Assembly: GCA_014896295.1 (NCBI GenBank)
Contig: JADBKR010000003.1
Coordinates: 1 to 64,000 of the forward strand
DNA length: 64,000 nt
Origin: Limnochordaceae bacterium
GTDB lineage: Bacteria; Bacillota; Limnochordia; Limnochordales; Geochordaceae
Direction of reading: 5' to 3'
Below, in pieces: positions 1-64,000 of the stretch. Made by a program: the position numbers and the translations under genes. The notes beneath the pieces were generated by a model, which did not search any database, had not been told where the DNA came from, and was given only the letters and a program-made list of their open reading frames with translations. Position 1 is the first letter of the stretch, and every line of letters starts with the position of its first letter.

Positions 1-582
1 GTATGCTTCGTTCAGCTCGTGGTGGTCCGACTCCGTCGAAGGGCATGGCCCAAGGGTGAGTCGACCACCCGAGCCTGCCTTAATCTTTCGGGCGGCCTCG
101 ACGAAGGCATCCCACGTCTGCGGAGGCCCCGCGACGCCAGCCTTCTGGAAGTGGGCAGCGTTGTACAAGCCGATGCGCAAATCATTGGAGTAAGGCACTG
201 CGATGACGTCCTTGCCGGACGTGAAGATGCTGATCGAAGGGATGTCGCTACGCATCGCGTCATCGACATACTGGTTGAGCGGCATCATCCAGTCTGCGTC
301 GCCCAACTGCCCCACCCAGGACCAGTCCACCTCCACGACGTCGGCTGGAGACGAACCGCCTACCGCGGCGATGGCGATCTTGTCTCGGATCTGATCCCAC
401 CCGACGATGTTGAGGTTGACATGAATCCCCGTGGCCTTCTCGAATTGCTGGAGGGCGGCGGCAGGGATCTCGGCCCAGGGCGGAACCATGACGGTGATGG
501 ACTGGGTCGCGGCGAAAGCGGGGGCTGCTACGATGACCACGACCAGCAACGAAACGAGCGCGAGCACGCGACTCCGTCTCAC
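1..582 (-). pseudogene. ABC sugar-transporter substrate-binding protein, N-terminal part, probable frameshift
   Basis: Reads leftward off the window edge from a GTG at 582, preceded by a GAGAGAGGTGG ribosome site. The product begins MRRSRVLALVSLLVVVIVAA, a classic Sec signal peptide cleaved near AFA, followed by an extracellular sugar-binding-protein fold (TVMVPPWAEIP, FEKATGIHVNLNIVGWDQ, VPYSNDLRIGLYN, AGPPQTWDAF). Such proteins capture sugars outside the membrane for an ABC importer. Near positions 50-58 the frame seems to slip: the next frame continues with PWAMPFDGVGPPRAERS, as expected for the family, while the annotated frame becomes nonsense. I infer a one-base indel. The partner permeases would lie left of the window. 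Confidence 0.8.
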
Positions 583-916
583 GGTGTCGCCACCTCTCTC
601 CCGTGGGTTGGTCTCTGTCTTTCGTTCCTTCGCAGTCGAGTCCGTATCACGGCACGAATCAGAGAGGCCGGAACGATGATTTGCTCTCGGTTGCAACCCT
701 CCCCCCAGAGGAGTGAACAGCCTTCCAGCACAAGACGCGAAGCGGCCCGCGAAACCCGAGCGTCATCTCTCTCGCCCCTGTTGTACCGCGAATACGAGCA
801 GAAGTCAACACGCGCTCGCTCATTCCTGCTTCATGTGCGGTCGGCGAATGGTCTCACCTTGCACGCTTCCTTGGCAACGGAGGATTCGGAGAGGCAAGGG
901 TTCTAGTACCCCTCCC
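583..916. other. Intergenic region without a recognised gene
   Basis: Divergent spacer between the leftward binding-protein gene and the rightward glycosyltransferase. It should hold both promoters. No protein family, RNA or hairpin terminator was recognised. Confidence 0.5.
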
Positions 917-1942
917 GTGGTCGTCGTCAACGGACGGTTCATGCGCCAGCGCACGACGGGCGTGCAGCGCTACGCCCGGGAACTCACGGCTCGGCTCAGC
1001 CCGGATGCCCGCCTCGTCGTGCCGGGCGGGCCGGCCGAGGGCATGGCGGGGGCATCTGTGGGAACAGATGGTGCTCCCCGTGCACGTCTCCCACCGGGAT
1101 CTTCTCTGGAGCCCGGCGAACACCGGTCCGCTCGCCGTACGTTCCCAGGTGGTCACCATCCATGACTTGGCCGTCGTCGAACACCCCGAGTGGTTCGCCC
1201 CCGCGTTCGCGCGTTGGTATGCGTGGCTCTGGCCGCGTCTCTCACGTCGTGTGGCCGCTGTGCTGACGGTCTCGGGGTTCTCCCGGGAACGGATCATGGA
1301 GCGCTTCGGCCTGCCGTCCGAACGGGTGCGAGTCGTCCCCAACGGGGTGGATCCCAGCCGCTTCTTTCCCCAGGGGGATACAAGCGTCGCTTCCGTGCGT
1401 CGGCGTCTTGGCCTTGCCGCCCCGTACGTGCTCATGGTCGCATCGCGGGATCCCCGGAAGAACCTGGGCCGGGTGCTGCGGGCGTGGGGAAGGGTTCACG
1501 AGGTGGATCCCGACGTCGAACTGGTCATAGCGGGGGCCGCTCACCGGGTGTTCCAAGAGGTGGAGGCCGGTGAGCTTCCTTTCGTGCGGCATCTCGGGTA
1601 CGTGCAGGACTCCGACCTTCCGGCGCTGTACACGGGAGCCGAGGTGTTCGTGTACCCATCGCTCTACGAAGGGTTCGGGTTGCCCGTGCTGGAGGCCATG
1701 GCCTGCGGCGTGCCGGTGGTGACGTCGCCGACCGGGCCCATGCCGGAGGTGGCGGGGGACGCGGCCGTGCTGGTCGATCCGTACGACCCCGATGCGATCG
1801 CCGATGGGATCCTGCGGCTCCTGGGTTCTGCTGAGGAGCGGGCGGTGCTCGACGCCCGGGGCTGGTCCGGGCTCGCCGGTTCACCTGGGAGAAGGCCGCC
1901 GGCGAGCTTCGAGACGCACTGGATGAGTTTGGAAAGGGTTGA
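917..1942 (+). pseudogene. Glycosyltransferase group 1 (GT4), two frameshifts
   Basis: The product would transfer a sugar from a nucleotide donor during exopolysaccharide synthesis in the cytoplasm. The N-terminus VVVNGRFMRQRTTGVQRYAR is typical of WbaZ-like GT4 enzymes. The frame then changes at the GGCGGGGGC run near 1045-1052 and continues with VTIHDLAVVEHP, TVSGFSRERI, VVPNGVDPSRF, YVLMVASRDPRKNL and the nucleotide-binding motif PSLYEGFGLPVLEAMACG. A second slip near 1862 is needed to reach the natural C-terminus FTWEKAAGELRDALDEFGKG and stop at 1940-1942. Without it the frame runs artificially into the next gene. Both slips lie in G/C runs, so sequencing error is possible. Start GTG at 917 is uncertain. 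It lies 43 bases before ugd. Confidence 0.85.
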
Positions 1943-1985
1943 GACCCTTCGTGGGGACACGTCATCAACAGGGGGTTGCGACATC

Positions 1986-3314
1986 ATGCGCGTGGGTGTC
2001 ATCGGGGCAGGTTACGTAGGGCTCGTAGCAGCGGTAGGGTTGGCGGCCGCAGGTGACGAGACGGCCGTGGCCGAGGCCGACCCGGCCAAGCTCGCGGCAC
2101 TGCGGGAGGGGCGGGTGCCGTTCTTCGAGCCCGGTCTTCAGGAGTGGTTCGAAGCGACCCGATCCCGGATGACGTTCGCGGCGACGGTCGGCGCGCTGCC
2201 TGCGTGCGATGTGGTGATCGTAGCGGTCGGCACCCCCTCGGGCCCATCGGGTCAAACCGACTTGAGCCAGGTGCGGCGGGCCGTCCAGGACCTGGCGGCC
2301 GCGGCACGGCCCGGCACCGTCCTCGCCATGAAGAGCACGGTGCCGCCGGGTACCGGCCTCGAGCTCGTCCGGGCGTACCTGGAGCCGGCCGGGCGAGGGT
2401 TGCGATACGTGAGCAACCCGGAGTTCTTGCGGGAAGGCAAGGCCGTGTACGACTGGCTACAGCCCGACCGGGTCGTGGTCGGTGCGGCCGACCCGGAGGC
2501 TGGCGAACGGATGGCAGAGCTTTACCACCATCTCGGGGCACCGCTGTTGATGACCGACATCACGAGTGCCGAGATGGTGCAGTACGCGTCCAATGCTTTG
2601 CTCGCCACGAAGATATCGTTCATCAACGAGATCGCCAACGTCTGCGAGTTGGTCGGCGCCCGCATCGACGATGTCGCCCGGGGCGTCGGCATGGATCCGC
2701 GGCTTGGGTCCCATTTCCTGCAGGCGAGCATCGGGTACGGAGGTTCCTGCTTCCCGAACGATACCCGGGCCCTCGACTTCGCGGCGGCGCTCAACGGGTA
2801 CGCCTTCGAACTGTTGGCGGCCGTCATCGAGGTGAATCGGCGCCAGCGCATCCGCGTGGTGCAGCGCTTGCACCAAGCGCTCGGCGGGTTGGCCGGGCGG
2901 AGGGTGGCCGTCCTCGGGCTATCGTTCAAGCCGGGTACCGACGACACCCGGGAATCGCCCGGGGTGGAGATCGCCCGGATGCTGGCGGGGGCGGGGGCCG
3001 TCGTGCGGGCGTACGACCCGGTGGCGCGCCTTTCGGGCGATGCCGAAGAGGTGCTCGGATCCGGAGGAGAGCGCCTGGCCACGCTCGAGGATGCCGTCGC
3101 CGGAGCCCAAGCCGTGGTCGTGGCCACGGAGTGGCAGGAGTTCCGGGAGGCCGACTGGGCAGCACTACGCGGCGTGATGCAAAGCCCGTGGGTCGTCTTC
3201 GACGGACGCAACTGCCTGGACGGCGAGATGCTCGACTCCTTGGGCTTTACGTATCTCGCGGTCTGGCGCCGTGCTGGGAAGAGGATGCAATTCACGGTCG
3301 CCACGCCGACCTGA
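1986..3314 (+). CDS. ugd: UDP-glucose 6-dehydrogenase
   Basis: 442 residues, the normal size. The enzyme oxidises UDP-glucose to UDP-glucuronate with two NAD+, supplying acidic sugars for surface polysaccharide. Visible features: N-terminal Rossmann motif GVIGAGYVGLVAAVGLAAAG, the central dimerisation helix region, the catalytic cysteine in GYGGSCFPNDTRAL (about residue 256), and the C-terminal UDP-binding domain (VAVLGLSFKPGTDDTRESPG). ATG at 1986 follows a G-rich ribosome site. It sits between a glycosyltransferase and a polysaccharide-type membrane protein, so the three genes look like an exopolysaccharide operon whose outer members are broken. ugd itself appears intact. Confidence 0.95.
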   Translation: MRVGVIGAGYVGLVAAVGLAAAGDETAVAEADPAKLAALREGRVPFFEPGLQEWFEATRSRMTFAATVGALPACDVVIVAVGTPSGPSGQTDLSQVRRAVQDLAAAARPGTVLAMKSTVPPGTGLELVRAYLEPAGRGLRYVSNPEFLREGKAVYDWLQPDRVVVGAADPEAGERMAELYHHLGAPLLMTDITSAEMVQYASNALLATKISFINEIANVCELVGARIDDVARGVGMDPRLGSHFLQASIGYGGSCFPNDTRALDFAAALNGYAFELLAAVIEVNRRQRIRVVQRLHQALGGLAGRRVAVLGLSFKPGTDDTRESPGVEIARMLAGAGAVVRAYDPVARLSGDAEEVLGSGGERLATLEDAVAGAQAVVVATEWQEFREADWAALRGVMQSPWVVFDGRNCLDGEMLDSLGFTYLAVWRRAGKRMQFTVATPT

Positions 3315-3452
3315 CGGCCGTAGTGGGGCCTGCGACGCCGGGAGGCGTACCGAGCCGCGTGCGACGTAAGGCGCAACAATCCCTGGCCGTGTACGAAGAG
3401 ACTGTAGACGAGCGCGACCCGGACCCGGCGCCAAATCGACACGGGATGGTGC

Positions 3453-3890
3453 ATGGGCATCATGAGCCTTACTCCGGCCGGTCTCCTCTTCGTGCTGGCA
3501 GGGATCGGGCTTTTGTTGCGCGGAAGCCGTGCGCTCTTCGCCGGCTTGCTCTTCGGCGCAGCCTTCCCATCGACTGCCGTCTTCCTCGTGGAGCGCTTCA
3601 ACTACGGAGTTCAACCGTACCAGTGGTTTACGGCTCTTTACGTGGTGCGCGTCGCCCGGGACTGGGCAAGATCCCGCGGCGTAGGCCAGGAGGCTCCGGC
3701 CGGACAGGAGGATCGGCGCTGGCTCTTTGCCGTGGCGGTCGCGTGGGTCGGAACCGTGACGCTCGGGTGGGCCCTTGGAATGGGCCCGGCTAGCCGCGCG
3801 GTGGCTGTGGGGCGCGGTGGCCGCCGCCGCGTGGGGTGGCATCCAGCTCACGACGCATTACCTGGGGTTGGGTGTACCGCGGTTTTTCAA
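3453..3890 (+). pseudogene. Truncated polytopic membrane protein (O-antigen ligase/polymerase-like N-terminus)
   Basis: Starts at ATG 3453. Hydrophobic segments appear at residues 5-22, 28-45, around 55-65 and 90-110. The context after ugd suggests a polysaccharide polymerase or ligase, but no diagnostic motif survives. Near 3775 the frame probably slips: the next frame reads LEWARLAARWLWGAVAAAAW followed by GGIQLTTHYLGLGVPRFFND, which looks like a continued membrane protein. The coding sequence stops at about 3890, where an excisionase-like HTH of the mobile element begins. I infer that element insertion or a later deletion removed the C-terminal part. Confidence 0.55.
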
Positions 3891-3899
3891 CGACAATCC

Positions 3900-4094
3900 T
3901 ATGCAATCCAGACCATCGATGCGCGCCAAGCGGCTTCGCTGCTGGGCGTGCATTACGTCACCCTCCTAAAGTGGGCCAAGCAAGGCAGGGTGCCCTGTGT
4001 GCACCTGGGCAGCCGCGTGCGTTTCCGGGTATCGGCTCTCCAGCAGTGGCTCGAGGAGCAAGAGCGCCGCGGCGCGACTGGTAAAGCGGCGTAG
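3900..4094 (+). CDS. Excisionase/MerR-type helix-turn-helix protein (element left end)
   Basis: About 64 residues with a clear excisionase/HTH_17 domain: IDARQAASLLGVHYVTLLKW, then AKQGRVPCVHLGSRVRFRVS and a terminal helix ALQQWLEEQERR. Such proteins bind DNA and either direct phage excision or regulate early genes. No good ATG, GTG or ribosome site lies just upstream in frame, because the frame runs open into the truncated membrane gene. The true start was probably lost or lies at GTG 3831. The stop is TAG 4092-4094. It is the first gene of the phage-derived element. Confidence 0.7.
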   Translation, partial: YAIQTIDARQAASLLGVHYVTLLKWAKQGRVPCVHLGSRVRFRVSALQQWLEEQERRGATGKAA

Positions 4095-4254
4095 CAGGAA
4101 CGCCGCACCCATGTCACTGCGCAGGCGGGCTGGTCGGCCGGGCCGGCCCGCCTGCGTTTCAGCCCGACCCTGCGGCTTAGCTGGAGGGATTGCCTGTGTG
4201 AGAACACAAGGGCCGCCGACGCCACCGGCGGCCGAGGTGAAGGAGGTGAGCAGC

Positions 4255-5288
4255 TTGCCTGCCGACATCGTACCGCAACACGGCGAGAACGGCAACCGTG
4301 ACGGGCACCCGACTGGCCCCACAGCGGAGCGAAGACAGGCAGCGGCGCCCCCGAAGTGGAGCCCCGGGCAACCGACACTCAGCGCGCTCCGAGCCTTCTT
4401 TGAAGGCGGGTGGGCGCGCAAGGCGGGGGCCCGCGCGACCCTGCTGTTCGTCGCGCTGGCTTACCACCTTGGATCCGACGGATGGGCCTTCTGGGTTACG
4501 CGCGTCTGGAGGCCGTAACGGGGATGCACCGCCGACACTTCGCCGACGCGCTCCAGACATTGGAGCGGCTCGGCATCATTTGGCGGGATGCCCGCCACGG
4601 CCGCCGCACTCGGTACTTCGTCACCCTGACTGGTGCCACCCCCGTAACCAGTACGGACGGTGGAACTAGTTCGGGCGGTGGAACTAGTACGGCTGGTGGA
4701 ACAGCCACTGGTTCCACCGGTGGAACCACCACTGGTACGGACGGTGGCACGAGAACCGATCAGATAACCGTCCAGATAACCGATCAGAGTCAATATCTTG
4801 CGCCTTCCTCGCCTTCGGCTGCGTCGGCGCAGGGGAGTAAGCCCCCGCGACCAACGCGAGAGCGCGCCAAGAAGCAGGAGGAAGCTCCGGACCCCCGAGT
4901 GAGGCCGGTCCAGGAGGCCTTTGTGGCCGCCTTCAAGGAGGCTGTGGGCCACGAGCCGACGCCACGTCACTTCACTTACGGCCGCGCCGGGAAGCTCATT
5001 CGGGAGCTGCCTGCATCCTACACCGCCGAAGTGCTGGTGGCTGCGGTACCTCGCTTCTTTCAGGCACCGGGTTACGTGAGGCGCAACCTGTCGTTTCAAG
5101 CCTTCATCGACGCTCTGCCACGACTGGTGAGCGGCGAAGTGGGACGTCCGGCCGCAGATCGGCGGCGACGGGCGCACATTGGGCCTGACCGTACCGAAGC
5201 TGACTACACCGACTGGTTCAGGGGGAGCGAGCACAGAGATGGAGCTGACGCCACAGGCCATTGCCGCGGAGAAGGCGGTGCGCGTTAA
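4255..5288 (+). pseudogene. Phage replication initiator (DnaD/O-like), frameshifted
   Basis: Begins at TTG 4255, eight bases after an ideal AAGGAGGTGA ribosome site. The N-terminal winged-helix part reads ALRAFFEGGWARKAGARATL then LFVALAYHLGSDGWAFW. A one-base slip near 4490-4500 moves to the frame YARLEAVTGMHRRHFADALQ, TLERLGIIWRD. A low-complexity Gly/Thr linker encoded by iteron-like repeats follows (4659-4750). The C-terminal part (VQEAFVAAFKEAVGHEPTPR, ELPASYTAEVL) resembles phage replisome organisers. Inferred role: bind the element's replication origin and recruit the ATPase encoded next. Only the frame after the slip is continuous to the stop at 5286-5288, which overlaps the loader gene. 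Confidence 0.65.
4659..4782. repeat. Iteron-like array and AT-richer stretch: candidate replication origin
   Basis: GGTGGAAC occurs at 4659, 4677, 4695 and 4719, with a variant GGTGGCAC at 4743 and an inverted copy GTTCCACC at 4711. Spacing is 18, 18, 24 and 24 bases. Immediately after, CAGATAACCG is repeated at 4761 and 4773, followed by an AT-richer segment (AGTCAATATCTTG). The arrangement of iterons plus unwinding region inside the initiator gene mirrors the phage lambda O gene. Function is inferred. Confidence 0.55.
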
Positions 5289-5949
5289 AGAGCTAGAGCG
5301 GGATGCCGGCATTTCTCGGCGGTATCAGTGGGCCACGCTGGACGCGCTTGAGCCCTCGGAGGCCGTCGAGGCGGCCCGCCAGTGGGTCGAAGCGCTGCCA
5401 GAGCCGACGTGGGAGCCGATCAGCGCCGGGGAGTACGTCCGGCGGCGCTACGGACGCCGTTTCGTCGTACCAGAGGATGACGCGCCGAAGGCGTGGCCCA
5501 CAGTCCCAGACATCCGCGGCGGGGGTCTCCTCCTTGTCGGGCCGCCCGGCACGGGCAAGACGACCTTCGCGGTGGCTATGCTTCGGGCTGCGATGGCGCG
5601 TACGCTGGCATGCGGGGCTTTCTGGCCCGTCGCAGACCTACTGGACGCCCTGCGACCGCGGGAGGACAGGACCGCACGGGTGCGGATCGACGAACTGGTG
5701 CGCCTCCCGTTGTTGGTCCTGGACGATCTTGGCGTCGAGCGGCCCACGGAATGGGGGCTGGAGCAGCTCGACCGCCTCATCGACGGGCGCTACCGAGAAG
5801 AAGGGCCGCTCATCGTGACCGCGAACCTGGCGCGAAAACAGCTTGCCAATGCCGTGGGCGAGCGGATCGCATCTCGGCTCGCGGAGATGACCCAGCCCAT
5901 CATGCTGGCCGGGCCAGATCGACGGCTTGCCGCGCGCGAGGCGGCTTGA
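5239..5949 (+). CDS. DnaC/IstB-like AAA+ helicase loader
   Basis: 236 residues from ATG 5239; an in-frame TTG at 5179 is an alternative. The Walker A motif is GGLLLVGPPGTGKTTFA (about residues 95-110), Walker B is LPLLVLDDLGVERPTEWG, and the sensor/arginine region follows in LIVTANLARKQLANAVGERI. The family loads replicative helicase onto DNA or assists transposases. Here it directly follows a replication initiator, overlapping it by 50 bases, so a lambda P/DnaC-type role in element replication is most likely. No IstA partner adjoins it, which argues against a transposon function. Confidence 0.85.
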   Translation: MELTPQAIAAEKAVRVKELERDAGISRRYQWATLDALEPSEAVEAARQWVEALPEPTWEPISAGEYVRRRYGRRFVVPEDDAPKAWPTVPDIRGGGLLLVGPPGTGKTTFAVAMLRAAMARTLACGAFWPVADLLDALRPREDRTARVRIDELVRLPLLVLDDLGVERPTEWGLEQLDRLIDGRYREEGPLIVTANLARKQLANAVGERIASRLAEMTQPIMLAGPDRRLAAREAA

Positions 5950-6053
5950 AAGCCACAAGCAACGGCGATTTGGGGGGCGCGGTGCTGGATGCGAACGCGT
6001 GTGCGACTCCCACCCGTCCGTCATTCGGGCCGTCCCCCGTGGTGGGGGTGCAG

Positions 6054-6130
6054 AGGTTTGGCAATCTCCTGGCCCGGAAATTCGGCCGTCGTATCAAGCT
6101 TTTTCGAACCTGCAAACGTCCTTGCAAACG
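6054..6130 (+). repeat. TTTGGCAATCTC...TGCAAACGTCC motif block (left copy)
   Basis: Contains TTTGGCAATCTC (from 6056) followed by TGCAAACGTCC (6111-6121) and TTGCAAACG (6122-6130). The same two motifs occur in the same order and orientation at 13118-13159. They may be integrase arm sites or the ends of an inner 7-kb element. Confidence 0.4.
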
Positions 6131-6132
6131 TG

Positions 6133-6153
6133 CCGCCCTTCCGGGCGGTTTTT
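6133..6153 (+). terminator. Rho-independent terminator after the replication genes
   Basis: Six-bp stem CCGCCC/GGGCGG with loop TTCC, followed by TTTTT at 6149-6153. It separates the replication module from the packaging module. Confidence 0.75.
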
Positions 6154-6456
6154 CGCGCGGCCTATCGCCGTGTGTCCCGAACGTGGCCCGAGCATGGCCC
6201 GAATCCGAGGCGAGAGGAGGTGCCCGTGACGTGCCGTTGAGTCGTGATCCGTAGCGTCGTCAGCGGCAGCTTGCAAACCTGCGCCGAGGCCAGGCGTGCC
6301 GACCGTCTTCGACCTCCTGGATCGGCTCGTGAGCGTCTTCGAAAGCCAGGCAAGAACGAGGTGGTTCGGGGGCGTACCGCGGTTTGGTGGTGGCGGAGGA
6401 CGTGGCAGAGCGAGCGGTGGCATAAGGCGCAGATTCAAGAGAGGGAGGCTATCGGC

Positions 6457-7054
6457 ATGGATCGCTCGAACTGGCGTGAATATGTCACGGAGAGTCCATA
6501 CAAGGCGGCTTTCTGGGCCATGGAGGGCCGCCATGTGGAGGCGCGGTTAGTGGACAAACCTGGCGGGGATCGCCGGGTGGAGTTCGCTGCCCGCATGAGT
6601 GAGGCCGAGTTTGAACATCTGCAGAAAGCCTTTTTGCTCAGGTATCGCCTGTACGCCAAACACGTGGCCGAGATGTTTGCGCGCTTGTGGGAGCTCAAGC
6701 ACGAAGGGGAAAGGATTGCGGAAGGACACAACCCACATCGGGCCTGCGGACGCCGCCTCCGTCACCATGCTGGCCGTTGCCTGGCACGCCGTTCAGCTTT
6801 GCCTTCGGGACATCGCCCAGCATGGAGCATTCACCCAGTCGGGCCAGGCCCGCCAGAGCGTTCACATCCTGGAGAGGTTTGTGGCCCTGGGGCTGAAGGC
6901 AGCCGACGCGTTAGGGCTTAGTCCCCAGGCCCGAGCCAGGCTGGGGCTCACGACGGCGCGGGCGACCGCTGCGGAAGAGCTACTCTTGCGGCTTGCCGAC
7001 ACCGCGCCCGCCAATCTAACAGCCAGCTTTGGAAAGGACGGTGACCAGGCGTGA
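6457..7054 (+). pseudogene. Putative terminase small subunit region (P27-like), frame change inside
   Basis: ATG 6457 follows a GAGAGGGAGG-type site and opens MDRSNWREYVTESPYKAAFW ... ARLWELKHEGERIAE. Near 6710-6730 the plausible coding frame shifts, continuing as GPADAASVTMLAVAW, RQSVHILERFVALGLKAADA, LGLSPQARARLGL, which matches the C-terminal half of P27-type small terminases. These recognise phage DNA and present it to the large subunit. Either one frameshifted gene or two overlapping genes is possible; the first half has no family I recognise. The end (TGA 7052-7054) overlaps the large terminase start as GTGA, indicating translational coupling. Confidence 0.5.
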
Positions 7055-8677
7055 AAACCGATCTTGGGCGATTCCGCGCCGACCCGTCCGCCTTCGCGCG
7101 AGCCTTGGTCAACCCCGAGACGGGACGGGCGTTCGAGCTTCTGCCCGCCCAAGAGGCATTCCTGCGAGAGCTATTCAGGCCAGAGGGCGTTCGCTACTCG
7201 GAGGCGGTGTTCTCGGCGCCCAAGAAAAGCGGCAAGACCACCTTCGCGGCCCTGGCGACGCTCTACGTCGTTCTCGTGTGGGGAGGCCGGTACGCCGAAG
7301 GCTACTGCTATGCCAACGACGAGGAGCAAGCCCGAGGCCGGGTGTTCGAAGCGGCCCGCAAAATCGTGGGTGCGACCCCGTGGCTCGCCAGGCAGGCCCG
7401 CATTCTGAACGACCGGATTGAATTCGAGCCCACGGGCTCCGTCATTCAGGCCATGGCATCCGAATACGCGGGCGCCGCGGGCGCGAACCCGACCATCACC
7501 GTGTTTGACGAGCTTTGGGCATACTCCAGCGAGCGGGCGCGGCGGCTGGGATGAGACCGTGCCCGTGCCGACTCGGGCCGTCTCCCTGCGCCTAGTGGTG
7601 AGCTATGCGGGGTTCGAGGGCGAGCCCGGGCCGCTCAAAGAGCTTTACGACCGGGCCGTTGTCCGCGGCGAACGCATCTCGGACGCTTGGCCGATTTACC
7701 GGGCCGGCAGACTGCTGGTCTTCTGGAGCCATGAGCCGATTGCTCCCTGGCAAACCGACGCGTGGAAGGCCGAGATGCGTCAGACTTTGCGGCCGAACGC
7801 GTACCTGCGCCTCGTCGAGAACCGCTGGGTCAGTGGCGAGGAGGCGTTCATCCCGGTGGAGTGGTGGGAGCGCGCGGCGAGCGGCAGGCCGCTGGTGGCG
7901 GCCCAGGCGCCCGCGGTGCTGGGAGTGGACGCCGGCCTCAAGCGGGACAGCGCGGCCGTGGTGGCCTGCGGCCTCGACGAATCCGGCAAGGTCCGGCTGC
8001 TCGCTCACCGTGTCTTCGTTCCAGCAGGGGGCGAGGCGCTGGACATTGAGGCGACGCTGGAGGCCACCATCCGGGAGTTCTCACGGCGGTTCCAGGTTTA
8101 CGAGGTGCGCTATGACCCCTGGCAGTTCCAGCGCAGTGCCCAGGCGCTTCTCAAAGAGGGCGTGCCGATGGTCGAGTTTCCGCAAACAATACCGAACCTG
8201 ACGGCGATGAGTACCAACCTCTATGAGCTACTGAAGGCCGGGAACCTGATCGCCTATCCCGCCGAGGAGATTCGCCAGGCCGTTCTCCACGCCGTGGCGG
8301 AGGAGACGAGCCGCGGGCTCAAGATTTCCAAGGAGAAGGCGGCGCACAAGATCGACGTGCTGGTGGCCCTCGCCATGGCGGCGCTGGGAGTGGTCGAGCG
8401 GGCAAAGGAGGCGGCTCCCCTGACGGAGGAGGAGCGCCGCGCGGCCGAGCTTCTGCGGTCAGCCCGAATCTATTATGCTCCGTGGGAGGACGACACCCTG
8501 TTCGGCGCTGGCGACGACTTTCCGGTGATCACGGGGCTCAAGCGCGTGCCGGCCGACTCGGTTGAATACGTGCGATCCCTGCCCCCCGGCACGCTAACAT
8601 CCCTAGGAGGCGGGGTGGTGCGGGTGGGAGCGAATCATACGATTGAGGAGGTTGAGCCCGATGGCGAAGCGGCTTAG
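7051..8677 (+). pseudogene. terL: Phage terminase large subunit, one frameshift
   Basis: GTG 7051. This motor protein packages phage DNA: the N-terminal ATPase shows Walker A SAPKKSGKTTFAALA and Walker B ITVFDELWAY. The frame then ends at 7552-7554. Shifting by one base near 7546 restores LWDETVPVPTRAVSLRLVVS and the complete C-terminal nuclease domain, with RNase H-like VLGVDAGLKRDSAAVVACG, an EVRYDPWQF segment and KIDVLVALAMAALG, to the stop at 8675-8677. Apart from the slip it is full length (about 540 residues). The slip lies in a GGCTGGGATG context, so a sequencing error is plausible. No portal gene follows, which is unusual because terL is normally followed by portal and capsid genes. 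Confidence 0.85.
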
Positions 8678-9086
8678 CGTGGCCGAGATCCAAGCGAAGA
8701 TTGAAGAGCTTCATGGTGCTATTCAACGGGCGGACGCCGAGGCCGGCCGAGCCATTCTAGATGGGGCACCGCCGGACGTGGAAAAGGCGGCGCGGCTTCA
8801 CGCCGAACTGAACGCCTATGAGGCGGCCCTCGCGGAGGCTAAGCGCCGGGAGCCAAGAGAGAAGGCAGCAGCCCTGCGGGGCCGGTTGCGGCAAGTCGAG
8901 CGCGACCTCCAGGCCGCGTACAACGAGCATGGGCGCCTGGTCGAGGAGGCGGAGTCCGCGCGGGCTGCCGCGGTCAAGGCACAGGAGCGGGCCAATGACG
9001 CCTGGCGGCGCGTGCAGGACCTGGAGCGGGCCCAGGAGTGGCTGGGGCGTGAATTGTTCGAGTTGGAGTCGCGTCCTGCCGCCTAA
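8661..9086 (+). CDS. Coiled-coil protein of the phage element
   Basis: 141 residues from ATG 8661, overlapping the terminase end by 17 bases. Nearly the whole chain is charged alpha-helix with heptad character (IQAKIEELHGAIQRADAEAG, RLRQVERDLQAAYNEHGRLV, ERAQEWLGRELFELES). No family is recognised. The position directly after terL suggests co-transcription with the packaging genes. A structural or scaffolding role is possible but not shown. Confidence 0.65.
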   Translation: MAKRLSVAEIQAKIEELHGAIQRADAEAGRAILDGAPPDVEKAARLHAELNAYEAALAEAKRREPREKAAALRGRLRQVERDLQAAYNEHGRLVEEAESARAAAVKAQERANDAWRRVQDLERAQEWLGRELFELESRPAA

Positions 9087-9111
9087 CAGAGCGCTGAAGG
9101 GGGGTGAAGCG

Positions 9112-9321
9112 ATGGACAGCCAGGAGATCGCTGCGAAGCTGAAGGAGATTGACCTCCTCGTTGGCGCGGCTCGCGTGTCGCTGACCAACGCGGTTAACGC
9201 GCTCGCCGCGCTACGGGAGGCCCTGGCCGCCCAGGAAGGCCAGGCCAGCCAGAAGGCCGGGGAGATGCGCCGGTGGGAAGACGGAAGCCGTCTTCTCGCG
9301 GTGCAGTATGAGCAGCTCTGA
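9112..9321 (+). CDS. Small helical protein of the phage element
   Basis: 69 residues from ATG 9112 with a strong AAGGGGGGTGA ribosome site. The chain is alpha-helical (EIAAKLKEIDLLVGAARVSL, NALAALREALAAQEGQASQK). No family recognised. It is separated by 25 bases from the preceding coiled-coil gene, so the two probably share a message. Confidence 0.6.
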   Translation: MDSQEIAAKLKEIDLLVGAARVSLTNAVNALAALREALAAQEGQASQKAGEMRRWEDGSRLLAVQYEQL

Positions 9322-9462
9322 GGCGAAGGGGGCCTGGCGGGCGTGCGGCCCTCCGGCCCCCTCTCGCCAGCAAGGCTCCTGGCGCATGGACGCGCCCCCA
9401 GGGCCGTGTTCGGCGCTGCTGGAGCCGCGTGGCGCTCGCCGAGAAGGCGAGGAGCGGCAGGC

Positions 9463-9738
9463 ATGGAAATCCCTGAGTGGACACCCGAGCTTCCGTCCCT
9501 GACCACTTCCGGCTTCGTCGTCGGGTTCGCGCTGACCTGGGGCCGCCCGCCCCTCTGCTGCGTCTGCTGCCGCCCCCTCCGGCCCGGCCGCATGGTGCGG
9601 TGGCACGGCCCGCCCCCTGACGGGCTGGCACACTTCGGCTGCGGGCAGGCGGCCGGGCTGCCACCCTGGACGGTCGAAGACGCGGAGCGCTGGGGCGAAC
9701 GCTGGTTCGCCGATCCGGCGGAGGCTGCGGCGGTGTGA
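9463..9738 (+). CDS. Small cysteine-rich, probably zinc-binding protein
   Basis: 91 residues from ATG 9463, with a GGCGAGGAG-type site upstream. The centre carries CCVCCRPLRPGRMVRWH and, about twenty residues later, HFGCG, giving a CxxC...HxxC pattern that could bind one zinc ion. No known family is recognised. The C-terminus is acidic. It lies within the small-gene run between terminase and integrase. Confidence 0.6.
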   Translation: MEIPEWTPELPSLTTSGFVVGFALTWGRPPLCCVCCRPLRPGRMVRWHGPPPDGLAHFGCGQAAGLPPWTVEDAERWGERWFADPAEAAAV

Positions 9739-9965
9739 GTTTGTCCTTCGCAGAGGCCAGAAAACGGCCCTGCAAGCCCTCGATGAAAAGCGGGAAGGGT
9801 TCTTGTCCTCCCTTCAGCTTTCGGCCCGTCTACGGCGGCGGTAAAAATGGCAGAACTGGCAACACGTGGCACACCTGCGGGCGTCGAGGCGTTAGGCCGC
9901 TTCCAGGGACGACGCCCGATAGACGACAGGGCGCACTGCTGGTGCGGCGTACCATTTCCCGGGAG

Positions 9966-10205
9966 GTGGTCACCCTGCAACCGAACCTGCTTTCGACCCG
10001 CCAGGTGGCGGAACTCCTGGGCGTCTCGCGCCAGTACGTCCGCAAGCTGGTGCAGGCCGGTTGCCTGACCCCGGCGCTGCCCGTGACGGCGGGGCAGTCC
10101 ATGTGGTTTCGCACCGAGGACGTAGAGGCCCTGCTGCGAGCCCGGCAGGGAAAGCGCACAGCGCGCCGACCAAGGTTGTCAGGCGACAACCTTCGGGAGG
10201 GGTGA
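9966..10205 (+). CDS. Excisionase-type helix-turn-helix protein
   Basis: About 79 residues. The HTH_17 core LLSTRQVAELLGVSRQYVRK, LVQAGCLTPALPVTAG, MWFRTEDVEALLRARQGK is diagnostic of excisionase/MerR-like DNA-binding proteins that act in phage excision or early-gene control. The start is uncertain: GTG 9966 is overlapped by the only good ribosome site (GGGAGG, 9961-9966), so CTG 9975 is also possible. It is the second HTH of this type in the element; the first is at 3900. Confidence 0.7.
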   Translation: MVTLQPNLLSTRQVAELLGVSRQYVRKLVQAGCLTPALPVTAGQSMWFRTEDVEALLRARQGKRTARRPRLSGDNLREG

Positions 10206-10209
10206 AGCC

Positions 10210-10746
10210 GTGCGGTCCCGTGGGCGGTTGCGCGTGCTGGCGGAGCGCGAGGTCATGAGCCTGCTGGAGGAGGCAAGCACCTACGACGTGGGGCTGGCCC
10301 GGCTGCGGCGCGAACTCTTCCGGCGGCTCCGCAAGGTCGAACGGCACGAGTTGCTGAGGCTGGCCCAGATGGCCCTTGTGGCCTCCATGCACCCCGACCT
10401 GGACGGGCTTGCTGCGGTCGTAAGTCTGCGGGCCGAGGGCGCTGCCGAGGTTCGGGGGATGGCAAGCCTGATTCGCGCCCGAGTCCACCTCTTCGAGGCG
10501 GCGCGCCTGGTGAAATCGGCCAAGGCGCGGCCGGAGGTGCGCAGGCGGGTGCGCATGCTGGTGGCGGCAGCCGGCCGCAACCTGGGCTGGGCGTGGGAAG
10601 TCTACCGGCCCACGTGGCGCCTGAACCCATGGGCGTTCCTGTTCCTCTTAGGCTTCCCGGCTCACGGCTCGATGGTAGCCAGCAAGCCTGTCATGGGTCG
10701 TTACCGCGTCCTGCGCCCCGCTGTATGGCCCGGTGCGGACAACTGA
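10210..10746 (+). CDS. Hypothetical protein of the phage element
   Basis: 178 residues from GTG 10210, four bases after the HTH gene, with ribosome site GGGAGGGG overlapping that gene's end. Basic and helical (LARLRRELFRRLRKVERHEL, RRRVRMLVAAAGRN). The last third includes a hydrophobic stretch NPWAFLFLLGFP. No family recognised. Close packing indicates an operon with its neighbours. Confidence 0.55.
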   Translation: MRSRGRLRVLAEREVMSLLEEASTYDVGLARLRRELFRRLRKVERHELLRLAQMALVASMHPDLDGLAAVVSLRAEGAAEVRGMASLIRARVHLFEAARLVKSAKARPEVRRRVRMLVAAAGRNLGWAWEVYRPTWRLNPWAFLFLLGFPAHGSMVASKPVMGRYRVLRPAVWPGADN

Positions 10747-10766
10747 GGTGCAAGGGGGTCGTACCG

Positions 10767-10910
10767 GTGACCCTACGAGGCTGGCTCTACTTCTTCGCCC
10801 GGCTCCTGGGGGACCGGGAGGCGGCTCGCAAAGGCCGGCTCGGCCGTCGGCTGATGCGGCGGGCGGCCGGGAAGGCGACCGGGCGACTTCTGCGGAGGCT
10901 GCGCGGGTGA
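10767..10910 (+). CDS. Small basic protein
   Basis: 47 residues from GTG 10767, preceded by AAGGGGG. Sequence TLRGWLYFFARLLGDREAAR, then an Arg-rich tail (RRLMRRAAGK). Unrecognised. The start and size are plausible, but such a short high-GC frame could be chance. Confidence 0.35.
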   Translation: MTLRGWLYFFARLLGDREAARKGRLGRRLMRRAAGKATGRLLRRLRG

Positions 10911-11008
10911 TGCCCAGGCGGCCCTTCTTGCCAAAAATCATGCCCTACGAACCCCGTTTTCCGGTGCGGACGTATTTCTCCTACCCGCCCGCCGAACGGG
11001 GCTCCTAG
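10910..11008 (+). CDS. Very small protein of the phage element
   Basis: 32 residues, MPRRPFLPKIMPYEPRFPVR and onward. ATG 10910 overlaps the preceding stop as TGATG, and GGAGG lies 14 bases upstream. No family recognised. The overlapping arrangement supports translation by coupling, but evidence is thin. Confidence 0.3.
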   Translation: MPRRPFLPKIMPYEPRFPVRTYFSYPPAERGS

Positions 11009-11045
11009 GGCCGTTTCTGCGCGCCACTGGTGCTGCCTGACCACG

Positions 11046-11700
11046 TTCGTCACCACCCACCAACCGAACACCCGTTGGCTTGTATGGAGGTCAGTGACCA
11101 GTTACTAATGAGGCAGGAGGTGTTCTGGGATGGCTGGCAAGCCCAGTCGGCGGGTTCGCAAGTCGTCGGTGACCAGTCAGGGCACCGTGATTGCTCAGGA
11201 GGTGGTCAGTGAGAAGTCACCAGATAGAGCGGGCGCGGTAAGCACGCACTCATCAGTCACTGATATAGTGACCGCCATGCCGGATGCTGGAGACGGTCAG
11301 GAAGTCGTGACCAATCTGGTAACCGACGAGGCCGCAGCATCCCCCGACCGTGCGCCTGCCGGCGAGGTGATGACGAATACAGTGACCACACCAGTCAGTA
11401 AGGGATTGCTCAGGAACCTGGTCACTGAGCTTCTGACCGCGCCGGCCGAGGAGGTGGAGGCGTTGCGGCGCATCCTGGCATCCCCGCCCGCCGTGCAGCT
11501 CGCCGAGCGCCGGAAGGTACGGCGGCGCACCTACGCGTACTACCTGCCCGAGGAGTTGGGCGAGGCCATCGCTGAGCGGGCGAAGCAGGAGGGGGTGCCG
11601 CCGTCGGCGGTGGCGGAACGCCTGTTGACCCAGGCCAAGGCCGCCGGGTGGTTGTAGGCGCAGTCAGTAACCAACAAGGTAATCAGGTGGCTAACGAGAG
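11046..11700. repeat. Array of GTGACC/GTCACT/GTAACC motifs across the RHH gene
   Basis: The motif recurs upstream of the gene (GTCACC near 11047, GTCAGTGACCAGTTACT near 11091), through its first half (near 11171, 11206, 11250, 11262, 11304, 11318, 11390), at 11418 (GGTCACTGAG), and again after the stop (CAGTCAGTAACC near 11661). Several copies pair as inverted or direct half-sites about 12 bases apart. An operator or partition-site array for the RHH protein is inferred. Confidence 0.5.
11130..11657 (+). CDS. Ribbon-helix-helix protein with VT-rich N-terminus
   Basis: 175 residues from ATG 11130 with AGGAGG nine bases upstream. The C-terminal 45 residues form an RHH fold: RRTYAYYLPEELGEAIAERA, KQEGVPPSAVAERLLTQAKA. 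Such proteins bind DNA as dimers through a beta ribbon and often repress their own promoter or act in plasmid partition. The N-terminal 100 residues are low complexity with recurring VTS, VTD, VTN and VTT dipeptides, because the DNA itself carries repeated GTGACC/GTCACT motifs. This suggests that the gene body doubles as a binding-site array. It lies just upstream of the integrase gene. Confidence 0.7.
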   Translation: MAGKPSRRVRKSSVTSQGTVIAQEVVSEKSPDRAGAVSTHSSVTDIVTAMPDAGDGQEVVTNLVTDEAAASPDRAPAGEVMTNTVTTPVSKGLLRNLVTELLTAPAEEVEALRRILASPPAVQLAERRKVRRRTYAYYLPEELGEAIAERAKQEGVPPSAVAERLLTQAKAAGWL

Positions 11701-11711
11701 GAGGCCGGACG

Positions 11712-12953
11712 ATGGCTTCCATCGAGAAAGTAGAGACGGGCATCTACAAGCGGGGCGCCAGCTACTTGGTGCCCGTCTACGCGGGCAAAGACCCCTTCAC
11801 CGGGAAGGAGCGCCGGAAGTGGGCCACGGCCCGCACCCTGGAGGAGGCCCGGCGCCCTCGCCGGCAGATGCAGCAGGAGGTCGAAAAGGCAGGCCGCGTG
11901 CCGGCGCAGACTCTTACCTTCGGGGAGTTCCTGCGGACCAGATTCCTGCAGGAGCACGTGGCCACCCTTCGACCGAAGACGCAGAAGGGATATCGGGCCA
12001 TCATCGAAACCCACTTGGCGCCCGAACAGGGCGAGCACCCCGGCCTGGGAAAGGTGCGGCTGGACCGGCTCACCCGGGACCACATCGTCCGGTATCTGCA
12101 GGATAAGCGCAAGACGGAGCTGTCGGAGCAGACGCTGCTGCACCACTACCGGGTCATTCACAAAGCCCTGGCGTGCGCCGTCGAGTGGGGCTACGTGGGC
12201 CGCAACGTGGCCGACCAGGTACCGGCCCCGAAGCCTACGAAGTACCACGCCGAGGTGCTGACCGCCGAGCAGGCCCAGGCGCTTTTGGAGTGGCTTAAGG
12301 CGAGCCGTCATCGCCTCTACCCGCTGATTGCCACGGCCCTGGGAACCGGTATGCGGATCTCTGAGCTTCTGGCGCTGAAGTGGGCTGACGTGGACATGGC
12401 CCGCCGACGCCTGCACCTGCGCCGCACCCTGGCCGAGGAGAGCGTCAAGAACGGCCCCGTGTTTGGCACCACGAAGAATGAGGAGGGTCGCCCGATCCCC
12501 CTGGCCGAGTTTGTGCGGGACGCTCTGTGGGATCGGGCGCTGGAGGTGCAGCGAGAGAAGGACTTCTTCGACCAGGACTACCAGGACTACGGCTTGGTGT
12601 TCTGCCGGCCGGACGGGCGGCCCTACGACCCTCGCAATGTGAGTCAAGCCTTCAGGAAGCTCTTGGCGCGCTACAACCAGGAGGTGCGGGCTAAAGCCGA
12701 ACAGGAAGGCCGCAAGCCTGCCCCCGAGGAGCTACTGCCCAGGGTGCGCTTCCATGACCTACGCCATACCTGCGCCACGCTGCTTTTGAAGCAGGGAGTC
12801 CATCCCAAGGTGGTGCAGGAGATCCTGGGGCACTCCCGGATCGAAGTGACCCTCGACACGTACAGCCACGTGCTGCCCAGCATCGCGGAAGAGGCGGCCG
12901 CCGAGCTGGACAAGGCGCTACGGGCCGCCCCTCCTGCCGAGCCGGCCTCCTAA
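11712..12953 (+). CDS. int: Tyrosine site-specific integrase
   Basis: 413 residues from ATG 11712. It integrates and excises the element by strand exchange at att sites. The N-terminal arm-binding domain (IYKRGASYLVPVYAGKDPFT), the SAM-like core-binding domain (about 75-165) and the catalytic domain are all present. Catalytic residues: Arg in GTGMRISELLALKW (about 215), Lys in TTKNEEGR, His-Leu-Arg in FHDLRHTCATLLLKQG (about 348-351), His in LGHSRIEVTL and Tyr in DTYSHVLP (about 384). It appears intact. It lies at the element's right end and points at the 3' end of tRNA-Cys 230 bases away. Confidence 0.95.
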   Translation: MASIEKVETGIYKRGASYLVPVYAGKDPFTGKERRKWATARTLEEARRPRRQMQQEVEKAGRVPAQTLTFGEFLRTRFLQEHVATLRPKTQKGYRAIIETHLAPEQGEHPGLGKVRLDRLTRDHIVRYLQDKRKTELSEQTLLHHYRVIHKALACAVEWGYVGRNVADQVPAPKPTKYHAEVLTAEQAQALLEWLKASRHRLYPLIATALGTGMRISELLALKWADVDMARRRLHLRRTLAEESVKNGPVFGTTKNEEGRPIPLAEFVRDALWDRALEVQREKDFFDQDYQDYGLVFCRPDGRPYDPRNVSQAFRKLLARYNQEVRAKAEQEGRKPAPEELLPRVRFHDLRHTCATLLLKQGVHPKVVQEILGHSRIEVTLDTYSHVLPSIAEEAAAELDKALRAAPPAEPAS

Positions 12954-12982
12954 CCTTGCGACGCTGGCCGGCCCCCATCCGA

Positions 12983-13011
12983 GCCCCTGGGTGACGGCCC
13001 AGGGGCGTTTT
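12983..13011 (+). terminator. Rho-independent terminator after the integrase
   Basis: Nine-bp perfect stem GCCCCTGGG/CCCAGGGGC with loop TGACGG (12992-12997), followed by TTTT at 13008-13011. Confidence 0.85.
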
Positions 13012-13117
13012 CCTTATGCTATGCACACCCGCCCGCAGATCCCCTGGGTGTCCCCGTACCCCAAGGCGGGTACCCTCCACCGAGCCCCTCGCGCGAACAA
13101 CCCTCGTTCGCGCCCTC

Positions 13118-13160
13118 GTTTGCAATCTCGTTTGCAGAACCGGGGATCTGCAAACGTCCG
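13118..13160 (+). repeat. TTTGCAATCTC...TGCAAACGTCC motif block (right copy, att region)
   Basis: GTTTGCAATCTC (13118-13129), TTTGCAGA (13131-13138) and TGCAAACGTCC (13149-13159) lie between the integrase terminator and tRNA-Cys. TGCAAACGTCC is identical to 6111-6121. TTTGCAGA also matches the tRNA anticodon-loop DNA (13222-13229) in the same orientation. Integrase binding or a core site is inferred. Confidence 0.4.
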
Positions 13161-13183
13161 ATCCGGCGAACCCTTGTCGCTAC

Positions 13184-13259
13184 TGGAGGCGGCGGCCGGA
13201 CTCGAACCGGCGCATAGAGGTTTTGCAGACCTCCGCCTTGGCCCCTTGGCTACGCCGCC
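13184..13259 (-). tRNA. tRNA-Cys (GCA)
   Basis: Complete cloverleaf on the minus strand: acceptor GGCGGCG/CGCCGCC, anticodon stem GAGGT/ACCTC with loop CTGCAAA giving anticodon GCA, T arm CCGGTTCGAGTCCGG, discriminator T and encoded CCA. Its 3' end faces the integrase gene, the usual geometry for an integrative element at a tRNA. Confidence 0.95.
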
Positions 13260-13295
13260 CCGCTGCTGAGAGCGCCCAGGGTCATGATACGAGAA

Positions 13296-13327
13296 GGGCG
13301 GGCCCTCGTCAACGGGAGGGCCCGCCC
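13296..13327 (-). terminator. Hairpin at the end of the coat-gene operon
   Basis: Perfect 12-bp stem GGGCGGGCCCTC/GAGGGCCCGCCC. On the minus strand it is followed by a modest TTCTCGT tract. It lies 36 bases past the CotF-like gene. Confidence 0.6.
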
Positions 13328-13362
13328 GGGTTCGCACGAGGCCGGCGCGGCAACCCGGCTCG

Positions 13363-13668
13363 CTACACCCTCAAGCCGCCGCCGTCCCGCATGTAGCCTG
13401 CACCTGCCTGGACGGGCACGCCCTGGAAGTACTGGCGCACCTTCTGGATTTCGGCGGCGTCGGCCTTGCCCGAGGGGAGGTACCAGCCCTTCTGCTCCAT
13501 CAGGCGGTAGAGCTCCCACTGGGCGCCCTCGTCGAACTGGCGCATCTGGAGCAGGGTGTTGCGCAAGTTGATGTCCGAGCACTCGATGGCGGCCTTCGTG
13601 AGCCCGGTCGCCCGGTGCTTGAGCATGTCGAGCACGTCCGAGGCGATTTCCTTGTCGGTGAAAGGCAC
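13363..13668 (-). CDS. Spore coat protein, CotF-like
   Basis: 101 residues from GTG 13668, ten bases after GGAAGGAGG. The helical coat-F fold is visible: FTDKEIASDVLDMLKHRATG, LTKAAIECSDINLRNTLLQM, RQFDEGAQWELYRLMEQKGW, YLP. CotF-type proteins are ferritin-like helical bundles deposited in the spore coat or associated with the sporulating cell. The C-terminus ends with a Gly-rich tail. It follows the small helical gene by 20 bases and is probably in one message with it, expressed during sporulation. The start assignment rests on the ribosome site. Confidence 0.8.
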   Translation of the reverse strand: MPFTDKEIASDVLDMLKHRATGLTKAAIECSDINLRNTLLQMRQFDEGAQWELYRLMEQKGWYLPSGKADAAEIQKVRQYFQGVPVQAGAGYMRDGGGLRV

Positions 13669-13688
13669 GGACCCATTGCCTCCTTCCC

Positions 13689-13874
13689 TCAGCCGAGGAA
13701 GCCGAGGAGCTTTTGCACGTTGTCGTTGCACTCGTTGGCGAGGTGCTGGAGGTGGTTGCGCAGCTCGGGATCGCGGCAGTTCTGGACGTAGAGGTTGAGC
13801 TTTTCCACCGCCAGCCTCTCCTCGCCGATGAAGTGGCGGAGCGTGTCGAGCTCCATCATGGTGAGGTGTGCCAC
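13689..13874 (-). CDS. Small CotF-associated helical protein
   Basis: 61 residues from GTG 13874, ten bases after GAAGGAGG. The sequence MMELDTLRHFIGEERLAVEK, LNLYVQNCRDPELRNHLQHL, ANECNDNVQKLLGFLG is a two-helix ferritin-like half that frequently precedes CotF in spore formers. No enzymatic residues are seen. It probably partners the CotF-like protein encoded next. Confidence 0.75.
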   Translation of the reverse strand: MAHLTMMELDTLRHFIGEERLAVEKLNLYVQNCRDPELRNHLQHLANECNDNVQKLLGFLG

Positions 13875-13995
13875 CGCTGGCTCGCCTCCTTCCCGGTCAT
13901 CGTCGGTCGGCAGGCTTAGTATGTACCGTCCCGCCGGAGGACCCGCCCGGGACATGAAGGGACGGCGCCCGGGGGATGCTGTGCGGGGATGCACC

Positions 13996-14999
13996 ATGAT
14001 GACGGTTGGCGTCTGGCGGAGCCACCGGGAGGTCGTGGCCTCGCGCCTTGACCAGGCGGTGGGCATGCTGAGCGACAAGGGCATCATGACCCGGGTGACC
14101 GAGAGGGTCGACGGTTCCTACACCTTTTTCGTCTACGAGCTGGGGCCGGCCGACGGGCCTGCCGATCCGGGCAGTCCGGCTTCGGCGTGGGCGCCCATCC
14201 TGCGGTCGCACCTGGCGGGCCTGCTGGCGGACGCGGTGTTGGGCCCCTGACGGACCGGTGGCTCGCCCGCTTCCTGGCGACCGAGGCCCGGCGGCGCCGC
14301 TACGACTTGTCGGCGGCGCGCCGCGCCAGGGCCCTGCAGCTTGCCCGGCAGCTCGTGGAAGGTCCCGATGCGGGGGACGGGGCAAATGGCGGCATGACGC
14401 CACCTGCGACAGCTCCCCCCGCAGGGACGGCCGGGCAGGGGCGCACCGGCGCAACGAACCTGGCGAGATGGCACGCCCGCGTGGCGCGCCAGATCCTGGA
14501 GAGCCTGACGGAACGCCCCGACGGCCTGGTGCTCGAGGGGATCGTCTGGTTTCGATTGGGCACGTACGTGCAGGCCTTGCGGCGAGCCGCAGCCGCTGCC
14601 GTCGGGGAACTGGCGGCCGAGCGCGAAGAGCAGCGGAGCACCGGGCCATGGCGCAGCCTGTGGCTGGGCCCGCCACCCCGCATCTACGAGGTGCACGTCC
14701 TGCGCGGCAGCGCCGGCAAGCTGCGGATCGTGGACCGGTGGGGGATGCCGGCTACCCGGCGCTATCCGGGCGACACCAGCGCATCCGACAGCTTCACCGA
14801 GGAGGTCGCCGTGGCCCAGTTGGTCCGGCTCAACCCGCGGCGGATCCTCATCCACTTGCCGGACGAGGCGACCATCCAGTCCGCCGTGCGGGCGGCCTTC
14901 CCGGGGCGGGTCCACACGTGCCGGGGATGTCCCCGTTGCAGCGCCCGGCAGGCGGCCAGCACGCCCTCGCCTTCTCCGACGCCGGCACCGGCCCATTGA
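13996..14999 (+). pseudogene. ytxC: YtxC-like sporulation protein, probable frameshift
   Basis: The first part (ATG 13996) reads HREVVASRLDQAVGMLSDKG ... YTFFVYEL ... LRSHLAGLLADAVLGP and stops at 14248-14250. A one-base shift in the GGGCCCC run at about 14243-14247 joins it smoothly to LTDRWLARFLATEARRRRYD, then the family core LEGIVWFRLGTYVQALRRAA and VHVLRGSAGKLRIVDRWGM. YtxC family proteins are found in spore formers and are of unknown biochemical role. The natural product would be about 334 residues. The slip lies in a homopolymer run, so sequencing error is likely. The tail after about residue 290 is Pro/Ser-rich with a CxxCPRC cluster. Confidence 0.7.
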
Positions 15000-15006
15000 C
15001 ACCGAG

Positions 15007-15654
15007 GTGATGCCGGCAGGGCCGGAGAAAGCCGGTGGTACGGGGGGCAGGGAAGTGGTTACACTTCGGCTGCTGACGGTGCCCCTGGTGGCAGCTGGCA
15101 TCGGGTGGATCACCAACGTGGCCGCCGTACGCTTGCTTTTCTGGCCGATCCGGCCCATCCGCATCTGGGGCACGCGCTGGTACCTGCAGGGCATCTTCCC
15201 GCGGCGCCAGCACGAGATTGCGCGCGGCATCGGCGAGCTGGTCGAGCGGGAACTCCTGCGGCCCGAGGATCTGGTCGCGGGGATCGATGGCGCCCGGTAC
15301 CGGGAAGAGGCGGTATCGGTCCTGGAAGGATACGTCGCGCGCCGCATGCAGACCCAGTTGCCCCGATTCTTGCCGGCAAGCGTGCGGGAGGCTATGGTGG
15401 CGTACGCCGTCCGGGTTACCCGGCAGGAGGCAGACCGGGCGATGGAAGCGATCACGGACCGGCTCAAAGAGCGTCTGCAGGAGCAGCTGCGGGTCTCGTC
15501 GCTGCTCGGCGAGAAGCTGGAGCAGCTGGACCTGGTCGACTTCGAGGGGATCATCCTCCGGCTGATTGGCCGGGAGCTGCGCTGGATCGAGGTTTTGGGC
15601 GCCGTCATGGGCTTTCTCGTGGGAGTCGTCCAGATGCTGCTCCTGTGGCCCTAG
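15007..15654 (+). CDS. DUF445 family membrane protein
   Basis: 215 residues from GTG 15007. ATG 15010 and GTG 15055 are alternatives, the latter with a GGGGGG site seven bases upstream. It is a DUF445/YheB-type protein: N-terminal membrane helix (LLTVPLVAAGIGWITNVAAV), the motif RLLFWPIRP, amphipathic central helices (ARGIGELVERELLRPEDLVA) and a C-terminal helix (LGAVMGFLVGVVQMLLLWP). The family is widespread in Bacillota and of unknown function. It stands alone between ytxC and the thrS leader. Confidence 0.8.
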   Translation: MMPAGPEKAGGTGGREVVTLRLLTVPLVAAGIGWITNVAAVRLLFWPIRPIRIWGTRWYLQGIFPRRQHEIARGIGELVERELLRPEDLVAGIDGARYREEAVSVLEGYVARRMQTQLPRFLPASVREAMVAYAVRVTRQEADRAMEAITDRLKERLQEQLRVSSLLGEKLEQLDLVDFEGIILRLIGRELRWIEVLGAVMGFLVGVVQMLLLWP

Positions 15655-15668
15655 TCGGCCTGGTGGCC

Positions 15669-15697
15669 TTGACCCGGGCCGGCGGCTCCGCTAACAT
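15669..15697 (+). promoter_or_regulatory. Sigma-A-type promoter for thrS
   Basis: -35 TTGACC (15669-15674), 17-base spacer, -10 TAACAT (15692-15697). It would start the RNA at about 15704, directly before the T-box leader. Confidence 0.7.
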
Positions 15698-15703
15698 GAG
15701 GGC

Positions 15704-16056
15704 AAGCCAGAAGCCACGGGCAGCTCAGCCCAGGCTTTTTCGCCATCAGGCGAGGATCGGGACCCGTGGGCTCAACCGGCGCCATCAAGAGAGCCGGAGC
15801 CTCGCAGGGCGAGGCTGGGAGCTCCGGCTGGCCGCCCGAGCCCATGACCACCCGGGAGCCGCGATCCGAAAGGCCGCAGGGCCGGCCGAGTAGGCGTCGC
15901 CGGGAGGCCCGTTACAGCCGCCGGAGCGGGTGAAGCCCCGAGGCTCTCTGTTACGTGAAGCTCAGGGGCCGTCACCAAGCAGGGTGGAACCGCGGGAGTC
16001 CGACCGACGTCGTGGAAGCACGGGTCTCCCGTCCCGGCAGGGACGGGAGACCCTTT
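15704..16056 (+). promoter_or_regulatory. T-box riboswitch (thrS leader)
   Basis: The T-box sequence AGGGTGGAACCGCGGG is at 15981-15996. It is followed by a 14-bp perfect terminator stem, GGGTCTCCCGTCCC (16022-16035) and its complement (16040-16053), ending in TTTCGTT. Upstream lies about 280 bases of GC-rich hairpins consistent with Stem I. Uncharged tRNA-Thr is expected to stabilise the antiterminator and switch on thrS. The specifier codon was not proven; an ACC at 15762 is one candidate. Confidence 0.9.
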
Positions 16057-16087
16057 CGTTTGCCGGCGTGAGAAGGAGGCGGGAGGC

Positions 16088-18013
16088 ATGGCAGTGACGG
16101 GACAGCGGGTGCAGGTGTGGGTCAAAGGGGCCGGGGAGCCCTCGTGGGTCGAGCCCGGGGAGACTGTCCAGGAAGTCGCGCTGCGCCTTGCGCCCGGCAA
16201 GGCCAGGGATGCGGTCGTGGCGCGGCGCAACGGCACGCTGGTGGATTTGAAGGCGCCGGTCGGCGAGGGCGGCGAGATCGAGCTCCTGGACGCACAATCG
16301 CCGGCGGGGCTCGACGTCGTCCGGCACAGCACCGCCCATCTCATGGCCCAGGCGCTGCAGCGGTTGATGCCGGGCACGCGGCTTGCGATCGGCCCCACCA
16401 TCGAAGACGGGTTTTACTACGACGTGGCGCCCCCGCGCCCGCTCTCGCCCGACGACCTGCCCGCCATCGAGGCGGAGATGCGCCGCATCGTGGCCGAAGA
16501 CCTGCCCATCGAACGCGAGGAGTGGCCCCGGGAGGAGGCCCTGCGGTTTTTCCGGGAGCGGGGAGACGCCTACAAGGTGGAGATCCTGGAAGAGCTGGCC
16601 GACCAGCCGAAAGTGAGCCTCTACAAACAGGGAGAGTTCATCGACCTGTGCCGGGGGCCGCACGTGCCGAGCACGGGTCACCTGGGCCACTTCAAGCTGC
16701 TCCACCTGGCGGGGGCTTACTGGCGGGGCGACTCCCGCCGGGACATGCTGACCCGCATCTATGGGACGGCCTTCGCCTCCGACGAGGCTCTGGCGGAGCA
16801 CCTGCGCATGCTGGAAGAGGCGGCACGCCGGGATCACCGCCGGCTGGGCCGGGAACTCGGCCTCTTCCTGTTCGCCGACGAGGGCCCGGGGTTCCCGTTC
16901 TGGCTGCCCGCGGGCGTCATCGTTCGAAACGCCCTGGTCGAGTTTTCCCGGGCGGAGCAACAGCGCCGCGGCTACCTCGAGGTGAGCACGCCCCTGGTGC
17001 TGCGGGATTCGCTCTGGCGCCGGTCGGGGCATTACGACCACTACCGGGAGAACATGTACTTCACGGAGATCGAGGGCGAGAGCTTCGCCATCAAGCCCAT
17101 GAACTGCCCCGGCGCGTTCCTCATCTACGCCTCCGAGGTGCGCAGCTACCGGGATCTGCCCCTGCGGCTCATGGAGTTCGGCCTGGTGCACCGCCACGAG
17201 CTGTCCGGCGTGCTCAACGGGTTGAAGCGGGTGCGAGCGTTCACCCAGGACGACGCCCATCTCTTCCTGCGCCCCGACCAGATTACCCAGGAAGTCGTCG
17301 GGGTGCTGGAGCTCATCGAACACATCTATGGCACGTTTGGCTTTGCGTACCGCATCGAGCTGTCGACCCGCCCCGACAACGCCATGGGCCCGGAAGAGCT
17401 CTGGGATCAGGCGACGGCGGCGCTCCGGGAGGCGCTCGACCAGAGCGGCCGGCCCTACCAGGTCCATGAGGGAGAGGGGGCCTTCTACGGGCCCAAGATC
17501 GACTTCCACGTGCGGGACAGCCTCAACCGCAGCTGGCAATGCGGGACGATCCAGCTCGACTTCATGAACCCCGAGCGCTTCGACCTCACCTACGTGGGGC
17601 AGGACGGGCAGAAGCACCGCCCGGTCGTGATTCACCGGGCGCTGTTCGGGAGCCTGGAGCGGTTCCTGGCCGTCCTCATCGAGCACTACGCCGGGGCGCT
17701 GCCGCTGTGGCTGTCTCCGGTGCAGGTCCGGGTCATCCCGGTGGCCGACCGGCACGCGCCGAGGGCCGGGGAGGTGGCGGGACGGCTGGTGGCGGCGGGG
17801 CTGCGGGCGGAGGTGGACGCCCGGGAGGAGAAGCTCGGCTACAAGATCCGGGACGCCCAGGTGCGCAAGGTGCCGTACATGGTGGTCATCGGGGATAAGG
17901 AGGTCCAGTCGGGCCTGGTGGCGGTGCGCCACCGGTCGGAAGGGGACCTGGGAAGCATGGGCCTCGAGGAGCTGGAGCGACGCCTCGTGGAGGAGGCCGC
18001 CGCACGGCGCTGA
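16088..18013 (+). CDS. thrS: Threonyl-tRNA synthetase
   Basis: 641 residues from ATG 16088 behind GAAGGAGG. It charges tRNA-Thr in the cytoplasm. Domains in order: TGS (1-65), editing/second-additional domain with HSTAHLMAQALQRLMPGTRL (about 75), class II catalytic core (about 250-530) and anticodon-binding domain (VRVIPVADRHAPRAGEVAGR). Zinc ligands are visible as Cys in KPMNCPGAFLIY, His in VHRHELSG and His in VIHRALFGSLERF. Length is normal. The preceding T-box controls it according to tRNA-Thr charging. Confidence 0.97.
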   Translation: MAVTGQRVQVWVKGAGEPSWVEPGETVQEVALRLAPGKARDAVVARRNGTLVDLKAPVGEGGEIELLDAQSPAGLDVVRHSTAHLMAQALQRLMPGTRLAIGPTIEDGFYYDVAPPRPLSPDDLPAIEAEMRRIVAEDLPIEREEWPREEALRFFRERGDAYKVEILEELADQPKVSLYKQGEFIDLCRGPHVPSTGHLGHFKLLHLAGAYWRGDSRRDMLTRIYGTAFASDEALAEHLRMLEEAARRDHRRLGRELGLFLFADEGPGFPFWLPAGVIVRNALVEFSRAEQQRRGYLEVSTPLVLRDSLWRRSGHYDHYRENMYFTEIEGESFAIKPMNCPGAFLIYASEVRSYRDLPLRLMEFGLVHRHELSGVLNGLKRVRAFTQDDAHLFLRPDQITQEVVGVLELIEHIYGTFGFAYRIELSTRPDNAMGPEELWDQATAALREALDQSGRPYQVHEGEGAFYGPKIDFHVRDSLNRSWQCGTIQLDFMNPERFDLTYVGQDGQKHRPVVIHRALFGSLERFLAVLIEHYAGALPLWLSPVQVRVIPVADRHAPRAGEVAGRLVAAGLRAEVDAREEKLGYKIRDAQVRKVPYMVVIGDKEVQSGLVAVRHRSEGDLGSMGLEELERRLVEEAAARR

Positions 18014-18092
18014 AGAAGAGGTCGGCCCGTCCATGGGCAAGCCTGGCGCGCCGGGACGTGGCGGCGCGGCCGCTGTGAGCGGCTGGGTGCGG

Positions 18093-18121
18093 TTGACGCC
18101 ATGAGGGACGCATGTTAGAAT
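18093..18121 (+). promoter_or_regulatory. Sigma-A-type promoter for infC-rpmI-rplT
   Basis: -35 TTGACG (18093-18098), 17-base spacer, -10 TAGAAT (18116-18121). The roughly 60-base leader to infC is GC-rich and could carry the L20 autoregulatory site usual for this operon, but no specific structure was proven. Confidence 0.75.
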
Positions 18122-18190
18122 CGCCGCGCACCGTACCGGCGGGGCACGGCTTACCTGTCCGCCGGCCGGGATCGTTGCGGGGGTGGGATC

Positions 18191-18799
18191 ATCAGACAGG
18201 AGCTCCGGGTCAACGAGGAGATTCGAGCCAGGGAGGTCCGGGTGGTCAGCCCGGAGGGACAGCAGCTCGGTATCCTGCCGGTACGCGAGGCCTTGCGCCT
18301 GGCACACGAAAGGGATCTGGACCTGGTCGAGATCGCGCCGCATGCCAACCCTCCCGTGTGCCGGCTGATGAACTACGGGAAGTACAAGTACGAGCAGAGC
18401 AAGAAAGAACGGGAAGCCCGCAAGCGCCAGAAGATCGTGGACCTCAAGGAGATCCGCATGACTCCCAAGATCGAGGACCACGACTTCGAGGTGAAGCGCA
18501 AGGCCGCGGAGCGTTTCCTGTCCGATGGCGACAAGGTGAAGATCACGGTGCGGTTCCGGGGCCGGGAGATCGTCCACTCGGACCTGGCCCGTACCATGCT
18601 CAACCAGCTCGCGCAGAGCCTGGGCTCCATCAGCACGGTGGAGCGGCCTCCACGGATCGAAGGCCGCCACATGATCATGATCCTGGCACCCCGCACTGAC
18701 GTGCAGGCCAACAAGCCTGCCGCCGCGCCTGCCGCTCCGGTGGAGGCGACCGGGTCTCCGGCCGGTGTGGCCGGCGGGCGCGCGGCGGCCGAAGGGTGA
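18191..18799 (+). CDS. infC: Translation initiation factor IF-3, ATC start
   Basis: About 202 residues. IF-3 binds the 30S subunit, prevents subunit joining and checks start-codon pairing. The conserved N-terminus [20 protein letters not shown] can only be read from ATC 18191 (or ATC 18188), because no ATG/GTG/TTG is available before GTG 18242, which would remove the first conserved strand. A rare start codon is the known self-regulatory trick of infC, usually ATT. The linker ([20 protein letters not shown]) and the C-terminal domain ([20 protein letters not shown]) are intact. A 25-residue Ala/Pro tail extends beyond the usual end. Confidence 0.95.
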
Positions 18800-18813
18800 A
18801 GGAGTCGAGCCAG

Positions 18814-19020
18814 ATGCCGAAGATGAAGACGCACCGGGGCGCGGCCAAGCGTTTCCGGGCCACGGCCTCGGGCCGCCTGCGCCGGCGCCACGCCTATCAC
18901 AGCCACTTGCTGGGGCCCAAGTCGCCCGATCGCAAGCGCCGGCTGACGTCGGACGCTTTCGTCTCCGAGCGGGAGATGCCCCGGATTCGCCGGATGCTGC
19001 CCTATTCGCAGTACCTGTGA
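18814..19020 (+). CDS. rpmI: Large-subunit ribosomal protein bL35
   Basis: 68 residues from ATG 18814, [20 protein letters not shown] with the family signature [11 protein letters not shown] and basic tail. It binds 23S rRNA. It is 14 bases after infC and 38 before rplT, the standard IF3-L35-L20 operon order. Confidence 0.97.
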
Positions 19021-19058
19021 GTGCTTCGTGAGCTCGTGCTGAGGAGGATGCGACCACC

Positions 19059-19433
19059 ATGCCCAGGGTGAAGGGTGGGCCGTACACCCGCCGGCGCCAC
19101 CGCAAGATCGTCAAGCTGGCCAAGGGCTACTGGGGGGCTCGCCACCGGTGGTTCCGCATGGCCAACCAGTCGCTGCTCAAGGCGTGGAGCCACGCGTACC
19201 GGGGGCGGCGCCTCAAGAAGCGGGACTTCCGCCGCCTGTGGATCACCCGGATCAACGCAGCCGCCCGTATGCACGGGATGTCGTACAGCCAGTTGATGAG
19301 CGGGCTGTCCAGGGCGGGCGTAGCCATCAACCGCAAGATGCTCGCCGACCTGGCCGTGCACGACGACCAGGCCTTCGGCCAGCTGGTGGAAGCGGCCCGC
19401 CAGGCCCTGGCCGTGCCGGCGCCGGTGGGGTGA
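19059..19433 (+). CDS. rplT: Large-subunit ribosomal protein bL20
   Basis: 124 residues from ATG 19059 behind GAGGA. Basic N-terminal extension ([20 protein letters not shown]) and globular C-terminal domain ([30 protein letters not shown]). It is needed for early 50S assembly, and in many bacteria represses this operon by binding its own leader. A strong terminator follows at 19491. Confidence 0.97.
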
Positions 19434-19490
19434 GGCCGGCCTGCAGGGCCAGGTAGCGATCAGGCAGCGGTAGCCATCGTGCTCGAGCAG

Positions 19491-19518
19491 CCGGCCCGAC
19501 GCCTCGTGGCCGGTTTTT
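19491..19518 (+). terminator. Terminator after rplT
   Basis: Six-bp stem CCGGCC/GGCCGG with an eleven-base loop, then TTTTT at 19514-19518. Confidence 0.8.
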
Positions 19519-19547
19519 CGCGGGTTCGCTGGCAGGGGGTGGGGTAG

Positions 19548-20216
19548 ATGGCCATGCGCCGGCGGCGTACCCGCCAGTTCGCCGTGATAGGGTTGGGGCG
19601 GTTCGGCTCGAGCGTCGCCTCCACCCTTTACAAGCAAGGGCAGGAAGTCCTGGCGATCGACAACGTCGAGGACCGGGTACAGGAGATGGCGCCTCACGTC
19701 ACTCACGCCGTGCAGGCCGACGCCACCGACGAGCAGGCCATGAGGGCCATCGGGATCCGCAACTTCGACGTGGTGATCGTGGCCATCGGCGAGATCGAGG
19801 CCAGCATCCTGGCGACCTCGGTGGTGAAGGGGCTGGGCGTGCGCTACGTGGTGGCCAAGGCGCTCAGCGACCTCCACGGCCGGGTGCTCGAGAGGGTGGG
19901 CGCCGACCGGGTGGTCTATCCGGAGCGGGACATGGGCGTCCGGGTGGCGCACAACCTCCTGTCGGGTAATATCATCGACTACATCGAGCTGATGCCGGGT
20001 TACAGCATCGTCGAGGTGACGGCCAAGGAGGGCTTCATCGGGCGGACGCTCAGGGAGCTCGACTTCCGGGCCAAGTACGGCATCACGGTGCTGGCCATCC
20101 GGCGAGGGACCGAGGTCATCGTGGGTCCCAACCCGGACACGACGATCGAGAAGGAAGACGTGCTGGTGGCGATGGGAGAGGATGAGCGACTCGAAGAGCT
20201 CGAAGCCCTTCCTTGA
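19548..20216 (+). CDS. trkA: Potassium-channel regulatory subunit TrkA/KtrA (RCK)
   Basis: 222 residues from ATG 19548. It is a cytoplasmic RCK ring subunit gating a Trk/Ktr potassium transporter in response to nucleotides. The N-terminal Rossmann motif is FAVIGLGRFGSSVASTL, with acidic ligand end VLAIDNVEDR; the C-terminal RCK_C domain starts near YSIVEVTAKEGFIGRTLREL. No membrane subunit is adjacent. The end overlaps the next gene by 35 bases, implying coupled translation. Confidence 0.9.
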   Translation: MAMRRRRTRQFAVIGLGRFGSSVASTLYKQGQEVLAIDNVEDRVQEMAPHVTHAVQADATDEQAMRAIGIRNFDVVIVAIGEIEASILATSVVKGLGVRYVVAKALSDLHGRVLERVGADRVVYPERDMGVRVAHNLLSGNIIDYIELMPGYSIVEVTAKEGFIGRTLRELDFRAKYGITVLAIRRGTEVIVGPNPDTTIEKEDVLVAMGEDERLEELEALP

Positions 20217-21036
20217 GAGCCCCCGCCACCCGCTGGTGCAGGCCCTCAAGCAGCTCAAGGAGAAGCCGGCCGAGCGCCGGCGCCAGGGCCGCTTGCTCAT
20301 CGAGGGACGCCGCCTGATCCAGGACGCGCTCGACGCGGGCGTGCAGGTCGACGTGATCCTGGCCGGGGAGCAGGCGGGGGGCGACCCGGCGACCGCCGAG
20401 CTGCTGGAGCGAGCCCGTAGCGCAGGAAGCCGCGTTTACGCCTGCGGGCCCCGGGTCATCCGGGCACTGGCCGACACGGAGCATCCCCAGGGCATCGTCG
20501 CTGCGGTGGCGGCCCGCGAGCCGGCACTGCCCGCTCCCGAACAGCTCGAGCCCCCCGTCGTCCTCGTCGACGGCGTCCAGGATCCTGGCAACGTCGGCAC
20601 CATCGTCCGAACGGCCGCAGCCGCCGGGGCACGGGCTGTCGTCCTCGACCTCCACTGCGCTGACCTATGGAACCCCAAGGTGGTGCGCGCGAGCGCGGGC
20701 GCCGTCTTCCGGGTCACCGCCGTCCGGCTGGAGCGGCCCGGCGCGCTGGAGGAGCTGGCCGGCCGCCTTCGGCGGCTCGGATGGGCCATCATGGGGCTCG
20801 ACCCTCGTGGGGGCCGGCGTTACTTCGACGAAGCCCTCACCGGGCGGGCGGCGCTGGTCGTGGGCAGCGAGGGCTGGGGCCTGTCGGAGGCCATGGAAAA
20901 ACAGTGCACCCACCTGCTCCGGATCCCGCTCGAGGCGGGCGTGGAATCCCTCAACGTCGCCACGGCTACGGCCATCGTCCTCTTCGAAGCGGCCCGCCAG
21001 CGTGCCCGAGCTCTGGAAAACGGCGGCCGGTTGTGA
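20182..21036 (+). CDS. SpoU/TrmH family RNA 2'-O-methyltransferase
   Basis: 284 residues from ATG 20182. It methylates a ribose in rRNA or tRNA using S-adenosylmethionine. An N-terminal substrate-binding domain (RRRQGRLLIEGRRLIQDALD) precedes the knotted SPOUT domain, whose three motifs are visible: LVDGVQDPGNVGTIVRTAAA, ALVVGSEGWGLSEA and IPLEAGVESLNVATATAIVL. It is the rRNA methylase usually found just before pheS in Bacillota. Its exact target base cannot be told from sequence. Confidence 0.93.
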   Translation: MSDSKSSKPFLESPRHPLVQALKQLKEKPAERRRQGRLLIEGRRLIQDALDAGVQVDVILAGEQAGGDPATAELLERARSAGSRVYACGPRVIRALADTEHPQGIVAAVAAREPALPAPEQLEPPVVLVDGVQDPGNVGTIVRTAAAAGARAVVLDLHCADLWNPKVVRASAGAVFRVTAVRLERPGALEELAGRLRRLGWAIMGLDPRGGRRYFDEALTGRAALVVGSEGWGLSEAMEKQCTHLLRIPLEAGVESLNVATATAIVLFEAARQRARALENGGRL

Positions 21037-21060
21037 GCAGGACCGAGCCCGTGATATAAT
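21031..21060 (+). promoter_or_regulatory. Sigma-A-type promoter for yqzL/pheST
   Basis: -35 TTGTGA (21031-21036), 18-base spacer, consensus -10 TATAAT (21055-21060), overlapping the end of the methyltransferase gene. Confidence 0.7.
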
Positions 21061-21107
21061 GCGCACAGCGTTAGAGCGGCCACGGCGTGGAGGGTGGGCT
21101 CCGTCGG

Positions 21108-21203
21108 ATGCTCACGGCCGACTTCTTCTGGAAGCTGTTTGAGGCCACGGGTTCCATCACCGCCTACCTGCTCTACCGGCAGGTCAAGAGTCTCGCTGGG
21201 TAA
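21108..21203 (+). CDS. yqzL: YqzL-family small protein
   Basis: 31 residues from ATG 21108 (MLTADFFWKLFEATGSITAY, LLYRQVKSLAG). The pattern FxWKLFxxTGxIxxYLLY is the YqzL signature of spore-forming Bacillota; function unknown. A GGAGGGTGGG ribosome site and a consensus promoter lie upstream. It is followed directly by the pheS T-box leader. Confidence 0.8.
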   Translation: MLTADFFWKLFEATGSITAYLLYRQVKSLAG

Positions 21204-21214
21204 ATCCGGATCAC

Positions 21215-21567
21215 GTCACAGGCGATGACGAAGAGGAGTACTGCGCAGCACCCGCCCCAGGGAGGGGAACGGCCGCAGACTGCAAGCCGCCCCGGCAGGG
21301 TCGCGCAGGAAGTTCGCTTCTGAGCTGCCGGCTCAACGCAGGGGACGGCCGGGCAACCGGGCTCCCCCGCAAGTAGGCCGTGCCGGGCGCCTCCGTTATC
21401 GGGCGCGGGGTTCGGGGGTCGAGGGCCGTCGAAGGAGGCCCGGTCGAGCCGAAGGACCCTTGGTGCGAGTGGGTGGCCTGCGAAACTGTCTGTCAGGCGC
21501 CAACCAGGGTGGTACCGCGGGAAGCGGTTCTTCTCGTCCTTGGAGAAGAGCCGCTTCCCGCTTTTTT
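21215..21567 (+). promoter_or_regulatory. T-box riboswitch (pheST leader)
   Basis: T-box sequence AGGGTGGTACCGCGGG at 21506-21521, merging into a long terminator: GGGAAGCGG (21519-21527) pairs with CCGCTTCCC (21551-21559) and TTCTTCTC with GAGAAGAG, followed by TTTTTT (21562-21567). Upstream lies roughly 290 bases of Stem I-like structure, with a candidate Phe specifier TTC at 21313-21315. It senses uncharged tRNA-Phe. Confidence 0.9.
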
Positions 21568-21590
21568 CGTTCGTCAGGAGGGGCGTGTAT

Positions 21591-22670
21591 ATGGGAGAGA
21601 AGGGCGCGGGCACGTCACGGCCGGCTTCACGGCCTGCGAGCGCAGGCGTCGACGGGCCGTCCATCGAGCAGCTGCGCGACGAAGCGATGCGCCGCATCGG
21701 CGAGGCTGCCGACCCGAAGGCGCTCGAGGCGGTACGGGTCGAGCTCGTGGGGCGTCACGGGCAGCTCACCGCGATGCTGCGCAGCCTGGGGCGGCTACCC
21801 GAGCCGGAGCAACGGCGCCGCGTGGGCCAGCTGCTCAACGAGCTCAGAGCCCAGCTCGAGCAGGCGCTGGAGTCCAGGCGGCTTGCGCTGGAGGAGGCAG
21901 CTCACCGGCAACGGATCGAGCAGGAACGGGTGGACGTCACCCTCCCCGGGCGCAAGCCGGCAGTGGGGCGAGTGCACCCCGTCTATGCGACGCTGGCGGA
22001 CGTGCTGGAGCTTTTCGTCGGCATGGGGTTCGAGGTGGTGGAAGGCCCGGAGGTAGAGCTCGATTACTACAACTTCCAGGCTCTCAACATCCCCAAGGAC
22101 CACCCGGCCCGGGACATGCAGGACACGTTTTACGTGACCGACGAGGTGCTGCTGCGCACCCACACCTCTCCCATGCAGATCCGCACGATGGTGCGCCGCG
22201 ATCCGCCGGTGCGGGTGGTCGTGCCGGGGAAGGTGTACCGGCGTGATGCGGACGTGACCCACTCGCCGGTGTTCCACCAGGTGGAAGGGCTGCTGGTCGA
22301 CGAGGGCGTGACCATGGCCGACCTCAAGGGGGTGCTCACGGAGTTCGCCCGGGGGCTGTACGGGCCGCAACGCCCGGTGCGCTTCGTCCCCAGCTACTTC
22401 CCGTTCACCGAGCCCAGCGCCGAGATGTACGTCCAGTGCGGGGTGTGCAAGGGCGCGGGGTGCCGCAGCTGCAAGGGGAGCGGATGGCTCGAGATTCTCG
22501 GGAGCGGGATGGTGCATCCCCAGGTCCTGCGCAACGTGGGGTACGACCCGGAGCGGGTGAGCGGCTTTGCGTTCGGGATGGGGATCGAGCGGATCACCAT
22601 GCTCCGCTATGGGATCGAGGACATCCGGCTGCTCTACGAAAACGACCTGCGCTTCCTCCGGCAGTTTTGA
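21591..22670 (+). CDS. pheS: Phenylalanyl-tRNA synthetase alpha subunit
   Basis: 359 residues from ATG 21591, eight bases after GGAGGGG. The catalytic subunit of the (alpha-beta)2 enzyme: N-terminal coiled coil (about 30-115), class II motif 2 (FHQVEGLLVDEG) and motif 3 (FGMGIERITMLRYGI). A four-cysteine knuckle CGVCKGAGCRSCKGSG sits before motif 3, a feature of many bacterial PheS. pheT follows after 15 bases. Confidence 0.97.
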   Translation: MGEKGAGTSRPASRPASAGVDGPSIEQLRDEAMRRIGEAADPKALEAVRVELVGRHGQLTAMLRSLGRLPEPEQRRRVGQLLNELRAQLEQALESRRLALEEAAHRQRIEQERVDVTLPGRKPAVGRVHPVYATLADVLELFVGMGFEVVEGPEVELDYYNFQALNIPKDHPARDMQDTFYVTDEVLLRTHTSPMQIRTMVRRDPPVRVVVPGKVYRRDADVTHSPVFHQVEGLLVDEGVTMADLKGVLTEFARGLYGPQRPVRFVPSYFPFTEPSAEMYVQCGVCKGAGCRSCKGSGWLEILGSGMVHPQVLRNVGYDPERVSGFAFGMGIERITMLRYGIEDIRLLYENDLRFLRQF

Positions 22671-22685
22671 GCGAGGTGGACCAGC

Positions 22686-25202
22686 ATGCGTTTGCCGCTG
22701 AGCTGGCTTCGAGCTTACGTAGAGGTGCCCGTCGACGCCGACGAGCTCGCCAGGCGGCTGCAGCAGGCGGGCATCCCGGTCGAGGGATGGTACAGCCGGG
22801 CAACAGGAGGCCCGGCCGGCGAGCTGTCCGGAATCCGGGTGGGGCGTATCGTGGCCGTGGAGCCTCATCCGTCCAGCCGCCACCTGGTCGTCGCCCGGGT
22901 CGACGTGGGCGACGGCGTGCTGCAGGTGCTCACCGGGGCGCCCAACGCCCGGGCGGGGATGCTGGCGCCGGTGGCGGCGGCGGGCACGTACGTGGCGCCC
23001 ATGAAAAGCCGCGTCGAGGCGGTGCAGATGGGCGGGGTCGTCTCTCAAGGGGTGCTCCTGAGCGCCAGGGAGGCCGGCATCGGAGAGGACACGTCGGGGC
23101 TGCTGGAGCTGCCGGAAGGGGTGCGGCCCGGGGCGCCCCTGGCCGAGGCCCTGCATCTGGCCGACGACGTGCTCGAGATCGAGACGTATCCCAACCGGCC
23201 CGACTGGATGAGCGTCGTGGGGCTCGCGCGGGAGGTGGCCGCCGTGTGGGACCTGCCCCTCGAGCTCCCGCCCGTGGAGTACCCCGAGGCTGACCCGGAT
23301 GCCGCCCGAGCGTGCGATGTCGCGGTGGAGTCCTACGAAGACTGCCCGCGCTACGTGGCGCGCCTCGTCTACGACGTCCCGAAGGGCGCCACGCCATGGT
23401 GGATGGTGCAGCGGCTCTACCTGGCCGGCATGCGCAGCATCTCCCCGGTCGTCGACGTCACCAACTACGTGATGCTGGAGCTCGGCCAGCCGCTGCACGC
23501 CTTCGACCTCGACCGGCTCGCCGAGCATCGCATCGTGGTGCGCCGTGCCCGCCCGGGCGAGACGATGGTGACCCTCGACGGCCAGGAGCGGCCTCTCGAC
23601 CCCTCCATGCTGGTGATCGCGGACGCGGCCGTCCCCCAGGCGCTGGCGGGGCTCATGGGCGGGCAGGCCAGCGAGGTGGGGCCGCGTACCCAGGCCGTGC
23701 TGCTGGAGTCGGCCACCTTCCATCCGGCCCTCATCCGGAGGACCTCCCGCCGGCTCGGGTTGCGGACGGAGGCGTCCGCCCGGTTCGAGCGGGGCCTGCC
23801 GGTCGACCTCGCCGAATGGGGATCTCGCCGGGCCTGCCACCTGTTGCGCCAGATGGGCGCCCGGGTGGCCCGCGGCAGTGTCGACCGGAGGGCAGAGCAA
23901 GGCGGCACGGGACGGCGGACGACCGTCGTGCTCGACCCCGTGCGGGTCAATCGCCTGCTGGGGACGTCACTCGGCCCCGATACGATGGCCAAGCGCCTGC
24001 GAGCTCTCGGCATGGAGGTGCACCCGACCGGGCCGGGAGCCGGGCAACTGGCGGTGGTCGTGCCGCCGTGGCGGCGCGATATCCAGGAAGAGGCCGACCT
24101 CGCCGAAGAAGTGGCCAGGCTCGGCGGATACGACGCCATCCCGACCACGCTGCCGCGTTCGACGGCGCCGGGGCGAATGCCTCCGGAGGTGGCGTGGGCG
24201 TGGGAGGTGCGCCGGGTGCTGGCGGCAGCCGGGCTCTACGAGGTGCTGACGTACTCGTTCATGGATCCGGCGGAGCTGTCAGCCCTTCGGCTCCCAGCCG
24301 AGCACGAATGGTTGCAGGCCGTGCCCGTCGCCAATCCCCTGGCGGCCGACCAGGCTTACCTTCGCACCACGCTGGTAGTGGGGATGTTGCGGGCGGTCAG
24401 GCTCAACGTGGCGCGCCGGCAGGGGGACATCCGGCTGTTCGAGGTGGGGCGGGTCTTCCTGCCGAGGAGTAGCGGCGACGGCCGGGACGACGGCGCGACG
24501 GCCGGCATCCGGCCCGGTACGGTGCCCGAGGCGGTGAGGCTCCAGGATCGCCTGCTCCCGCAGGAGCACCTGCGGGCAGGCATCGCGCTCCTGGCGGTGC
24601 CAGGCCTGATGGAGCGCCACTGGTACGGGCCGCCCCGGGCGTACGACTTCTTCGACCTCAAGGGGCTGCTCGAGGCGGTGGCGGAGGCCCTCGGGGTCGA
24701 GGTGCGCTGGCAGGCCACCGAGCGTCCCGGCTTCCATCCCGGGAGGACGGCGTCGCTGTTCGCCGCAGCCGGCGAGAAGGAAGTGGAGCTGGGGTTCGCC
24801 GGAGAACTGGACGCTCAGGCCTGTGTGCGCCTGGACATCCCGGGCCGGCTCTATCTGGCCGAACTCGCACTCGACGCCATGCACTCCGCCAGGAGACCGG
24901 TGCGGGTAGAGCCGCTGCCGAAGTTTCCGGGAGTACAGCGGGACCTCGCGCTGGTGGTCGGCAAGGCGACGCCCGCGGCCGAGGTGGAACGACTGGTGGC
25001 GCAGTACGCCGGCCCGTGGGCCGAGCAGGTGCGCGTCTTCGACGTCTACGAGGGCCCGGGGCTGCCGGCAGGAATGAAGAGCGTGGGGATCTCCGTAAGC
25101 TACCGTGCACCGGATCGCACCCTGTCCGACGAAGAGGTGGACAGGGCCCGGCTGGAGCTGCTGGGCCGGCTCGAGCGCCACGGGATCCGCCTGCGGGTCT
25201 AG
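22686..25202 (+). CDS. pheT: Phenylalanyl-tRNA synthetase beta subunit
   Basis: 838 residues from ATG 22686. Order of domains: N-terminal strand (MRLPLSWLRAYVEVPVDADE), EMAP/tRNA-binding fold (about 40-155), B3/B4 editing domain (YVARLVYDVPKGATPWW, PVVDVTNYVMLELGQPLHAF), B5 (about 400-475), catalytic-like core, and the C-terminal ferredoxin-fold anticodon-binding domain (EPLPKFPGVQRDLALVVGK, GISVSYRAPDRTLSDEEV). Complete. It pairs with PheS and is governed by the same T-box. Confidence 0.97.
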   Translation: MRLPLSWLRAYVEVPVDADELARRLQQAGIPVEGWYSRATGGPAGELSGIRVGRIVAVEPHPSSRHLVVARVDVGDGVLQVLTGAPNARAGMLAPVAAAGTYVAPMKSRVEAVQMGGVVSQGVLLSAREAGIGEDTSGLLELPEGVRPGAPLAEALHLADDVLEIETYPNRPDWMSVVGLAREVAAVWDLPLELPPVEYPEADPDAARACDVAVESYEDCPRYVARLVYDVPKGATPWWMVQRLYLAGMRSISPVVDVTNYVMLELGQPLHAFDLDRLAEHRIVVRRARPGETMVTLDGQERPLDPSMLVIADAAVPQALAGLMGGQASEVGPRTQAVLLESATFHPALIRRTSRRLGLRTEASARFERGLPVDLAEWGSRRACHLLRQMGARVARGSVDRRAEQGGTGRRTTVVLDPVRVNRLLGTSLGPDTMAKRLRALGMEVHPTGPGAGQLAVVVPPWRRDIQEEADLAEEVARLGGYDAIPTTLPRSTAPGRMPPEVAWAWEVRRVLAAAGLYEVLTYSFMDPAELSALRLPAEHEWLQAVPVANPLAADQAYLRTTLVVGMLRAVRLNVARRQGDIRLFEVGRVFLPRSSGDGRDDGATAGIRPGTVPEAVRLQDRLLPQEHLRAGIALLAVPGLMERHWYGPPRAYDFFDLKGLLEAVAEALGVEVRWQATERPGFHPGRTASLFAAAGEKEVELGFAGELDAQACVRLDIPGRLYLAELALDAMHSARRPVRVEPLPKFPGVQRDLALVVGKATPAAEVERLVAQYAGPWAEQVRVFDVYEGPGLPAGMKSVGISVSYRAPDRTLSDEEVDRARLELLGRLERHGIRLRV

Positions 25203-25310
25203 CCTTGGAGGAGGCTCTCGAAACTTCCCGAATGGCTAGAGCCGGGGAGGTGCCCGGGTATCGCCACGCTGGAAAGCGCCCGGGACGAGCGGCCGGCTGG
25301 TCGGGAACCG

Positions 25311-25547
25311 GTGCGGGTACGCATCGCGGGGAGCACCTACGCGCTTCGCGGGCCGGCCAGTGAGGAGCACCTCCGGGCTCTGGCGGGGGAGCTCGACCGG
25401 AGGTTGCAGGCGGTCATCCGGCGCAACCCCAGGCTCGCCCTGCACCAGGCTGCGGTACTGTGCGCGCTCGAGATCCTCGAGGAGCTCGAGGAGCAGCGGA
25501 GAAAGGAGCACCGGCCGCGGCGCCGGACGGGACGGAGTACGCCGTGA
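25311..25547 (+). CDS. zapA: Cell division protein ZapA
   Basis: 78 residues from GTG 25311. ZapA crosslinks FtsZ filaments at the division ring. The beta strand MRVRIAGSTYALRGPASEEH and coiled-coil helix (AAVLCALEILEELEEQRRKE) match the family. The position between pheT and cvpA, with overlapping downstream stop/start (GTGA), is the typical Bacillota order. Confidence 0.85.
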   Translation: MRVRIAGSTYALRGPASEEHLRALAGELDRRLQAVIRRNPRLALHQAAVLCALEILEELEEQRRKEHRPRRRTGRSTP

Positions 25548-26137
25548 GCGGGCAAGCACCCTGGACGTGGCTTGACGCGATTTGGATCATCATCCTGGCG
25601 GCTTTGCTGTTGCGTGGCTTCTTGCGCGGCTTCGTGCAGGAGCTGATGGAGCTCTTGGTGCTGGGCCTGGCGCTGTACGCCGCAGCCCGGCTATACCAGC
25701 CCTTCGCCCTCTGGGTCGTGGAGCGGCTACCCGTGCTGCCGGATCAGGCCAGCCGGGCGCTCGCCTTCGGCGTGGTGGTCGCCGGCATCCTGGCCATCGG
25801 CACGACGCTGACGGGGATGGTGGCGCACCTGGTGCGGCTTTCCCCTCTTTCGTGGCTGGACAGCCTCGGGGGCGCCCTGGTGGGAGTGGGCAAGGGGCTC
25901 GTCGTGGTGGCGGCTGCCGTGGTGGTGCTCGCCGGGCTTCCGCCCGGCGACTTGAGGGACGAGCTGTCGGACTCCCGCATCTCCCGGCAGTTGAGGGCCG
26001 TGCTTCCCCACATCTGGGGAGAGGTGCGTCAGGCCTTCCCGGAGATGCTCCCGCCGCTGCCCGCCCTGGAGGGCAGCAGTACGGCCACCGGGTCAGCACG
26101 GTCGCGGCTGGCGCTCGGGGGCGGGCCGATCCTTTGA
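25544..26137 (+). CDS. cvpA: CvpA-family membrane protein
   Basis: 197 residues from GTG 25544, overlapping zapA. Four membrane helices: IWIIILAALLLRGFLRGFVQ, LMELLVLGLALYAAARL, LAFGVVVAGILAIGTTL and LVGVGKGLVVVAAAVVVLAG. The family is linked to envelope function and colicin V production in Enterobacteria; its activity is unknown. Its TGA overlaps the TTG start of the next gene. Confidence 0.88.
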   Translation: MSGQAPWTWLDAIWIIILAALLLRGFLRGFVQELMELLVLGLALYAAARLYQPFALWVVERLPVLPDQASRALAFGVVVAGILAIGTTLTGMVAHLVRLSPLSWLDSLGGALVGVGKGLVVVAAAVVVLAGLPPGDLRDELSDSRISRQLRAVLPHIWGEVRQAFPEMLPPLPALEGSSTATGSARSRLALGGGPIL

Positions 26138-27894
26138 AAAACCTGGAGTTGGCGGCCCAGTTCGACCGGATCGCTTCCTTGCTCGAGGTCCTCTCGGAGA
26201 GCCCCTTCAAGATTCGTGCCTACCGGCGCATCGCCCGAACGCTCCTCGAGCTCTCCGAGCCCATCGAGGACGTCGCCCGCGAGGGGCGGCTGCGGGAGAT
26301 CCCCGGGGTGGGCGACGCCATCGCGGGCAAGATCGAAGAGTACCTGTCCACCGGCCGGATCGGCCTCCTGGAGCGCCTCAAAGAACAGATCCCCGAGGGC
26401 GTCCTGGAGCTGATGGCGATCCCGGGCATCGGGGCCCGAACGGCCCGCCTGTTGTACGAACAGCTCGGCGTCGCCTCGCTGGCCGAACTGGAGGCGGCGG
26501 CCCGGGCGGGGCGCATCCGGCAGCTCAAGGGCATGGGCCAGCGCAGCGAAGCGGCGATCCTCGAGGGTATCCAGCAGTGGCACCGGCAGGCAGGGCTCCA
26601 TCCCATGCCGTACGTGCTCGGCCCGGCGGAAGCACTGGCGGCAGCCGTGCAGAAGCTGCCGGGAGTTGCGCGCGTGGAGCTGGCAGGCGCCGTCCGCCGG
26701 GCGGAGGAGATGGCCGAGCAGGCCGAACTGGTGGTGGCCGCTGCCGACATGGCGGGGGCGGCCGGCGCCATCCGGGTGCAGCTCGGGGCGGAAGCCCTTC
26801 TCCAACCGGGCCCATGGCCGGGGACGCTGCGGGTGAGCGGCCCGGTGGCCGGAGGTATGACGGCCGAGGTCGTCGTGGTGCCGCCCGAGGCGTACGCCGC
26901 GGCGCTCTTCTTCCGGACGGGCCCTGCGCGGCACGTGGAGCAGGTGTCCGAGAGGCTGGCGGCCCGCGGGTGGCGCTGGGAGGGCCTGCGCCTGGTCTCG
27001 AGCCTCGAGCCGGGGCGGGAAGGGGCCTCGTTCCGAGACCCGTCGAGGGCGCCGGTCTCGGAGCCGGACGTGTACCGGCTGGCAGGCCTTCCCTGGATTC
27101 CGCCGGAGCTGCGGTGGGGGGAGGACGAAGTCGAACGAGCCGCGCGGGGCGAGTTGCCGCCCCGTCTCGTCGAGGTATCGGATATCCTCGGCGACCTCCA
27201 CACCCACACCGTGGCCAGCGACGGCGTGGCGACGCCCGAAGAGATGGTCGAGGGGGCTCGGGCGTCGGGGCTGCGATACCTGGCGGTCACCGACCACTCC
27301 CCGTCCCTTACGATTGCCCGGGGACTCACCGTGGAGCGGCTGCGCGCCCATCGCCAGCACCTGCGGGCGCTTTCGGAGCGGGCGGGCTTCCCGCTGCTCA
27401 CGGGCGCGGAGGTCGACATCCGCCCGGACGGGACCCTGGACTACCCGGACGACGTGCTGGCCTCGCTCGACTGGGTCGTCGCGTCCATTCACTCCCACTT
27501 TCGGCTCGACGAGGCGGCGCAGACTCGGAGGCTGCTGGCAGCGTGCGAGCACCCGGCGGTGAAGGTGCTGGGGCATCCTACCGGACGGCTGTTGGGCCGC
27601 CGGGAGGGGTATCCCGTCGATCTGGAGGCGGTGCTCGATCGGGCCGCCGAAACGGGGACGGCCGTCGAGATCAACGCCAGCCCCGACCGGCTCGACCTGT
27701 CCGCTCGCTGGGCCCGCAGGGCCAGGGCCCTGGGCGTGCGGATCGTGGTCTCCACCGACGCCCACTCGCCGGCCCAGCTCGGTTTCCTGCGATACGGGGT
27801 GCTGACGGCCCGCCACGCGGGCCTCGCTCCCGAAGACCTGCTCAACACCCGTCCGCTGGAAGAACTCATCCAAAGCGTCAAACCTCACCGGTAG
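26134..27894 (+). CDS. polX: PolX-type protein with degenerate polymerase site and intact PHP domain
   Basis: 586 residues from TTG 26134, overlapping cvpA. Order: helix-hairpin-helix 8-kDa domain (IREIPGVGDAIAGKIEEYLS-like, residues 10-110), family X polymerase domain (about 150-330) and C-terminal PHP phosphoesterase domain (from about 350). In Bacillus PolX the catalytic triad is two Asp in DLD and one in VDFR. Here the aligned segments read EMAEQAELVVAA and MTAEVVVVPPEAY, so all three Asp are replaced (Q, E, E), and GS is GA in ELAGAVRR. PHP metal ligands remain: GDLHTHTVASDG, LAVTDHS, GAEVDI, SIHSHF, STDAHS. A dead polymerase with an active nuclease/phosphatase is inferred. Confidence 0.9.
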   Translation: MKNLELAAQFDRIASLLEVLSESPFKIRAYRRIARTLLELSEPIEDVAREGRLREIPGVGDAIAGKIEEYLSTGRIGLLERLKEQIPEGVLELMAIPGIGARTARLLYEQLGVASLAELEAAARAGRIRQLKGMGQRSEAAILEGIQQWHRQAGLHPMPYVLGPAEALAAAVQKLPGVARVELAGAVRRAEEMAEQAELVVAAADMAGAAGAIRVQLGAEALLQPGPWPGTLRVSGPVAGGMTAEVVVVPPEAYAAALFFRTGPARHVEQVSERLAARGWRWEGLRLVSSLEPGREGASFRDPSRAPVSEPDVYRLAGLPWIPPELRWGEDEVERAARGELPPRLVEVSDILGDLHTHTVASDGVATPEEMVEGARASGLRYLAVTDHSPSLTIARGLTVERLRAHRQHLRALSERAGFPLLTGAEVDIRPDGTLDYPDDVLASLDWVVASIHSHFRLDEAAQTRRLLAACEHPAVKVLGHPTGRLLGRREGYPVDLEAVLDRAAETGTAVEINASPDRLDLSARWARRARALGVRIVVSTDAHSPAQLGFLRYGVLTARHAGLAPEDLLNTRPLEELIQSVKPHR

Positions 27895-27939
27895 GGATCC
27901 GCCCGGGGCCGGGCAGGCTACTGCCCGGAGGGAACAGGC

Positions 27940-29124
27940 ATGGGCGGAATCGGACGGCCGGACCGGTCCCGGGCCGCCTGGCTCCTCGTGACCGTCCTCG
28001 CGTGGTCCTGGGGCACCAGCGGAGCTTTCGCCGCAGAGGCCCGCCTCGCCGGAAGCGGGGCAGACGAAGATCTCCACCGGTTCGTGCGGCTCGTCGCTGA
28101 GGATGGAGAGCCGCTTCTCGTCACGGGTTTTCCCCTTTCTACGGGCGACCGGTTCGTGGCGCCGGACGACCGGATGTTCGAAGTGGTCAGTGTGAAAGAC
28201 GGGCTGGCGCGAGCGCGGGAGCTGGGACGCGTCCGCACGGGGTCGGCGGTGCTGCGCCCGCTGCTGGCCACGCCTGGTCCGGGGCCGGGCCCGAGCGTCG
28301 CGGAGGCGGCCGCCGCGCCCCCCACGGCAGCCGGCACCCGCACCTCCGGGAGGCTGCGAGGCCCCATCGCCATCTACCACACCCACAGCGACGAGTCGTA
28401 TCTGCCCACATCGGGCCGCACCAACGTGCCGTGGAACGGGGACGTCTTCAAAGTCGGGGCCGTGATGAGCGAACTCTTCCGCCGGGCCAGGGTACCCGTC
28501 TATCACTCCTACGCTCGCCACGACCCTCACGACGGCCTGGCGTACGCCCGGTCCCGCAGGACGGCCATGCGGCTGCTGCGGTTGAGGCCGTCCAGCCTGA
28601 TCGACGTGCACCGCGACACGCCCCCGGCGTGGGTGTACCGGACCGAGATCGGCGGGCAGACGATGAGTGCGGTCTTGCTCGTGGTCGGCAGGCAAAACCC
28701 GGGCATCCGGGCCAACGAGGCGTTCGCCTTCTCCATCAAGGGGTACGCCGACCGGACCTACCCCCGCCTCATCCGGGGCATCCTGTACGCGGCCGGCGAC
28801 TACAACCAGGATCTGCATCCCCGCGCCATCCTGACCGAGGTCGGCTCCACCTACAACACGCTCGGGGAGGCCGAACGGGGCGCTCGCCTCTTGGCAGGGG
28901 TCTTTCCGGCTGTTCTGGCGGGCATCCGCGTCAACCCGAGGGAGCAGCCGCCTCCCGACCCGACCCGGGTCGACCGGGTAGCCTCCAGGAGCGGGTGGCA
29001 GACGGCCTTCGCCATCATCGTGGTGGTGGCAGCGGGCGGCGCCATCTTCCTGCTGATCAACGAAGACGGGTATGAGTGGCTCGCCCGGTGGAAAGCACGG
29101 CTGGCCCGCCGCCTGCGCCTGTAG
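27940..29124 (+). CDS. spoIIP: Stage II sporulation protein P
   Basis: 394 residues from ATG 27940. SpoIIP is a septal peptidoglycan amidase/endopeptidase that works with SpoIID and SpoIIM during engulfment. A signal/anchor helix (AAWLLVTVLAWSWGTSGAFA) is followed by the catalytic domain with zinc-type motifs IAIYHTHSDESYLP, LIDVHRDTPP, VVGRQNP, and EVGSTYNT. A C-terminal membrane helix (AFAIIVVVAAGGAIFLLI) is additional to the N-terminal one. Expression in the mother cell is expected; the promoter was not identified. Confidence 0.92.
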   Translation: MGGIGRPDRSRAAWLLVTVLAWSWGTSGAFAAEARLAGSGADEDLHRFVRLVAEDGEPLLVTGFPLSTGDRFVAPDDRMFEVVSVKDGLARARELGRVRTGSAVLRPLLATPGPGPGPSVAEAAAAPPTAAGTRTSGRLRGPIAIYHTHSDESYLPTSGRTNVPWNGDVFKVGAVMSELFRRARVPVYHSYARHDPHDGLAYARSRRTAMRLLRLRPSSLIDVHRDTPPAWVYRTEIGGQTMSAVLLVVGRQNPGIRANEAFAFSIKGYADRTYPRLIRGILYAAGDYNQDLHPRAILTEVGSTYNTLGEAERGARLLAGVFPAVLAGIRVNPREQPPPDPTRVDRVASRSGWQTAFAIIVVVAAGGAIFLLINEDGYEWLARWKARLARRLRL

Positions 29125-29167
29125 CGTGCTAGAATAGCCCTGGCCTTTTTCGGGGGAGGTCGGGGCG

Positions 29168-31667
29168 TTGCCGCAGGAGCCCGTTGCCGACGACACGACG
29201 CTCGACATCCTGGAGTTTCCCGCGATCGTGGCGGCCGTCGCCCGGCGTACCGCTACGGTCATGGGGCGCGAGCGGGCCCAGGCCCTCCGGCCGCGTGCCC
29301 GGCTTGCGGAGGTCGAGCTGTTGCAGCGCCAGACTTCCCAGATGCGGGCGCTGCTCGAGAGCGGTGCGGCGCCGGCCGGCGTACCGCTTGCCGTGCCGGA
29401 CGTGCGGGACGCGCTTGCGCCGGGCCCGCAGCGGGGCTTCGCTCACCGGGGAAGAGCTCGCGCGGGTGGCCGACGCGGCGGAAGGCATGGGCCGGCTCCG
29501 GGAGTTTTTCGCAGAGAAGCTCTCGTCCCTCGAGGACAGCTCGGCCCTGCGGCCCTGGGCGGACGGGCTGCCCGACGCGAGCGCGCTCGTGCGAACGCTT
29601 CGCACGGCCATTGGACCCAACGGGGAAGTGCTGGACAGCGCCTCTCCGGAACTCGCCGCCGTCCGCCAGCGCCTGCGCCGGGCCATCCAGCGGGTACACG
29701 AGGCGCTCGAGAGCCTGGTGCGTTCGCCGCTGGGTCGCCAGGCGCTGCAGGAGCCCATCGTCACCCACCGCATGGGGCGGTACGTGGTGCCCGTGCGACA
29801 GGAATGCCGCGACATGGTGCCGGGCATCGTGCACGATGCGTCGGGCAGCGGGGCCACGCTGTTCGTGGAACCGTTGAGCGTCGTGCAGGCCAACAACGTC
29901 GTCCGCACGGAGCAGGCGAGCGAACAGGCCGAGGTCGAGCGGATCCTGCGACGGCTGACGAGGGAGGTGGCCCAGGCCGGGCAGGCGCTGGAGCAGGGGC
30001 TTGCGACGGTGGGCGAGGTCGACGCCATCGTGGCCCGGGCGCGCCTCGGCATCGACCAGCGTGCGGTGGCTCCCGTCCTCACCGCGGAGCCGAGCGTGGT
30101 GCTGCGCCAGGCCCGCCATCCGTTGCTCACGGGGCCGGTAGTGCCCATCGACGTGGAGGTGGGACGGAGTTTCCGGATCCTCGTCGTGACGGGGCCCAAC
30201 ACGGGAGGCAAGACGGTCGCGCTCAAGACGGTCGGTCTGCTCACGCTGATGGCGCAGGCGGGGTTGCACGTCCCGGCGGAACCGGGAACGGAGATCGGCC
30301 TCTTCACCCGGGTGCGGGCCGATATCGGGGACCAGCAGAGCGTCTCGAACAACCTCAGCACCTTTTCCTCGCACATGCAGCGGATCATCCCGATGCTGCA
30401 GGAGGCGGACGAGCACACGCTGGTGCTGCTCGACGAACTGGGGGCCGGGACGGATCCGGAAGAGGGCGGAGCCCTCGGATGCGCCATCCTGCAGCGGCTG
30501 CTCGAGCGCAAAGCCCGGGTGATCGTCACGACCCACCTGACCGATCTCAAGCTGATGGCCCACGCGACCCCGGGCATGGCCAACGCCAGCGTGAGCTTCG
30601 ATACCGAGACGCTGCAGCCCACGTACCGGGTGGTGCTGGGCGCGCCCGGGCAGAGCCAGGCGATCGCCATCGCCCGGCGCCTGGGGCTGCCGCCCGAAGT
30701 GGTGGAGGAGGCGCGCCGGCGCCTGGGCGCCGAGCGGGTGCGGGCGGACGCCCTCATTGCGGAGCTCCAACAAGCGCTCGACGCGGCCAGGCGACGTCTG
30801 GAGGAGGCCACCGCGGCCCGGGACGAGGCCAGACTTCACGCTCGCCATCTGCAGGCAGAGCTGGAAAAGGCCAGGCGCAGGCGCCAGGAGGTCGTGCAGC
30901 GGGCCATGGACGACGCGCAGGCCTGGGCCCGAAGGGCGCGCCTCGTCTTCGAGAGCCTGGTCGAGGAGGGCAAGAAGGCGGCCAAAGAGGGCCGGATCGA
31001 CGAGGTGCGCCGGTTGCGGCGGCAGTTCGCGGTCGCCCGGGCCGGGCTCGAGGAGCAGGGGATGCGCCTGCTCTCCGACGGGGGCAGCGTGGGAGCCGTC
31101 GAGGAGCCCGTGGCCGCGGCCGCCGGACCGGCCGTCGGCGGCCCCGTCGAAGAGCCGGGTGCGCTTCAGGTGGGCCAGCGCGTATGGGTCGCACCGCTGC
31201 GATGTGCAGGGGTCGTCATGGAGACGGCCGATCCCCAGGGACAGGTGCTGGTGCAAGCGGGGGCGGTGCGGACCCGGGTGCCGGCCCGGCAGCTCTCCTG
31301 GGTCATCGAGGCGGGCGAGGGGCAGGCCGCCGGGGAGGGCGGCACGACCGGGACGGCTGCTGCCGCGGCCGGTGCGGCGGGCGCGGGTCAGGCCAGGGGT
31401 TTGGGGTTTGCCAAAGCGACATCCGTCTCGCCGGAGATCGATCTCCGAGGGCGCACCGTCGAAGAAGCCACGGCAGAGCTAGACAAATACCTCGACGACT
31501 GCACCCTGGCGGGCGTGGAGCGGGTGCGGATCATCCACGGCAAGGGCACCGGAGCGCTGCGGGAGGCGGTCCGGGCCTATCTGGCCCGCAGCACCCGGGT
31601 GCGCACCTACGCCCCGGGAGAGCCGGCCGAAGGCGGCGACGGGGTCACCGTCGTGCGCCTCGCTTGA
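29168..31667 (+). pseudogene. mutS2: Endonuclease MutS2, one frameshift near the N-terminus
   Basis: TTG 29168 behind GGGGAGG opens with TTLDILEFPAIVAAVARRTA, then PDVRDALAPGPQRG. A one-base shift near 29416-29424 is needed to reach ASLTGEELARVADAAEGMGR in the frame that continues to the end. The remaining frame is complete: clamp/core helices, Walker A LVVTGPNTGGKTVALKTVG, Walker B LVLLDELGAGTDPEEGG, a coiled coil (about 500-620) and the C-terminal Smr nuclease domain (EIDLRGRTVEEATAELDKYL, RIIHGKGTGALR). MutS2 suppresses recombination and rescues collided ribosomes. The slip is next to a CGGGCCCG run, so sequencing error is likely. Confidence 0.85.
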
Positions 31668-31726
31668 ACCCTGCAGCGGCAAGCAAGCTCAGGGGCCAGT
31701 GATGAGCCCGGCGGTCATCGCCGATC

Positions 31727-33859
31727 TCAGCGCCCGCCGTCGAAGAGGCCCTCGATGGGCTGGCGCAACCAATCGGGGATCTGCCACCAGGGCTGCCGGC
31801 AGTTGGGCGACTCCTCGGTGGGCTCCGTCCCTTTGGCGAAGATCTCGTCGCGGACCTGCGAGGGAGGCAGGCCACAATCCGGGGGCGCCAGGAGCCCGGT
31901 CTTGGTGTCAATCCGGACGTGGTCGACGATCCCCGCCGGTCTCGGGAAGTCCCGTACCGGAAAGCCGGCGACGGCCTGGCGCATGTACTGCCCCCACAGC
32001 CTGGCGGCGGTCGCGCTGCCGATCTGCTGGCCCTTGGGCCCCACGATGGGTTTGCTCTGCACGTCGTTGCCGATCCAGACGGACGTCACGAGGTCCGGGG
32101 TGAACCCCACGAACCAGGCGTTGGTATAGTCCTGGGTGGTGCCCGTCTTGCCGGCCACGGGACGCCCGTCCGGCAGCCGGGCCTGGCGGCCCGTGCCGCG
32201 CTCGACCACGCCCCGCATCATGTCGGTGAGCAGGTAGGTGCTCACCTCGGAGAGTACCACCTTCTGGCGCGGCGGGTTTTGCTCGAGCGTGTAGCCGCTG
32301 GCGTCGTCCACCCGCAGGATCGCCCGCGGCTTGGAGTAGACGCCCCCTGCTGCCAGCACCCCGTAAGCGGCCGCCATCTCGAGCGGGGTAACGCCGCGGG
32401 TGAGGCCTCCCAAGGCGAGGGAGAGGTTGAGGTCGTTGGGCGAGCCGGGGCCACGGACCAGGGTCGTGATGCCCATCTTCTCCATGTAGCTCATGACGGT
32501 GGCCGGGCCGACTTGCTGCAGGAGCTGCACGGCCACGGTGTTGATGGAGTTTTCGAGCGCGGTACGCAACGTGACGGGCCCTATGAACTGGTTGTTGTAG
32601 TTCTTGGGCTCCCAGGGCGGCCCGCCGTTGGGGTCGGGGAAGCTGAGCGGCTTGTCCTCGATGACCGTGGCCGGCGTGGCGTAGCCCCGATCGAGCGCGG
32701 CCAGCCAGATGAAAGGCTTGATGGCCGACCCCGGCTGGCGCGTGGCCAGGACCGCCCGGTTGTACTTATCCTCCCCCCGGCCGCCGACCATCGCCAGGAT
32801 ATCGCCCGTTTGGGGGTCGAGCGTCACGATGGCGGCCTCCGGCTGGGAGATGCCGTCGGCATCCCTGGAGAAGACCGGCAGGCCCGTGCGGATGGTCTCC
32901 TCGGCCTCACGCTGCAGGTCGAGGTCCAGGGTCGTGTAGACCCTCAGGCCGCCGCCCCAGACCATCTCCTTGCCGTAGCGGTCGAGGAGATCCTGGACCA
33001 CGTAGTCCACGAAGTACCGGGCAATCCCCTGATCGCGCTGCAGGCGCTTGACCCCGAGGGGCTGCTTCTTGGCCTCTTCGGCGGCACGAGGCGAGATGTA
33101 GCCGACCTCCACCATGCGGTCGAGCACGAAGTTGCGGCGGGCAAGCGCCCGGTCGGGATGGCGGAAGGGGTCGTACAGCCCCTCGGGGCTCCGGGCGAGC
33201 CCGGCGAGCAGCGCCGCCTCCGCGAGGGTGACCTCCCGGATCGACTTGCCGAAGTACGTCTCCGCGGCCGCCTCGACGCCATAGGCTCCCTGGCCGAGGT
33301 AGATCTCGTTGAGATAGGCCTCCAGGATCTCTTCCTTCGTATAGCGCCGCTCGAGCTGAACGGCCCAGATCATCTCCTTGATCTTACGGGTGATCGTCTT
33401 CTCCTGGCTCAAGAACGCGTTGCGCGCCAGCTGCATGGTGATGGTGCCGCCGCCCTGCACCCTGCTCCAGGTGCGCAGGTCCACCCAAAGCGCCCGCAGC
33501 ATGGCCCGCAGGTCGATCCCGTGGTGATACTCGAAGTCGCTGTCTTCCACCGCGATGATGGCCTGCTGCATGGCCTTGGGGATCTCGTCGATGCTGACGG
33601 GCACCCGGTGCTCGAGGGCCAGGCGGGTGATGACCCGGCCCTTACGGTCGTAAAGATAAGTCGTCTGGCGCGGGTCGAAGCGGAGCTCGTCCAGGCTGGG
33701 CGCGCCCCTCACCAGGGCTGCCAGGGCCCCGGCCACGGCCCCGAGCATCGAGGCCATCACGATGGCCGCCACCAGCACCAGCAGCCGCCGTGCTGACCCT
33801 ACGGCCCGGGTCCCCAACCCCACCGTCTCCTTTCGACCAGAGGATGGCAGCCGGCCCAT
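31727..33859 (-). CDS. Class A penicillin-binding protein (PBP1A type)
   Basis: Up to 710 residues. It builds peptidoglycan at the outer membrane face. N-terminal anchor (RRLLVLVAAIVMASMLGAVA), GT51 transglycosylase motifs (AVEDSDFEYHHGID, GGGTITMQLARNAFL, LNEIYLGQGAYGVEAA), then transpeptidase motifs SAIK in RQPGSAIKPF, SIN in ENSINTVAVQ and KTG in VAGKTGTTQDYTNAW. Two starts compete: ATG 33859 lies on a TATAAT sequence that looks like a promoter -10, while TTG 33817 has an AAAGGAGA site eight bases upstream. The latter gives 696 residues. It is convergent with mutS2. Confidence 0.95.
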   Translation of the reverse strand: MGRLPSSGRKETVGLGTRAVGSARRLLVLVAAIVMASMLGAVAGALAALVRGAPSLDELRFDPRQTTYLYDRKGRVITRLALEHRVPVSIDEIPKAMQQAIIAVEDSDFEYHHGIDLRAMLRALWVDLRTWSRVQGGGTITMQLARNAFLSQEKTITRKIKEMIWAVQLERRYTKEEILEAYLNEIYLGQGAYGVEAAAETYFGKSIREVTLAEAALLAGLARSPEGLYDPFRHPDRALARRNFVLDRMVEVGYISPRAAEEAKKQPLGVKRLQRDQGIARYFVDYVVQDLLDRYGKEMVWGGGLRVYTTLDLDLQREAEETIRTGLPVFSRDADGISQPEAAIVTLDPQTGDILAMVGGRGEDKYNRAVLATRQPGSAIKPFIWLAALDRGYATPATVIEDKPLSFPDPNGGPPWEPKNYNNQFIGPVTLRTALENSINTVAVQLLQQVGPATVMSYMEKMGITTLVRGPGSPNDLNLSLALGGLTRGVTPLEMAAAYGVLAAGGVYSKPRAILRVDDASGYTLEQNPPRQKVVLSEVSTYLLTDMMRGVVERGTGRQARLPDGRPVAGKTGTTQDYTNAWFVGFTPDLVTSVWIGNDVQSKPIVGPKGQQIGSATAARLWGQYMRQAVAGFPVRDFPRPAGIVDHVRIDTKTGLLAPPDCGLPPSQVRDEIFAKGTEPTEESPNCRQPWWQIPDWLRQPIEGLFDGGR

Positions 33860-33971
33860 TATATCACGCCTTTCCCCGGCTCCGGGGAGGGTTGACTTCC
33901 CTTACCACAATACGTCGGTCGCGCGGCAAAGCATGTGGGCGTGCATATGTTGGGAGCACACGGTGGGGGAA

Positions 33972-34733
33972 ATGTGGAGCAGGACAGGCGGCCCCATCGG
34001 CGGGTCCAGGAATGCGGGGCAGTGGCGAACGCTGGCCGGGGCGGTCCTGGTGGCGCTCATGCTGGGCGCGGTTGGGCTGGGGTGGGCGCTCGATCGCATG
34101 CTCACCCCGCCCATCGATCGGTGGGCCCGCCAGCAGCTCACCTTGCTCGCCTCCCGGGCCGTGGCCGAGGCGGCCGACCAGGTGGGCCAGGCCGCCGGCA
34201 TGCGGCCCCTGGTGACGTACCGGATGGGATCGGACCAGCAGGTCGTGGGGATCGAGTACAACTGGCTCGTCATCAGCCGCATCATGGCCCGCACCGCTCA
34301 GAGCCTCGACCGGGAGCTCCGCAACCTCTCCTCGCAGGACGTATCGGTGCCGCTCGGCGAGGTGACGGGCCTGCGGACCATCGGTGGCCGGGGGCCGGCG
34401 GTGCGGGTGCGGCTGGTGAGCGTGGGGTCGTTCACCGTCGAGCCGTTCTCGGAGTTTCGAGACGCCGGGTATAACCAGACGCTGCACCGCATCGGCCTCG
34501 GCGTGTCGGTCCAGGTGGCGGTCGTGGCTCCTTTCATCGGCGATACGGTGAGGGTGGAGGCCCGCATCCCGGTCGTCGAAAACCAGGTCGTGGGAAGGGT
34601 GCCGGCGTTTTTGATGCAAACGGGCAACCTGCAGATCGGGGGCCGGGCCCGGGCCAGGCCGTGGGCGGCGGGGCGGCGCCGGCCGCCCGGACGGGCGCGC
34701 CTTCACCCGCTCCGTGAGGTTGACATGGGGTAG
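33972..34733 (+). CDS. yunB: Sporulation protein YunB-like
   Basis: 253 residues from ATG 33972 behind GGTGGGGGA. Single N-terminal membrane helix (TLAGAVLVALMLGAVGLGWA) and an extracellular domain with YunB-type features: INRAVAEAAD-like region (LLASRAVAEAADQVGQAAG), DVSVPLGEVTGL, VEPFSEFRDAGYNQTLHRIG and VEARIPVVENQVVGRVP. YunB is controlled by the mother-cell sigma factor in Bacillus and is needed for full sporulation; its mechanism is unknown. The rRNA promoter begins inside its last 14 bases. The Arg/Pro-rich final 35 residues look unlike the family and may result from a late frame slip. Confidence 0.75.
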   Translation: MWSRTGGPIGGSRNAGQWRTLAGAVLVALMLGAVGLGWALDRMLTPPIDRWARQQLTLLASRAVAEAADQVGQAAGMRPLVTYRMGSDQQVVGIEYNWLVISRIMARTAQSLDRELRNLSSQDVSVPLGEVTGLRTIGGRGPAVRVRLVSVGSFTVEPFSEFRDAGYNQTLHRIGLGVSVQVAVVAPFIGDTVRVEARIPVVENQVVGRVPAFLMQTGNLQIGGRARARPWAAGRRRPPGRARLHPLREVDMG

Positions 34734-34748
34734 GCCACCCGCTAGAAT
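34720..34748 (+). promoter_or_regulatory. rRNA operon promoter
   Basis: Consensus -35 TTGACA (34720-34725), 17-base spacer, -10 TAGAAT (34743-34748). The -35 lies inside the 3' end of yunB. A 255-base leader precedes 16S. Confidence 0.85.
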
Positions 34749-35004
34749 AGCTCTCGCACGGCCACACGACAGGTGGTTGGAGGGCCGGCGCGTGGATCCT
34801 TGAAAACTAAACAGTGAGCGTCTGGCGGGTCTGCGGCAGGGAGAGAGCAGACGGAGCGGCCGGACGGAGAAGGCTCCAGGCCGAGGAGGCCTGGTGATTC
34901 GGGAGTCAGGGATCAGGGGAGCTTCGAGGGCTTACGGATTGGCCGGTGCCCGGGGTCAAGCCTGCCGGCGATGCCGGTGGGGGCCTTGGGGACAGGCCGG
35001 TAAG

Positions 35005-36534
<1,530 letters not shown>

Positions 36535-36652
36535 AGTGCGACCCCACTCCCCAACGACCGGACGACCGCTTCGTCCCGCCCTCCGCTCCAGGACGCCAGA
36601 CTCGCTCACTGTTTAGCTTTCAGGGATCCGGGCGCCGGATTCCTGAGTGGTC

Positions 36653-36729
36653 GGGCCTATAGCTCAGGCGGCTAGAGCGCACCCCTGATAAGGGTGAGGT
36701 CGGTGGTTCGAGTCCACCTGGGCCCACCA
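36653..36729 (+). tRNA. tRNA-Ile (GAT)
   Basis: 77-base cloverleaf GGGCCTATAGCTCAG ... CCTGATAAGG (anticodon GAT) ... GGTTCGAGTCC ... CCA encoded. Sits in the 16S-23S spacer. Confidence 0.97.
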
Positions 36730-36754
36730 GCTATGAGGCCGCCTCGAGGGTCGT

Positions 36755-36830
36755 GGGGATGTAGCTCAGCGGGGAGAGCGCCTGCTTTGCAAGCAGGAGG
36801 TCGGCGGTTCGAGCCCGCTCATCTCCACCA
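36755..36830 (+). tRNA. tRNA-Ala (TGC)
   Basis: 76-base cloverleaf GGGGATGTAGCTCAG ... CTGCTTTGCAAGCAG (anticodon TGC) ... GGTTCGAGCCC ... CCA encoded. Second spacer tRNA, the common Ile-Ala pair. Confidence 0.97.
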
Positions 36831-36955
36831 TTGCGAGGATGGCCAGCGTAGCGCGCCACGTGTGGCGCCAGCACCTTGAAAACTGCACAGTGCGTTTGTG
36901 ATTGCCCAACGGGGCCGCAGAGGAGCGCGCAGCGCGGCTTCTGTGGTGATTCGGC

Positions 36956-39961
<3,006 letters not shown>

Positions 39962-40040
39962 CCGAAACCCGTCGGGCCGTGGCATGCGCACTGTGCAGCT
40001 TTCAGGGCGCTGGCCGGCGCCCCCGACCAGCGTAGCCCGT

Positions 40041-40158
40041 TCCCGGTGGCCATGGCGGAGGGGTCCCACCCGTTCCCATGCCGAACACGGCCGTGAAAAC
40101 CTCCAGCGCCTAGGGTACTGTGCGGGCGACCGCACGGGAGAGCGGGTCGCCGCCGGGA
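40041..40158 (+). rRNA. rrf: 5S ribosomal RNA
   Basis: About 118 bases beginning TCCCGGTGGCCATGGCGGAG and ending CGCCGCCGGGA, the two ends pairing as helix I. Contains the conserved CCCATGCCGAACACGG. Confidence 0.93.
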
Positions 40159-40176
40159 CAACTGTAAAACCCTAAG

Positions 40177-40240
40177 ACGTCACGGCCTCGATCCCACGAA
40201 CGGATCCCACGAACGGGGTCCGGGGTCGAGGCCGTGACGT
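40177..40240 (+). terminator. rRNA operon terminator with tandem repeats in the loop
   Basis: ACGTCACGGCCTCGA (40177-40191) pairs perfectly with 40226-40240. The stem extends by ATCCC/GGGGT to about 19 bp. The loop holds a tandem copy of GATCCCACGAACG. The T tract after it is weak (TTGTG). The duplication lengthens the loop without breaking the stem. Confidence 0.75.
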
Positions 40241-40595
40241 TTGTGTACCCGGAGTGACCCGTGGACGAATTTCCTTGTCCTGACGTGGTCTGCAAGGGAC
40301 TGCCGTTCGCGAGGTCTGGCTACCATGGCTTTCCAGTGCCGAAGTGGAAGGGTGTGGAAGCTCGGCATCCTGTGATACGGAACGCACTGGGACGGCATCT
40401 GAGGGACAGCCGTGCACCAATGGTACCCCCTTGGGGGTACCCCAGATCTGCGGCACGACGGGGCAAAGACCCAAGGGCAGGCTGTGGATCCCGGCCGGCG
40501 CGTGCCTACCTTGGCGAGGCTACCGGTTGTGGAAAAAGGCGAAAAGGGAGCAGGACCGCGAAAGCAGGCACAAGTTTGAGATAGGAGGAGCCAGA
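40241..40595. other. Gene-free region after the rRNA operon
   Basis: No gene recognised. A perfect palindrome GGTACCCCC/GGGGGTACC lies at 40422-40441 without a T tract. Confidence 0.5.
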
Positions 40596-40742
40596 ATGGC
40601 TCCCGCTCTGGCCGCCTCACAGCGGCCCGTGACGCTACGCCGACGCCTCGCGTTCGGTCGACGCAGAGTTGGGCTGACCTGCGGGGCTGCGTGGGTGATG
40701 AGCGCGTGGCGGAGGTTCTTTCCCCGCGGCAACGGCTCGTGA
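40596..40742 (+). CDS. Possible small basic protein
   Basis: 48 residues from ATG 40596 with an excellent AGGAGG site nine bases upstream. MAPALAASQRPVTLRRRLAF and an Arg-rich remainder. No family recognised. It lies in decayed DNA beside a toxin remnant and may be residual. Confidence 0.25.
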   Translation: MAPALAASQRPVTLRRRLAFGRRRVGLTCGAAWVMSAWRRFFPRGNGS

Positions 40743-40848
40743 CCCCCTGGGGTAGATAGGCGTGGCTTGATGTATGGTCGCCCGACCGGCAAGACGGCGG
40801 CAGGGAGAGCAAAGCTTGCGACGAAGGAGGTGGCTGAAGCAGACCTTT

Positions 40849-41000
40849 ATGACACTGACTGAGGTTCCAGCGGGTTCGGCGGTCTACATCGATGCAAACA
40901 TTTCCGTCCACCATCTCGGGGGCTCTCGTCTCAGTTCCGGGAGTTCCTGGAGCGCGTCGAGAGCGCAGAGAGCGTTGGCTACACCGGCTCGCTCGAACCG
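40849..41000 (+). pseudogene. PIN-domain (VapC-type) toxin remnant
   Basis: ATG 40849 opens VPAGSAVYIDANISVHHLGG, the N-terminal PIN signature with its first metal-binding Asp (YIDAN). After the GGGGG run at about 40917-40922 the frame must shift to read SQFREFLERVESAES, typical PIN continuation, and the rest of the roughly 130-residue nuclease is missing. Upstream MYGRPTGKTAAGRAKLATKE (from 40770) may be an antitoxin tail. The toxin is inferred to be dead. Confidence 0.55.
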
Positions 41001-41081
41001 GGCGTCGGCCGACGAGAGCTTCGACCGAGTACACGGGAACCGGCGGTTCGGCCCCTCTGACCCGGGGAATGCGCCGAAGGG

Positions 41082-41969
41082 GTGGCGCACGTGCGGCTTA
41101 TCCGCCCGCCATCAGCAGCCGAGTTCCTCAGGCTGGTTGAGCCGTTCCTGCTCCAGCACGAGGCGGAGCACAACCTCATGCTGGGCATTGCGGCCAGCCT
41201 GAGCCGAGAACCTGACCGGTTCGAGCAGCCGCCCTACCTCTCCGCCGTGGAGGAGGCGGGCCAGGTCATCGCCGCGGCCGTGATGACCCCGCCGCGCAAC
41301 CTGGTGCTCTCCCGAGTCGAAGCGCCCGGAGCGCTCGACCTGTTCGCAGGCGACCTCCTGGCCGGCGGGTGGAGCGTGCCGGGCGTGCTGGGCTCGAAGG
41401 TGGTCAGCCGGCAGTTCGCAGAGCTGTGGCATCAGCGGAAAGGCGTTCCCTTCCGCTCCGGCATGGCCCAGCGGATCTATGCGTTGCAGCAGGTGAGGCC
41501 GGTGAAGGGGGTGCCCGGCCGCTTGCGACGAGTCACCGAAAATGACCGGACGCTACTCGTGCAGTGGGTGACGGCCTTTGCCGCGGAGGCGCTTGGGGAG
41601 CCCGACCCCACCAGGGCAGAGCGGTTCGTGGACGCCCACCTGCGGCCCGAGAAGCGCAGCATCTTCCTGTGGGAAGACGGCCAGCCGCCGCGTCCGGTCT
41701 CCATGGCCGCGTCCGGCGAGCCCACGCCCAACGGGGTCAGGGTCAACGCCGTCTACACCCCTCCGGAACTGCGCCGGCGCGGATACGCCAGCGCCTGTGT
41801 GGCGGCGTTGAGCCAGTGGCTGCTGGACTCAGGGTACCGGTATTGCTTTCTCTACACGGACTTGAACAACCCCACCTCCAACCACATCTACCAGGCCATC
41901 GGCTACGAGCCCGTATGCGACGTGGACGAATACAAGTTCGAGTCGCAACCCATGAGTCCCACCACCTGA
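41082..41969 (+). CDS. GNAT-family N-acetyltransferase
   Basis: 295 residues from GTG 41082 behind AAGGGG. Transfers acetyl from acetyl-CoA to an amine; the substrate is unknown. The N-terminal half is a degenerate GNAT-like lobe. The C-terminal half carries motif A VRVNAVYTPPELRRRGYASA (CoA pyrophosphate-binding RRRGYA) and motif B with YCFLYTDLNNPTSNHIYQAI, GYEPVCDVDEY. This is the FR47-like pattern common in Bacillota. It lies among remnants and looks intact. Confidence 0.88.
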   Translation: MAHVRLIRPPSAAEFLRLVEPFLLQHEAEHNLMLGIAASLSREPDRFEQPPYLSAVEEAGQVIAAAVMTPPRNLVLSRVEAPGALDLFAGDLLAGGWSVPGVLGSKVVSRQFAELWHQRKGVPFRSGMAQRIYALQQVRPVKGVPGRLRRVTENDRTLLVQWVTAFAAEALGEPDPTRAERFVDAHLRPEKRSIFLWEDGQPPRPVSMAASGEPTPNGVRVNAVYTPPELRRRGYASACVAALSQWLLDSGYRYCFLYTDLNNPTSNHIYQAIGYEPVCDVDEYKFESQPMSPTT

Positions 41970-42026
41970 GCCACTCGCTTCGGGGAGCGGTCGCATGGTC
42001 TGCCGTTGAAGAAGGACGCCAGCCGG

Positions 42027-42677
42027 TCAGGACGCGCCGGCCAGTTCCTCAAGTTGGGCGTGCAGTCCGGCCAGAGTCGGGTAGAGCCGCCGGTACAACT
42101 CGTGATATGGCCGATAGCGCTGTGTCATCTCCGGGCGCGGCAGGACCGTGCGGGACGCCCGGGATATGTGCCGTGCCGTCTCCGCAGGGTCCTTCCAGAC
42201 GCCGGCTCCCACCCCGCCGAGCAGCGCCGCCCCGAGGGTGGTGGCCTCCTCGATGGCGCACACCTCCAGCGCGAGGTTGCCGATATCGGCCTTGAGCTGC
42301 AGCCACAGCTCGTTACGGGCGCCGCCGCCGATGGCCGCCGCCCGGCGGGCCTGAGCGCCGGTCAGGGACGTCAGGCGGTGGACGATGTAGGCAAACTCGT
42401 GCGCCAGCCCCTCGACGGCCGCCCGCACCAGATCGCTTCGGCGATGGTACGGCCGGAGGCCCACCCACGCCCCTCTCGAGAGCCCGTCGGGCGGGGCGAC
42501 GGCGCCTCTCAGGTGCGGCAAAAACAACAGCCCGTGGCTTCCGGGCAGCGGCTGTTCGGCGAGGGCCATCAGTCGGCGGTAAACGCCGTCGGCGCCCTCT
42601 CCAGCGTTCTGCGCGGCCTTTTCTTCCATTTCGCCGAGCGCCGCCCGCAGCTGCGGAGTACGACCCAAACCGACCAC
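42027..42677 (-). pseudogene. FGGY sugar kinase, C-terminal fragment cut by an IS element
   Basis: About 216 residues of the C-terminal ATPase domain of a xylulokinase-like kinase: HGLLFLPHLRGAVAPPDGLS, RAAVEGLAHEFAYIV, IGGGARNELWLQLKADIGN, EEATTLGAALLGGVGAG. The N-terminal 280 residues with the substrate site are missing. The gene's upstream end coincides with a block of 23-bp repeats and an IS21-type transposase. No matching N-terminal piece is found beyond the IS copies, so the insertion was accompanied by a deletion. Confidence 0.85.
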
Positions 42678-42805
42678 CGAATACGAGCCATGTCGACCAC
42701 CCCGTACGATTCATGCCGACCACCGGGTACGATTCATGCCGACCAGCGATTCCGGAGCAAGCCGACCACCGGTTACGATCCATGCCGACCACTTTGACCG
42801 ATACC
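42665..42805. repeat. 23-bp tandem repeats at the IS21-type end
   Basis: Unit GCCGACCACCGGGTACGATTCAT, repeated about six times with the consensus GCCGACCAC plus TACGATTCAT degrading outward. IS21-family ends typically carry several transposase-binding repeats. This marks the outer end of the left transposase copy. Confidence 0.65.
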
Positions 42806-42944
42806 TCGGAATCGGTGGTCGCCATGCCCCGTAATCCCCGTCAGGACGGGCGGCGCTGGATACCAAACGGCCATCAGGGATAGGGCCGCTCGAGGCCGAA
42901 GCGTGGGGGCCAGCACCCACACAGGAGGAGGGCTGGCCACCCTG

Positions 42945-43604
42945 ATGGCTCAGCGGAGGGTATCCGTGCGCAAGATCCGGGAGATTCTGCGACTCCACCA
43001 CGTGGCAAAGCTGGGCGTGCGGGCGATCGGGCGAAGCTGCGGCCTTTCCCACAGCACCGTGGCCGAGGTGCTGCGCAGGGCCGAGGCGGCCGGGCTTTCG
43101 TGGCCGCTTCCCGAGGAGATGGACGACGCCGCCCTGGAAGCCGCCCTCTACGGCCCGACCGCCCCGGCGCAAACCCGGCATCCCATGCCGGACATGGACC
43201 ATCTTTACCGAGAGCTGCGCTCCCGTAAAGGGGTGACGCTGCGGCTTCTGTGGTTGGAGTACAAGCAGGCGCACCCCGACGGGTACCAGTACAGCCGCTT
43301 CTGCGAGCTCTACCGCCGGTGGGCCAAGACCCTGGACGTCTCGTTGCGCCAGGTCTACCGCGGCGGGGAGAAGATGTTCGTCGACTTTGCGGGGGAGACG
43401 ATCCCCGTGGTCGACCCGCAGACGGGGCAGGTCCGGCCGGCCTATCTGTTCGTCGCGGTGCTGGCGGCCAGCAACTACACCTTTGCCAAACCCACCTGGG
43501 CGCAGGACCTGCCCAGCTGGATCGGGGGCCACGTGGACGCCTTCGAGTTCTTCGGCGGGGTGCCGGAGATGGTGGTCTGCGATTATGTTCCGGGCAACAT
43601 AATC
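42945..43604 (+). pseudogene. istA: IS21-family transposase IstA (N-terminal half)
   Basis: Start ATG 42945 (or GTG 42903). HTH region RKIREILRLHHVAKLGVRAI, GRSCGLSHSTVAEVLRRAE, then the catalytic core begins: DFAGETIPVVDP (first Asp), YLFVAVLAASNYTFAKPTW and FEFFGGVPEMVVCD (second Asp region). At this point the frame meets a palindrome and the DNA becomes the reverse strand of another istA. The C-terminal catalytic Glu and istB are missing, so it cannot transpose by itself. Confidence 0.85.
43581..43604. other. Palindromic junction between two inverted istA halves
   Basis: GATTATGTT (43581-43589), loop CCGGGC, AACATAATC (43596-43604). Both transposase genes run into it from opposite sides, and both are cut at the same conserved Asp codon. 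Confidence 0.75.
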
Positions 43605-44132
43605 GTAGAGGCAGCGGCGGGGCACACCGCCGAAGTGAGCGAAGGCGTGGAGGTGGCACCGGATAAACAAGGGGAGCGTGGCTCTGGCGATGAACTCCAG
43701 GAACATCGCCCGAGACCAGCTCAACACCATGCAGAAGGCCCACAGGCGCACCACCTTGAAGTCGACCTGGGCCTGCTCGCCGGGCTCGGTCTCGAAGCGC
43801 ACGGTGGCCTTCGGCACCCGAGGGGGCCGCAAGGGCTTCAGAAACTCCTTCAGGATGCTCCGGCCGCCGGTGTAGCCCCGTTCTCGCAGCTCCCGCAGCA
43901 GCACCTCGCTGTTGGTCACGCCGTCCACACGGACCCGTTCGAGGAGGTAGTCCCGGAACGGATCCAGCTTCGACGGCCGCCGGGCACGGGGCTGCGGCTC
44001 GGGTATCCCGGGGTGTCGCAGGTAGCGGCGCACCGTGTTGCGGGACATCCCGAGGCGATCAGCGATGGCCCGGATCGACTTACCTTCGTGCCAGATACGC
44101 CAGATGGTTTTCACCTCTCCACCCCCTAGCAA
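43602..44132 (-). pseudogene. istA: Second IS21-family IstA (N-terminal half, inverted)
   Basis: From TTG 44132 (or GTG 44114). Reads VKTIWRIWHEGKSIRAIADR, LGMSRNTVRRYLRHPG (HTH), ATVRFETEPGEQAQVDF (first Asp region) and AFAHFGGVPRRCLYD, where it hits the palindrome at 43604. It is a different IS21 relative from the copy at 42945, as the HTH and core sequences differ clearly. No istB follows. Confidence 0.85.
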
Positions 44133-44230
44133 GTTCCCTGCACCTCCGAATCCGTGGGGGATCTCGGAGGTCAGGGTTCGGCGGGGGGGTGGACCAATTC
44201 TTGGCCGGCTGACGTGGGTCAGTTTATCTC
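44133..44230. mobile_element. Outer end of the second IS21-type element
   Basis: The reverse strand reads TGACCCACGTCAGCCGGCCA then AGAATTGGTCCACCCCC, resembling IS21-family termini. Native DNA resumes near 44230. Confidence 0.5.
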
Positions 44231-44271
44231 CGGCTGCAACAACCCTGGGGATCGCAAGGTGAGCAAGAGGC

Positions 44272-44301
44272 TTGACTTACCGGGGTATGCAGTAGTATAC
44301 A
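44272..44301 (+). promoter_or_regulatory. Sigma-A-type promoter
   Basis: -35 TTGACT (44272-44277), 18-base spacer, -10 TATACA (44296-44301). It would give a leader of roughly 420 bases to the cytochrome gene. No gene or known RNA is seen in 44302-44728. Confidence 0.55.
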
Positions 44302-44728
44302 CATGGTGGCAATGGTGCTAACCAATGTAACCGCCTTACACCCTGTAGCCCGGCGGTGCTGCAAGACTCCACAAAGCCATCTGAGGTGGTCTGAAACGGG
44401 TTACAAGCGTCTAGAAGCGCGGCGTGGCCTGCCGGAGGTTGTGGCACGAAGGCGGAGAACGCACGCGGAACTGCCGTTAGGCCACCACGTGCAGGGCTCC
44501 ATCGTGTGCATGCCGCTGGTTCCGGCGTAGCGTACGCGGGACCAGTGAAAAGCGTTGCGCTGTTCGCAGGGATGGCCAGCGGTCCACGGCAAGCCACCCT
44601 ATCGTGAAAAGGCCATCGAGCAGAAAGGGAGAGGGGCGCGTACGTGCTTCGGACATGGGCCAGCGGTCATTCGTCCGGGACAGCAATCAACACCTACGTA
44701 CATATCAGTCCTTAGGATTGAGGGGAAC

Positions 44729-45505
44729 ATGGGGAGAAGAACGCTTTTGGTCTGGGTGGGCTTGGTCGGCTGCGTGCTTCTACTCCTTCAGGTATCGGCC
44801 TTGCAGGCGGCGGGTGATGTCGAAGTCCAGGCCATCCAGGACGCCACATATGGTCGGATACTGGCCGATGCCCAGGGGCGCACCCTCTACCTATTCACGA
44901 AAGACAGCAAGAACTCCAGCACCTGCTACAACCAGTGCGCTGAGATCTGGCCCCCACTGCTGGTCAAGGACAAGGCCATGGCAGGCAAGGGGGTAGCAGC
45001 CAACCTCCTCGGCACCACCCAGCGCAAGGACGGAACCCTCCAGGTCACCTACAACGGCTGGCCGCTGTACTACTACGCCAAAGATTCGAGACCGGGCGAT
45101 GTCAACGGTCAAGGCGTCGGCGGGGTATGGTTCCTGGTATCGCCTGACGGGTTCGCGGTGAAGCCGCGCCAAGAACAGCAATCCACTTCTGAGGCGCCGA
45201 AGAGCGTCGATGCGGTCCTCTTGGCTCAACTGGTACAGAAGGGGGGATCTATCTTCGCCGAAAGCTGTGCCGTGTGCCATGGACGCGGAGGGGAGGGAGC
45301 CGCTGGGCCTGCCCTGGCCGGAAACAAGAAACTGGCCGACGGGAACTTTGTAGCCAGGCAAATCCTGAACGGATCTCGTTTCATGCCTCCGTTTGATAGT
45401 ACACTCTCCGACGAGGAGGTGGCGGCGGTAGCAACGTTCATCCGAAACTCGTGGGGCAACAACTACGGCGTGGTTCTGGAAGAGGACGTGAAGACGCATC
45501 GTTAG
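44729..45505 (+). CDS. Exported fusion: secreted-repeat (SCO0930/COG4315-like) domain plus cytochrome c
   Basis: 258 residues from ATG 44729. Signal peptide or anchor MGRRTLLVWVGLVGCVLLLL. Residues about 35-150 show the secreted-repeat lipoprotein fold: GRILADAQGRTLYLFTKDSK, STCYNQCAEIWPPLL, TYNGWPLYYYAKDSRPGDVN. After a linker, a class I cytochrome c follows with heme site CAVCHGRGGEG (about residue 180) and axial Met in SRFMPPFDSTLSDEEV. It should carry electrons outside the membrane. The combination in one chain is unusual. Two exported Ig-like proteins are encoded directly downstream, 78 bases away. Confidence 0.85.
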   Translation: MGRRTLLVWVGLVGCVLLLLQVSALQAAGDVEVQAIQDATYGRILADAQGRTLYLFTKDSKNSSTCYNQCAEIWPPLLVKDKAMAGKGVAANLLGTTQRKDGTLQVTYNGWPLYYYAKDSRPGDVNGQGVGGVWFLVSPDGFAVKPRQEQQSTSEAPKSVDAVLLAQLVQKGGSIFAESCAVCHGRGGEGAAGPALAGNKKLADGNFVARQILNGSRFMPPFDSTLSDEEVAAVATFIRNSWGNNYGVVLEEDVKTHR

Positions 45506-45583
45506 TAAGGTTAGGTCGACCTACACGCTAAGCGGTTCATTGAAACCGTTTTATATCCAGGACAAGGGAAAGGAGTCGAGCTT

Positions 45584-46093
45584 ATGCATCGCGGACGGAT
45601 GGTCGCTTTTGTGGGAGCGTTTCTGGTCACGTTGATGCTGGCGGAGGGCACTCTGGCTGCGCAGGGCTACTTCATCCAAGCCGATATGGTACGGAGTGAG
45701 GCTGGCACTCCCAGGGGGCCCGTCTGCGTGCCAGACGGGGCGTTCTTCCCTGGCGAGGCGGTGGTCTTCCGAGTCAAGGTGTTCGACCTCGCCACGGGAC
45801 AGGAAGTCGAGCGACCCACCATCGAAGAGCGGGGCCTGCAGGTGCGGGTGGAACTGGGCGACGGCACGGTGCTCAGGGCGGCGTACCTCGCTCACCCGCC
45901 TGATCCCAACGCGCCGGCCCACGACGAGTACTGGGCCGCTTTCTGGCCGATCCCGAAGAATTATCCCGGTGGCACGCTCACGTGGAAAGTGGTTGCCCAG
46001 GATCGAGAAGGACGAGTGGGCGAGTTCACGCCGATCGGGCAGGAAGTTGGTCTTGGCATGTTGACCATCCTGCCGAGCACGGAGGGAGCGTGA
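45584..46093 (+). CDS. Exported beta-sandwich protein
   Basis: 169 residues from ATG 45584 with GGAAAGGAG upstream. Signal peptide MHRGRMVAFVGAFLVTLMLA cleaved near LAA. The mature part is a single beta-rich Ig-like domain (FFPGEAVVFRVKVFDLATGQ, VRVELGDGTVLRAAYLAHPP, GTLTWKVVAQDREGRVGEFT). No catalytic motif. The end overlaps the next gene as GTGA, so the two are co-translated. A role as partner of the exported cytochrome is inferred from operon order only. Confidence 0.7.
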   Translation: MHRGRMVAFVGAFLVTLMLAEGTLAAQGYFIQADMVRSEAGTPRGPVCVPDGAFFPGEAVVFRVKVFDLATGQEVERPTIEERGLQVRVELGDGTVLRAAYLAHPPDPNAPAHDEYWAAFWPIPKNYPGGTLTWKVVAQDREGRVGEFTPIGQEVGLGMLTILPSTEGA

Positions 46094-47517
46094 ACGTGCA
46101 AGTGAGGCATGCCTTTGGGTGTTTTCTGGGTTCGCTATTGATTCTGCTGGCCGGGGCCGCCGGCCCGGCCGTTGCCGAGGCAAGCTTGCACCTCGTGCCG
46201 TCCCGGGGCCCCATCGGCACCACGGTTCACGCGACCATCGAGGATCTCGCGCCCGAAGTGGAGTTTGAGCTGGTCTGGCATACGGCTGCGCCCGAGTGGG
46301 TCGTCGAGCAGGGAAGCTTCAAGGGCTTCCGCGCCTCTCCGAAGCGGATCTCGTTGGGTGTGGGCCGAGCCGACGCCGGGGGCCGCGCCGAGCTGTCGTT
46401 CACGGTGCCGGAAGACTTTGGGTTCGTCCACAACCTGACCGTGGAGGCGGCGGGGCAGGTGCTTGCTAGGCAGGGTTTCCTGGTCCAACCGAGTCTCGTC
46501 ATCACTCCGACGTCAGGTCCCCCGGGCATGCCCATCGAGGTGACGGTGTACGGCTTGGGATACCAAAACTACCAGTTCACCTACGTGCTTCTGTACGACA
46601 ACCGCACTACCGGCATCGTCACTGCCATCTCAACGAAAGGAACGGCGCGGGTGGTCATCCCGGCGGTGGGCGAGCCGGGTGTTCACAGCATCCGCCTGGT
46701 TGCGGGCGTACTCACAGGGGCGTACTTGAATGTTGAACAGTCGCCGGTCTACTTCCCCGGCGCCTCGGAGCCGCTGTACGCCACCTTCACGGTGACAGAA
46801 GGCCCGTTCGTTACCCCGCCCTCGGTAGACAGCCAGGTGCTTCCTCGGGAGAAGCGCTCGGCCGCGGCACCGGCCGGAGAAGGGCCGCAAATATGGACCG
46901 ACTACGCGACGGGAACTGTTGGGCAACCCTTCGTGATAGAAGGGACGGGTTTTCCTCCAGGGAGCCAGGTCCAGCTCTGGTGGCGGACCGTCGTGGGTAA
47001 CCGGATCAGCGGACAAGGTTGGCAAGAACGGGAGTCGCTCCTTGCTGAAGTGACAGCCGACGGCCAGGGCCGGATTCGGTGGCAGGGAGAGACGCCGGAC
47101 GATCTGGGCGGTCCTCACCGCATCACAGCCCGTGCAGGCGAGGTCGTCGCCTGGACGGAGTATACCATCAAGCCGAGTCTCGTGGCGTTCGAGCCGACCG
47201 AGGTGGCTCCGGGACAGCAATTGCGGCTACAGCTAAAGGGGATCGGCTGGACGGAGACGGAGAACATCGTCACAGTAACCCACGACAATGCGTACATCGG
47301 TTACGCCTGCGGTTTCAACAGCCAGGGCGATGTGACGATCTTGATGCCGGCCGATACCCGACCGGGGTGGCACGTCATCGAGCTTTACCCGGCGATTTAC
47401 AAGGGCGACTTCGGACCGATCAACGCTGACATCTTCCGCCTTCCGATGCTCAACGTGGTCGACCACCCTGGTGAACGGCTGCCTTCGTTCCGGGTCGCCT
47501 ACTACGTCAGGCCGTAA
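46090..47517 (+). CDS. Exported multi-domain IPT/TIG-like protein
   Basis: 475 residues from GTG 46090; GTG 46096 has better spacing from GGAGGGAG. Signal peptide ending PAVAEA. Four repeated beta-sandwich domains begin at LVPSRGPIGTTVHATIEDL, ITPTSGPPGMPIEVTVYGLG, TGTVGQPFVIEGTGFPPGSQ and EPTEVAPGQQLRLQLKGIGW. Each carries the turn Pro-Gly-x-x-hydrophobic typical of IPT/TIG folds. No anchor is visible, so it is probably secreted or held by partners. Last gene of the cytochrome operon. Confidence 0.75.
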   Translation: MNVQVRHAFGCFLGSLLILLAGAAGPAVAEASLHLVPSRGPIGTTVHATIEDLAPEVEFELVWHTAAPEWVVEQGSFKGFRASPKRISLGVGRADAGGRAELSFTVPEDFGFVHNLTVEAAGQVLARQGFLVQPSLVITPTSGPPGMPIEVTVYGLGYQNYQFTYVLLYDNRTTGIVTAISTKGTARVVIPAVGEPGVHSIRLVAGVLTGAYLNVEQSPVYFPGASEPLYATFTVTEGPFVTPPSVDSQVLPREKRSAAAPAGEGPQIWTDYATGTVGQPFVIEGTGFPPGSQVQLWWRTVVGNRISGQGWQERESLLAEVTADGQGRIRWQGETPDDLGGPHRITARAGEVVAWTEYTIKPSLVAFEPTEVAPGQQLRLQLKGIGWTETENIVTVTHDNAYIGYACGFNSQGDVTILMPADTRPGWHVIELYPAIYKGDFGPINADIFRLPMLNVVDHPGERLPSFRVAYYVRP

Positions 47518-48047
47518 TGCTCGGATAAGGGGGCAGAACCTGCGCCAGTAGCTCAGACGCCTCAATCAAAGGCCTGACGCAGCCGGGCGCACGAGAGTAG
47601 CGGGCAAAGGAGTTCGTTCCTTTTTTCGCTGGAAACCGCAGCGGTCCGCCTCAAGCAAAAGGAAAGCACCCCCGGGCGGCGAAGACCGGGGGTGTCCGAG
47701 CGGCTGCGGGCGGAGTTCTTGCTGGGGGAGCCCCTGCCAGGGCCCTCCTGATTTGACACCAGTGGATGCGAGGGCCGGCGGGTGGGGAAAGGCGACCAGC
47801 CAAGCCGAGCCCTTTCCAACCACCCGGCTCCCCCGGACAGGGGCAGGATGCCCGGCTTTTTTCGCCCCTCCTGGGACCTCCAAACGGAGGGCTGGCAGTA
47901 TCTGACTGGTACACACTGGCGAGCGTTCTGACGGGAGGCAGCCGCCGCGGCAACTCCCAGCCACGCGCCGCCGCGCTGGCGGCCTTGCTGGCTCCCGTGC
48001 GGGTACCCGCGCATAGGAAAGGACGCGCCGATCCGCCCGTGGCCGGG
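47518..48047. other. Gene-free structured region
   Basis: No protein is supported. GC-rich inverted repeats are dense. A hairpin at 47667-47694 fits a minus-strand terminator, and a plus-strand TTTTTT at about 47861-47866 follows a GGGCAGGATGCCC hairpin, as in an orphan riboswitch-type leader. I could not match a known riboswitch class. Confidence 0.45.
47667..47694 (-). terminator. Minus-strand terminator
   Basis: Nine-bp stem CACCCCCGG/CCGGGGGTG with loop, followed on the minus strand by CTTTCCTTTTG. Confidence 0.6.
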
Positions 48048-48224
48048 CTAATCGAGCGCCTTAGCGCGCGCGACTACGTGTGCCAGCGTGCCCTGCACGG
48101 ATCCGTACCGAGCTCCCAGGTCGCGCGTATAGGCCTCCTGGCTCAGGTGGCGGACGTGCTCCATGAGCCGGCCTTTGGCCCAGAACTCGTAATCCCACAA
48201 AACCTGCAGACGTTCCAGGAGCAT
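48048..48224 (-). pseudogene. DinB-family protein, truncated
   Basis: 58 residues from ATG 48224 with GGTAGGGG upstream. MLLERLQVLWDYEFWAKGRL, RYGSVQGTLAHVVARAKALD is the N-terminal third of a DinB-like four-helix protein, including its first metal-binding His (TLAHV). The frame ends at TAG 48048-48050 in unrelated sequence. The other helices and two His ligands are absent, so it is inferred inactive. Confidence 0.6.
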
Positions 48225-48364
48225 GACCGACCCCTACCTTCGATGACCGCGTTACACGCCGCCTTGCGCCAGCGGAAGTTCCGGATCGGCACCTTGTCTC
48301 CCGCTGGGAGGAGCAACGGTTCGTTTCAGGTCGGAGGTTCGACGGGCGACGCCCGAGCCGCCGC

Positions 48365-48784
48365 TCAGGCAGGCGGGACGATGAAAAGCACAAACGTGCA
48401 TGGGGCGCCCCCCGGGTTGGACAGGCTGTGGGCCACGTCGGCAGCGAGCGCCGCCACGTCGCCGGCGGCGAGCGAGACCTGCTCCTCCCCTGCCTGCACA
48501 ACGAGCTGGCCTGCCATTACCACGAAGAGTTCGACGGTGCCTGGTCGATGGGCGTGGAAGGTGCCTGTCGTTTGGCGGCCAGGTAGGTAGTAATGGATGA
48601 CCTCGACGCCGTGGATGAGCGGGAGCAGCGTCTCCCGGACGGCTCCGGTCTCGGGATCGAGGAGGCGCTTGCCGGCACCTGGGCGGCTGACCTGGACGCG
48701 GCGCAAGGAAGCCTCGCCCAACAGTTCGGGCAGGCTCTTGCCGACCCCCTCAGCGAGGTGGGGTTGGCCCGATTCCGTGGACAC
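48365..48784 (-). pseudogene. Cupin-domain regulator lacking its HTH
   Basis: Up to 139 residues. The C-terminal cupin barrel is intact: GVEVIHYYLPGRQTTGTFHA, HRPGTVELFVVMAGQLVVQA, LAAGDVAALAADVAHSLSNP. The preceding stretch (AEGVGKSLPELLGEASLRRV) is the linker usual in XRE-cupin repressors, but the DNA-binding domain is missing where transposase DNA begins at about 48785. A free-standing cupin cannot be excluded, though the linker argues for truncation. Confidence 0.65.
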
Positions 48785-49222
48785 CTACACACTTGGAGCG
48801 GAGCCCCAACGAGGAGGGTGTCCCGTGCCACCAACCCGACCCCCCCTACCCGCCGGAGTTTCGCGCCGAGGCCGTGCGGCTGGTGCGCACCTCCGACAAG
48901 ACGCAGAAGGCGATCGCCGCAGGCCTCGGGGTCTCCACGGAATCTCTGTGCAAATGGGTACGCTAGGCTGAGATGGACGCCGGCGAGCGCGAGGGCCTGA
49001 CGACGACCGAGCGGGAAGAGCTGCAGCGGCTGCGCCGGGAGAACCGCATCCTTCGGGAAGAGCGAGCGATCGTGAAAAAAGCCGCGGCCTTCTTGGCTCG
49101 GGAGACCGACCGGACCCGGTAGCGGGGTTCCGGTTCGTGGAGCCGCAGAAGGCCGAGCATTCCGTCGCGATGCTGGGCCGGGTGCTGGACGTCTCCTCCA
49201 GCGAGTACTACGCATGGCGCCA
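48785..49222 (+). mobile_element. IS3-family remnant (orfA with stop, start of orfB)
   Basis: orfA reads YPPEFRAEAVRLVRTSDKTQ, KAIAAGLGVSTESLCKWVR, then an in-frame TAG (48964-48966), then [40 protein letters not shown] to TAG 49120-49122. A CCCCCC run at about 48841-48846 also breaks the frame. orfB begins RFVEPQKAEHSVAMLGRVLD, VSSSEYYAWRH and stops being IS3-like at 49222. Confidence 0.75.
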
Positions 49223-49440
49223 CCGCTGGGTGATCGAGAACACAGACTTTCACGAGGCGAAGTCCCGCTGGCACCTGGATCACGGCTACGTGCACACGGC
49301 CACGGCCATCCAGGCCGTTCACTGGTTGCAGATGTTGGCCATCAACGTGATGCGGATGTTCTTCCAACACACCTGCGGGCGTTTGGCCGAGACGGCCAAA
49401 CCCTGGCAGAAGCGGCCCGGGCGATGGAAGGGGAGCTGCG
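49223..49440 (+). mobile_element. C-terminal scrap of an IS4-type DDE transposase
   Basis: RWVIENTDFHEAKSRWHLDH, GYVHTATAIQAVHWLQMLAI, NVMRMFF matches the end of IS4-like transposases, with the catalytic Glu in IEN. It is joined in frame to the IS3 orfB start, forming a chimera. Confidence 0.6.
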
Positions 49441-50467
49441 GCACGGCTCCCGGCTGCCCCCGCCGATCTGCGGCTGATCTGGGACACCGGATAGCGCGCC
49501 CAAAGGGCCGTGGGCACGTAGCCGGGAGACGGAAAGCCACCGCGCACCCGAAAGCCGGTTTCGAGGCCGGCAAGGCCTTTGTCGTCCTGTGTGCACCCGA
49601 ACAAGCGTCCACAGCACAACCTCGCTGGCGAACCATGATCCAAATTCTGGCAGCGCGATGTCTGGTCGACCCCTGCAGTCCTTGCTCTTGCTCATCGATG
49701 AGCGCGGCCAGGGTCCCCAGCGCGTCGAGGAGGCCTGGGCCAAAGTGGGCGACGCAGTCGCCCGGCGTGACGTAGGTCGGCACAGCGCCCCAGCCTCGCT
49801 CGGCCAGCATCGCGGCGCCCCGACCGCCGATTGCGGCTTCGGCCTTGGGTTGGTGGACGATGAGGTCCGGTATCAGGTTCGGGACTTCTCGCAGGTCGGG
49901 GGCGAAGTACGCCCGCGGTTCGGGGCTGTAGACGTTCACCGTGCGCATCCACCGCAGGGCGGCCGCCAGATAGCTGGCGCGGCCGATGGTGACGGGGGCG
50001 CCGAGGTCGAACTCCACGTAGACGCGCAAGCCCCGGCCCACGCCCCGCAGGCGCACAAGCCGCTGGGAAAGGCCGTCGACCAGGGGTGTCGCATCCAGCC
50101 CCAGCAGGTCGCCGATCAGCACGGCGTTTTCGAGCACGCCCCACGGCGAGTGCGGCAAAGGAACCGGAAGGACGGCGTAGGCGCGCCGACGCAGTTCCAG
50201 CGTCAGGGGGTTTTGCACGCCGGTCGTGGTCAGGATGAGGTCCGGTCGCAACCGCTCGAGCAGTTCCCACCGGGCCTTGGTGTAGTTGCCCACTACGGGA
50301 AGCTGCTTCGCAGCGTCGGGCCGATAGCAGAAGCTGCTCTGCCCGATGAATCGACCGCCCCCACCGAGCAGGAAGACCGTCTTTGTGGCGTTCGGCGCCA
50401 GGCTCACGACGCGGTTTGGCGCGTCGGGCAGGTCCCGTTCACCGAGCCATTCATGGGTGATGCGCAT
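49319..50467 (-). pseudogene. Cobalamin-type periplasmic binding protein (BtuF-like), 3' end replaced
   Basis: From ATG 50467. Helical-backbone metal-receptor fold: RVVSLAPNATKTVFLLGGGG, VGNYTKARWELLERLRPDLI, LTTTGVQNPLTLELRRRAYA, ENAVLIGDLLGLDA, RASYLAAALRWM. Such proteins bind B12 or siderophore and pass it to an ABC importer. No signal peptide is visible at this start; some Gram-positive homologues are cytoplasmic or use later anchors. After about residue 270 the frame runs through transposase scrap, so the natural C-terminus is lost. The adjacent fragment at 50484 is a usual companion in B12 clusters. Confidence 0.7.
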
Positions 50468-50483
50468 GTGGGGTGAAGCTTCC

Positions 50484-50918
50484 TTACCCTCGCCCTGGCT
50501 GTTCGTCGAGCAAGTCGGCGAAGGCAAACCCGTCCCGCTCCACCACCGCAGCCCGGCGAAATGCCACGGGCCGCCTAAACACAGGTCCGTCGTAGACCAG
50601 CGTGTGAAACTCCCCGTTCTCCCCGCATGGGTCGGCCCCAGCCGGCAGGGCCTCCAGAAACGCGTCGTCGAACTCCCGCCCGGCCCACGACACATCCAGA
50701 CGGGGCAGGTCGACGCACACCCCCACCGCCCGGAAGCCGGCGCGCACGAACTCCCGAGCGACGGCCCGCGTCTCCTGCCCCCACAGCGGGAACCCTGCCT
50801 CCATCCCGGCCCGAGCCTTCTGCTGCTCTCGGTGGGCTCGCGCGTCGACGAAGAGGAGACCCTCCAACGCCATCAGCCGGAGAGGCCGCCTCTTCGCAAT
50901 GCCAGCACGCAGTACCAT
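50484..50918 (-). pseudogene. Diphthine-ammonia-ligase-like ATP pyrophosphatase, C-terminal fragment
   Basis: The last 100 residues match the MJ0570/Dph6-type domain: GFPLWGQETRAVAREFVRAG, FRAVGVCVDLPRLDVSWAGR, PAGADPCGENGEFHTLVYDG. The N-terminal PP-loop nucleotide-binding half is absent; the first 40 residues (MVLRAGIAKRRPL) look unrelated. Bacterial homologues often accompany B12 uptake genes. It ends 17 bases before the BtuF-like gene, so the two were one operon. Confidence 0.7.
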
Positions 50919-51099
50919 GCGAGCTGTCGCAGGTGGTATGGCCGCCGTACGAGAGGCTACCGCGTACCATGGCTCTGGATGACCCGAATGAGAGACTTGG
51001 AGCTATGGCCGGGCGTGGCTGCGACAACTCGACGGGTCCTGGCCCGGGTGGTATGATGCGGGTGCGCCTGCATGCCGCTGCGCCAAGGGGGTTAGGCTG

Positions 51100-51288
51100 G
51101 TGGCCTCGGTGAAAGAAGAGATCCGGCGCCTTCTGGAGCAGCTGCCGGACGACTGCTCGCTGGAAGATGTGCAGTACCACCTGTATGTACGCCAGAAGAT
51201 CGAGCTCAGCCTGGCAGACGTCCGCCAGGGGCACGTCGTGGGCCAGGAGGAAGCCGAGCGACGGCTTGCCCGATGGCTCGAGAAGTAG
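51100..51288 (+). CDS. Antitoxin-like small protein
   Basis: 62 residues from GTG 51100. SVKEEIRRLLEQLPDDCSLE, DVQYHLYVRQKIELSLADVR, HVVGQEEAERRLARWLEK is the pattern of antitoxins paired with ParE/RelE toxins. It neutralises the toxin and usually represses its own promoter. It overlaps the toxin start by 16 bases. A TATGAT near 51049 may be its -10. Confidence 0.75.
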   Translation: MASVKEEIRRLLEQLPDDCSLEDVQYHLYVRQKIELSLADVRQGHVVGQEEAERRLARWLEK

Positions 51289-51470
51289 TCTGGACCTTTC
51301 GTGCCTTGCAGGATGTCGAGGCCATCGCCGACTACATCGCCAGAGACTCGCCCGGCTACGGGGCCTCGCTCGTCGCCCGCCTGGTGCACGCGGCCCGCTC
51401 CCTGGCTGAGGAGTTTCGTGGGGCCTGGCCGGAAGGGGAGGCACCGCGTAAGCGTAAGTCGACCAGGTGA
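51273..51470 (+). pseudogene. ParE/RelE-type toxin, C-terminally truncated
   Basis: 65 residues from ATG 51273. VVWTFRALQDVEAIADYIAR, YGASLVARLVHAARSLAEEF is the ParE N-terminal hairpin of helices. The expected C-terminal strands with the arginine/tyrosine active-site segment are replaced by PEGEAPRKRKSTR and a stop. A frame slip near 51420 could explain this. The toxin is inferred inactive or weakened. Confidence 0.65.
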
Positions 51471-51783
51471 CGACCCGGCTCGGTGCCTCGGGCAGCCCCA
51501 GCCCCCCGAGCCCTCCCTCACCGCCCCCGCTTTCGCTGCCGGGACCGAGCGGCACCAAAGCACGGGCCTCCCCGTGCCCCGAACCCGACGATCCGGCTCC
51601 CCGGCCGCTCTTCCTTCCAAAAACCGCCAGCCCCCGGCTGGCCGGGGGGCTGGCAGGGGTCCTCCTGGAGATCCCGACGCTCCAGCTACGCGCGAGATCC
51701 ACCCCCTGAAGTGCTCAAAGAGCGGGGGGCGCGACAGCAGTACCCCGTCGCGGCGGTGGGATCCGAGTCATTACCGTGGGCTG
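51471..51783. other. Gene-free spacer with a strong hairpin
   Basis: No gene. A 10-bp stem GCCAGCCCCC/GGGGGCTGGC at 51626-51654 is preceded by AAAAA, so it would terminate minus-strand transcription, although no minus-strand gene lies upstream of it. Confidence 0.5.
51626..51654 (-). terminator. Minus-strand terminator-like hairpin
   Basis: Ten-bp perfect stem. The minus strand continues GGTTTTTGG. Confidence 0.55.
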
Positions 51784-51813
51784 TTGGCTAACATGCGTCG
51801 TATATGTTAGCAT
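51784..51813 (+). promoter_or_regulatory. Promoter with palindromic operator for the RHH-protease pair
   Basis: -35 TTGGCT (51784-51789), 18-base spacer, -10 TAGCAT (51808-51813). The perfect inverted repeat GCTAACAT (51787-51794)/ATGTTAGC (51804-51811) overlaps both elements, as expected for autorepression by the RHH protein. Confidence 0.6.
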
Positions 51814-51850
51814 AGTGGCGTCGCCTCAGAGGACGGGAGGACCGAAGCCA

Positions 51851-52270
51851 ATGGCCACCACACAAGGAAAGGGCGCGACGTTGTACCTTCGAGGCCTGCC
51901 CCGGGAGTTGGCTCGGGCGTCCAAGGCAGCGGCCGCCGAGCGAGGTGTGACACTCACGCAGTTTGTTGCGGAGGCGCTGCAGGAGAAGCTGACGGCCGCC
52001 CGTACCGTACCCGCGGGCACCAGCGATCCGTTGGTCGCCCTGCAGACGGACATGGAATGGTTCGAAGCCAACCGGTCCCGGTTGCTGGAAGCTTACGGCG
52101 GCCTGTATGTCGCCATCGTCGACCAGCAAGTGGTGGACTCGGACGAGGAATTCGCCCGCTTGGCCCAGCGGGTGTTCGCCCGTTTCGGCCCACGTCCCGT
52201 GTTCATGCCCAGGGTGACGCCGGAGGAGCGAACTGTCCGGGTGCCATCCCCGAGGGTGGTGAGGTCGTGA
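51851..52270 (+). CDS. Ribbon-helix-helix protein with DUF5678-like domain
   Basis: 139 residues from ATG 51851, with GGACGGGAGG upstream. The N-terminal RHH/CopG-like segment is GATLYLRGLPRELARASKAA, AAERGVTLTQFVAEALQEKL. The C-terminal half, WFEANRSRLLEAYGGLYVAI, VDQQVVDSDEEFARLAQRVF, ARFGPRPVFMPRV, matches the DUF5678 pattern. Its stop overlaps the protease start as GTGA. A DNA-binding, antitoxin-like regulator is inferred from the RHH and operator. Confidence 0.75.
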   Translation: MATTQGKGATLYLRGLPRELARASKAAAAERGVTLTQFVAEALQEKLTAARTVPAGTSDPLVALQTDMEWFEANRSRLLEAYGGLYVAIVDQQVVDSDEEFARLAQRVFARFGPRPVFMPRVTPEERTVRVPSPRVVRS

Positions 52271-52644
52271 GGTCGCGTTATCCGTACGACACATCCTGTG
52301 AGCCGCCTGCCCCGGTCGTTCCGGTGCGCATCAGCGTCCCGGGAAGCCGCGACCGAGGGGTCGCGCTCGCCGCGCTGATCGATTCCGGGGCAGACGTGAC
52401 CGTGATCCCAACGGCCGTTGCCGGGGCCATGGGGCTTCCTCCGATCGGGGCGCTGAAGGTGTCGGGGGTGGCCGGCATCGTTCGCAGGGCCATCGTTTAC
52501 GCGGCCGAGGTCGAAATCAACGGCTTGCGGCGAACGGTGGAGGTGGTTGGCCTGGGTCAAGAAGCGTTACTGGGACGCAACTTCATCAACCAGTGTGTGC
52601 TCACGCTGGATGGACCCGAGCTTCAGGCGGAGGTAACAGCGTAG
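52267..52644 (+). CDS. Retropepsin-like (clan AA) aspartic protease
   Basis: 125 residues from GTG 52267. Single-domain aspartic protease with the active-site loop ALIDSGADVTVIP (catalytic Asp about residue 39) and the C-terminal signature ALLGRNFINQCVLTLDG, as in retroviral and bacterial gag-polyprotein-type proteases that act as dimers. No signal peptide, so it is cytoplasmic. Translation is coupled to the RHH-DUF5678 gene. The target is unknown; cleavage of the partner or a cellular protein is possible. Confidence 0.82.
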   Translation: MRSRYPYDTSCEPPAPVVPVRISVPGSRDRGVALAALIDSGADVTVIPTAVAGAMGLPPIGALKVSGVAGIVRRAIVYAAEVEINGLRRTVEVVGLGQEALLGRNFINQCVLTLDGPELQAEVTA

Positions 52645-52914
52645 TTTGGAATCGGCCAGGCCTGTTGGCCGGCTGTCATCAGGGCCCGGCGGATGGGCTC
52701 GTGGCTGTGGCTGCCCGGGACGGACGGATGCCGGTTGCCGACTGGCTGGACCCCTTCGTGGCGGCCACCACGTTGACCGCCATCATGTTCGTCTCGCTGC
52801 TCCTGGTCGTGCTGTGGCCGCACTTACCCGAGCCAGCCTCGAGCACGGTATGGCTGGCCAGGGGTGCAGTGTACCCTCAGTGGTGCTACGTTTTGGGGAG
52901 GTCCTGTTTAGCAC
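52645..52914. other. Decayed spacer with a membrane-helix fragment
   Basis: A frame from ATG 52728 (MPVADWLDPFVAATTLTAIM, FVSLLLVVLWPHL) gives one membrane helix, perhaps the start of a lost transporter. Nothing else is recognised. Confidence 0.35.
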
Positions 52915-53589
52915 CAGCAGCTGCCGTTCCGCTATGGCCTCACCGTGGGCGAGCTGGCTCGGTACCTCAACGAGACGAGAGGGTGGAGGGCTGCCCTCGA
53001 GGTCGTCACGATGGACGGGTGGCGGCGAAGCATGTGGTTCGACGAGACGGGGCTCCCCTGGGTCATGCCCTCGCCCAACATGCCCACGCTGGAGACGGCG
53101 ACGGTGTATCCGGGGACCGTGCTCTTCGAGGGGACCAACTTGTCCGAAGGGCGGGGCACGTGTCGGCCCTTCGAGCTCATCGGGGCGCCCTGGGTGTCGT
53201 CGGCGCGGTTGGTCGACGCACTGTACGAGAACATGGAGGCCGCCGGGGTGCGGGGCGCGTTGATCCGGGAGGCGTACTTCATCCCGACGTTCGACAAGTA
53301 CCAGGGAGAGGTCTGCCGGGGCGTCCAAGTCCACGTGGTGGACCGGAGCGCCTACGAGCCGGTGAAGGCCGGCGTGGTCTTCCTCAAGACGTTGAGGGAC
53401 CTGCACCCGAAAGCATTCCAATGGCGCCGGTTTGACGACGGCGCCTATGCGATCGACCGGCTGGCCGGGACGGACGCCCTGCGCACCATGATCGACCCCG
53501 GCGCCCCGCTCGACGAACTCGTGGCGCGCATGGCCGTCGGCGCCGACGCCTTCGCCCGCGGGCGGACGCTCTACTTCCTCTATTCGTAA
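52915..53589 (+). pseudogene. Exo-N-acetylmuramidase NamZ (DUF1343), C-terminal part
   Basis: About 224 residues to TAA 53587-53589, open from QQLPFRYGLTVGELARYLNE. NamZ removes terminal MurNAc from peptidoglycan fragments. The conserved centre is visible: MWFDETGLPWVMPSPNMPTL, VYPGTVLFEGTNLSEGRGT, FELIGAPWVSSARL, YFIPTFDKYQGEVCRGVQVH. The N-terminal catalytic half (about 170 residues) and any signal peptide are missing upstream of about 52915. A 5' deletion is inferred. Confidence 0.8.
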
Positions 53590-53670
53590 GAGCAGGAAAC
53601 TGCTCATCCTGCCAGGCTGCCCGCGTGCGATGGGGTCGGCGAGCGCCGGAGCCCCAAAGCCCGGGGAGTG

Positions 53671-54534
53671 CTATCCCCGAGGGCGGACCGCGCGGCCCGC
53701 GGCGCCGAAGACCCTCATCCGGTCGGCGGCCGTCCGCTGCATGGCCTCGCGGGCGGCGGCCAGCGGCTTGCGGACGTCGACGCCCGAAGAGCCCGATGCG
53801 CTGACGAACGCCTCGATGAAGTCCTTGCGCAATTGCGTTCCCACGTTGACCTTGACCATGCCAAGGGCGATGGCCCGCTGGATCGCGTCATCAGGGGTGC
53901 CGGTGCCCCCGTGCATGACGAGCGGCACGTCGCAGAGCGCCGCGATCCTCTCCAGGCGTGCGAAGTCGAGCTGCGGAGGTATGTCGTAGAGGCCGTGGGC
54001 CGTTCCGATGGCTACGGCCAGGGCGTCCACGCCGGTTTGCCTCACGAACTCGGCGGCTGCATCGGGGTCTGTGAGCTGGCTTTGCCGGTCAGCCATGGTG
54101 TGCTTTCCCCGAAGGACCTGACCGAGTTCGGCTTCGACATCCACTCCGGCGGCATGCGCTGCCTCGACCACCCTGCGGGTGAGCGCGACGTTCTCGTCGA
54201 AGGGCAGGTGGGACCCGTCGATCATGACGGAGGTGTAGCCCATCCGGATGCATCGCATGACGAGGTCGAACGACTTGCTGTGGTCCAGATGCACACAGAC
54301 CGGTACCCTGGCTCGCTCGGCGGCTCGTACGGCGAGTTCACCCAGATAGGCCTCGCCTGTTGCAGCCAGATCGTTGGCGCCGGTCATCAGGATGACCGGG
54401 GCCTCCTCTGCCTCGGCCGCGTCGATGACTGCACGGACGCTCTCGACGTTGAAGACGTTGAACGCAGCGATTCCGTACCCCGCCTCCCGGGCGGGCCGGA
54501 GCAGTTCCGACAATCCGACAAGAGGCATGGGCAT
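53671..54534 (-). CDS. Class II fructose/tagatose-bisphosphate aldolase
   Basis: 287 residues from ATG 54534 behind GAAAGAGGG. Zinc aldolase cleaving a ketose 1,6-bisphosphate to two triose phosphates. Zinc ligands and active site: VCVHLDHSKSFDLV (His, Asp), EAELGQV, VAIGTAHGLYD, PLVMHGGTGTPDDAI and VKVNVGTQLR. The length and GTAHG motif fit the GatY/KbaY/FbaA group; substrate stereochemistry cannot be decided. It is the last gene of the sugar operon, 32 bases after the PfkB kinase. Confidence 0.93.
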   Translation of the reverse strand: MPMPLVGLSELLRPAREAGYGIAAFNVFNVESVRAVIDAAEAEEAPVILMTGANDLAATGEAYLGELAVRAAERARVPVCVHLDHSKSFDLVMRCIRMGYTSVMIDGSHLPFDENVALTRRVVEAAHAAGVDVEAELGQVLRGKHTMADRQSQLTDPDAAAEFVRQTGVDALAVAIGTAHGLYDIPPQLDFARLERIAALCDVPLVMHGGTGTPDDAIQRAIALGMVKVNVGTQLRKDFIEAFVSASGSSGVDVRKPLAAAREAMQRTAADRMRVFGAAGRAVRPRG

Positions 54535-54566
54535 CGTTCCCTCTTTCCTGGATCCCAGTTGTTGCA

Positions 54567-55538
54567 CTAGTACGACCGCCGCTCGGGCAAGCGCCGCACC
54601 TCGACGCCACTCAGGCGCCGTTCGACTTCCGCCCGGGCGGGGAAGCGGGTCCCCACGATGGCTGCCGTGGCTGCCGCGGTAGCTGTGGCGAACCGCGCGA
54701 TGGTCTCCCATGACCACCCCGACTGGAGCCCGTGGACGGTGGCGGCCAGCAGTGCATCCCCGCACCCGGCTGTGGTGCCGCCAGTCTCCACAGGGGCGAT
54801 GGCACGAAACATACCCTGGGCCGTGAAGAAGACAGCCCCCTCGGCCCCGAGGGTCAGGATCAGGGCCTCACTGTCCCCCGGTCTGCCAGACGACAGCTTC
54901 TCCCACACCGCCCTGCCGGCTTCGGCCGCCGTCTCGCTGTCGGGCAGCGGCACGCCCACGAGCTGACTCAACTCGTCCCGGTTAGGTTTGGCGATCTGTG
55001 GCGGCAAGGTGAGGCTTTCCCTCAGCGCCTGACCGGACGTGTCGATCACGACGGAGACGCCCCGCTCCCGCAAGTTCCTCCCGACGGCGGCGTAGTAGTT
55101 GGGAGGGCAGCCCGGCGGGATGCTGCCCGAGAAGATGACGACATCGCCGGGGGACACAGCCTGCAGGATGACGCGTCGGACGGCCTCCAGGTCGTCGGGG
55201 GTGACGGGGGGGCCCGGCTCGTTGAGCTCGGTCAGCATCCCGAATTCCTGTTCGTATACCTTGGTGCTGACGCGGGTCTCCCCGGCCTCCAGCCACACGA
55301 AGCGACACTCGAGCCCATGCTGTGACAGCCCGTCCACCACGCGCTGCCCGATGCGCCCGGCGACCAGCGCCACGACCAGGGACTCCTGGCCGAGCTGCCT
55401 GAGCGCCAGGCTGACGTTGATGCCCTTTCCGCTGGCATCTTCCCGCACTTCTTCCGCCCGGTTGAGCTGCCCCCTCTCCACCCGGACGAAGCGCAGGGTT
55501 CGGTCAAGCGACGGGTTCAGTGTGACGGTGACGATCAC
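54567..55538 (-). CDS. PfkB-family 1-phosphofructokinase/tagatose-6-phosphate-type kinase
   Basis: 323 residues from GTG 55538, five bases after GAGGG. VIVTVTLNPSLDRTLRFVRV, EDASGKGINVSLALRQLGQE are hallmarks of 1-phosphofructokinase/LacC. The C-terminal catalytic motif reads TTAGCGDALLAATVHGLQSG, where the base Asp is present but the usual GAGD is GCGD. It phosphorylates a ketose phosphate to the bisphosphate used by the adjacent aldolase. Confidence 0.9.
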   Translation of the reverse strand: MIVTVTLNPSLDRTLRFVRVERGQLNRAEEVREDASGKGINVSLALRQLGQESLVVALVAGRIGQRVVDGLSQHGLECRFVWLEAGETRVSTKVYEQEFGMLTELNEPGPPVTPDDLEAVRRVILQAVSPGDVVIFSGSIPPGCPPNYYAAVGRNLRERGVSVVIDTSGQALRESLTLPPQIAKPNRDELSQLVGVPLPDSETAAEAGRAVWEKLSSGRPGDSEALILTLGAEGAVFFTAQGMFRAIAPVETGGTTAGCGDALLAATVHGLQSGWSWETIARFATATAAATAAIVGTRFPARAEVERRLSGVEVRRLPERRSY

Positions 55539-55593
55539 GTATCCCTCACTTGCCCCCAATTGCAGCTTGGAACGAGTTGCCTGCCGTCATCCC

Positions 55594-56421
55594 TCACCCC
55601 TTGACGGAGCCCGTCGTCAGACCCCGGATGAACTGCCGCTGCAGCAATCCGAAGACGATGATGGGAGGGACAGAGGCGAGCACACTGCCTGCAAACAGGG
55701 GCCCCCACCTCGTCTGGTACTGCCCGACGAACAGCGTCAAGAAGACGGGGACGGTCTGCATGTCGGAAGAGGTCAGGAAGGAAAGCGCGAACATGAGCTC
55801 GCTCCAGGACCACAGGAACGCATAGATCCCTACCGAGGCGATGCCGGGCAGCGTCAGTGGCAACACCACCTTGAAGAACGCCTGCATGCGGCTGTATCCG
55901 TCGATGGCGGCGGCTTCCTCGATCTCTTGGGGTACCTCCGCGAAGAAGTTACGCGTCAGCCACACGGCGATGGGGGTCGTGAACGGCAAGTACGAGACGA
56001 TGACGCCGAGATAGGTGTTCATGAGGTCCAGGCGTCGGAGCGTCAGGAGCAGCGGTACGACGAAGACGATTTGCGGAAACATCTGGGAGATCAAGATCGA
56101 CAACAGCAATCCGTGCCGCCCAGGAAAGCGAAAACGGGTCGTCGCGTATGCCGGCAGCATGGCTACGGCCACGGTGGCCAGGGCCGTGCCCGACCCGATG
56201 ATCACGCTGTTTGCGAAATACCGAGGGAAGTTGAGTCCCAGGACGTACTGGAAGTGTTCAAAGGTGACCTGGCGCGGCACGTATAGCAGCGGATAGGCGT
56301 AAATCTCCGAGTATGGCTTGAGCGCGGTCAGCACGAGCCACACGAACGGAAAGGCGATGACGATGGCGGCCGCTGTCACACCCAGGTACGCCAGAGCCAC
56401 CAGGTAACGGGGTGTCCTCAT
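55594..56421 (-). CDS. Carbohydrate ABC transporter permease (MalG type)
   Basis: 275 residues from ATG 56421. Six membrane helices (first AIVIAFPFVWLVLTAL). The EAA loop that contacts the ATPase is EEAAAIDGYSRMQAFFKVVL, followed by PLTLPGIASVGIYAFLWSW. It pairs with the preceding permease; their genes overlap by 4 bases. No ATPase gene is present, so a shared MsmK-type ATPase encoded elsewhere is inferred. Confidence 0.92.
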   Translation of the reverse strand: MRTPRYLVALAYLGVTAAAIVIAFPFVWLVLTALKPYSEIYAYPLLYVPRQVTFEHFQYVLGLNFPRYFANSVIIGSGTALATVAVAMLPAYATTRFRFPGRHGLLLSILISQMFPQIVFVVPLLLTLRRLDLMNTYLGVIVSYLPFTTPIAVWLTRNFFAEVPQEIEEAAAIDGYSRMQAFFKVVLPLTLPGIASVGIYAFLWSWSELMFALSFLTSSDMQTVPVFLTLFVGQYQTRWGPLFAGSVLASVPPIIVFGLLQRQFIRGLTTGSVKG

Positions 56422-57287
56422 GCCGCTTCCTCCCGCAGGAGGAGGATCGACGAGTAGATCGCAGCGAACAGCATCACGAAGGCGAACGTGAGGGTCGACA
56501 GCGCCGATGAGCGCCCGAAGTCTGTGAAACGAAAGGCCAGCCGGTAGGCATGGGTGACGTACGTATCAGTGGCCCCCGCAGGCCCGCCGCCCGTCATGGT
56601 GTAGATGAGCGGGAAGTAGTTGAAGGTCCAGATCACCGTCAACATCACTGTAGTCGCCACGAAGGGCCGGATATGTGGCCACGTCACGTAGAGGAAGCGT
56701 TGGATGATGTTGGCCCCGTCTACGAATGCCGCTTCGTGAAGCTCGGTCGGCACGGTTTGGAGCGCCGCGAGGTAGAACATGGCCGACAACGCGAAGCCCT
56801 TCCACGTGTTGGCGATGATGACGCTCCATCGTGCCAGCGCCGGTTCACCCAACCAGGGCAGGTAGGCATTGAGGATGCCTAGCTTGACCAGTACGTCGTT
56901 GAACACACCGTACATGTCGTTGAGCATCCACTGCCAGGCGACGCCAGCCACGATGTCAGGAGTCGCCCAGGGGATGACCAGGATGAGTACGCGCCACAGG
57001 CCGCGAAGGCGCAGACGCTGGTTGAGGAGCAGCGCGATGCCGAGCCCCAGGGCGAACTGGAAGGTGACGCTGCCAACCACCCAGATCGCCGTGTTGAGGG
57101 AGAGGCGGGCGAAAGAGCCTTCCGAAAGCACGGACGTGTAGTTGGCAAGCGAGAGCCGCCCGTCGACGACCAGCGATCGGACGATGTTGTACGTAATCGG
57201 GTAGAACATGAGCAAGACGAGGACCCCGACGTACGGCAGGATTAGACGGTACGCCAGGGATTCCTGTCGGCGCTTGCGCTGCGTCAT
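56418..57287 (-). CDS. Carbohydrate ABC transporter permease (MalF type)
   Basis: 289 residues from ATG 57287 behind a GAGG site. MTQRKRRQESLAYRLILPYV, membrane helices including VLVLLMFYPITYNIVRSLV, VGSVTFQFALGLGIALLL, VLILVIPWATPDIVAGVAW. The EAA loop is LHEAAFVDGANIIQRFLYVT. Forms the channel heterodimer with the MalG-type protein. Confidence 0.92.
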   Translation of the reverse strand: MTQRKRRQESLAYRLILPYVGVLVLLMFYPITYNIVRSLVVDGRLSLANYTSVLSEGSFARLSLNTAIWVVGSVTFQFALGLGIALLLNQRLRLRGLWRVLILVIPWATPDIVAGVAWQWMLNDMYGVFNDVLVKLGILNAYLPWLGEPALARWSVIIANTWKGFALSAMFYLAALQTVPTELHEAAFVDGANIIQRFLYVTWPHIRPFVATTVMLTVIWTFNYFPLIYTMTGGGPAGATDTYVTHAYRLAFRFTDFGRSSALSTLTFAFVMLFAAIYSSILLLREEAA

Positions 57288-57340
57288 GCGAGGAGGGACG
57301 CCCAACGTTTCCACGCGTACCAATCCTGTTCTCCCGTGAC

Positions 57341-57375
57341 GGGGTGGGAGCACCATCCTCGGGCGCTCCCACCCC
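57341..57375 (-). other. Intercistronic hairpin between binding protein and permeases
   Basis: Perfect 11-bp stem GGGGTGGGAGC/GCTCCCACCCC with a 13-base loop and no T tract. It probably protects the abundant binding-protein message and lowers permease expression, as in mal operons. Confidence 0.6.
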
Positions 57376-57392
57376 GGTCTCTCATGGTTGCC

Positions 57393-58649
57393 TTATCGGT
57401 TCAGGATGGAGTCGATCTCCCGCTCGGCCCAGTTGGCGGCCTCTTGAGGCGTCATCTTGCCGGCGAGTACGTTCTGAACCATGGTCTGGATCCGGTCGGA
57501 TACCTCCGGCCACTCTGGAATCGGCGGTCGGAAGCCGGCCTTGGGGAAGATGTCGAGGATGACGCGCCACTTGGGATCCTTCAACTCAGGCGCGTCCTTG
57601 GCCACGTCCTGCCGAGTCGGCATCGGGCCACCGTGGCGCCGGAGCCACTCCCGCCAGACTTCGTAGCTCGTGACGTACTCGATGAACTTCCACGATGCGT
57701 CCTTGTTCTTCGAGGTCTTCGAGATGACAGAAGCCCATCCGCCCAGCACGGACGCGGGCTGCTTCCCGTACGGGTGGACGGCTGCCATGTAGTTGCCCTT
57801 GATCGCGGGGTTGGCCATCTCGATCAGCGGGAATGACCACGGCCCGCCGATCGCCATGGCGACCCGGTTTTGCGCCATCATCGTGCGGTAGTCGTCTTCG
57901 CCGTACGAGAGGGTGCCAGGCGGCGACACTTGATGGACCGTGTAGAGGTCGGTATAGACCTTCAGGGCCTCGACGCCCGCCGGCGAGTTGAAGGCTGCCC
58001 GGGCATAGTCGGGCGTCAGCACCTGGCCGCCGTTGCTCAGCAGGAACATCATGTAGCCGAGCGTGGTGACCTCGCTCTTCTTGCCCGACACGCCGTAACC
58101 GTAGGTCCGCTTCTGGGGATTCGTCAGCTTCTTCGCGTAGGAGATGAGATCGTTCCACGTCTGCGGCGGCTTGGACGGGTCCAGCCCCGCCTCCTTGAAC
58201 ATGCGCGTGTTGTACAGCAGCACGCGGTCGTCGGTGTACCAGGGGAGCCCGTATCGGACACCCTTGTACTCGACGGTACCCCAGATGTTCGGCCAGATCT
58301 GCGAGGTCACAGAGCTCTTCGCCAGGTATGCGTCGAGGGGCTCCAGCCATCCCTTGGATGCGAAGGTGGGCACCCAACCGCCGAGATCGGCGAACGTCAC
58401 ATCAGGGCCTTCGCCCGCCGTAAAGGCGGTCACGAGCTTGTCATAGTACACGTCGAACCCGATGAGCTGGTAGTTGACCTTGATCCCCGTCTCTTTCTCG
58501 AAGTTGCGTACGATTTCTGCCCACGTCTTCTCCTGCTCCACCACGTGTCCACCGATCCAGACCGTGATGGACGGGGCAGCCGCTGCGACCGAGGCCACCA
58601 GCAGCAACAGACTCAGCAATGCGCCCACGAAGACCAGACGCCGTTGCAT
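57393..58649 (-). CDS. Sugar ABC transporter substrate-binding protein
   Basis: 418 residues from ATG 58649 (MQRRLVFVGALLSLLLLVAS), signal peptide cleaved after AAA. MalE-type fold: ITVWIGGHVVEQEKTWAEIV, FEKETGIKVNYQLIGFDVYY, GEGPDVTFADLGGWVPTF, YGLPWYTDDRVLLYNTRMF, AMAIGGPWSFPLIEMA. Lipoprotein Cys is absent, so it is secreted or retained by other means. It captures the operon's sugar. Confidence 0.93.
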   Translation of the reverse strand: MQRRLVFVGALLSLLLLVASVAAAAPSITVWIGGHVVEQEKTWAEIVRNFEKETGIKVNYQLIGFDVYYDKLVTAFTAGEGPDVTFADLGGWVPTFASKGWLEPLDAYLAKSSVTSQIWPNIWGTVEYKGVRYGLPWYTDDRVLLYNTRMFKEAGLDPSKPPQTWNDLISYAKKLTNPQKRTYGYGVSGKKSEVTTLGYMMFLLSNGGQVLTPDYARAAFNSPAGVEALKVYTDLYTVHQVSPPGTLSYGEDDYRTMMAQNRVAMAIGGPWSFPLIEMANPAIKGNYMAAVHPYGKQPASVLGGWASVISKTSKNKDASWKFIEYVTSYEVWREWLRRHGGPMPTRQDVAKDAPELKDPKWRVILDIFPKAGFRPPIPEWPEVSDRIQTMVQNVLAGKMTPQEAANWAEREIDSILNR

Positions 58650-58749
58650 GCTTGAAATCCGCCCTTCCCATGGCCCGACACTGTCGCGAAGCACGTCCTG
58701 CCACCAAAGCTCGTTCCACGGATCACCACGCCAAGAAACGCTTTCCGAA

Positions 58750-60276
58750 TCACCTCCTCTGGCTGCTTCCCTGCAGCCGGGCGCCGACCTCGATGACCGA
58801 CGGCAGCAGGGAGAGGTAGCGGCGATACAACCCGTCGTAAGCCTGGTGCCGGGTCGGGTCGGGTACGTACCGTCCCCTGACCCGCGTGGAGTCCTCCGGC
58901 ATTCGCCGAACGTCGCTGAAGGTACCGGTCCCCAGCCCGGCCAGGAGGGCCGCTCCGTACGCAGTGGCCTCCTTCATCTCGAGCACATCCACGACGATGC
59001 CGAGGACGTCAGCCTTCACCTGCATCCACACCGGGTTGGCAGTGCTTCCGCCGACGGCCCGAACGACCTGCGCAGGTTGCTGCATCACGGCCTGGAGCCG
59101 GTCGAACATCCGCCTGGCTTCGAACGCCAGCCCCTCGATCAGCGCTCGAGCCACGTCCGCGTTGGTGTGGAAGTCGCGTAGTCCTACCAGCAGCCCCGAC
59201 GACCCCGCCCCATGCCGCTGGTCCGACGCGTCCCGCAGGTACGGGTAGAAGAGCAGGCCACGTGCCCCCACCGCAGACTCGGCTGCTCGGCCTGCGAAGG
59301 CCTCATGGCTGGGAGAGCCGCCGGTGAGGAGGTGGTGTACGAACCAATCGGCACTGAGCCCCGAAGTCCGAAAGCTGGTCATGACGTAATAGAGGTTCGG
59401 AAACAGGTGGTGCCCGACGACGACTCGCTCGTCTGGCATCGCCTCGCTGGCTGACGCACGGTCCAGCGTGGTCAGCATGGTCTCGGCCGTGCCACAGGAG
59501 TTGAGGATGACACCCGGTGTGATGGCTCCGGCCGCGAGCGCGGCGCAGATGTGGTCGTGGGCGCCGACACACACCACCGTCCCGGCAGGAAGACCTGTCT
59601 CCCCGGCGGCCCCGGCCGTCACCGGACCTAGCGGGGTGCCGGCTGGTAACACGGGAGGAAGCAGGGATCGTGGAAGGGACGCCGCCTCCAAGAGTTCGTC
59701 AGCCCACTCTTCTCGGAGCAAGTCGAAGGCCATCGTACGACTGGCGAGGCTGTAGTTGGTGGCCATGTGCCCGCTCAGTTTGAAGGCCACCCACTCCGCC
59801 ATGCCAAGCCAGTGCCGGGCCCTGGCGAATCGATCGGGATCGGCGTCTCGGTACCAGAGGATCTTGTTGAGGGAGTACGTGAAGTCCATGCTGAGGCCCG
59901 TGATCGAGCGAATCCGGGCGCGTCCGACGTGGTCTTGCCACCACTGCTCCAGTGGCCGAGTACGGGGGTCGAACCACGCGATGGCCGGCCAGAGAGGCGT
60001 TCCTCCCTCATCCAGGAGGAAGCCGGCCTCACCCATGCTGGCACACGCAATGCCTGCCACGCGTTGATCGGTGCCCCGTAGGACTGCGTCCAGGACCTGG
60101 CAGACAGACTGCCATACCGCTTCCGGGTCATAGACGACCCTGCCGTCCCCCTCATCGGTGGCAGGCGTGGGGATGGATGCCGAGGCTCTCGGGTGGCCTT
60201 CCTCGTCGATAGCGAGCGCCTTGAGATGTGTCGTGCCGAGGTCGATGCCGATCAGCAGCGGCAAGGGCTCACCTTC
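58750..60276 (-). CDS. FGGY-family carbohydrate kinase (xylulokinase-like)
   Basis: 508 residues from ATG 60276, overlapping the regulator by 8 bases. Phosphorylates a sugar or polyol with ATP. N-terminal phosphate motif LLIGIDLGTTHLKALAIDEE, substrate-site region PLWPAIAWFDPRTRPL, signature-like CVGAHDHICAALAAGAI, FGGY region ALIEGLAFEARRMFDRLQAV and adenosine motif VRAVGGSTANPVWMQVKADV. It is complete, unlike the fragment at 42027. The exact substrate is not evident. Confidence 0.92.
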   Translation of the reverse strand, partial: EGEPLPLLIGIDLGTTHLKALAIDEEGHPRASASIPTPATDEGDGRVVYDPEAVWQSVCQVLDAVLRGTDQRVAGIACASMGEAGFLLDEGGTPLWPAIAWFDPRTRPLEQWWQDHVGRARIRSITGLSMDFTYSLNKILWYRDADPDRFARARHWLGMAEWVAFKLSGHMATNYSLASRTMAFDLLREEWADELLEAASLPRSLLPPVLPAGTPLGPVTAGAAGETGLPAGTVVCVGAHDHICAALAAGAITPGVILNSCGTAETMLTTLDRASASEAMPDERVVVGHHLFPNLYYVMTSFRTSGLSADWFVHHLLTGGSPSHEAFAGRAAESAVGARGLLFYPYLRDASDQRHGAGSSGLLVGLRDFHTNADVARALIEGLAFEARRMFDRLQAVMQQPAQVVRAVGGSTANPVWMQVKADVLGIVVDVLEMKEATAYGAALLAGLGTGTFSDVRRMPEDSTRVRGRYVPDPTRHQAYDGLYRRYLSLLPSVIEVGARLQGSSQRR

Positions 60277-61309
60277 CATCCACCGCAGAGGTTCCTGCCG
60301 GCCGATTTGGCGAAGTCGCAGGCAGGACACCCGGCTCTTCGAGGATGGCGCGTGCGGTGCGTTCGTCTGTCACCAGGACGTCCACGTGGCGGCCTCTAAG
60401 CGCCCCCAGGATGGAAGCCGTCTTCTCGAGCCCGCCTGCGATGCCCACCACGACCGGACCTCGCCTCAGGAGAGAGAGGTCGATCCCGATGAGGCGGCTG
60501 TAGAAGGGCAACGGGGGCACAGCCCCCTGGGCGTCGAAGAACCGGGAGAGGACGTCGCCCACGATGCCGAGCCGTTCCATCTCCATGATGTCGCTCTTGT
60601 CGAAGTACGGCGTGCGCAGCAGCGGCGAGCGCGCGATGCTGTACCCGATGCCGACGATGGCCAGGTCAAGCCGTTCCCACAGCGCCATCACGGGTTGCAT
60701 GACGCGGTCGCGCAGGAGCGCCTCCCTGACCTCGGGGCGCTCCACCAGGAACGGCAAGTCCAGGGGCTGCCATTGGCCCAAGAAGGCTGCGGCAAAGTCA
60801 CGGGCCAGGTCATTGGAACGAAACTCCGGTCGGGAATCGCCCAGGGCGCCGAGCAGGGGTACCGCCCAAGCCTCGGCGTGGCGCGATGGCTGAGGATTGA
60901 CAGCCAGGTGGCGCACGGTCGTGGCCACCGCCTGACCCCATCCGATTCCCACCACCGACGGGCCGGAGAGGCGCCCACGGAGCCACTCGGCAGCAGCACG
61001 TGCGAGGTCGATCGCGACGGCGTTGGCATCCATCGCGCTTGACCGCACGACCACCGCCTCCCGGAGGCCGAATCGCGTCGCCAGGGCCGTGGCGACGTCG
61101 GCGGTGGTGCGGCGCGGGTCGACGACCGCGATACGAACGATGCCCTCGTCGCGTGCCCGGCGCAGGAGCTGGTTGACACGCAGTCGGGTGATGCCGAGCT
61201 CGAGTGCCACCTCGGCCTGGGTTCGTTGGCCGTAATAGTAAAGCTCCGCACAACGAACCATGAGGTGGACCTCGTCGTCGCTGCCGCGAGCCGGTCGCGT
61301 TCGCTTCAC
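60269..61309 (-). CDS. SorC/DeoR-family transcriptional regulator
   Basis: 346 residues from ATG 61309. N-terminal HTH (CAELYYYGQRTQAEVALELG, ITRLRVNQLLRRARDEGIVR) and a C-terminal sugar-phosphate-binding Rossmann domain (VGIGWGQAVATTVRHLAV, LAIVGIGYSIARS, VVVGIAGGLEKTASILGALR). SorC proteins release or activate DNA on binding a phosphorylated sugar. First gene of the operon; a perfect palindrome lies in its promoter, indicating autoregulation and control of the downstream genes. Confidence 0.92.
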   Translation of the reverse strand: MKRTRPARGSDDEVHLMVRCAELYYYGQRTQAEVALELGITRLRVNQLLRRARDEGIVRIAVVDPRRTTADVATALATRFGLREAVVVRSSAMDANAVAIDLARAAAEWLRGRLSGPSVVGIGWGQAVATTVRHLAVNPQPSRHAEAWAVPLLGALGDSRPEFRSNDLARDFAAAFLGQWQPLDLPFLVERPEVREALLRDRVMQPVMALWERLDLAIVGIGYSIARSPLLRTPYFDKSDIMEMERLGIVGDVLSRFFDAQGAVPPLPFYSRLIGIDLSLLRRGPVVVGIAGGLEKTASILGALRGRHVDVLVTDERTARAILEEPGVLPATSPNRPAGTSAVDGR

Positions 61310-61359
61310 GAACGGTGCCCCCGCCCCCTACCGGACTGGTGCTGGTATAGGATGGTAAA

Positions 61360-61378
61360 CAAATGTAAGTTACATTTG
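61360..61378 (-). promoter_or_regulatory. SorC operator
   Basis: Perfect 19-bp palindrome CAAATGTAA-G-TTACATTTG, 51 bases before the regulator start. On the minus strand it overlaps a possible -35 (TAACTT) 17 bases from TATACC. Confidence 0.7.
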
Positions 61379-61469
61379 CCTCGCAACCGGTACGTTCGCC
61401 GCGGCAGCCTGCAATCCTTCTCGCGAGCGCAGGAGTTTCTCTCGGGTTACGAGGACGTGCTACCAGTTG

Positions 61470-62361
61470 CAGAAACCGCCCTCGCGCAGCTCGAGGGGCG
61501 GGTGGGATGGCTCAAGCGCCCAGCGCACCGAGGGCGTACAGGTAAGCGAACGCGGGGAGCCTCAGGATTCCTGCCTGGGGATCGACGATACGAGCAGATG
61601 GGCCAGCTCCAGCGCCTGCAGGTGGTTGTCCGCGGTGCCCGCCGTGGCGCCCAGGTCCCTGGCCAGCGTCTGGCATCGGGGTACGGGAGACGGGCGAGCG
61701 GGAGGTGCTGGGCTACGCCATTGGCTAGACGGAGAGCTACGAGTTCTGGAGCGAGTTCCTGCGCCATCTGGTGCACCGTGGGCTGAAAGGGGTGCAGTTG
61801 GTCATCTCGGATGCCCACGAAGGCCTCAAGCGGGCCATCCAAGAGATCCTGGCCGGGGCCAGCTGGCAGCGGTGCCGGGTGCACTTGATGCGCAACATCC
61901 TGGCCCAAGCGCCCAAGCAGGCCCAGGCCATGGTGGGGGCTCTGGTGCGCACTATCTTCGTACAGCCGGACGGCACGCTGGCCCGGGAGCAGCTGGAGAC
62001 AGTGGTCGACAACATCGGCCGACGGTTTCCCAAGGCGGCCGAGTGGCTGCTCGAGGCCGCGGACGACGTGCTGGCCTACATGGCCTTTCCCCCGGAGCAC
62101 TGGCGGCAGATTCACTCGACCAACCCGCTGGAGCGACTCAACCGGGAGATCGCGCGGCGCACCGACGTGGTCGGCATCTTGCCGAACGCCGAGGCAGCGC
62201 TGCGCCTGATCGGGGCGGTCCTCCAGGAGCAGCACGAGGAGTGGATGGCCGCTCGGCTTTACTTCAGCCAGGGGTCGATGGCCAAGCCCTACGCCGCGCG
62301 ACGAGAAAACACGGGGAGTGAGAGCGAGAGAACGCCGCCACTACCGGAAATCGCGGCATAA
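61470..62361 (+). pseudogene. IS256-family transposase remnant
   Basis: The C-terminal half is intact: GLKGVQLVISDAHEGLKRAI, GASWQRCRVHLMRNILAQAP, IHSTNPLERLNREIARRTDV, FPNAEAALRLIGAVLQEQ-like, with catalytic Asp (SDAHEGL) and Glu. Upstream, VRETGEREVLGYAIG is followed by an in-frame TAG (about 61727-61729) before TESYEFWSEFLRHLVHRG, and the N-terminal third is frameshifted or missing. An end-like sequence TTTACGCCACTTGCGGGGAC lies at about 62389-62408. Confidence 0.8.
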
Positions 62362-62726
62362 CAGGTGGCATTGGGGTGGGAACCCGATTTACGCCACTTG
62401 CGGGGACGCTATCCTCGAACGACCGACAGACTCCAGACGGGTCTCCAACCCCGACCCCCGCTATAGCTACCAGGGCCGCTGCAGCGTGAGCTTCTTTCCC
62501 AGTCGGCGACTGTCCTTGGAGGAACTGAGTACGTTCGAGCGCGCACGAAGCCGTATTTACATCGAACGGCCGTTGCGTATGATCCAACATCGCTCCGGCC
62601 AGCACAGTCTCCTGCTTGGCGAGGAGCGAGGCCCGAACCGGAGGGTTACTCCGCCGCTTGTCGGCTCCTGAGGCGCTAGGTCGCAAGGTGACCTACCGTA
62701 GTAAGCGTTGAGGTTCTTGCCGCCTC
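62362..62726. other. IS256 right end and gene-free spacer
   Basis: Contains the inverted-repeat-like IS end near 62389-62410. No gene is recognised in the remainder. Confidence 0.5.
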
Positions 62727-62755
62727 TTGGTCGGACGACCGACTTGGACTATAAT
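62727..62755 (+). promoter_or_regulatory. Sigma-A-type promoter for the glycosyltransferase
   Basis: -35 TTGGTC (62727-62732), 17-base spacer, consensus -10 TATAAT (62750-62755). Confidence 0.75.
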
Positions 62756-62804
62756 GGGGACGCTCGGGGCGCGCAAGGAATGGGATCTGGAAAGGACGGC
62801 CAGC

Positions 62805-64000
62805 TTGCGTATCGCCTTCTTCGCCGAATCGTTCCGGGAGAACATGGGGGGCCTCACCCGGGCCGTCATCCAGTTCCATGACGGCCTCGCAGGTCGGGGT
62901 CACCGGGTACGCGTCTTCACGTTGGCCCAACGAGGCGGCGCCCTGCACCCGGGTGACCATGTGTTCGTGCCCGCCTTGCCGCTGCCCGGCGTCGGGTCGC
63001 TGGCGCCCGACACCTGGCTCGCCTACGGCTACCCCTTCGTTCTCCGGGAGCTCGAGGCCTGGGCCCCGGACGTCGTGCACCTGCATACACCGTTCCCGGT
63101 GAGCTGGCTCGGCATGCGGGCGGCACGCAGGCTCTCTTTTCCGGTGGTCGCGACCTACCACGCCAACGTAGTGGGATCCGCCCAGGCCTATGCCCGCCGG
63201 ATGTTTCGGCTCGGGGGCGATCGCCTGCTTGGTTCCATTGGAAAGGCCGAGGTCGCTTTCTACAGCTCGGCCCATGTCGTGACGGCACCCAGCGAGGCGG
63301 CGGCTTCGCAGCTCCTCGAACGGGGGCTGCGGGCACCGGTCGTCGTGCTCTCCAATGGCGTCGACGTCGCCAGATTCAGGCCCCCCTGGAAGGCGGAGCC
63401 CGGATCCGGAGTGACCCCGGTCCGGCGCGACCGGCCGCCCACCGCGCTCTACGTCGGCCGCCTCAGCGTGGAAAAGGGCATGGCCGACCTGGCCCTGGCC
63501 ATCCGCCGTCTCCTCGAGAGGCACCCTTCCGCCCGCTTCCGGGTGGTCGGCGACGGGCCGTGGCGCGGCCGGCTGCTGCGTGAGCTCGAGCCGTGGGCGC
63601 GCTCGGGCCAGCTCGAGATCGCCGGATACGTGGCCTGGGAAAGGCTACCTCAGCTCTACCGGGATGCCGACGTGTTCGTCTTCCCCTCGGCCGTCGAGAC
63701 CCAGGGGCTGGCGGTGCTCGAGGCGATGGCCAGCGGGCTCCCGGTCGTCGGCGTGAAGGGGGGAGCGGTGCCGGAACTGGTCGAGGACGGGAAGACCGGC
63801 TTCCTGGTGTCGCCCGGTGACGGGAGGGCGCTGGCGGACACGGCTCTCCGGCTGCTCCAGGACGATGGCCTGCGACTGGCCATGGCCCATCAGGCGCGGG
63901 AGATGGCGGTACGCCACCGAACGGAGGCGGCCATCGCTTTGCTCCAACGGGTCTACGAATCGGTGATCGAAGCTCGGGTGTCAGCCCAGAGGAGGAGGTC
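62805..64000 (+). CDS. GT4 glycosyltransferase (diacylglycerol/phosphatidylinositol glycosyltransferase type), runs off the window
   Basis: At least 398 residues from TTG 62805, with GGAAAGGA upstream. LRIAFFAESFRENMGGLTRA, VIQFHDGLAGRGHRVRVFTL is the N-terminal acceptor lobe of glycolipid-type GT4 enzymes. Acceptor segment VHLHTPFPVSWLGMRAARRL, YHANVVGS, then LSNGVDVARFRPP, YVGRLSVEKGMADLALAI and the donor-site EX7E motif VETQGLAVLEAMASGLPVVG. It probably adds a hexose to a membrane lipid at the cytoplasmic face. The frame is still open at 64000. Confidence 0.9.
   Translation, partial: MRIAFFAESFRENMGGLTRAVIQFHDGLAGRGHRVRVFTLAQRGGALHPGDHVFVPALPLPGVGSLAPDTWLAYGYPFVLRELEAWAPDVVHLHTPFPVSWLGMRAARRLSFPVVATYHANVVGSAQAYARRMFRLGGDRLLGSIGKAEVAFYSSAHVVTAPSEAAASQLLERGLRAPVVVLSNGVDVARFRPPWKAEPGSGVTPVRRDRPPTALYVGRLSVEKGMADLALAIRRLLERHPSARFRVVGDGPWRGRLLRELEPWARSGQLEIAGYVAWERLPQLYRDADVFVFPSAVETQGLAVLEAMASGLPVVGVKGGAVPELVEDGKTGFLVSPGDGRALADTALRLLQDDGLRLAMAHQAREMAVRHRTEAAIALLQRVYESVIEARVSAQRRR

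Follow-up and report, generated by a model that had tools for sequence, protein, structure and literature searches.

Type II toxin-antitoxin (TA) modules, with antitoxins of the RHH, Phd/YefM, MerR and HicB-like kinds, consist of small co-directional overlapping genes, the antitoxin combining a swappable DNA-binding N-terminus with an extended tail; they carry an operator-like repeat, are patchy, mobile and multi-copy, and lose the effector first upon decay. The gene pair described here resembles them in each of these respects, but its putative toxin is a clan AA aspartic protease rather than an RNase, gyrase poison, kinase or acetyltransferase, and the core of its partner, unlike that of type II antitoxins, is DUF5678. 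A different likeness is to the ImmA/ImmR and COG2856-Xre pairs, in which a protease gene is coupled to a gene for a DNA-binding repressor in mobile, TA-related settings (PMC2701414); the only proteases included in the 2009 TA survey were the COG2856 zinc proteases with Xre (PMC2701414). Those pairs, however, combine a HEXXH zinc metalloprotease with an Xre-type HTH protein, whereas here an aspartic protease of the retropepsin type goes with an RHH protein, or in relatives with a Phd- or MerR-DUF5678 protein, and the partner often has no DNA-binding domain at all, which places the pair outside the ImmA/ImmR group.

The bacterial retropepsins studied so far are RimB (PMC11957791), Rlo (PMC12239564) and APRc (PMC4140852). 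Pseudomonas RimB is, like the protease considered here, a non-secreted single-domain enzyme, and it acts together with a protein encoded by the same operon; it differs in trimming polyglutamate from RpsF, with the ligase RimK as its partner and nothing resembling an antitoxin (PMC11957791). The statement in the original prediction that cytoplasmic bacterial retropepsins are almost unstudied therefore needs qualification: they are few, but RimB has been characterised. The Rlo peptidases (PMC12239564) and Rickettsia APRc (PMC4140852; PDB 5c9f) share the retropepsin fold, but the Rlo enzymes are secreted and carry signal peptides, and both belong to other organisms and operons, with no DUF5678 partner reported. 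The TIGR03698/COG5550 clan AA families are part of the same superfamily, and the short-type proteases of cyanobacteria and Bacillota belong near them, but the protease examined here (P0002) falls outside the clan AA family model (score 31.5 bits, cut-off 57.4), and many Bacillota matches to that model are unpaired. In the open-access full-text literature, DUF5678 occurs only in an incidental, unrelated mention, no retropepsin was found linked to toxin-antitoxin systems or anti-phage defence, and no description of a TA module with an aspartic protease as its toxin was met with.

Judging from sequence, we give a probability of about one half to the reading that the pair is a toxin-antitoxin-like module, with a retropepsin effector and an antitoxin-repressor built on DUF5678 and a tail bearing an SPR motif.

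Organization of the locus

The window, i.e. the whole 64,000-nt stretch of DNA that was analysed, contains the following elements of the pair:

51784–51813, + strand: TTGGCT and TAGCAT, 18 nt apart, as presumed promoter hexamers, with the operator-like repeat overlapping them (read from the sequence)
51787–51811, no strand: inverted repeat GCTAACAT-N9-ATGTTAGC, candidate RHH operator (exact 8+9+8 match)
51851–52270, + strand: upstream gene for a 139-aa RHH + DUF5678 protein (P0001), candidate antitoxin/repressor; ATG start, TGA stop
51875–51991, + strand: RHH region of P0001, residues 9–47 (profile matches, predicted structure)
52082–52183, + strand: DUF5678 core of P0001, residues 78–111 (Pfam; pLDDT above 92)
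52229–52267, + strand: C-terminal tail of P0001, RTVRVPSPRVVRS, which carries the conserved SPR motif and may dock onto the protease or serve as a pseudosubstrate (tail comparison)
52267–52270, + strand: GTGA start/stop overlap of the partner and protease genes (read from the sequence)
52267–52644, + strand: downstream gene for a 125-aa single-domain retropepsin-like aspartic protease (P0002), candidate effector; GTG start, TAG stop
52381–52389, + strand: catalytic triad Asp39-Ser40-Gly41 of P0002 (D-[ST]-G kept in 18/18 aligned paired proteases)

The two genes share the GTGA, in agreement with the original prediction of a translationally coupled unit, and two small co-directional overlapping genes with the candidate antitoxin first is the layout of a type II TA module. 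The second gene indeed codes for the single-domain aspartic protease with an ALIDSGAD active site that had been proposed: P0002 passes three Pfam cut-offs (gag-asp, 37.4 bits; Asp_protease_2, 33.3; RVP, 23.1), and its AlphaFold model (pLDDT 92.4) adopts the retropepsin fold, with a TM score of up to 0.76 by target length against HIV-1 protease; Rickettsia APRc is another of the top structural hits (TM 0.75/0.71). A single D-[TS]-G motif, a length in the range of about 100–130 aa and the predicted fold identify it as a clan AA retropepsin-like protease. None of the toxin families of Pfam, NCBIfam and PADLOC matches it, and we therefore describe the module as working like a known TA family, not as being one.

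The first gene had been described as coding for an RHH/DUF5678 protein, and the second half of this description is the firmer one, since DUF5678 (PF18929) passes the Pfam cut-off in P0001 (25.0 versus 23.2 bits), while the RHH region taken alone stays below all Pfam cut-offs (PSK_trans_fac, 17.1 bits; FitA RHH, 15.5). The RHH assignment draws support from the profile of the partner family, which matches a solved CopG RHH chain (E 4e-4), and from two predicted helices at the N-terminus, with Arc, VapB26 and AtaR among its weak fold matches (all E > 0.7). For the DUF5678 core, a Foldseek search retrieved no related solved structure, and hence gave no sign of likeness to a known protease-inhibitor fold. 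At the sensitivity used, the source genome has one copy each of the DUF5678 and retropepsin domains, adjacent to each other. An orthologous pair in another genus of the same family (genome G451) is under purifying selection and has different neighbours, the partner being 78% identical (dN/dS 0.13–0.16) and the protease 71% identical (dN/dS about 0.38–0.39).

The perfect palindrome said to cover the promoter is present, with both arms exact; the promoter itself is presumed, as its hexamers are weak (8 of 12 consensus positions), and it represents our own reading, absent from the list returned by the promoter scan. Taken as a fixed pattern with up to three mismatches allowed, GCTAACAT-N9-ATGTTAGC is expected 0.02 times per 64 kb; when every equally good repeat within 150 bp is counted, the significance falls to a P of about 0.05. 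The G451 ortholog keeps the core of the repeat in the form TGCTAAC-N13-GTTAGCA. In the Eremiobacterota homolog, four copies of the half-site TAACAT are found in an 18-bp operator-like site and none elsewhere in the 8.4-kb locus, and 0 of 20,000 shuffles reached three copies in 15 bp in this upstream repeat; that the window repeat shares the half-site with so distant a homolog supports the idea that the RHH domain may bind it. The sequence GCTAAC recurs in several upstream regions, but this was noticed post hoc, and an operator common to all loci is not claimed.

Recurrence of the pair and anatomy of the partner

The original prediction had proposed looking for co-occurrence of the two genes across genomes, and the association turned out to be multi-phylum, multi-copy and nearly complete, clearly exceeding a few genomes. 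Related pairs are found in Bacillota, Chloroflexota, Eremiobacterota, Cyanobacteriota (on plasmids) and Alphaproteobacteria. Among the single-domain relatives found by protease similarity alone, which belong to Eremiobacterota, Chloroflexota and Rhodospirillaceae, a DUF5678-type gene is located immediately upstream in 9/9. The profile used to search contigs combined P0002 and its ortholog with a protease from Bacillota and an approximate row for the Chloroflexi form, the last of which only widened the search patterns, and a tblastn search with P0002 verified each match; scanning of genome contigs with P0002 alone yielded no match, nor did tblastn of plasmids with P0001 or with a Chloroflexota protease.

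In nine genomes, the DUF5678 and protease profiles were searched separately, the places were joined, and each locus was read. Since these genomes were picked for holding one pair, the counts speak of linkage and copy number and not of prevalence: 40 distinct protease genes were recovered, 36 of them with a partner directly upstream, mostly with an ATGA overlap (33 partners with DUF5678 and three SPR-tail proteins without a recognisable DUF5678), while the other four comprise three at contig edges and one solo gene from another subfamily. The pair is rare in Bacillota, yet occurs there in several genera. Most of the proteases that TIGR03698 searches retrieved in this phylum stand alone and belong to other subfamilies, so that pairing is not claimed for all bacterial retropepsins, and the partnerless life of those subfamilies counts against the TA-like reading. 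On cyanobacterial plasmids, the short form of the pair recurs with a partner beyond Pfam's reach, and comparison of profiles links the partner families to each other (E 1.7e-11 and 6e-7). A scan of viral contigs gave one retropepsin-like gene, which lies among phage tail genes (L059, 2833–3372) with no DUF5678 partner.

The partners exchange their N-terminal modules, which may be RHH (several kinds), HicB-like DUF1902 plus RHH (L050), Phd/YefM (L127, E 2.8e-5), MerR (L132, with MerR_1 over the cut-off and a possible Phd-like stretch), AF2212-like (L135, E 1e-3), or none. Exchange of the DNA-binding domain is what is seen in type II antitoxins, although several of these calls are below curated cut-offs, which weakens the comparison. 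The DUF5678 core is complete in every partner except those cut by a contig end. The motif SP[RHS] is found within the last 28 residues in 20/39 partners and in 0/128 windows from the protein body, and the C-terminus often reads [FLIV]RSPR[FLIV]. In three loci (L135–L137), the partners are AF2212-like or DUF2281-like, with no recognisable DUF5678, and have in common only an SPRL..EQA.DF.KE tail, in full SPRL(A/T)H(P/R)EQA.DF.KE, beside proteases of the same family; they possibly constitute a second antitoxin class. Because the SPR tail is common to otherwise different partners, we suggest that it contacts the protease.

The two genes appear to have diversified together: distances between DUF5678 cores and between proteases are correlated over 18 pairs (Mantel r 0.90, p 2e-4) and over the nine long-type pairs alone (r 0.84, p 2e-4), a correlation that is partly due to shared descent. 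Their decay is asymmetric. About ten broken or deleted proteases adjoin intact, open partners. Among them, the protease gene is deleted in L069 and L071, with breakpoints that differ between the two, cut short in L070, interrupted by in-frame stops in L053/L106, L127 and L132, and frameshifted or internally deleted in L140, L141, L142 and probably L056. Orphan partners with no protease exist as well, and no intact long-type protease was seen next to a broken partner among the loci read. Some lesions may be metagenome assembly errors, a point against the TA-like reading, but such errors should strike both genes alike.

A DNA-binding domain is missing from the partners in L055, L056 and L111 and from the Bacillota short-type and cyanobacterial partners, indicating that repression is accessory rather than central to the pair. 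This bears on the possibility of a regulated-proteolysis switch like ImmA/ImmR, in which genes would be turned on when the protease cleaves the partner repressor, possibly within its linker or SPR tail; the protease would then be a signal-responsive regulator and not a toxin. Adjacent repressor and protease genes, the operator-like repeat, and the long conserved tail, conceivably a substrate, all fit such a switch, for which the metalloprotease-Xre pairs provide an established precedent (PMC2701414), but cleavage of a repressor cannot be the shared function when so many partners have no DNA-binding domain, and the repeated loss of the protease with retention of the partner would be less expected; we regard the switch as unlikely.

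Strain variability and genomic surroundings

Within the class, the pair is present in 2/73 genomes. A complete genome of the same species has other sequence in place of window positions 40461–52919, and shares with this interval only a ParDE-like stretch (90%) and a 174-bp repeat match; retention of a copy elsewhere in that genome was rejected. Its absence from a same-species genome identifies the pair as strain-variable cargo. Identity to the same-species genome (99.5%) begins exactly at 52919, which marks a rearrangement junction, and a NamZ muramidase gene at 52919–53589 is 5′-truncated, with an intact 380-aa copy in the same-species genome. The strain-variable region directly follows a complete rRNA operon and two tRNAs (35006–40158) and may thus be a hot spot for insertions. 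A dispersed repeat with a strong GC hairpin is located at 51511–51746, with copies 87–88% identical in related genomes, and further repeats were matched at about 48760–49230. What had been taken for a classical ParDE-like pair next to the locus (51100–51467) is a ParD-like gene followed by a truncated remnant of ParE, with 65 aa covering only profile positions 1–42 of 89; in the 90% identical copy of the same-species genome, the reading frame likewise ends early.

Overall, the distribution is patchy and mobile, as in type II TA modules, with pairs on plasmids, next to an integrase gene, and in tandem and multiple copies. Several pairs adjoin ParDE/RelE-type genes or lie near PIN and BrnT/CopG-antitoxin genes, although TA neighbours are common in such genomes anyway. 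A short-type pair is inserted between pglZ and pglX in the BREX locus of a Nostoc plasmid (L060, 2226–2863), and two tandem pairs follow a type I restriction HsdR gene. These positions would suit an anti-phage abortive module, a special case of the TA-like explanation in which infection triggers the protease to cut phage or host proteins; PADLOC aspartyl proteases from Sulfolobales type III CRISPR operons also match the cyanobacterial and Bacillota forms, but these matches are weak and most pairs reside outside defence islands, making this version improbable as well.

Some Bacillota short-type pairs sit in ordinary loci, e.g. among exopolysaccharide genes, which, together with their missing DNA-binding domain, argues against the TA-like reading. 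DUF5678 also occurs away from proteases. In one genome (G286), five DUF5678 genes (L003, L007–L010) lie directly downstream of genes for UbiD-like decarboxylases, a second, unrelated recurrent setting of the domain; elsewhere it is fused to response-regulator plus TOPRIM-like proteins (L078, L088, L094), adjoins or is fused with CCA-polymerase-like proteins (L089, L092), or is fused to a DUF362-like protein (L086), all of these neighbouring enzymes and domains being named by eye. Its presence without a protease, beside or fused to other proteins, indicates that DUF5678 may serve as a binding domain of general use that this pair has borrowed, which again speaks against the TA-like reading. Least likely, we believe, is a housekeeping processing unit free of toxicity, whose DUF5678 protein would be an adaptor, chaperone or activator bringing substrates to the protease, by analogy with RimK and RimB, the latter being bifunctional with RimK: it agrees with the unrelated enzymes that accompany DUF5678 and with the polysaccharide loci, but a patchy, strain-variable, multi-copy spread and antitoxin-type N-terminal swapping are unusual for housekeeping genes, and the protease can be lost where its partner is retained.

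Proposed mode of action and implications

We favour the TA-like reading because of the linkage of the two overlapping genes, domain swapping, the conserved tail, co-diversification, asymmetric decay, mobility, and the operator half-site that recurs across phyla. The antitoxin-like architecture, the domain swapping and the asymmetric decay of the protease bear out the toxin-antitoxin part of the original prediction, while the autorepression on which it also relied would, in view of the short-type pairs, not be central. As a TA-like module, the pair would consist of a three-part antitoxin-repressor, whose DUF5678 core links a DNA-binding N-terminus that can be exchanged (an RHH in this pair) to the extended SPR tail, and of a retropepsin-like aspartic protease effector, presumably dimeric as is usual for the family. 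In the resting state, the core and the tail would hold the protease, with the tail probably in or near the substrate cleft, and the partner-protease complex would sit on the GCTAACAT/ATGTTAGC operator, keeping the operon repressed. Loss of the antitoxin through degradation, element loss or infection would then free a toxic protease to cut host or invader proteins.

More tentatively, with odds clearly lower than those of the TA-like reading itself, such pairs might represent a large undescribed TA class, in which a cytoplasmic HIV-protease-like toxin is blocked by an SPR tail acting as a pseudosubstrate in its cleft, DUF5678 is the constant protease-binding core, and the swappable N-terminus represses the operon. 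It may further be hypothesized that the partner is at once inhibitor, repressor and substrate of the protease.

If the protease is a toxin, aspartic proteolysis would be a new effector chemistry in toxin-antitoxin biology, DUF5678 would gain a function, and an explanation would be at hand for a set of small retropepsin genes whose present annotation goes no further than "clan AA aspartic protease". The pair lends itself to direct tests of how bacteria control a retropepsin within the cell, and might also supply a naturally occurring peptide that inhibits the retropepsin fold.
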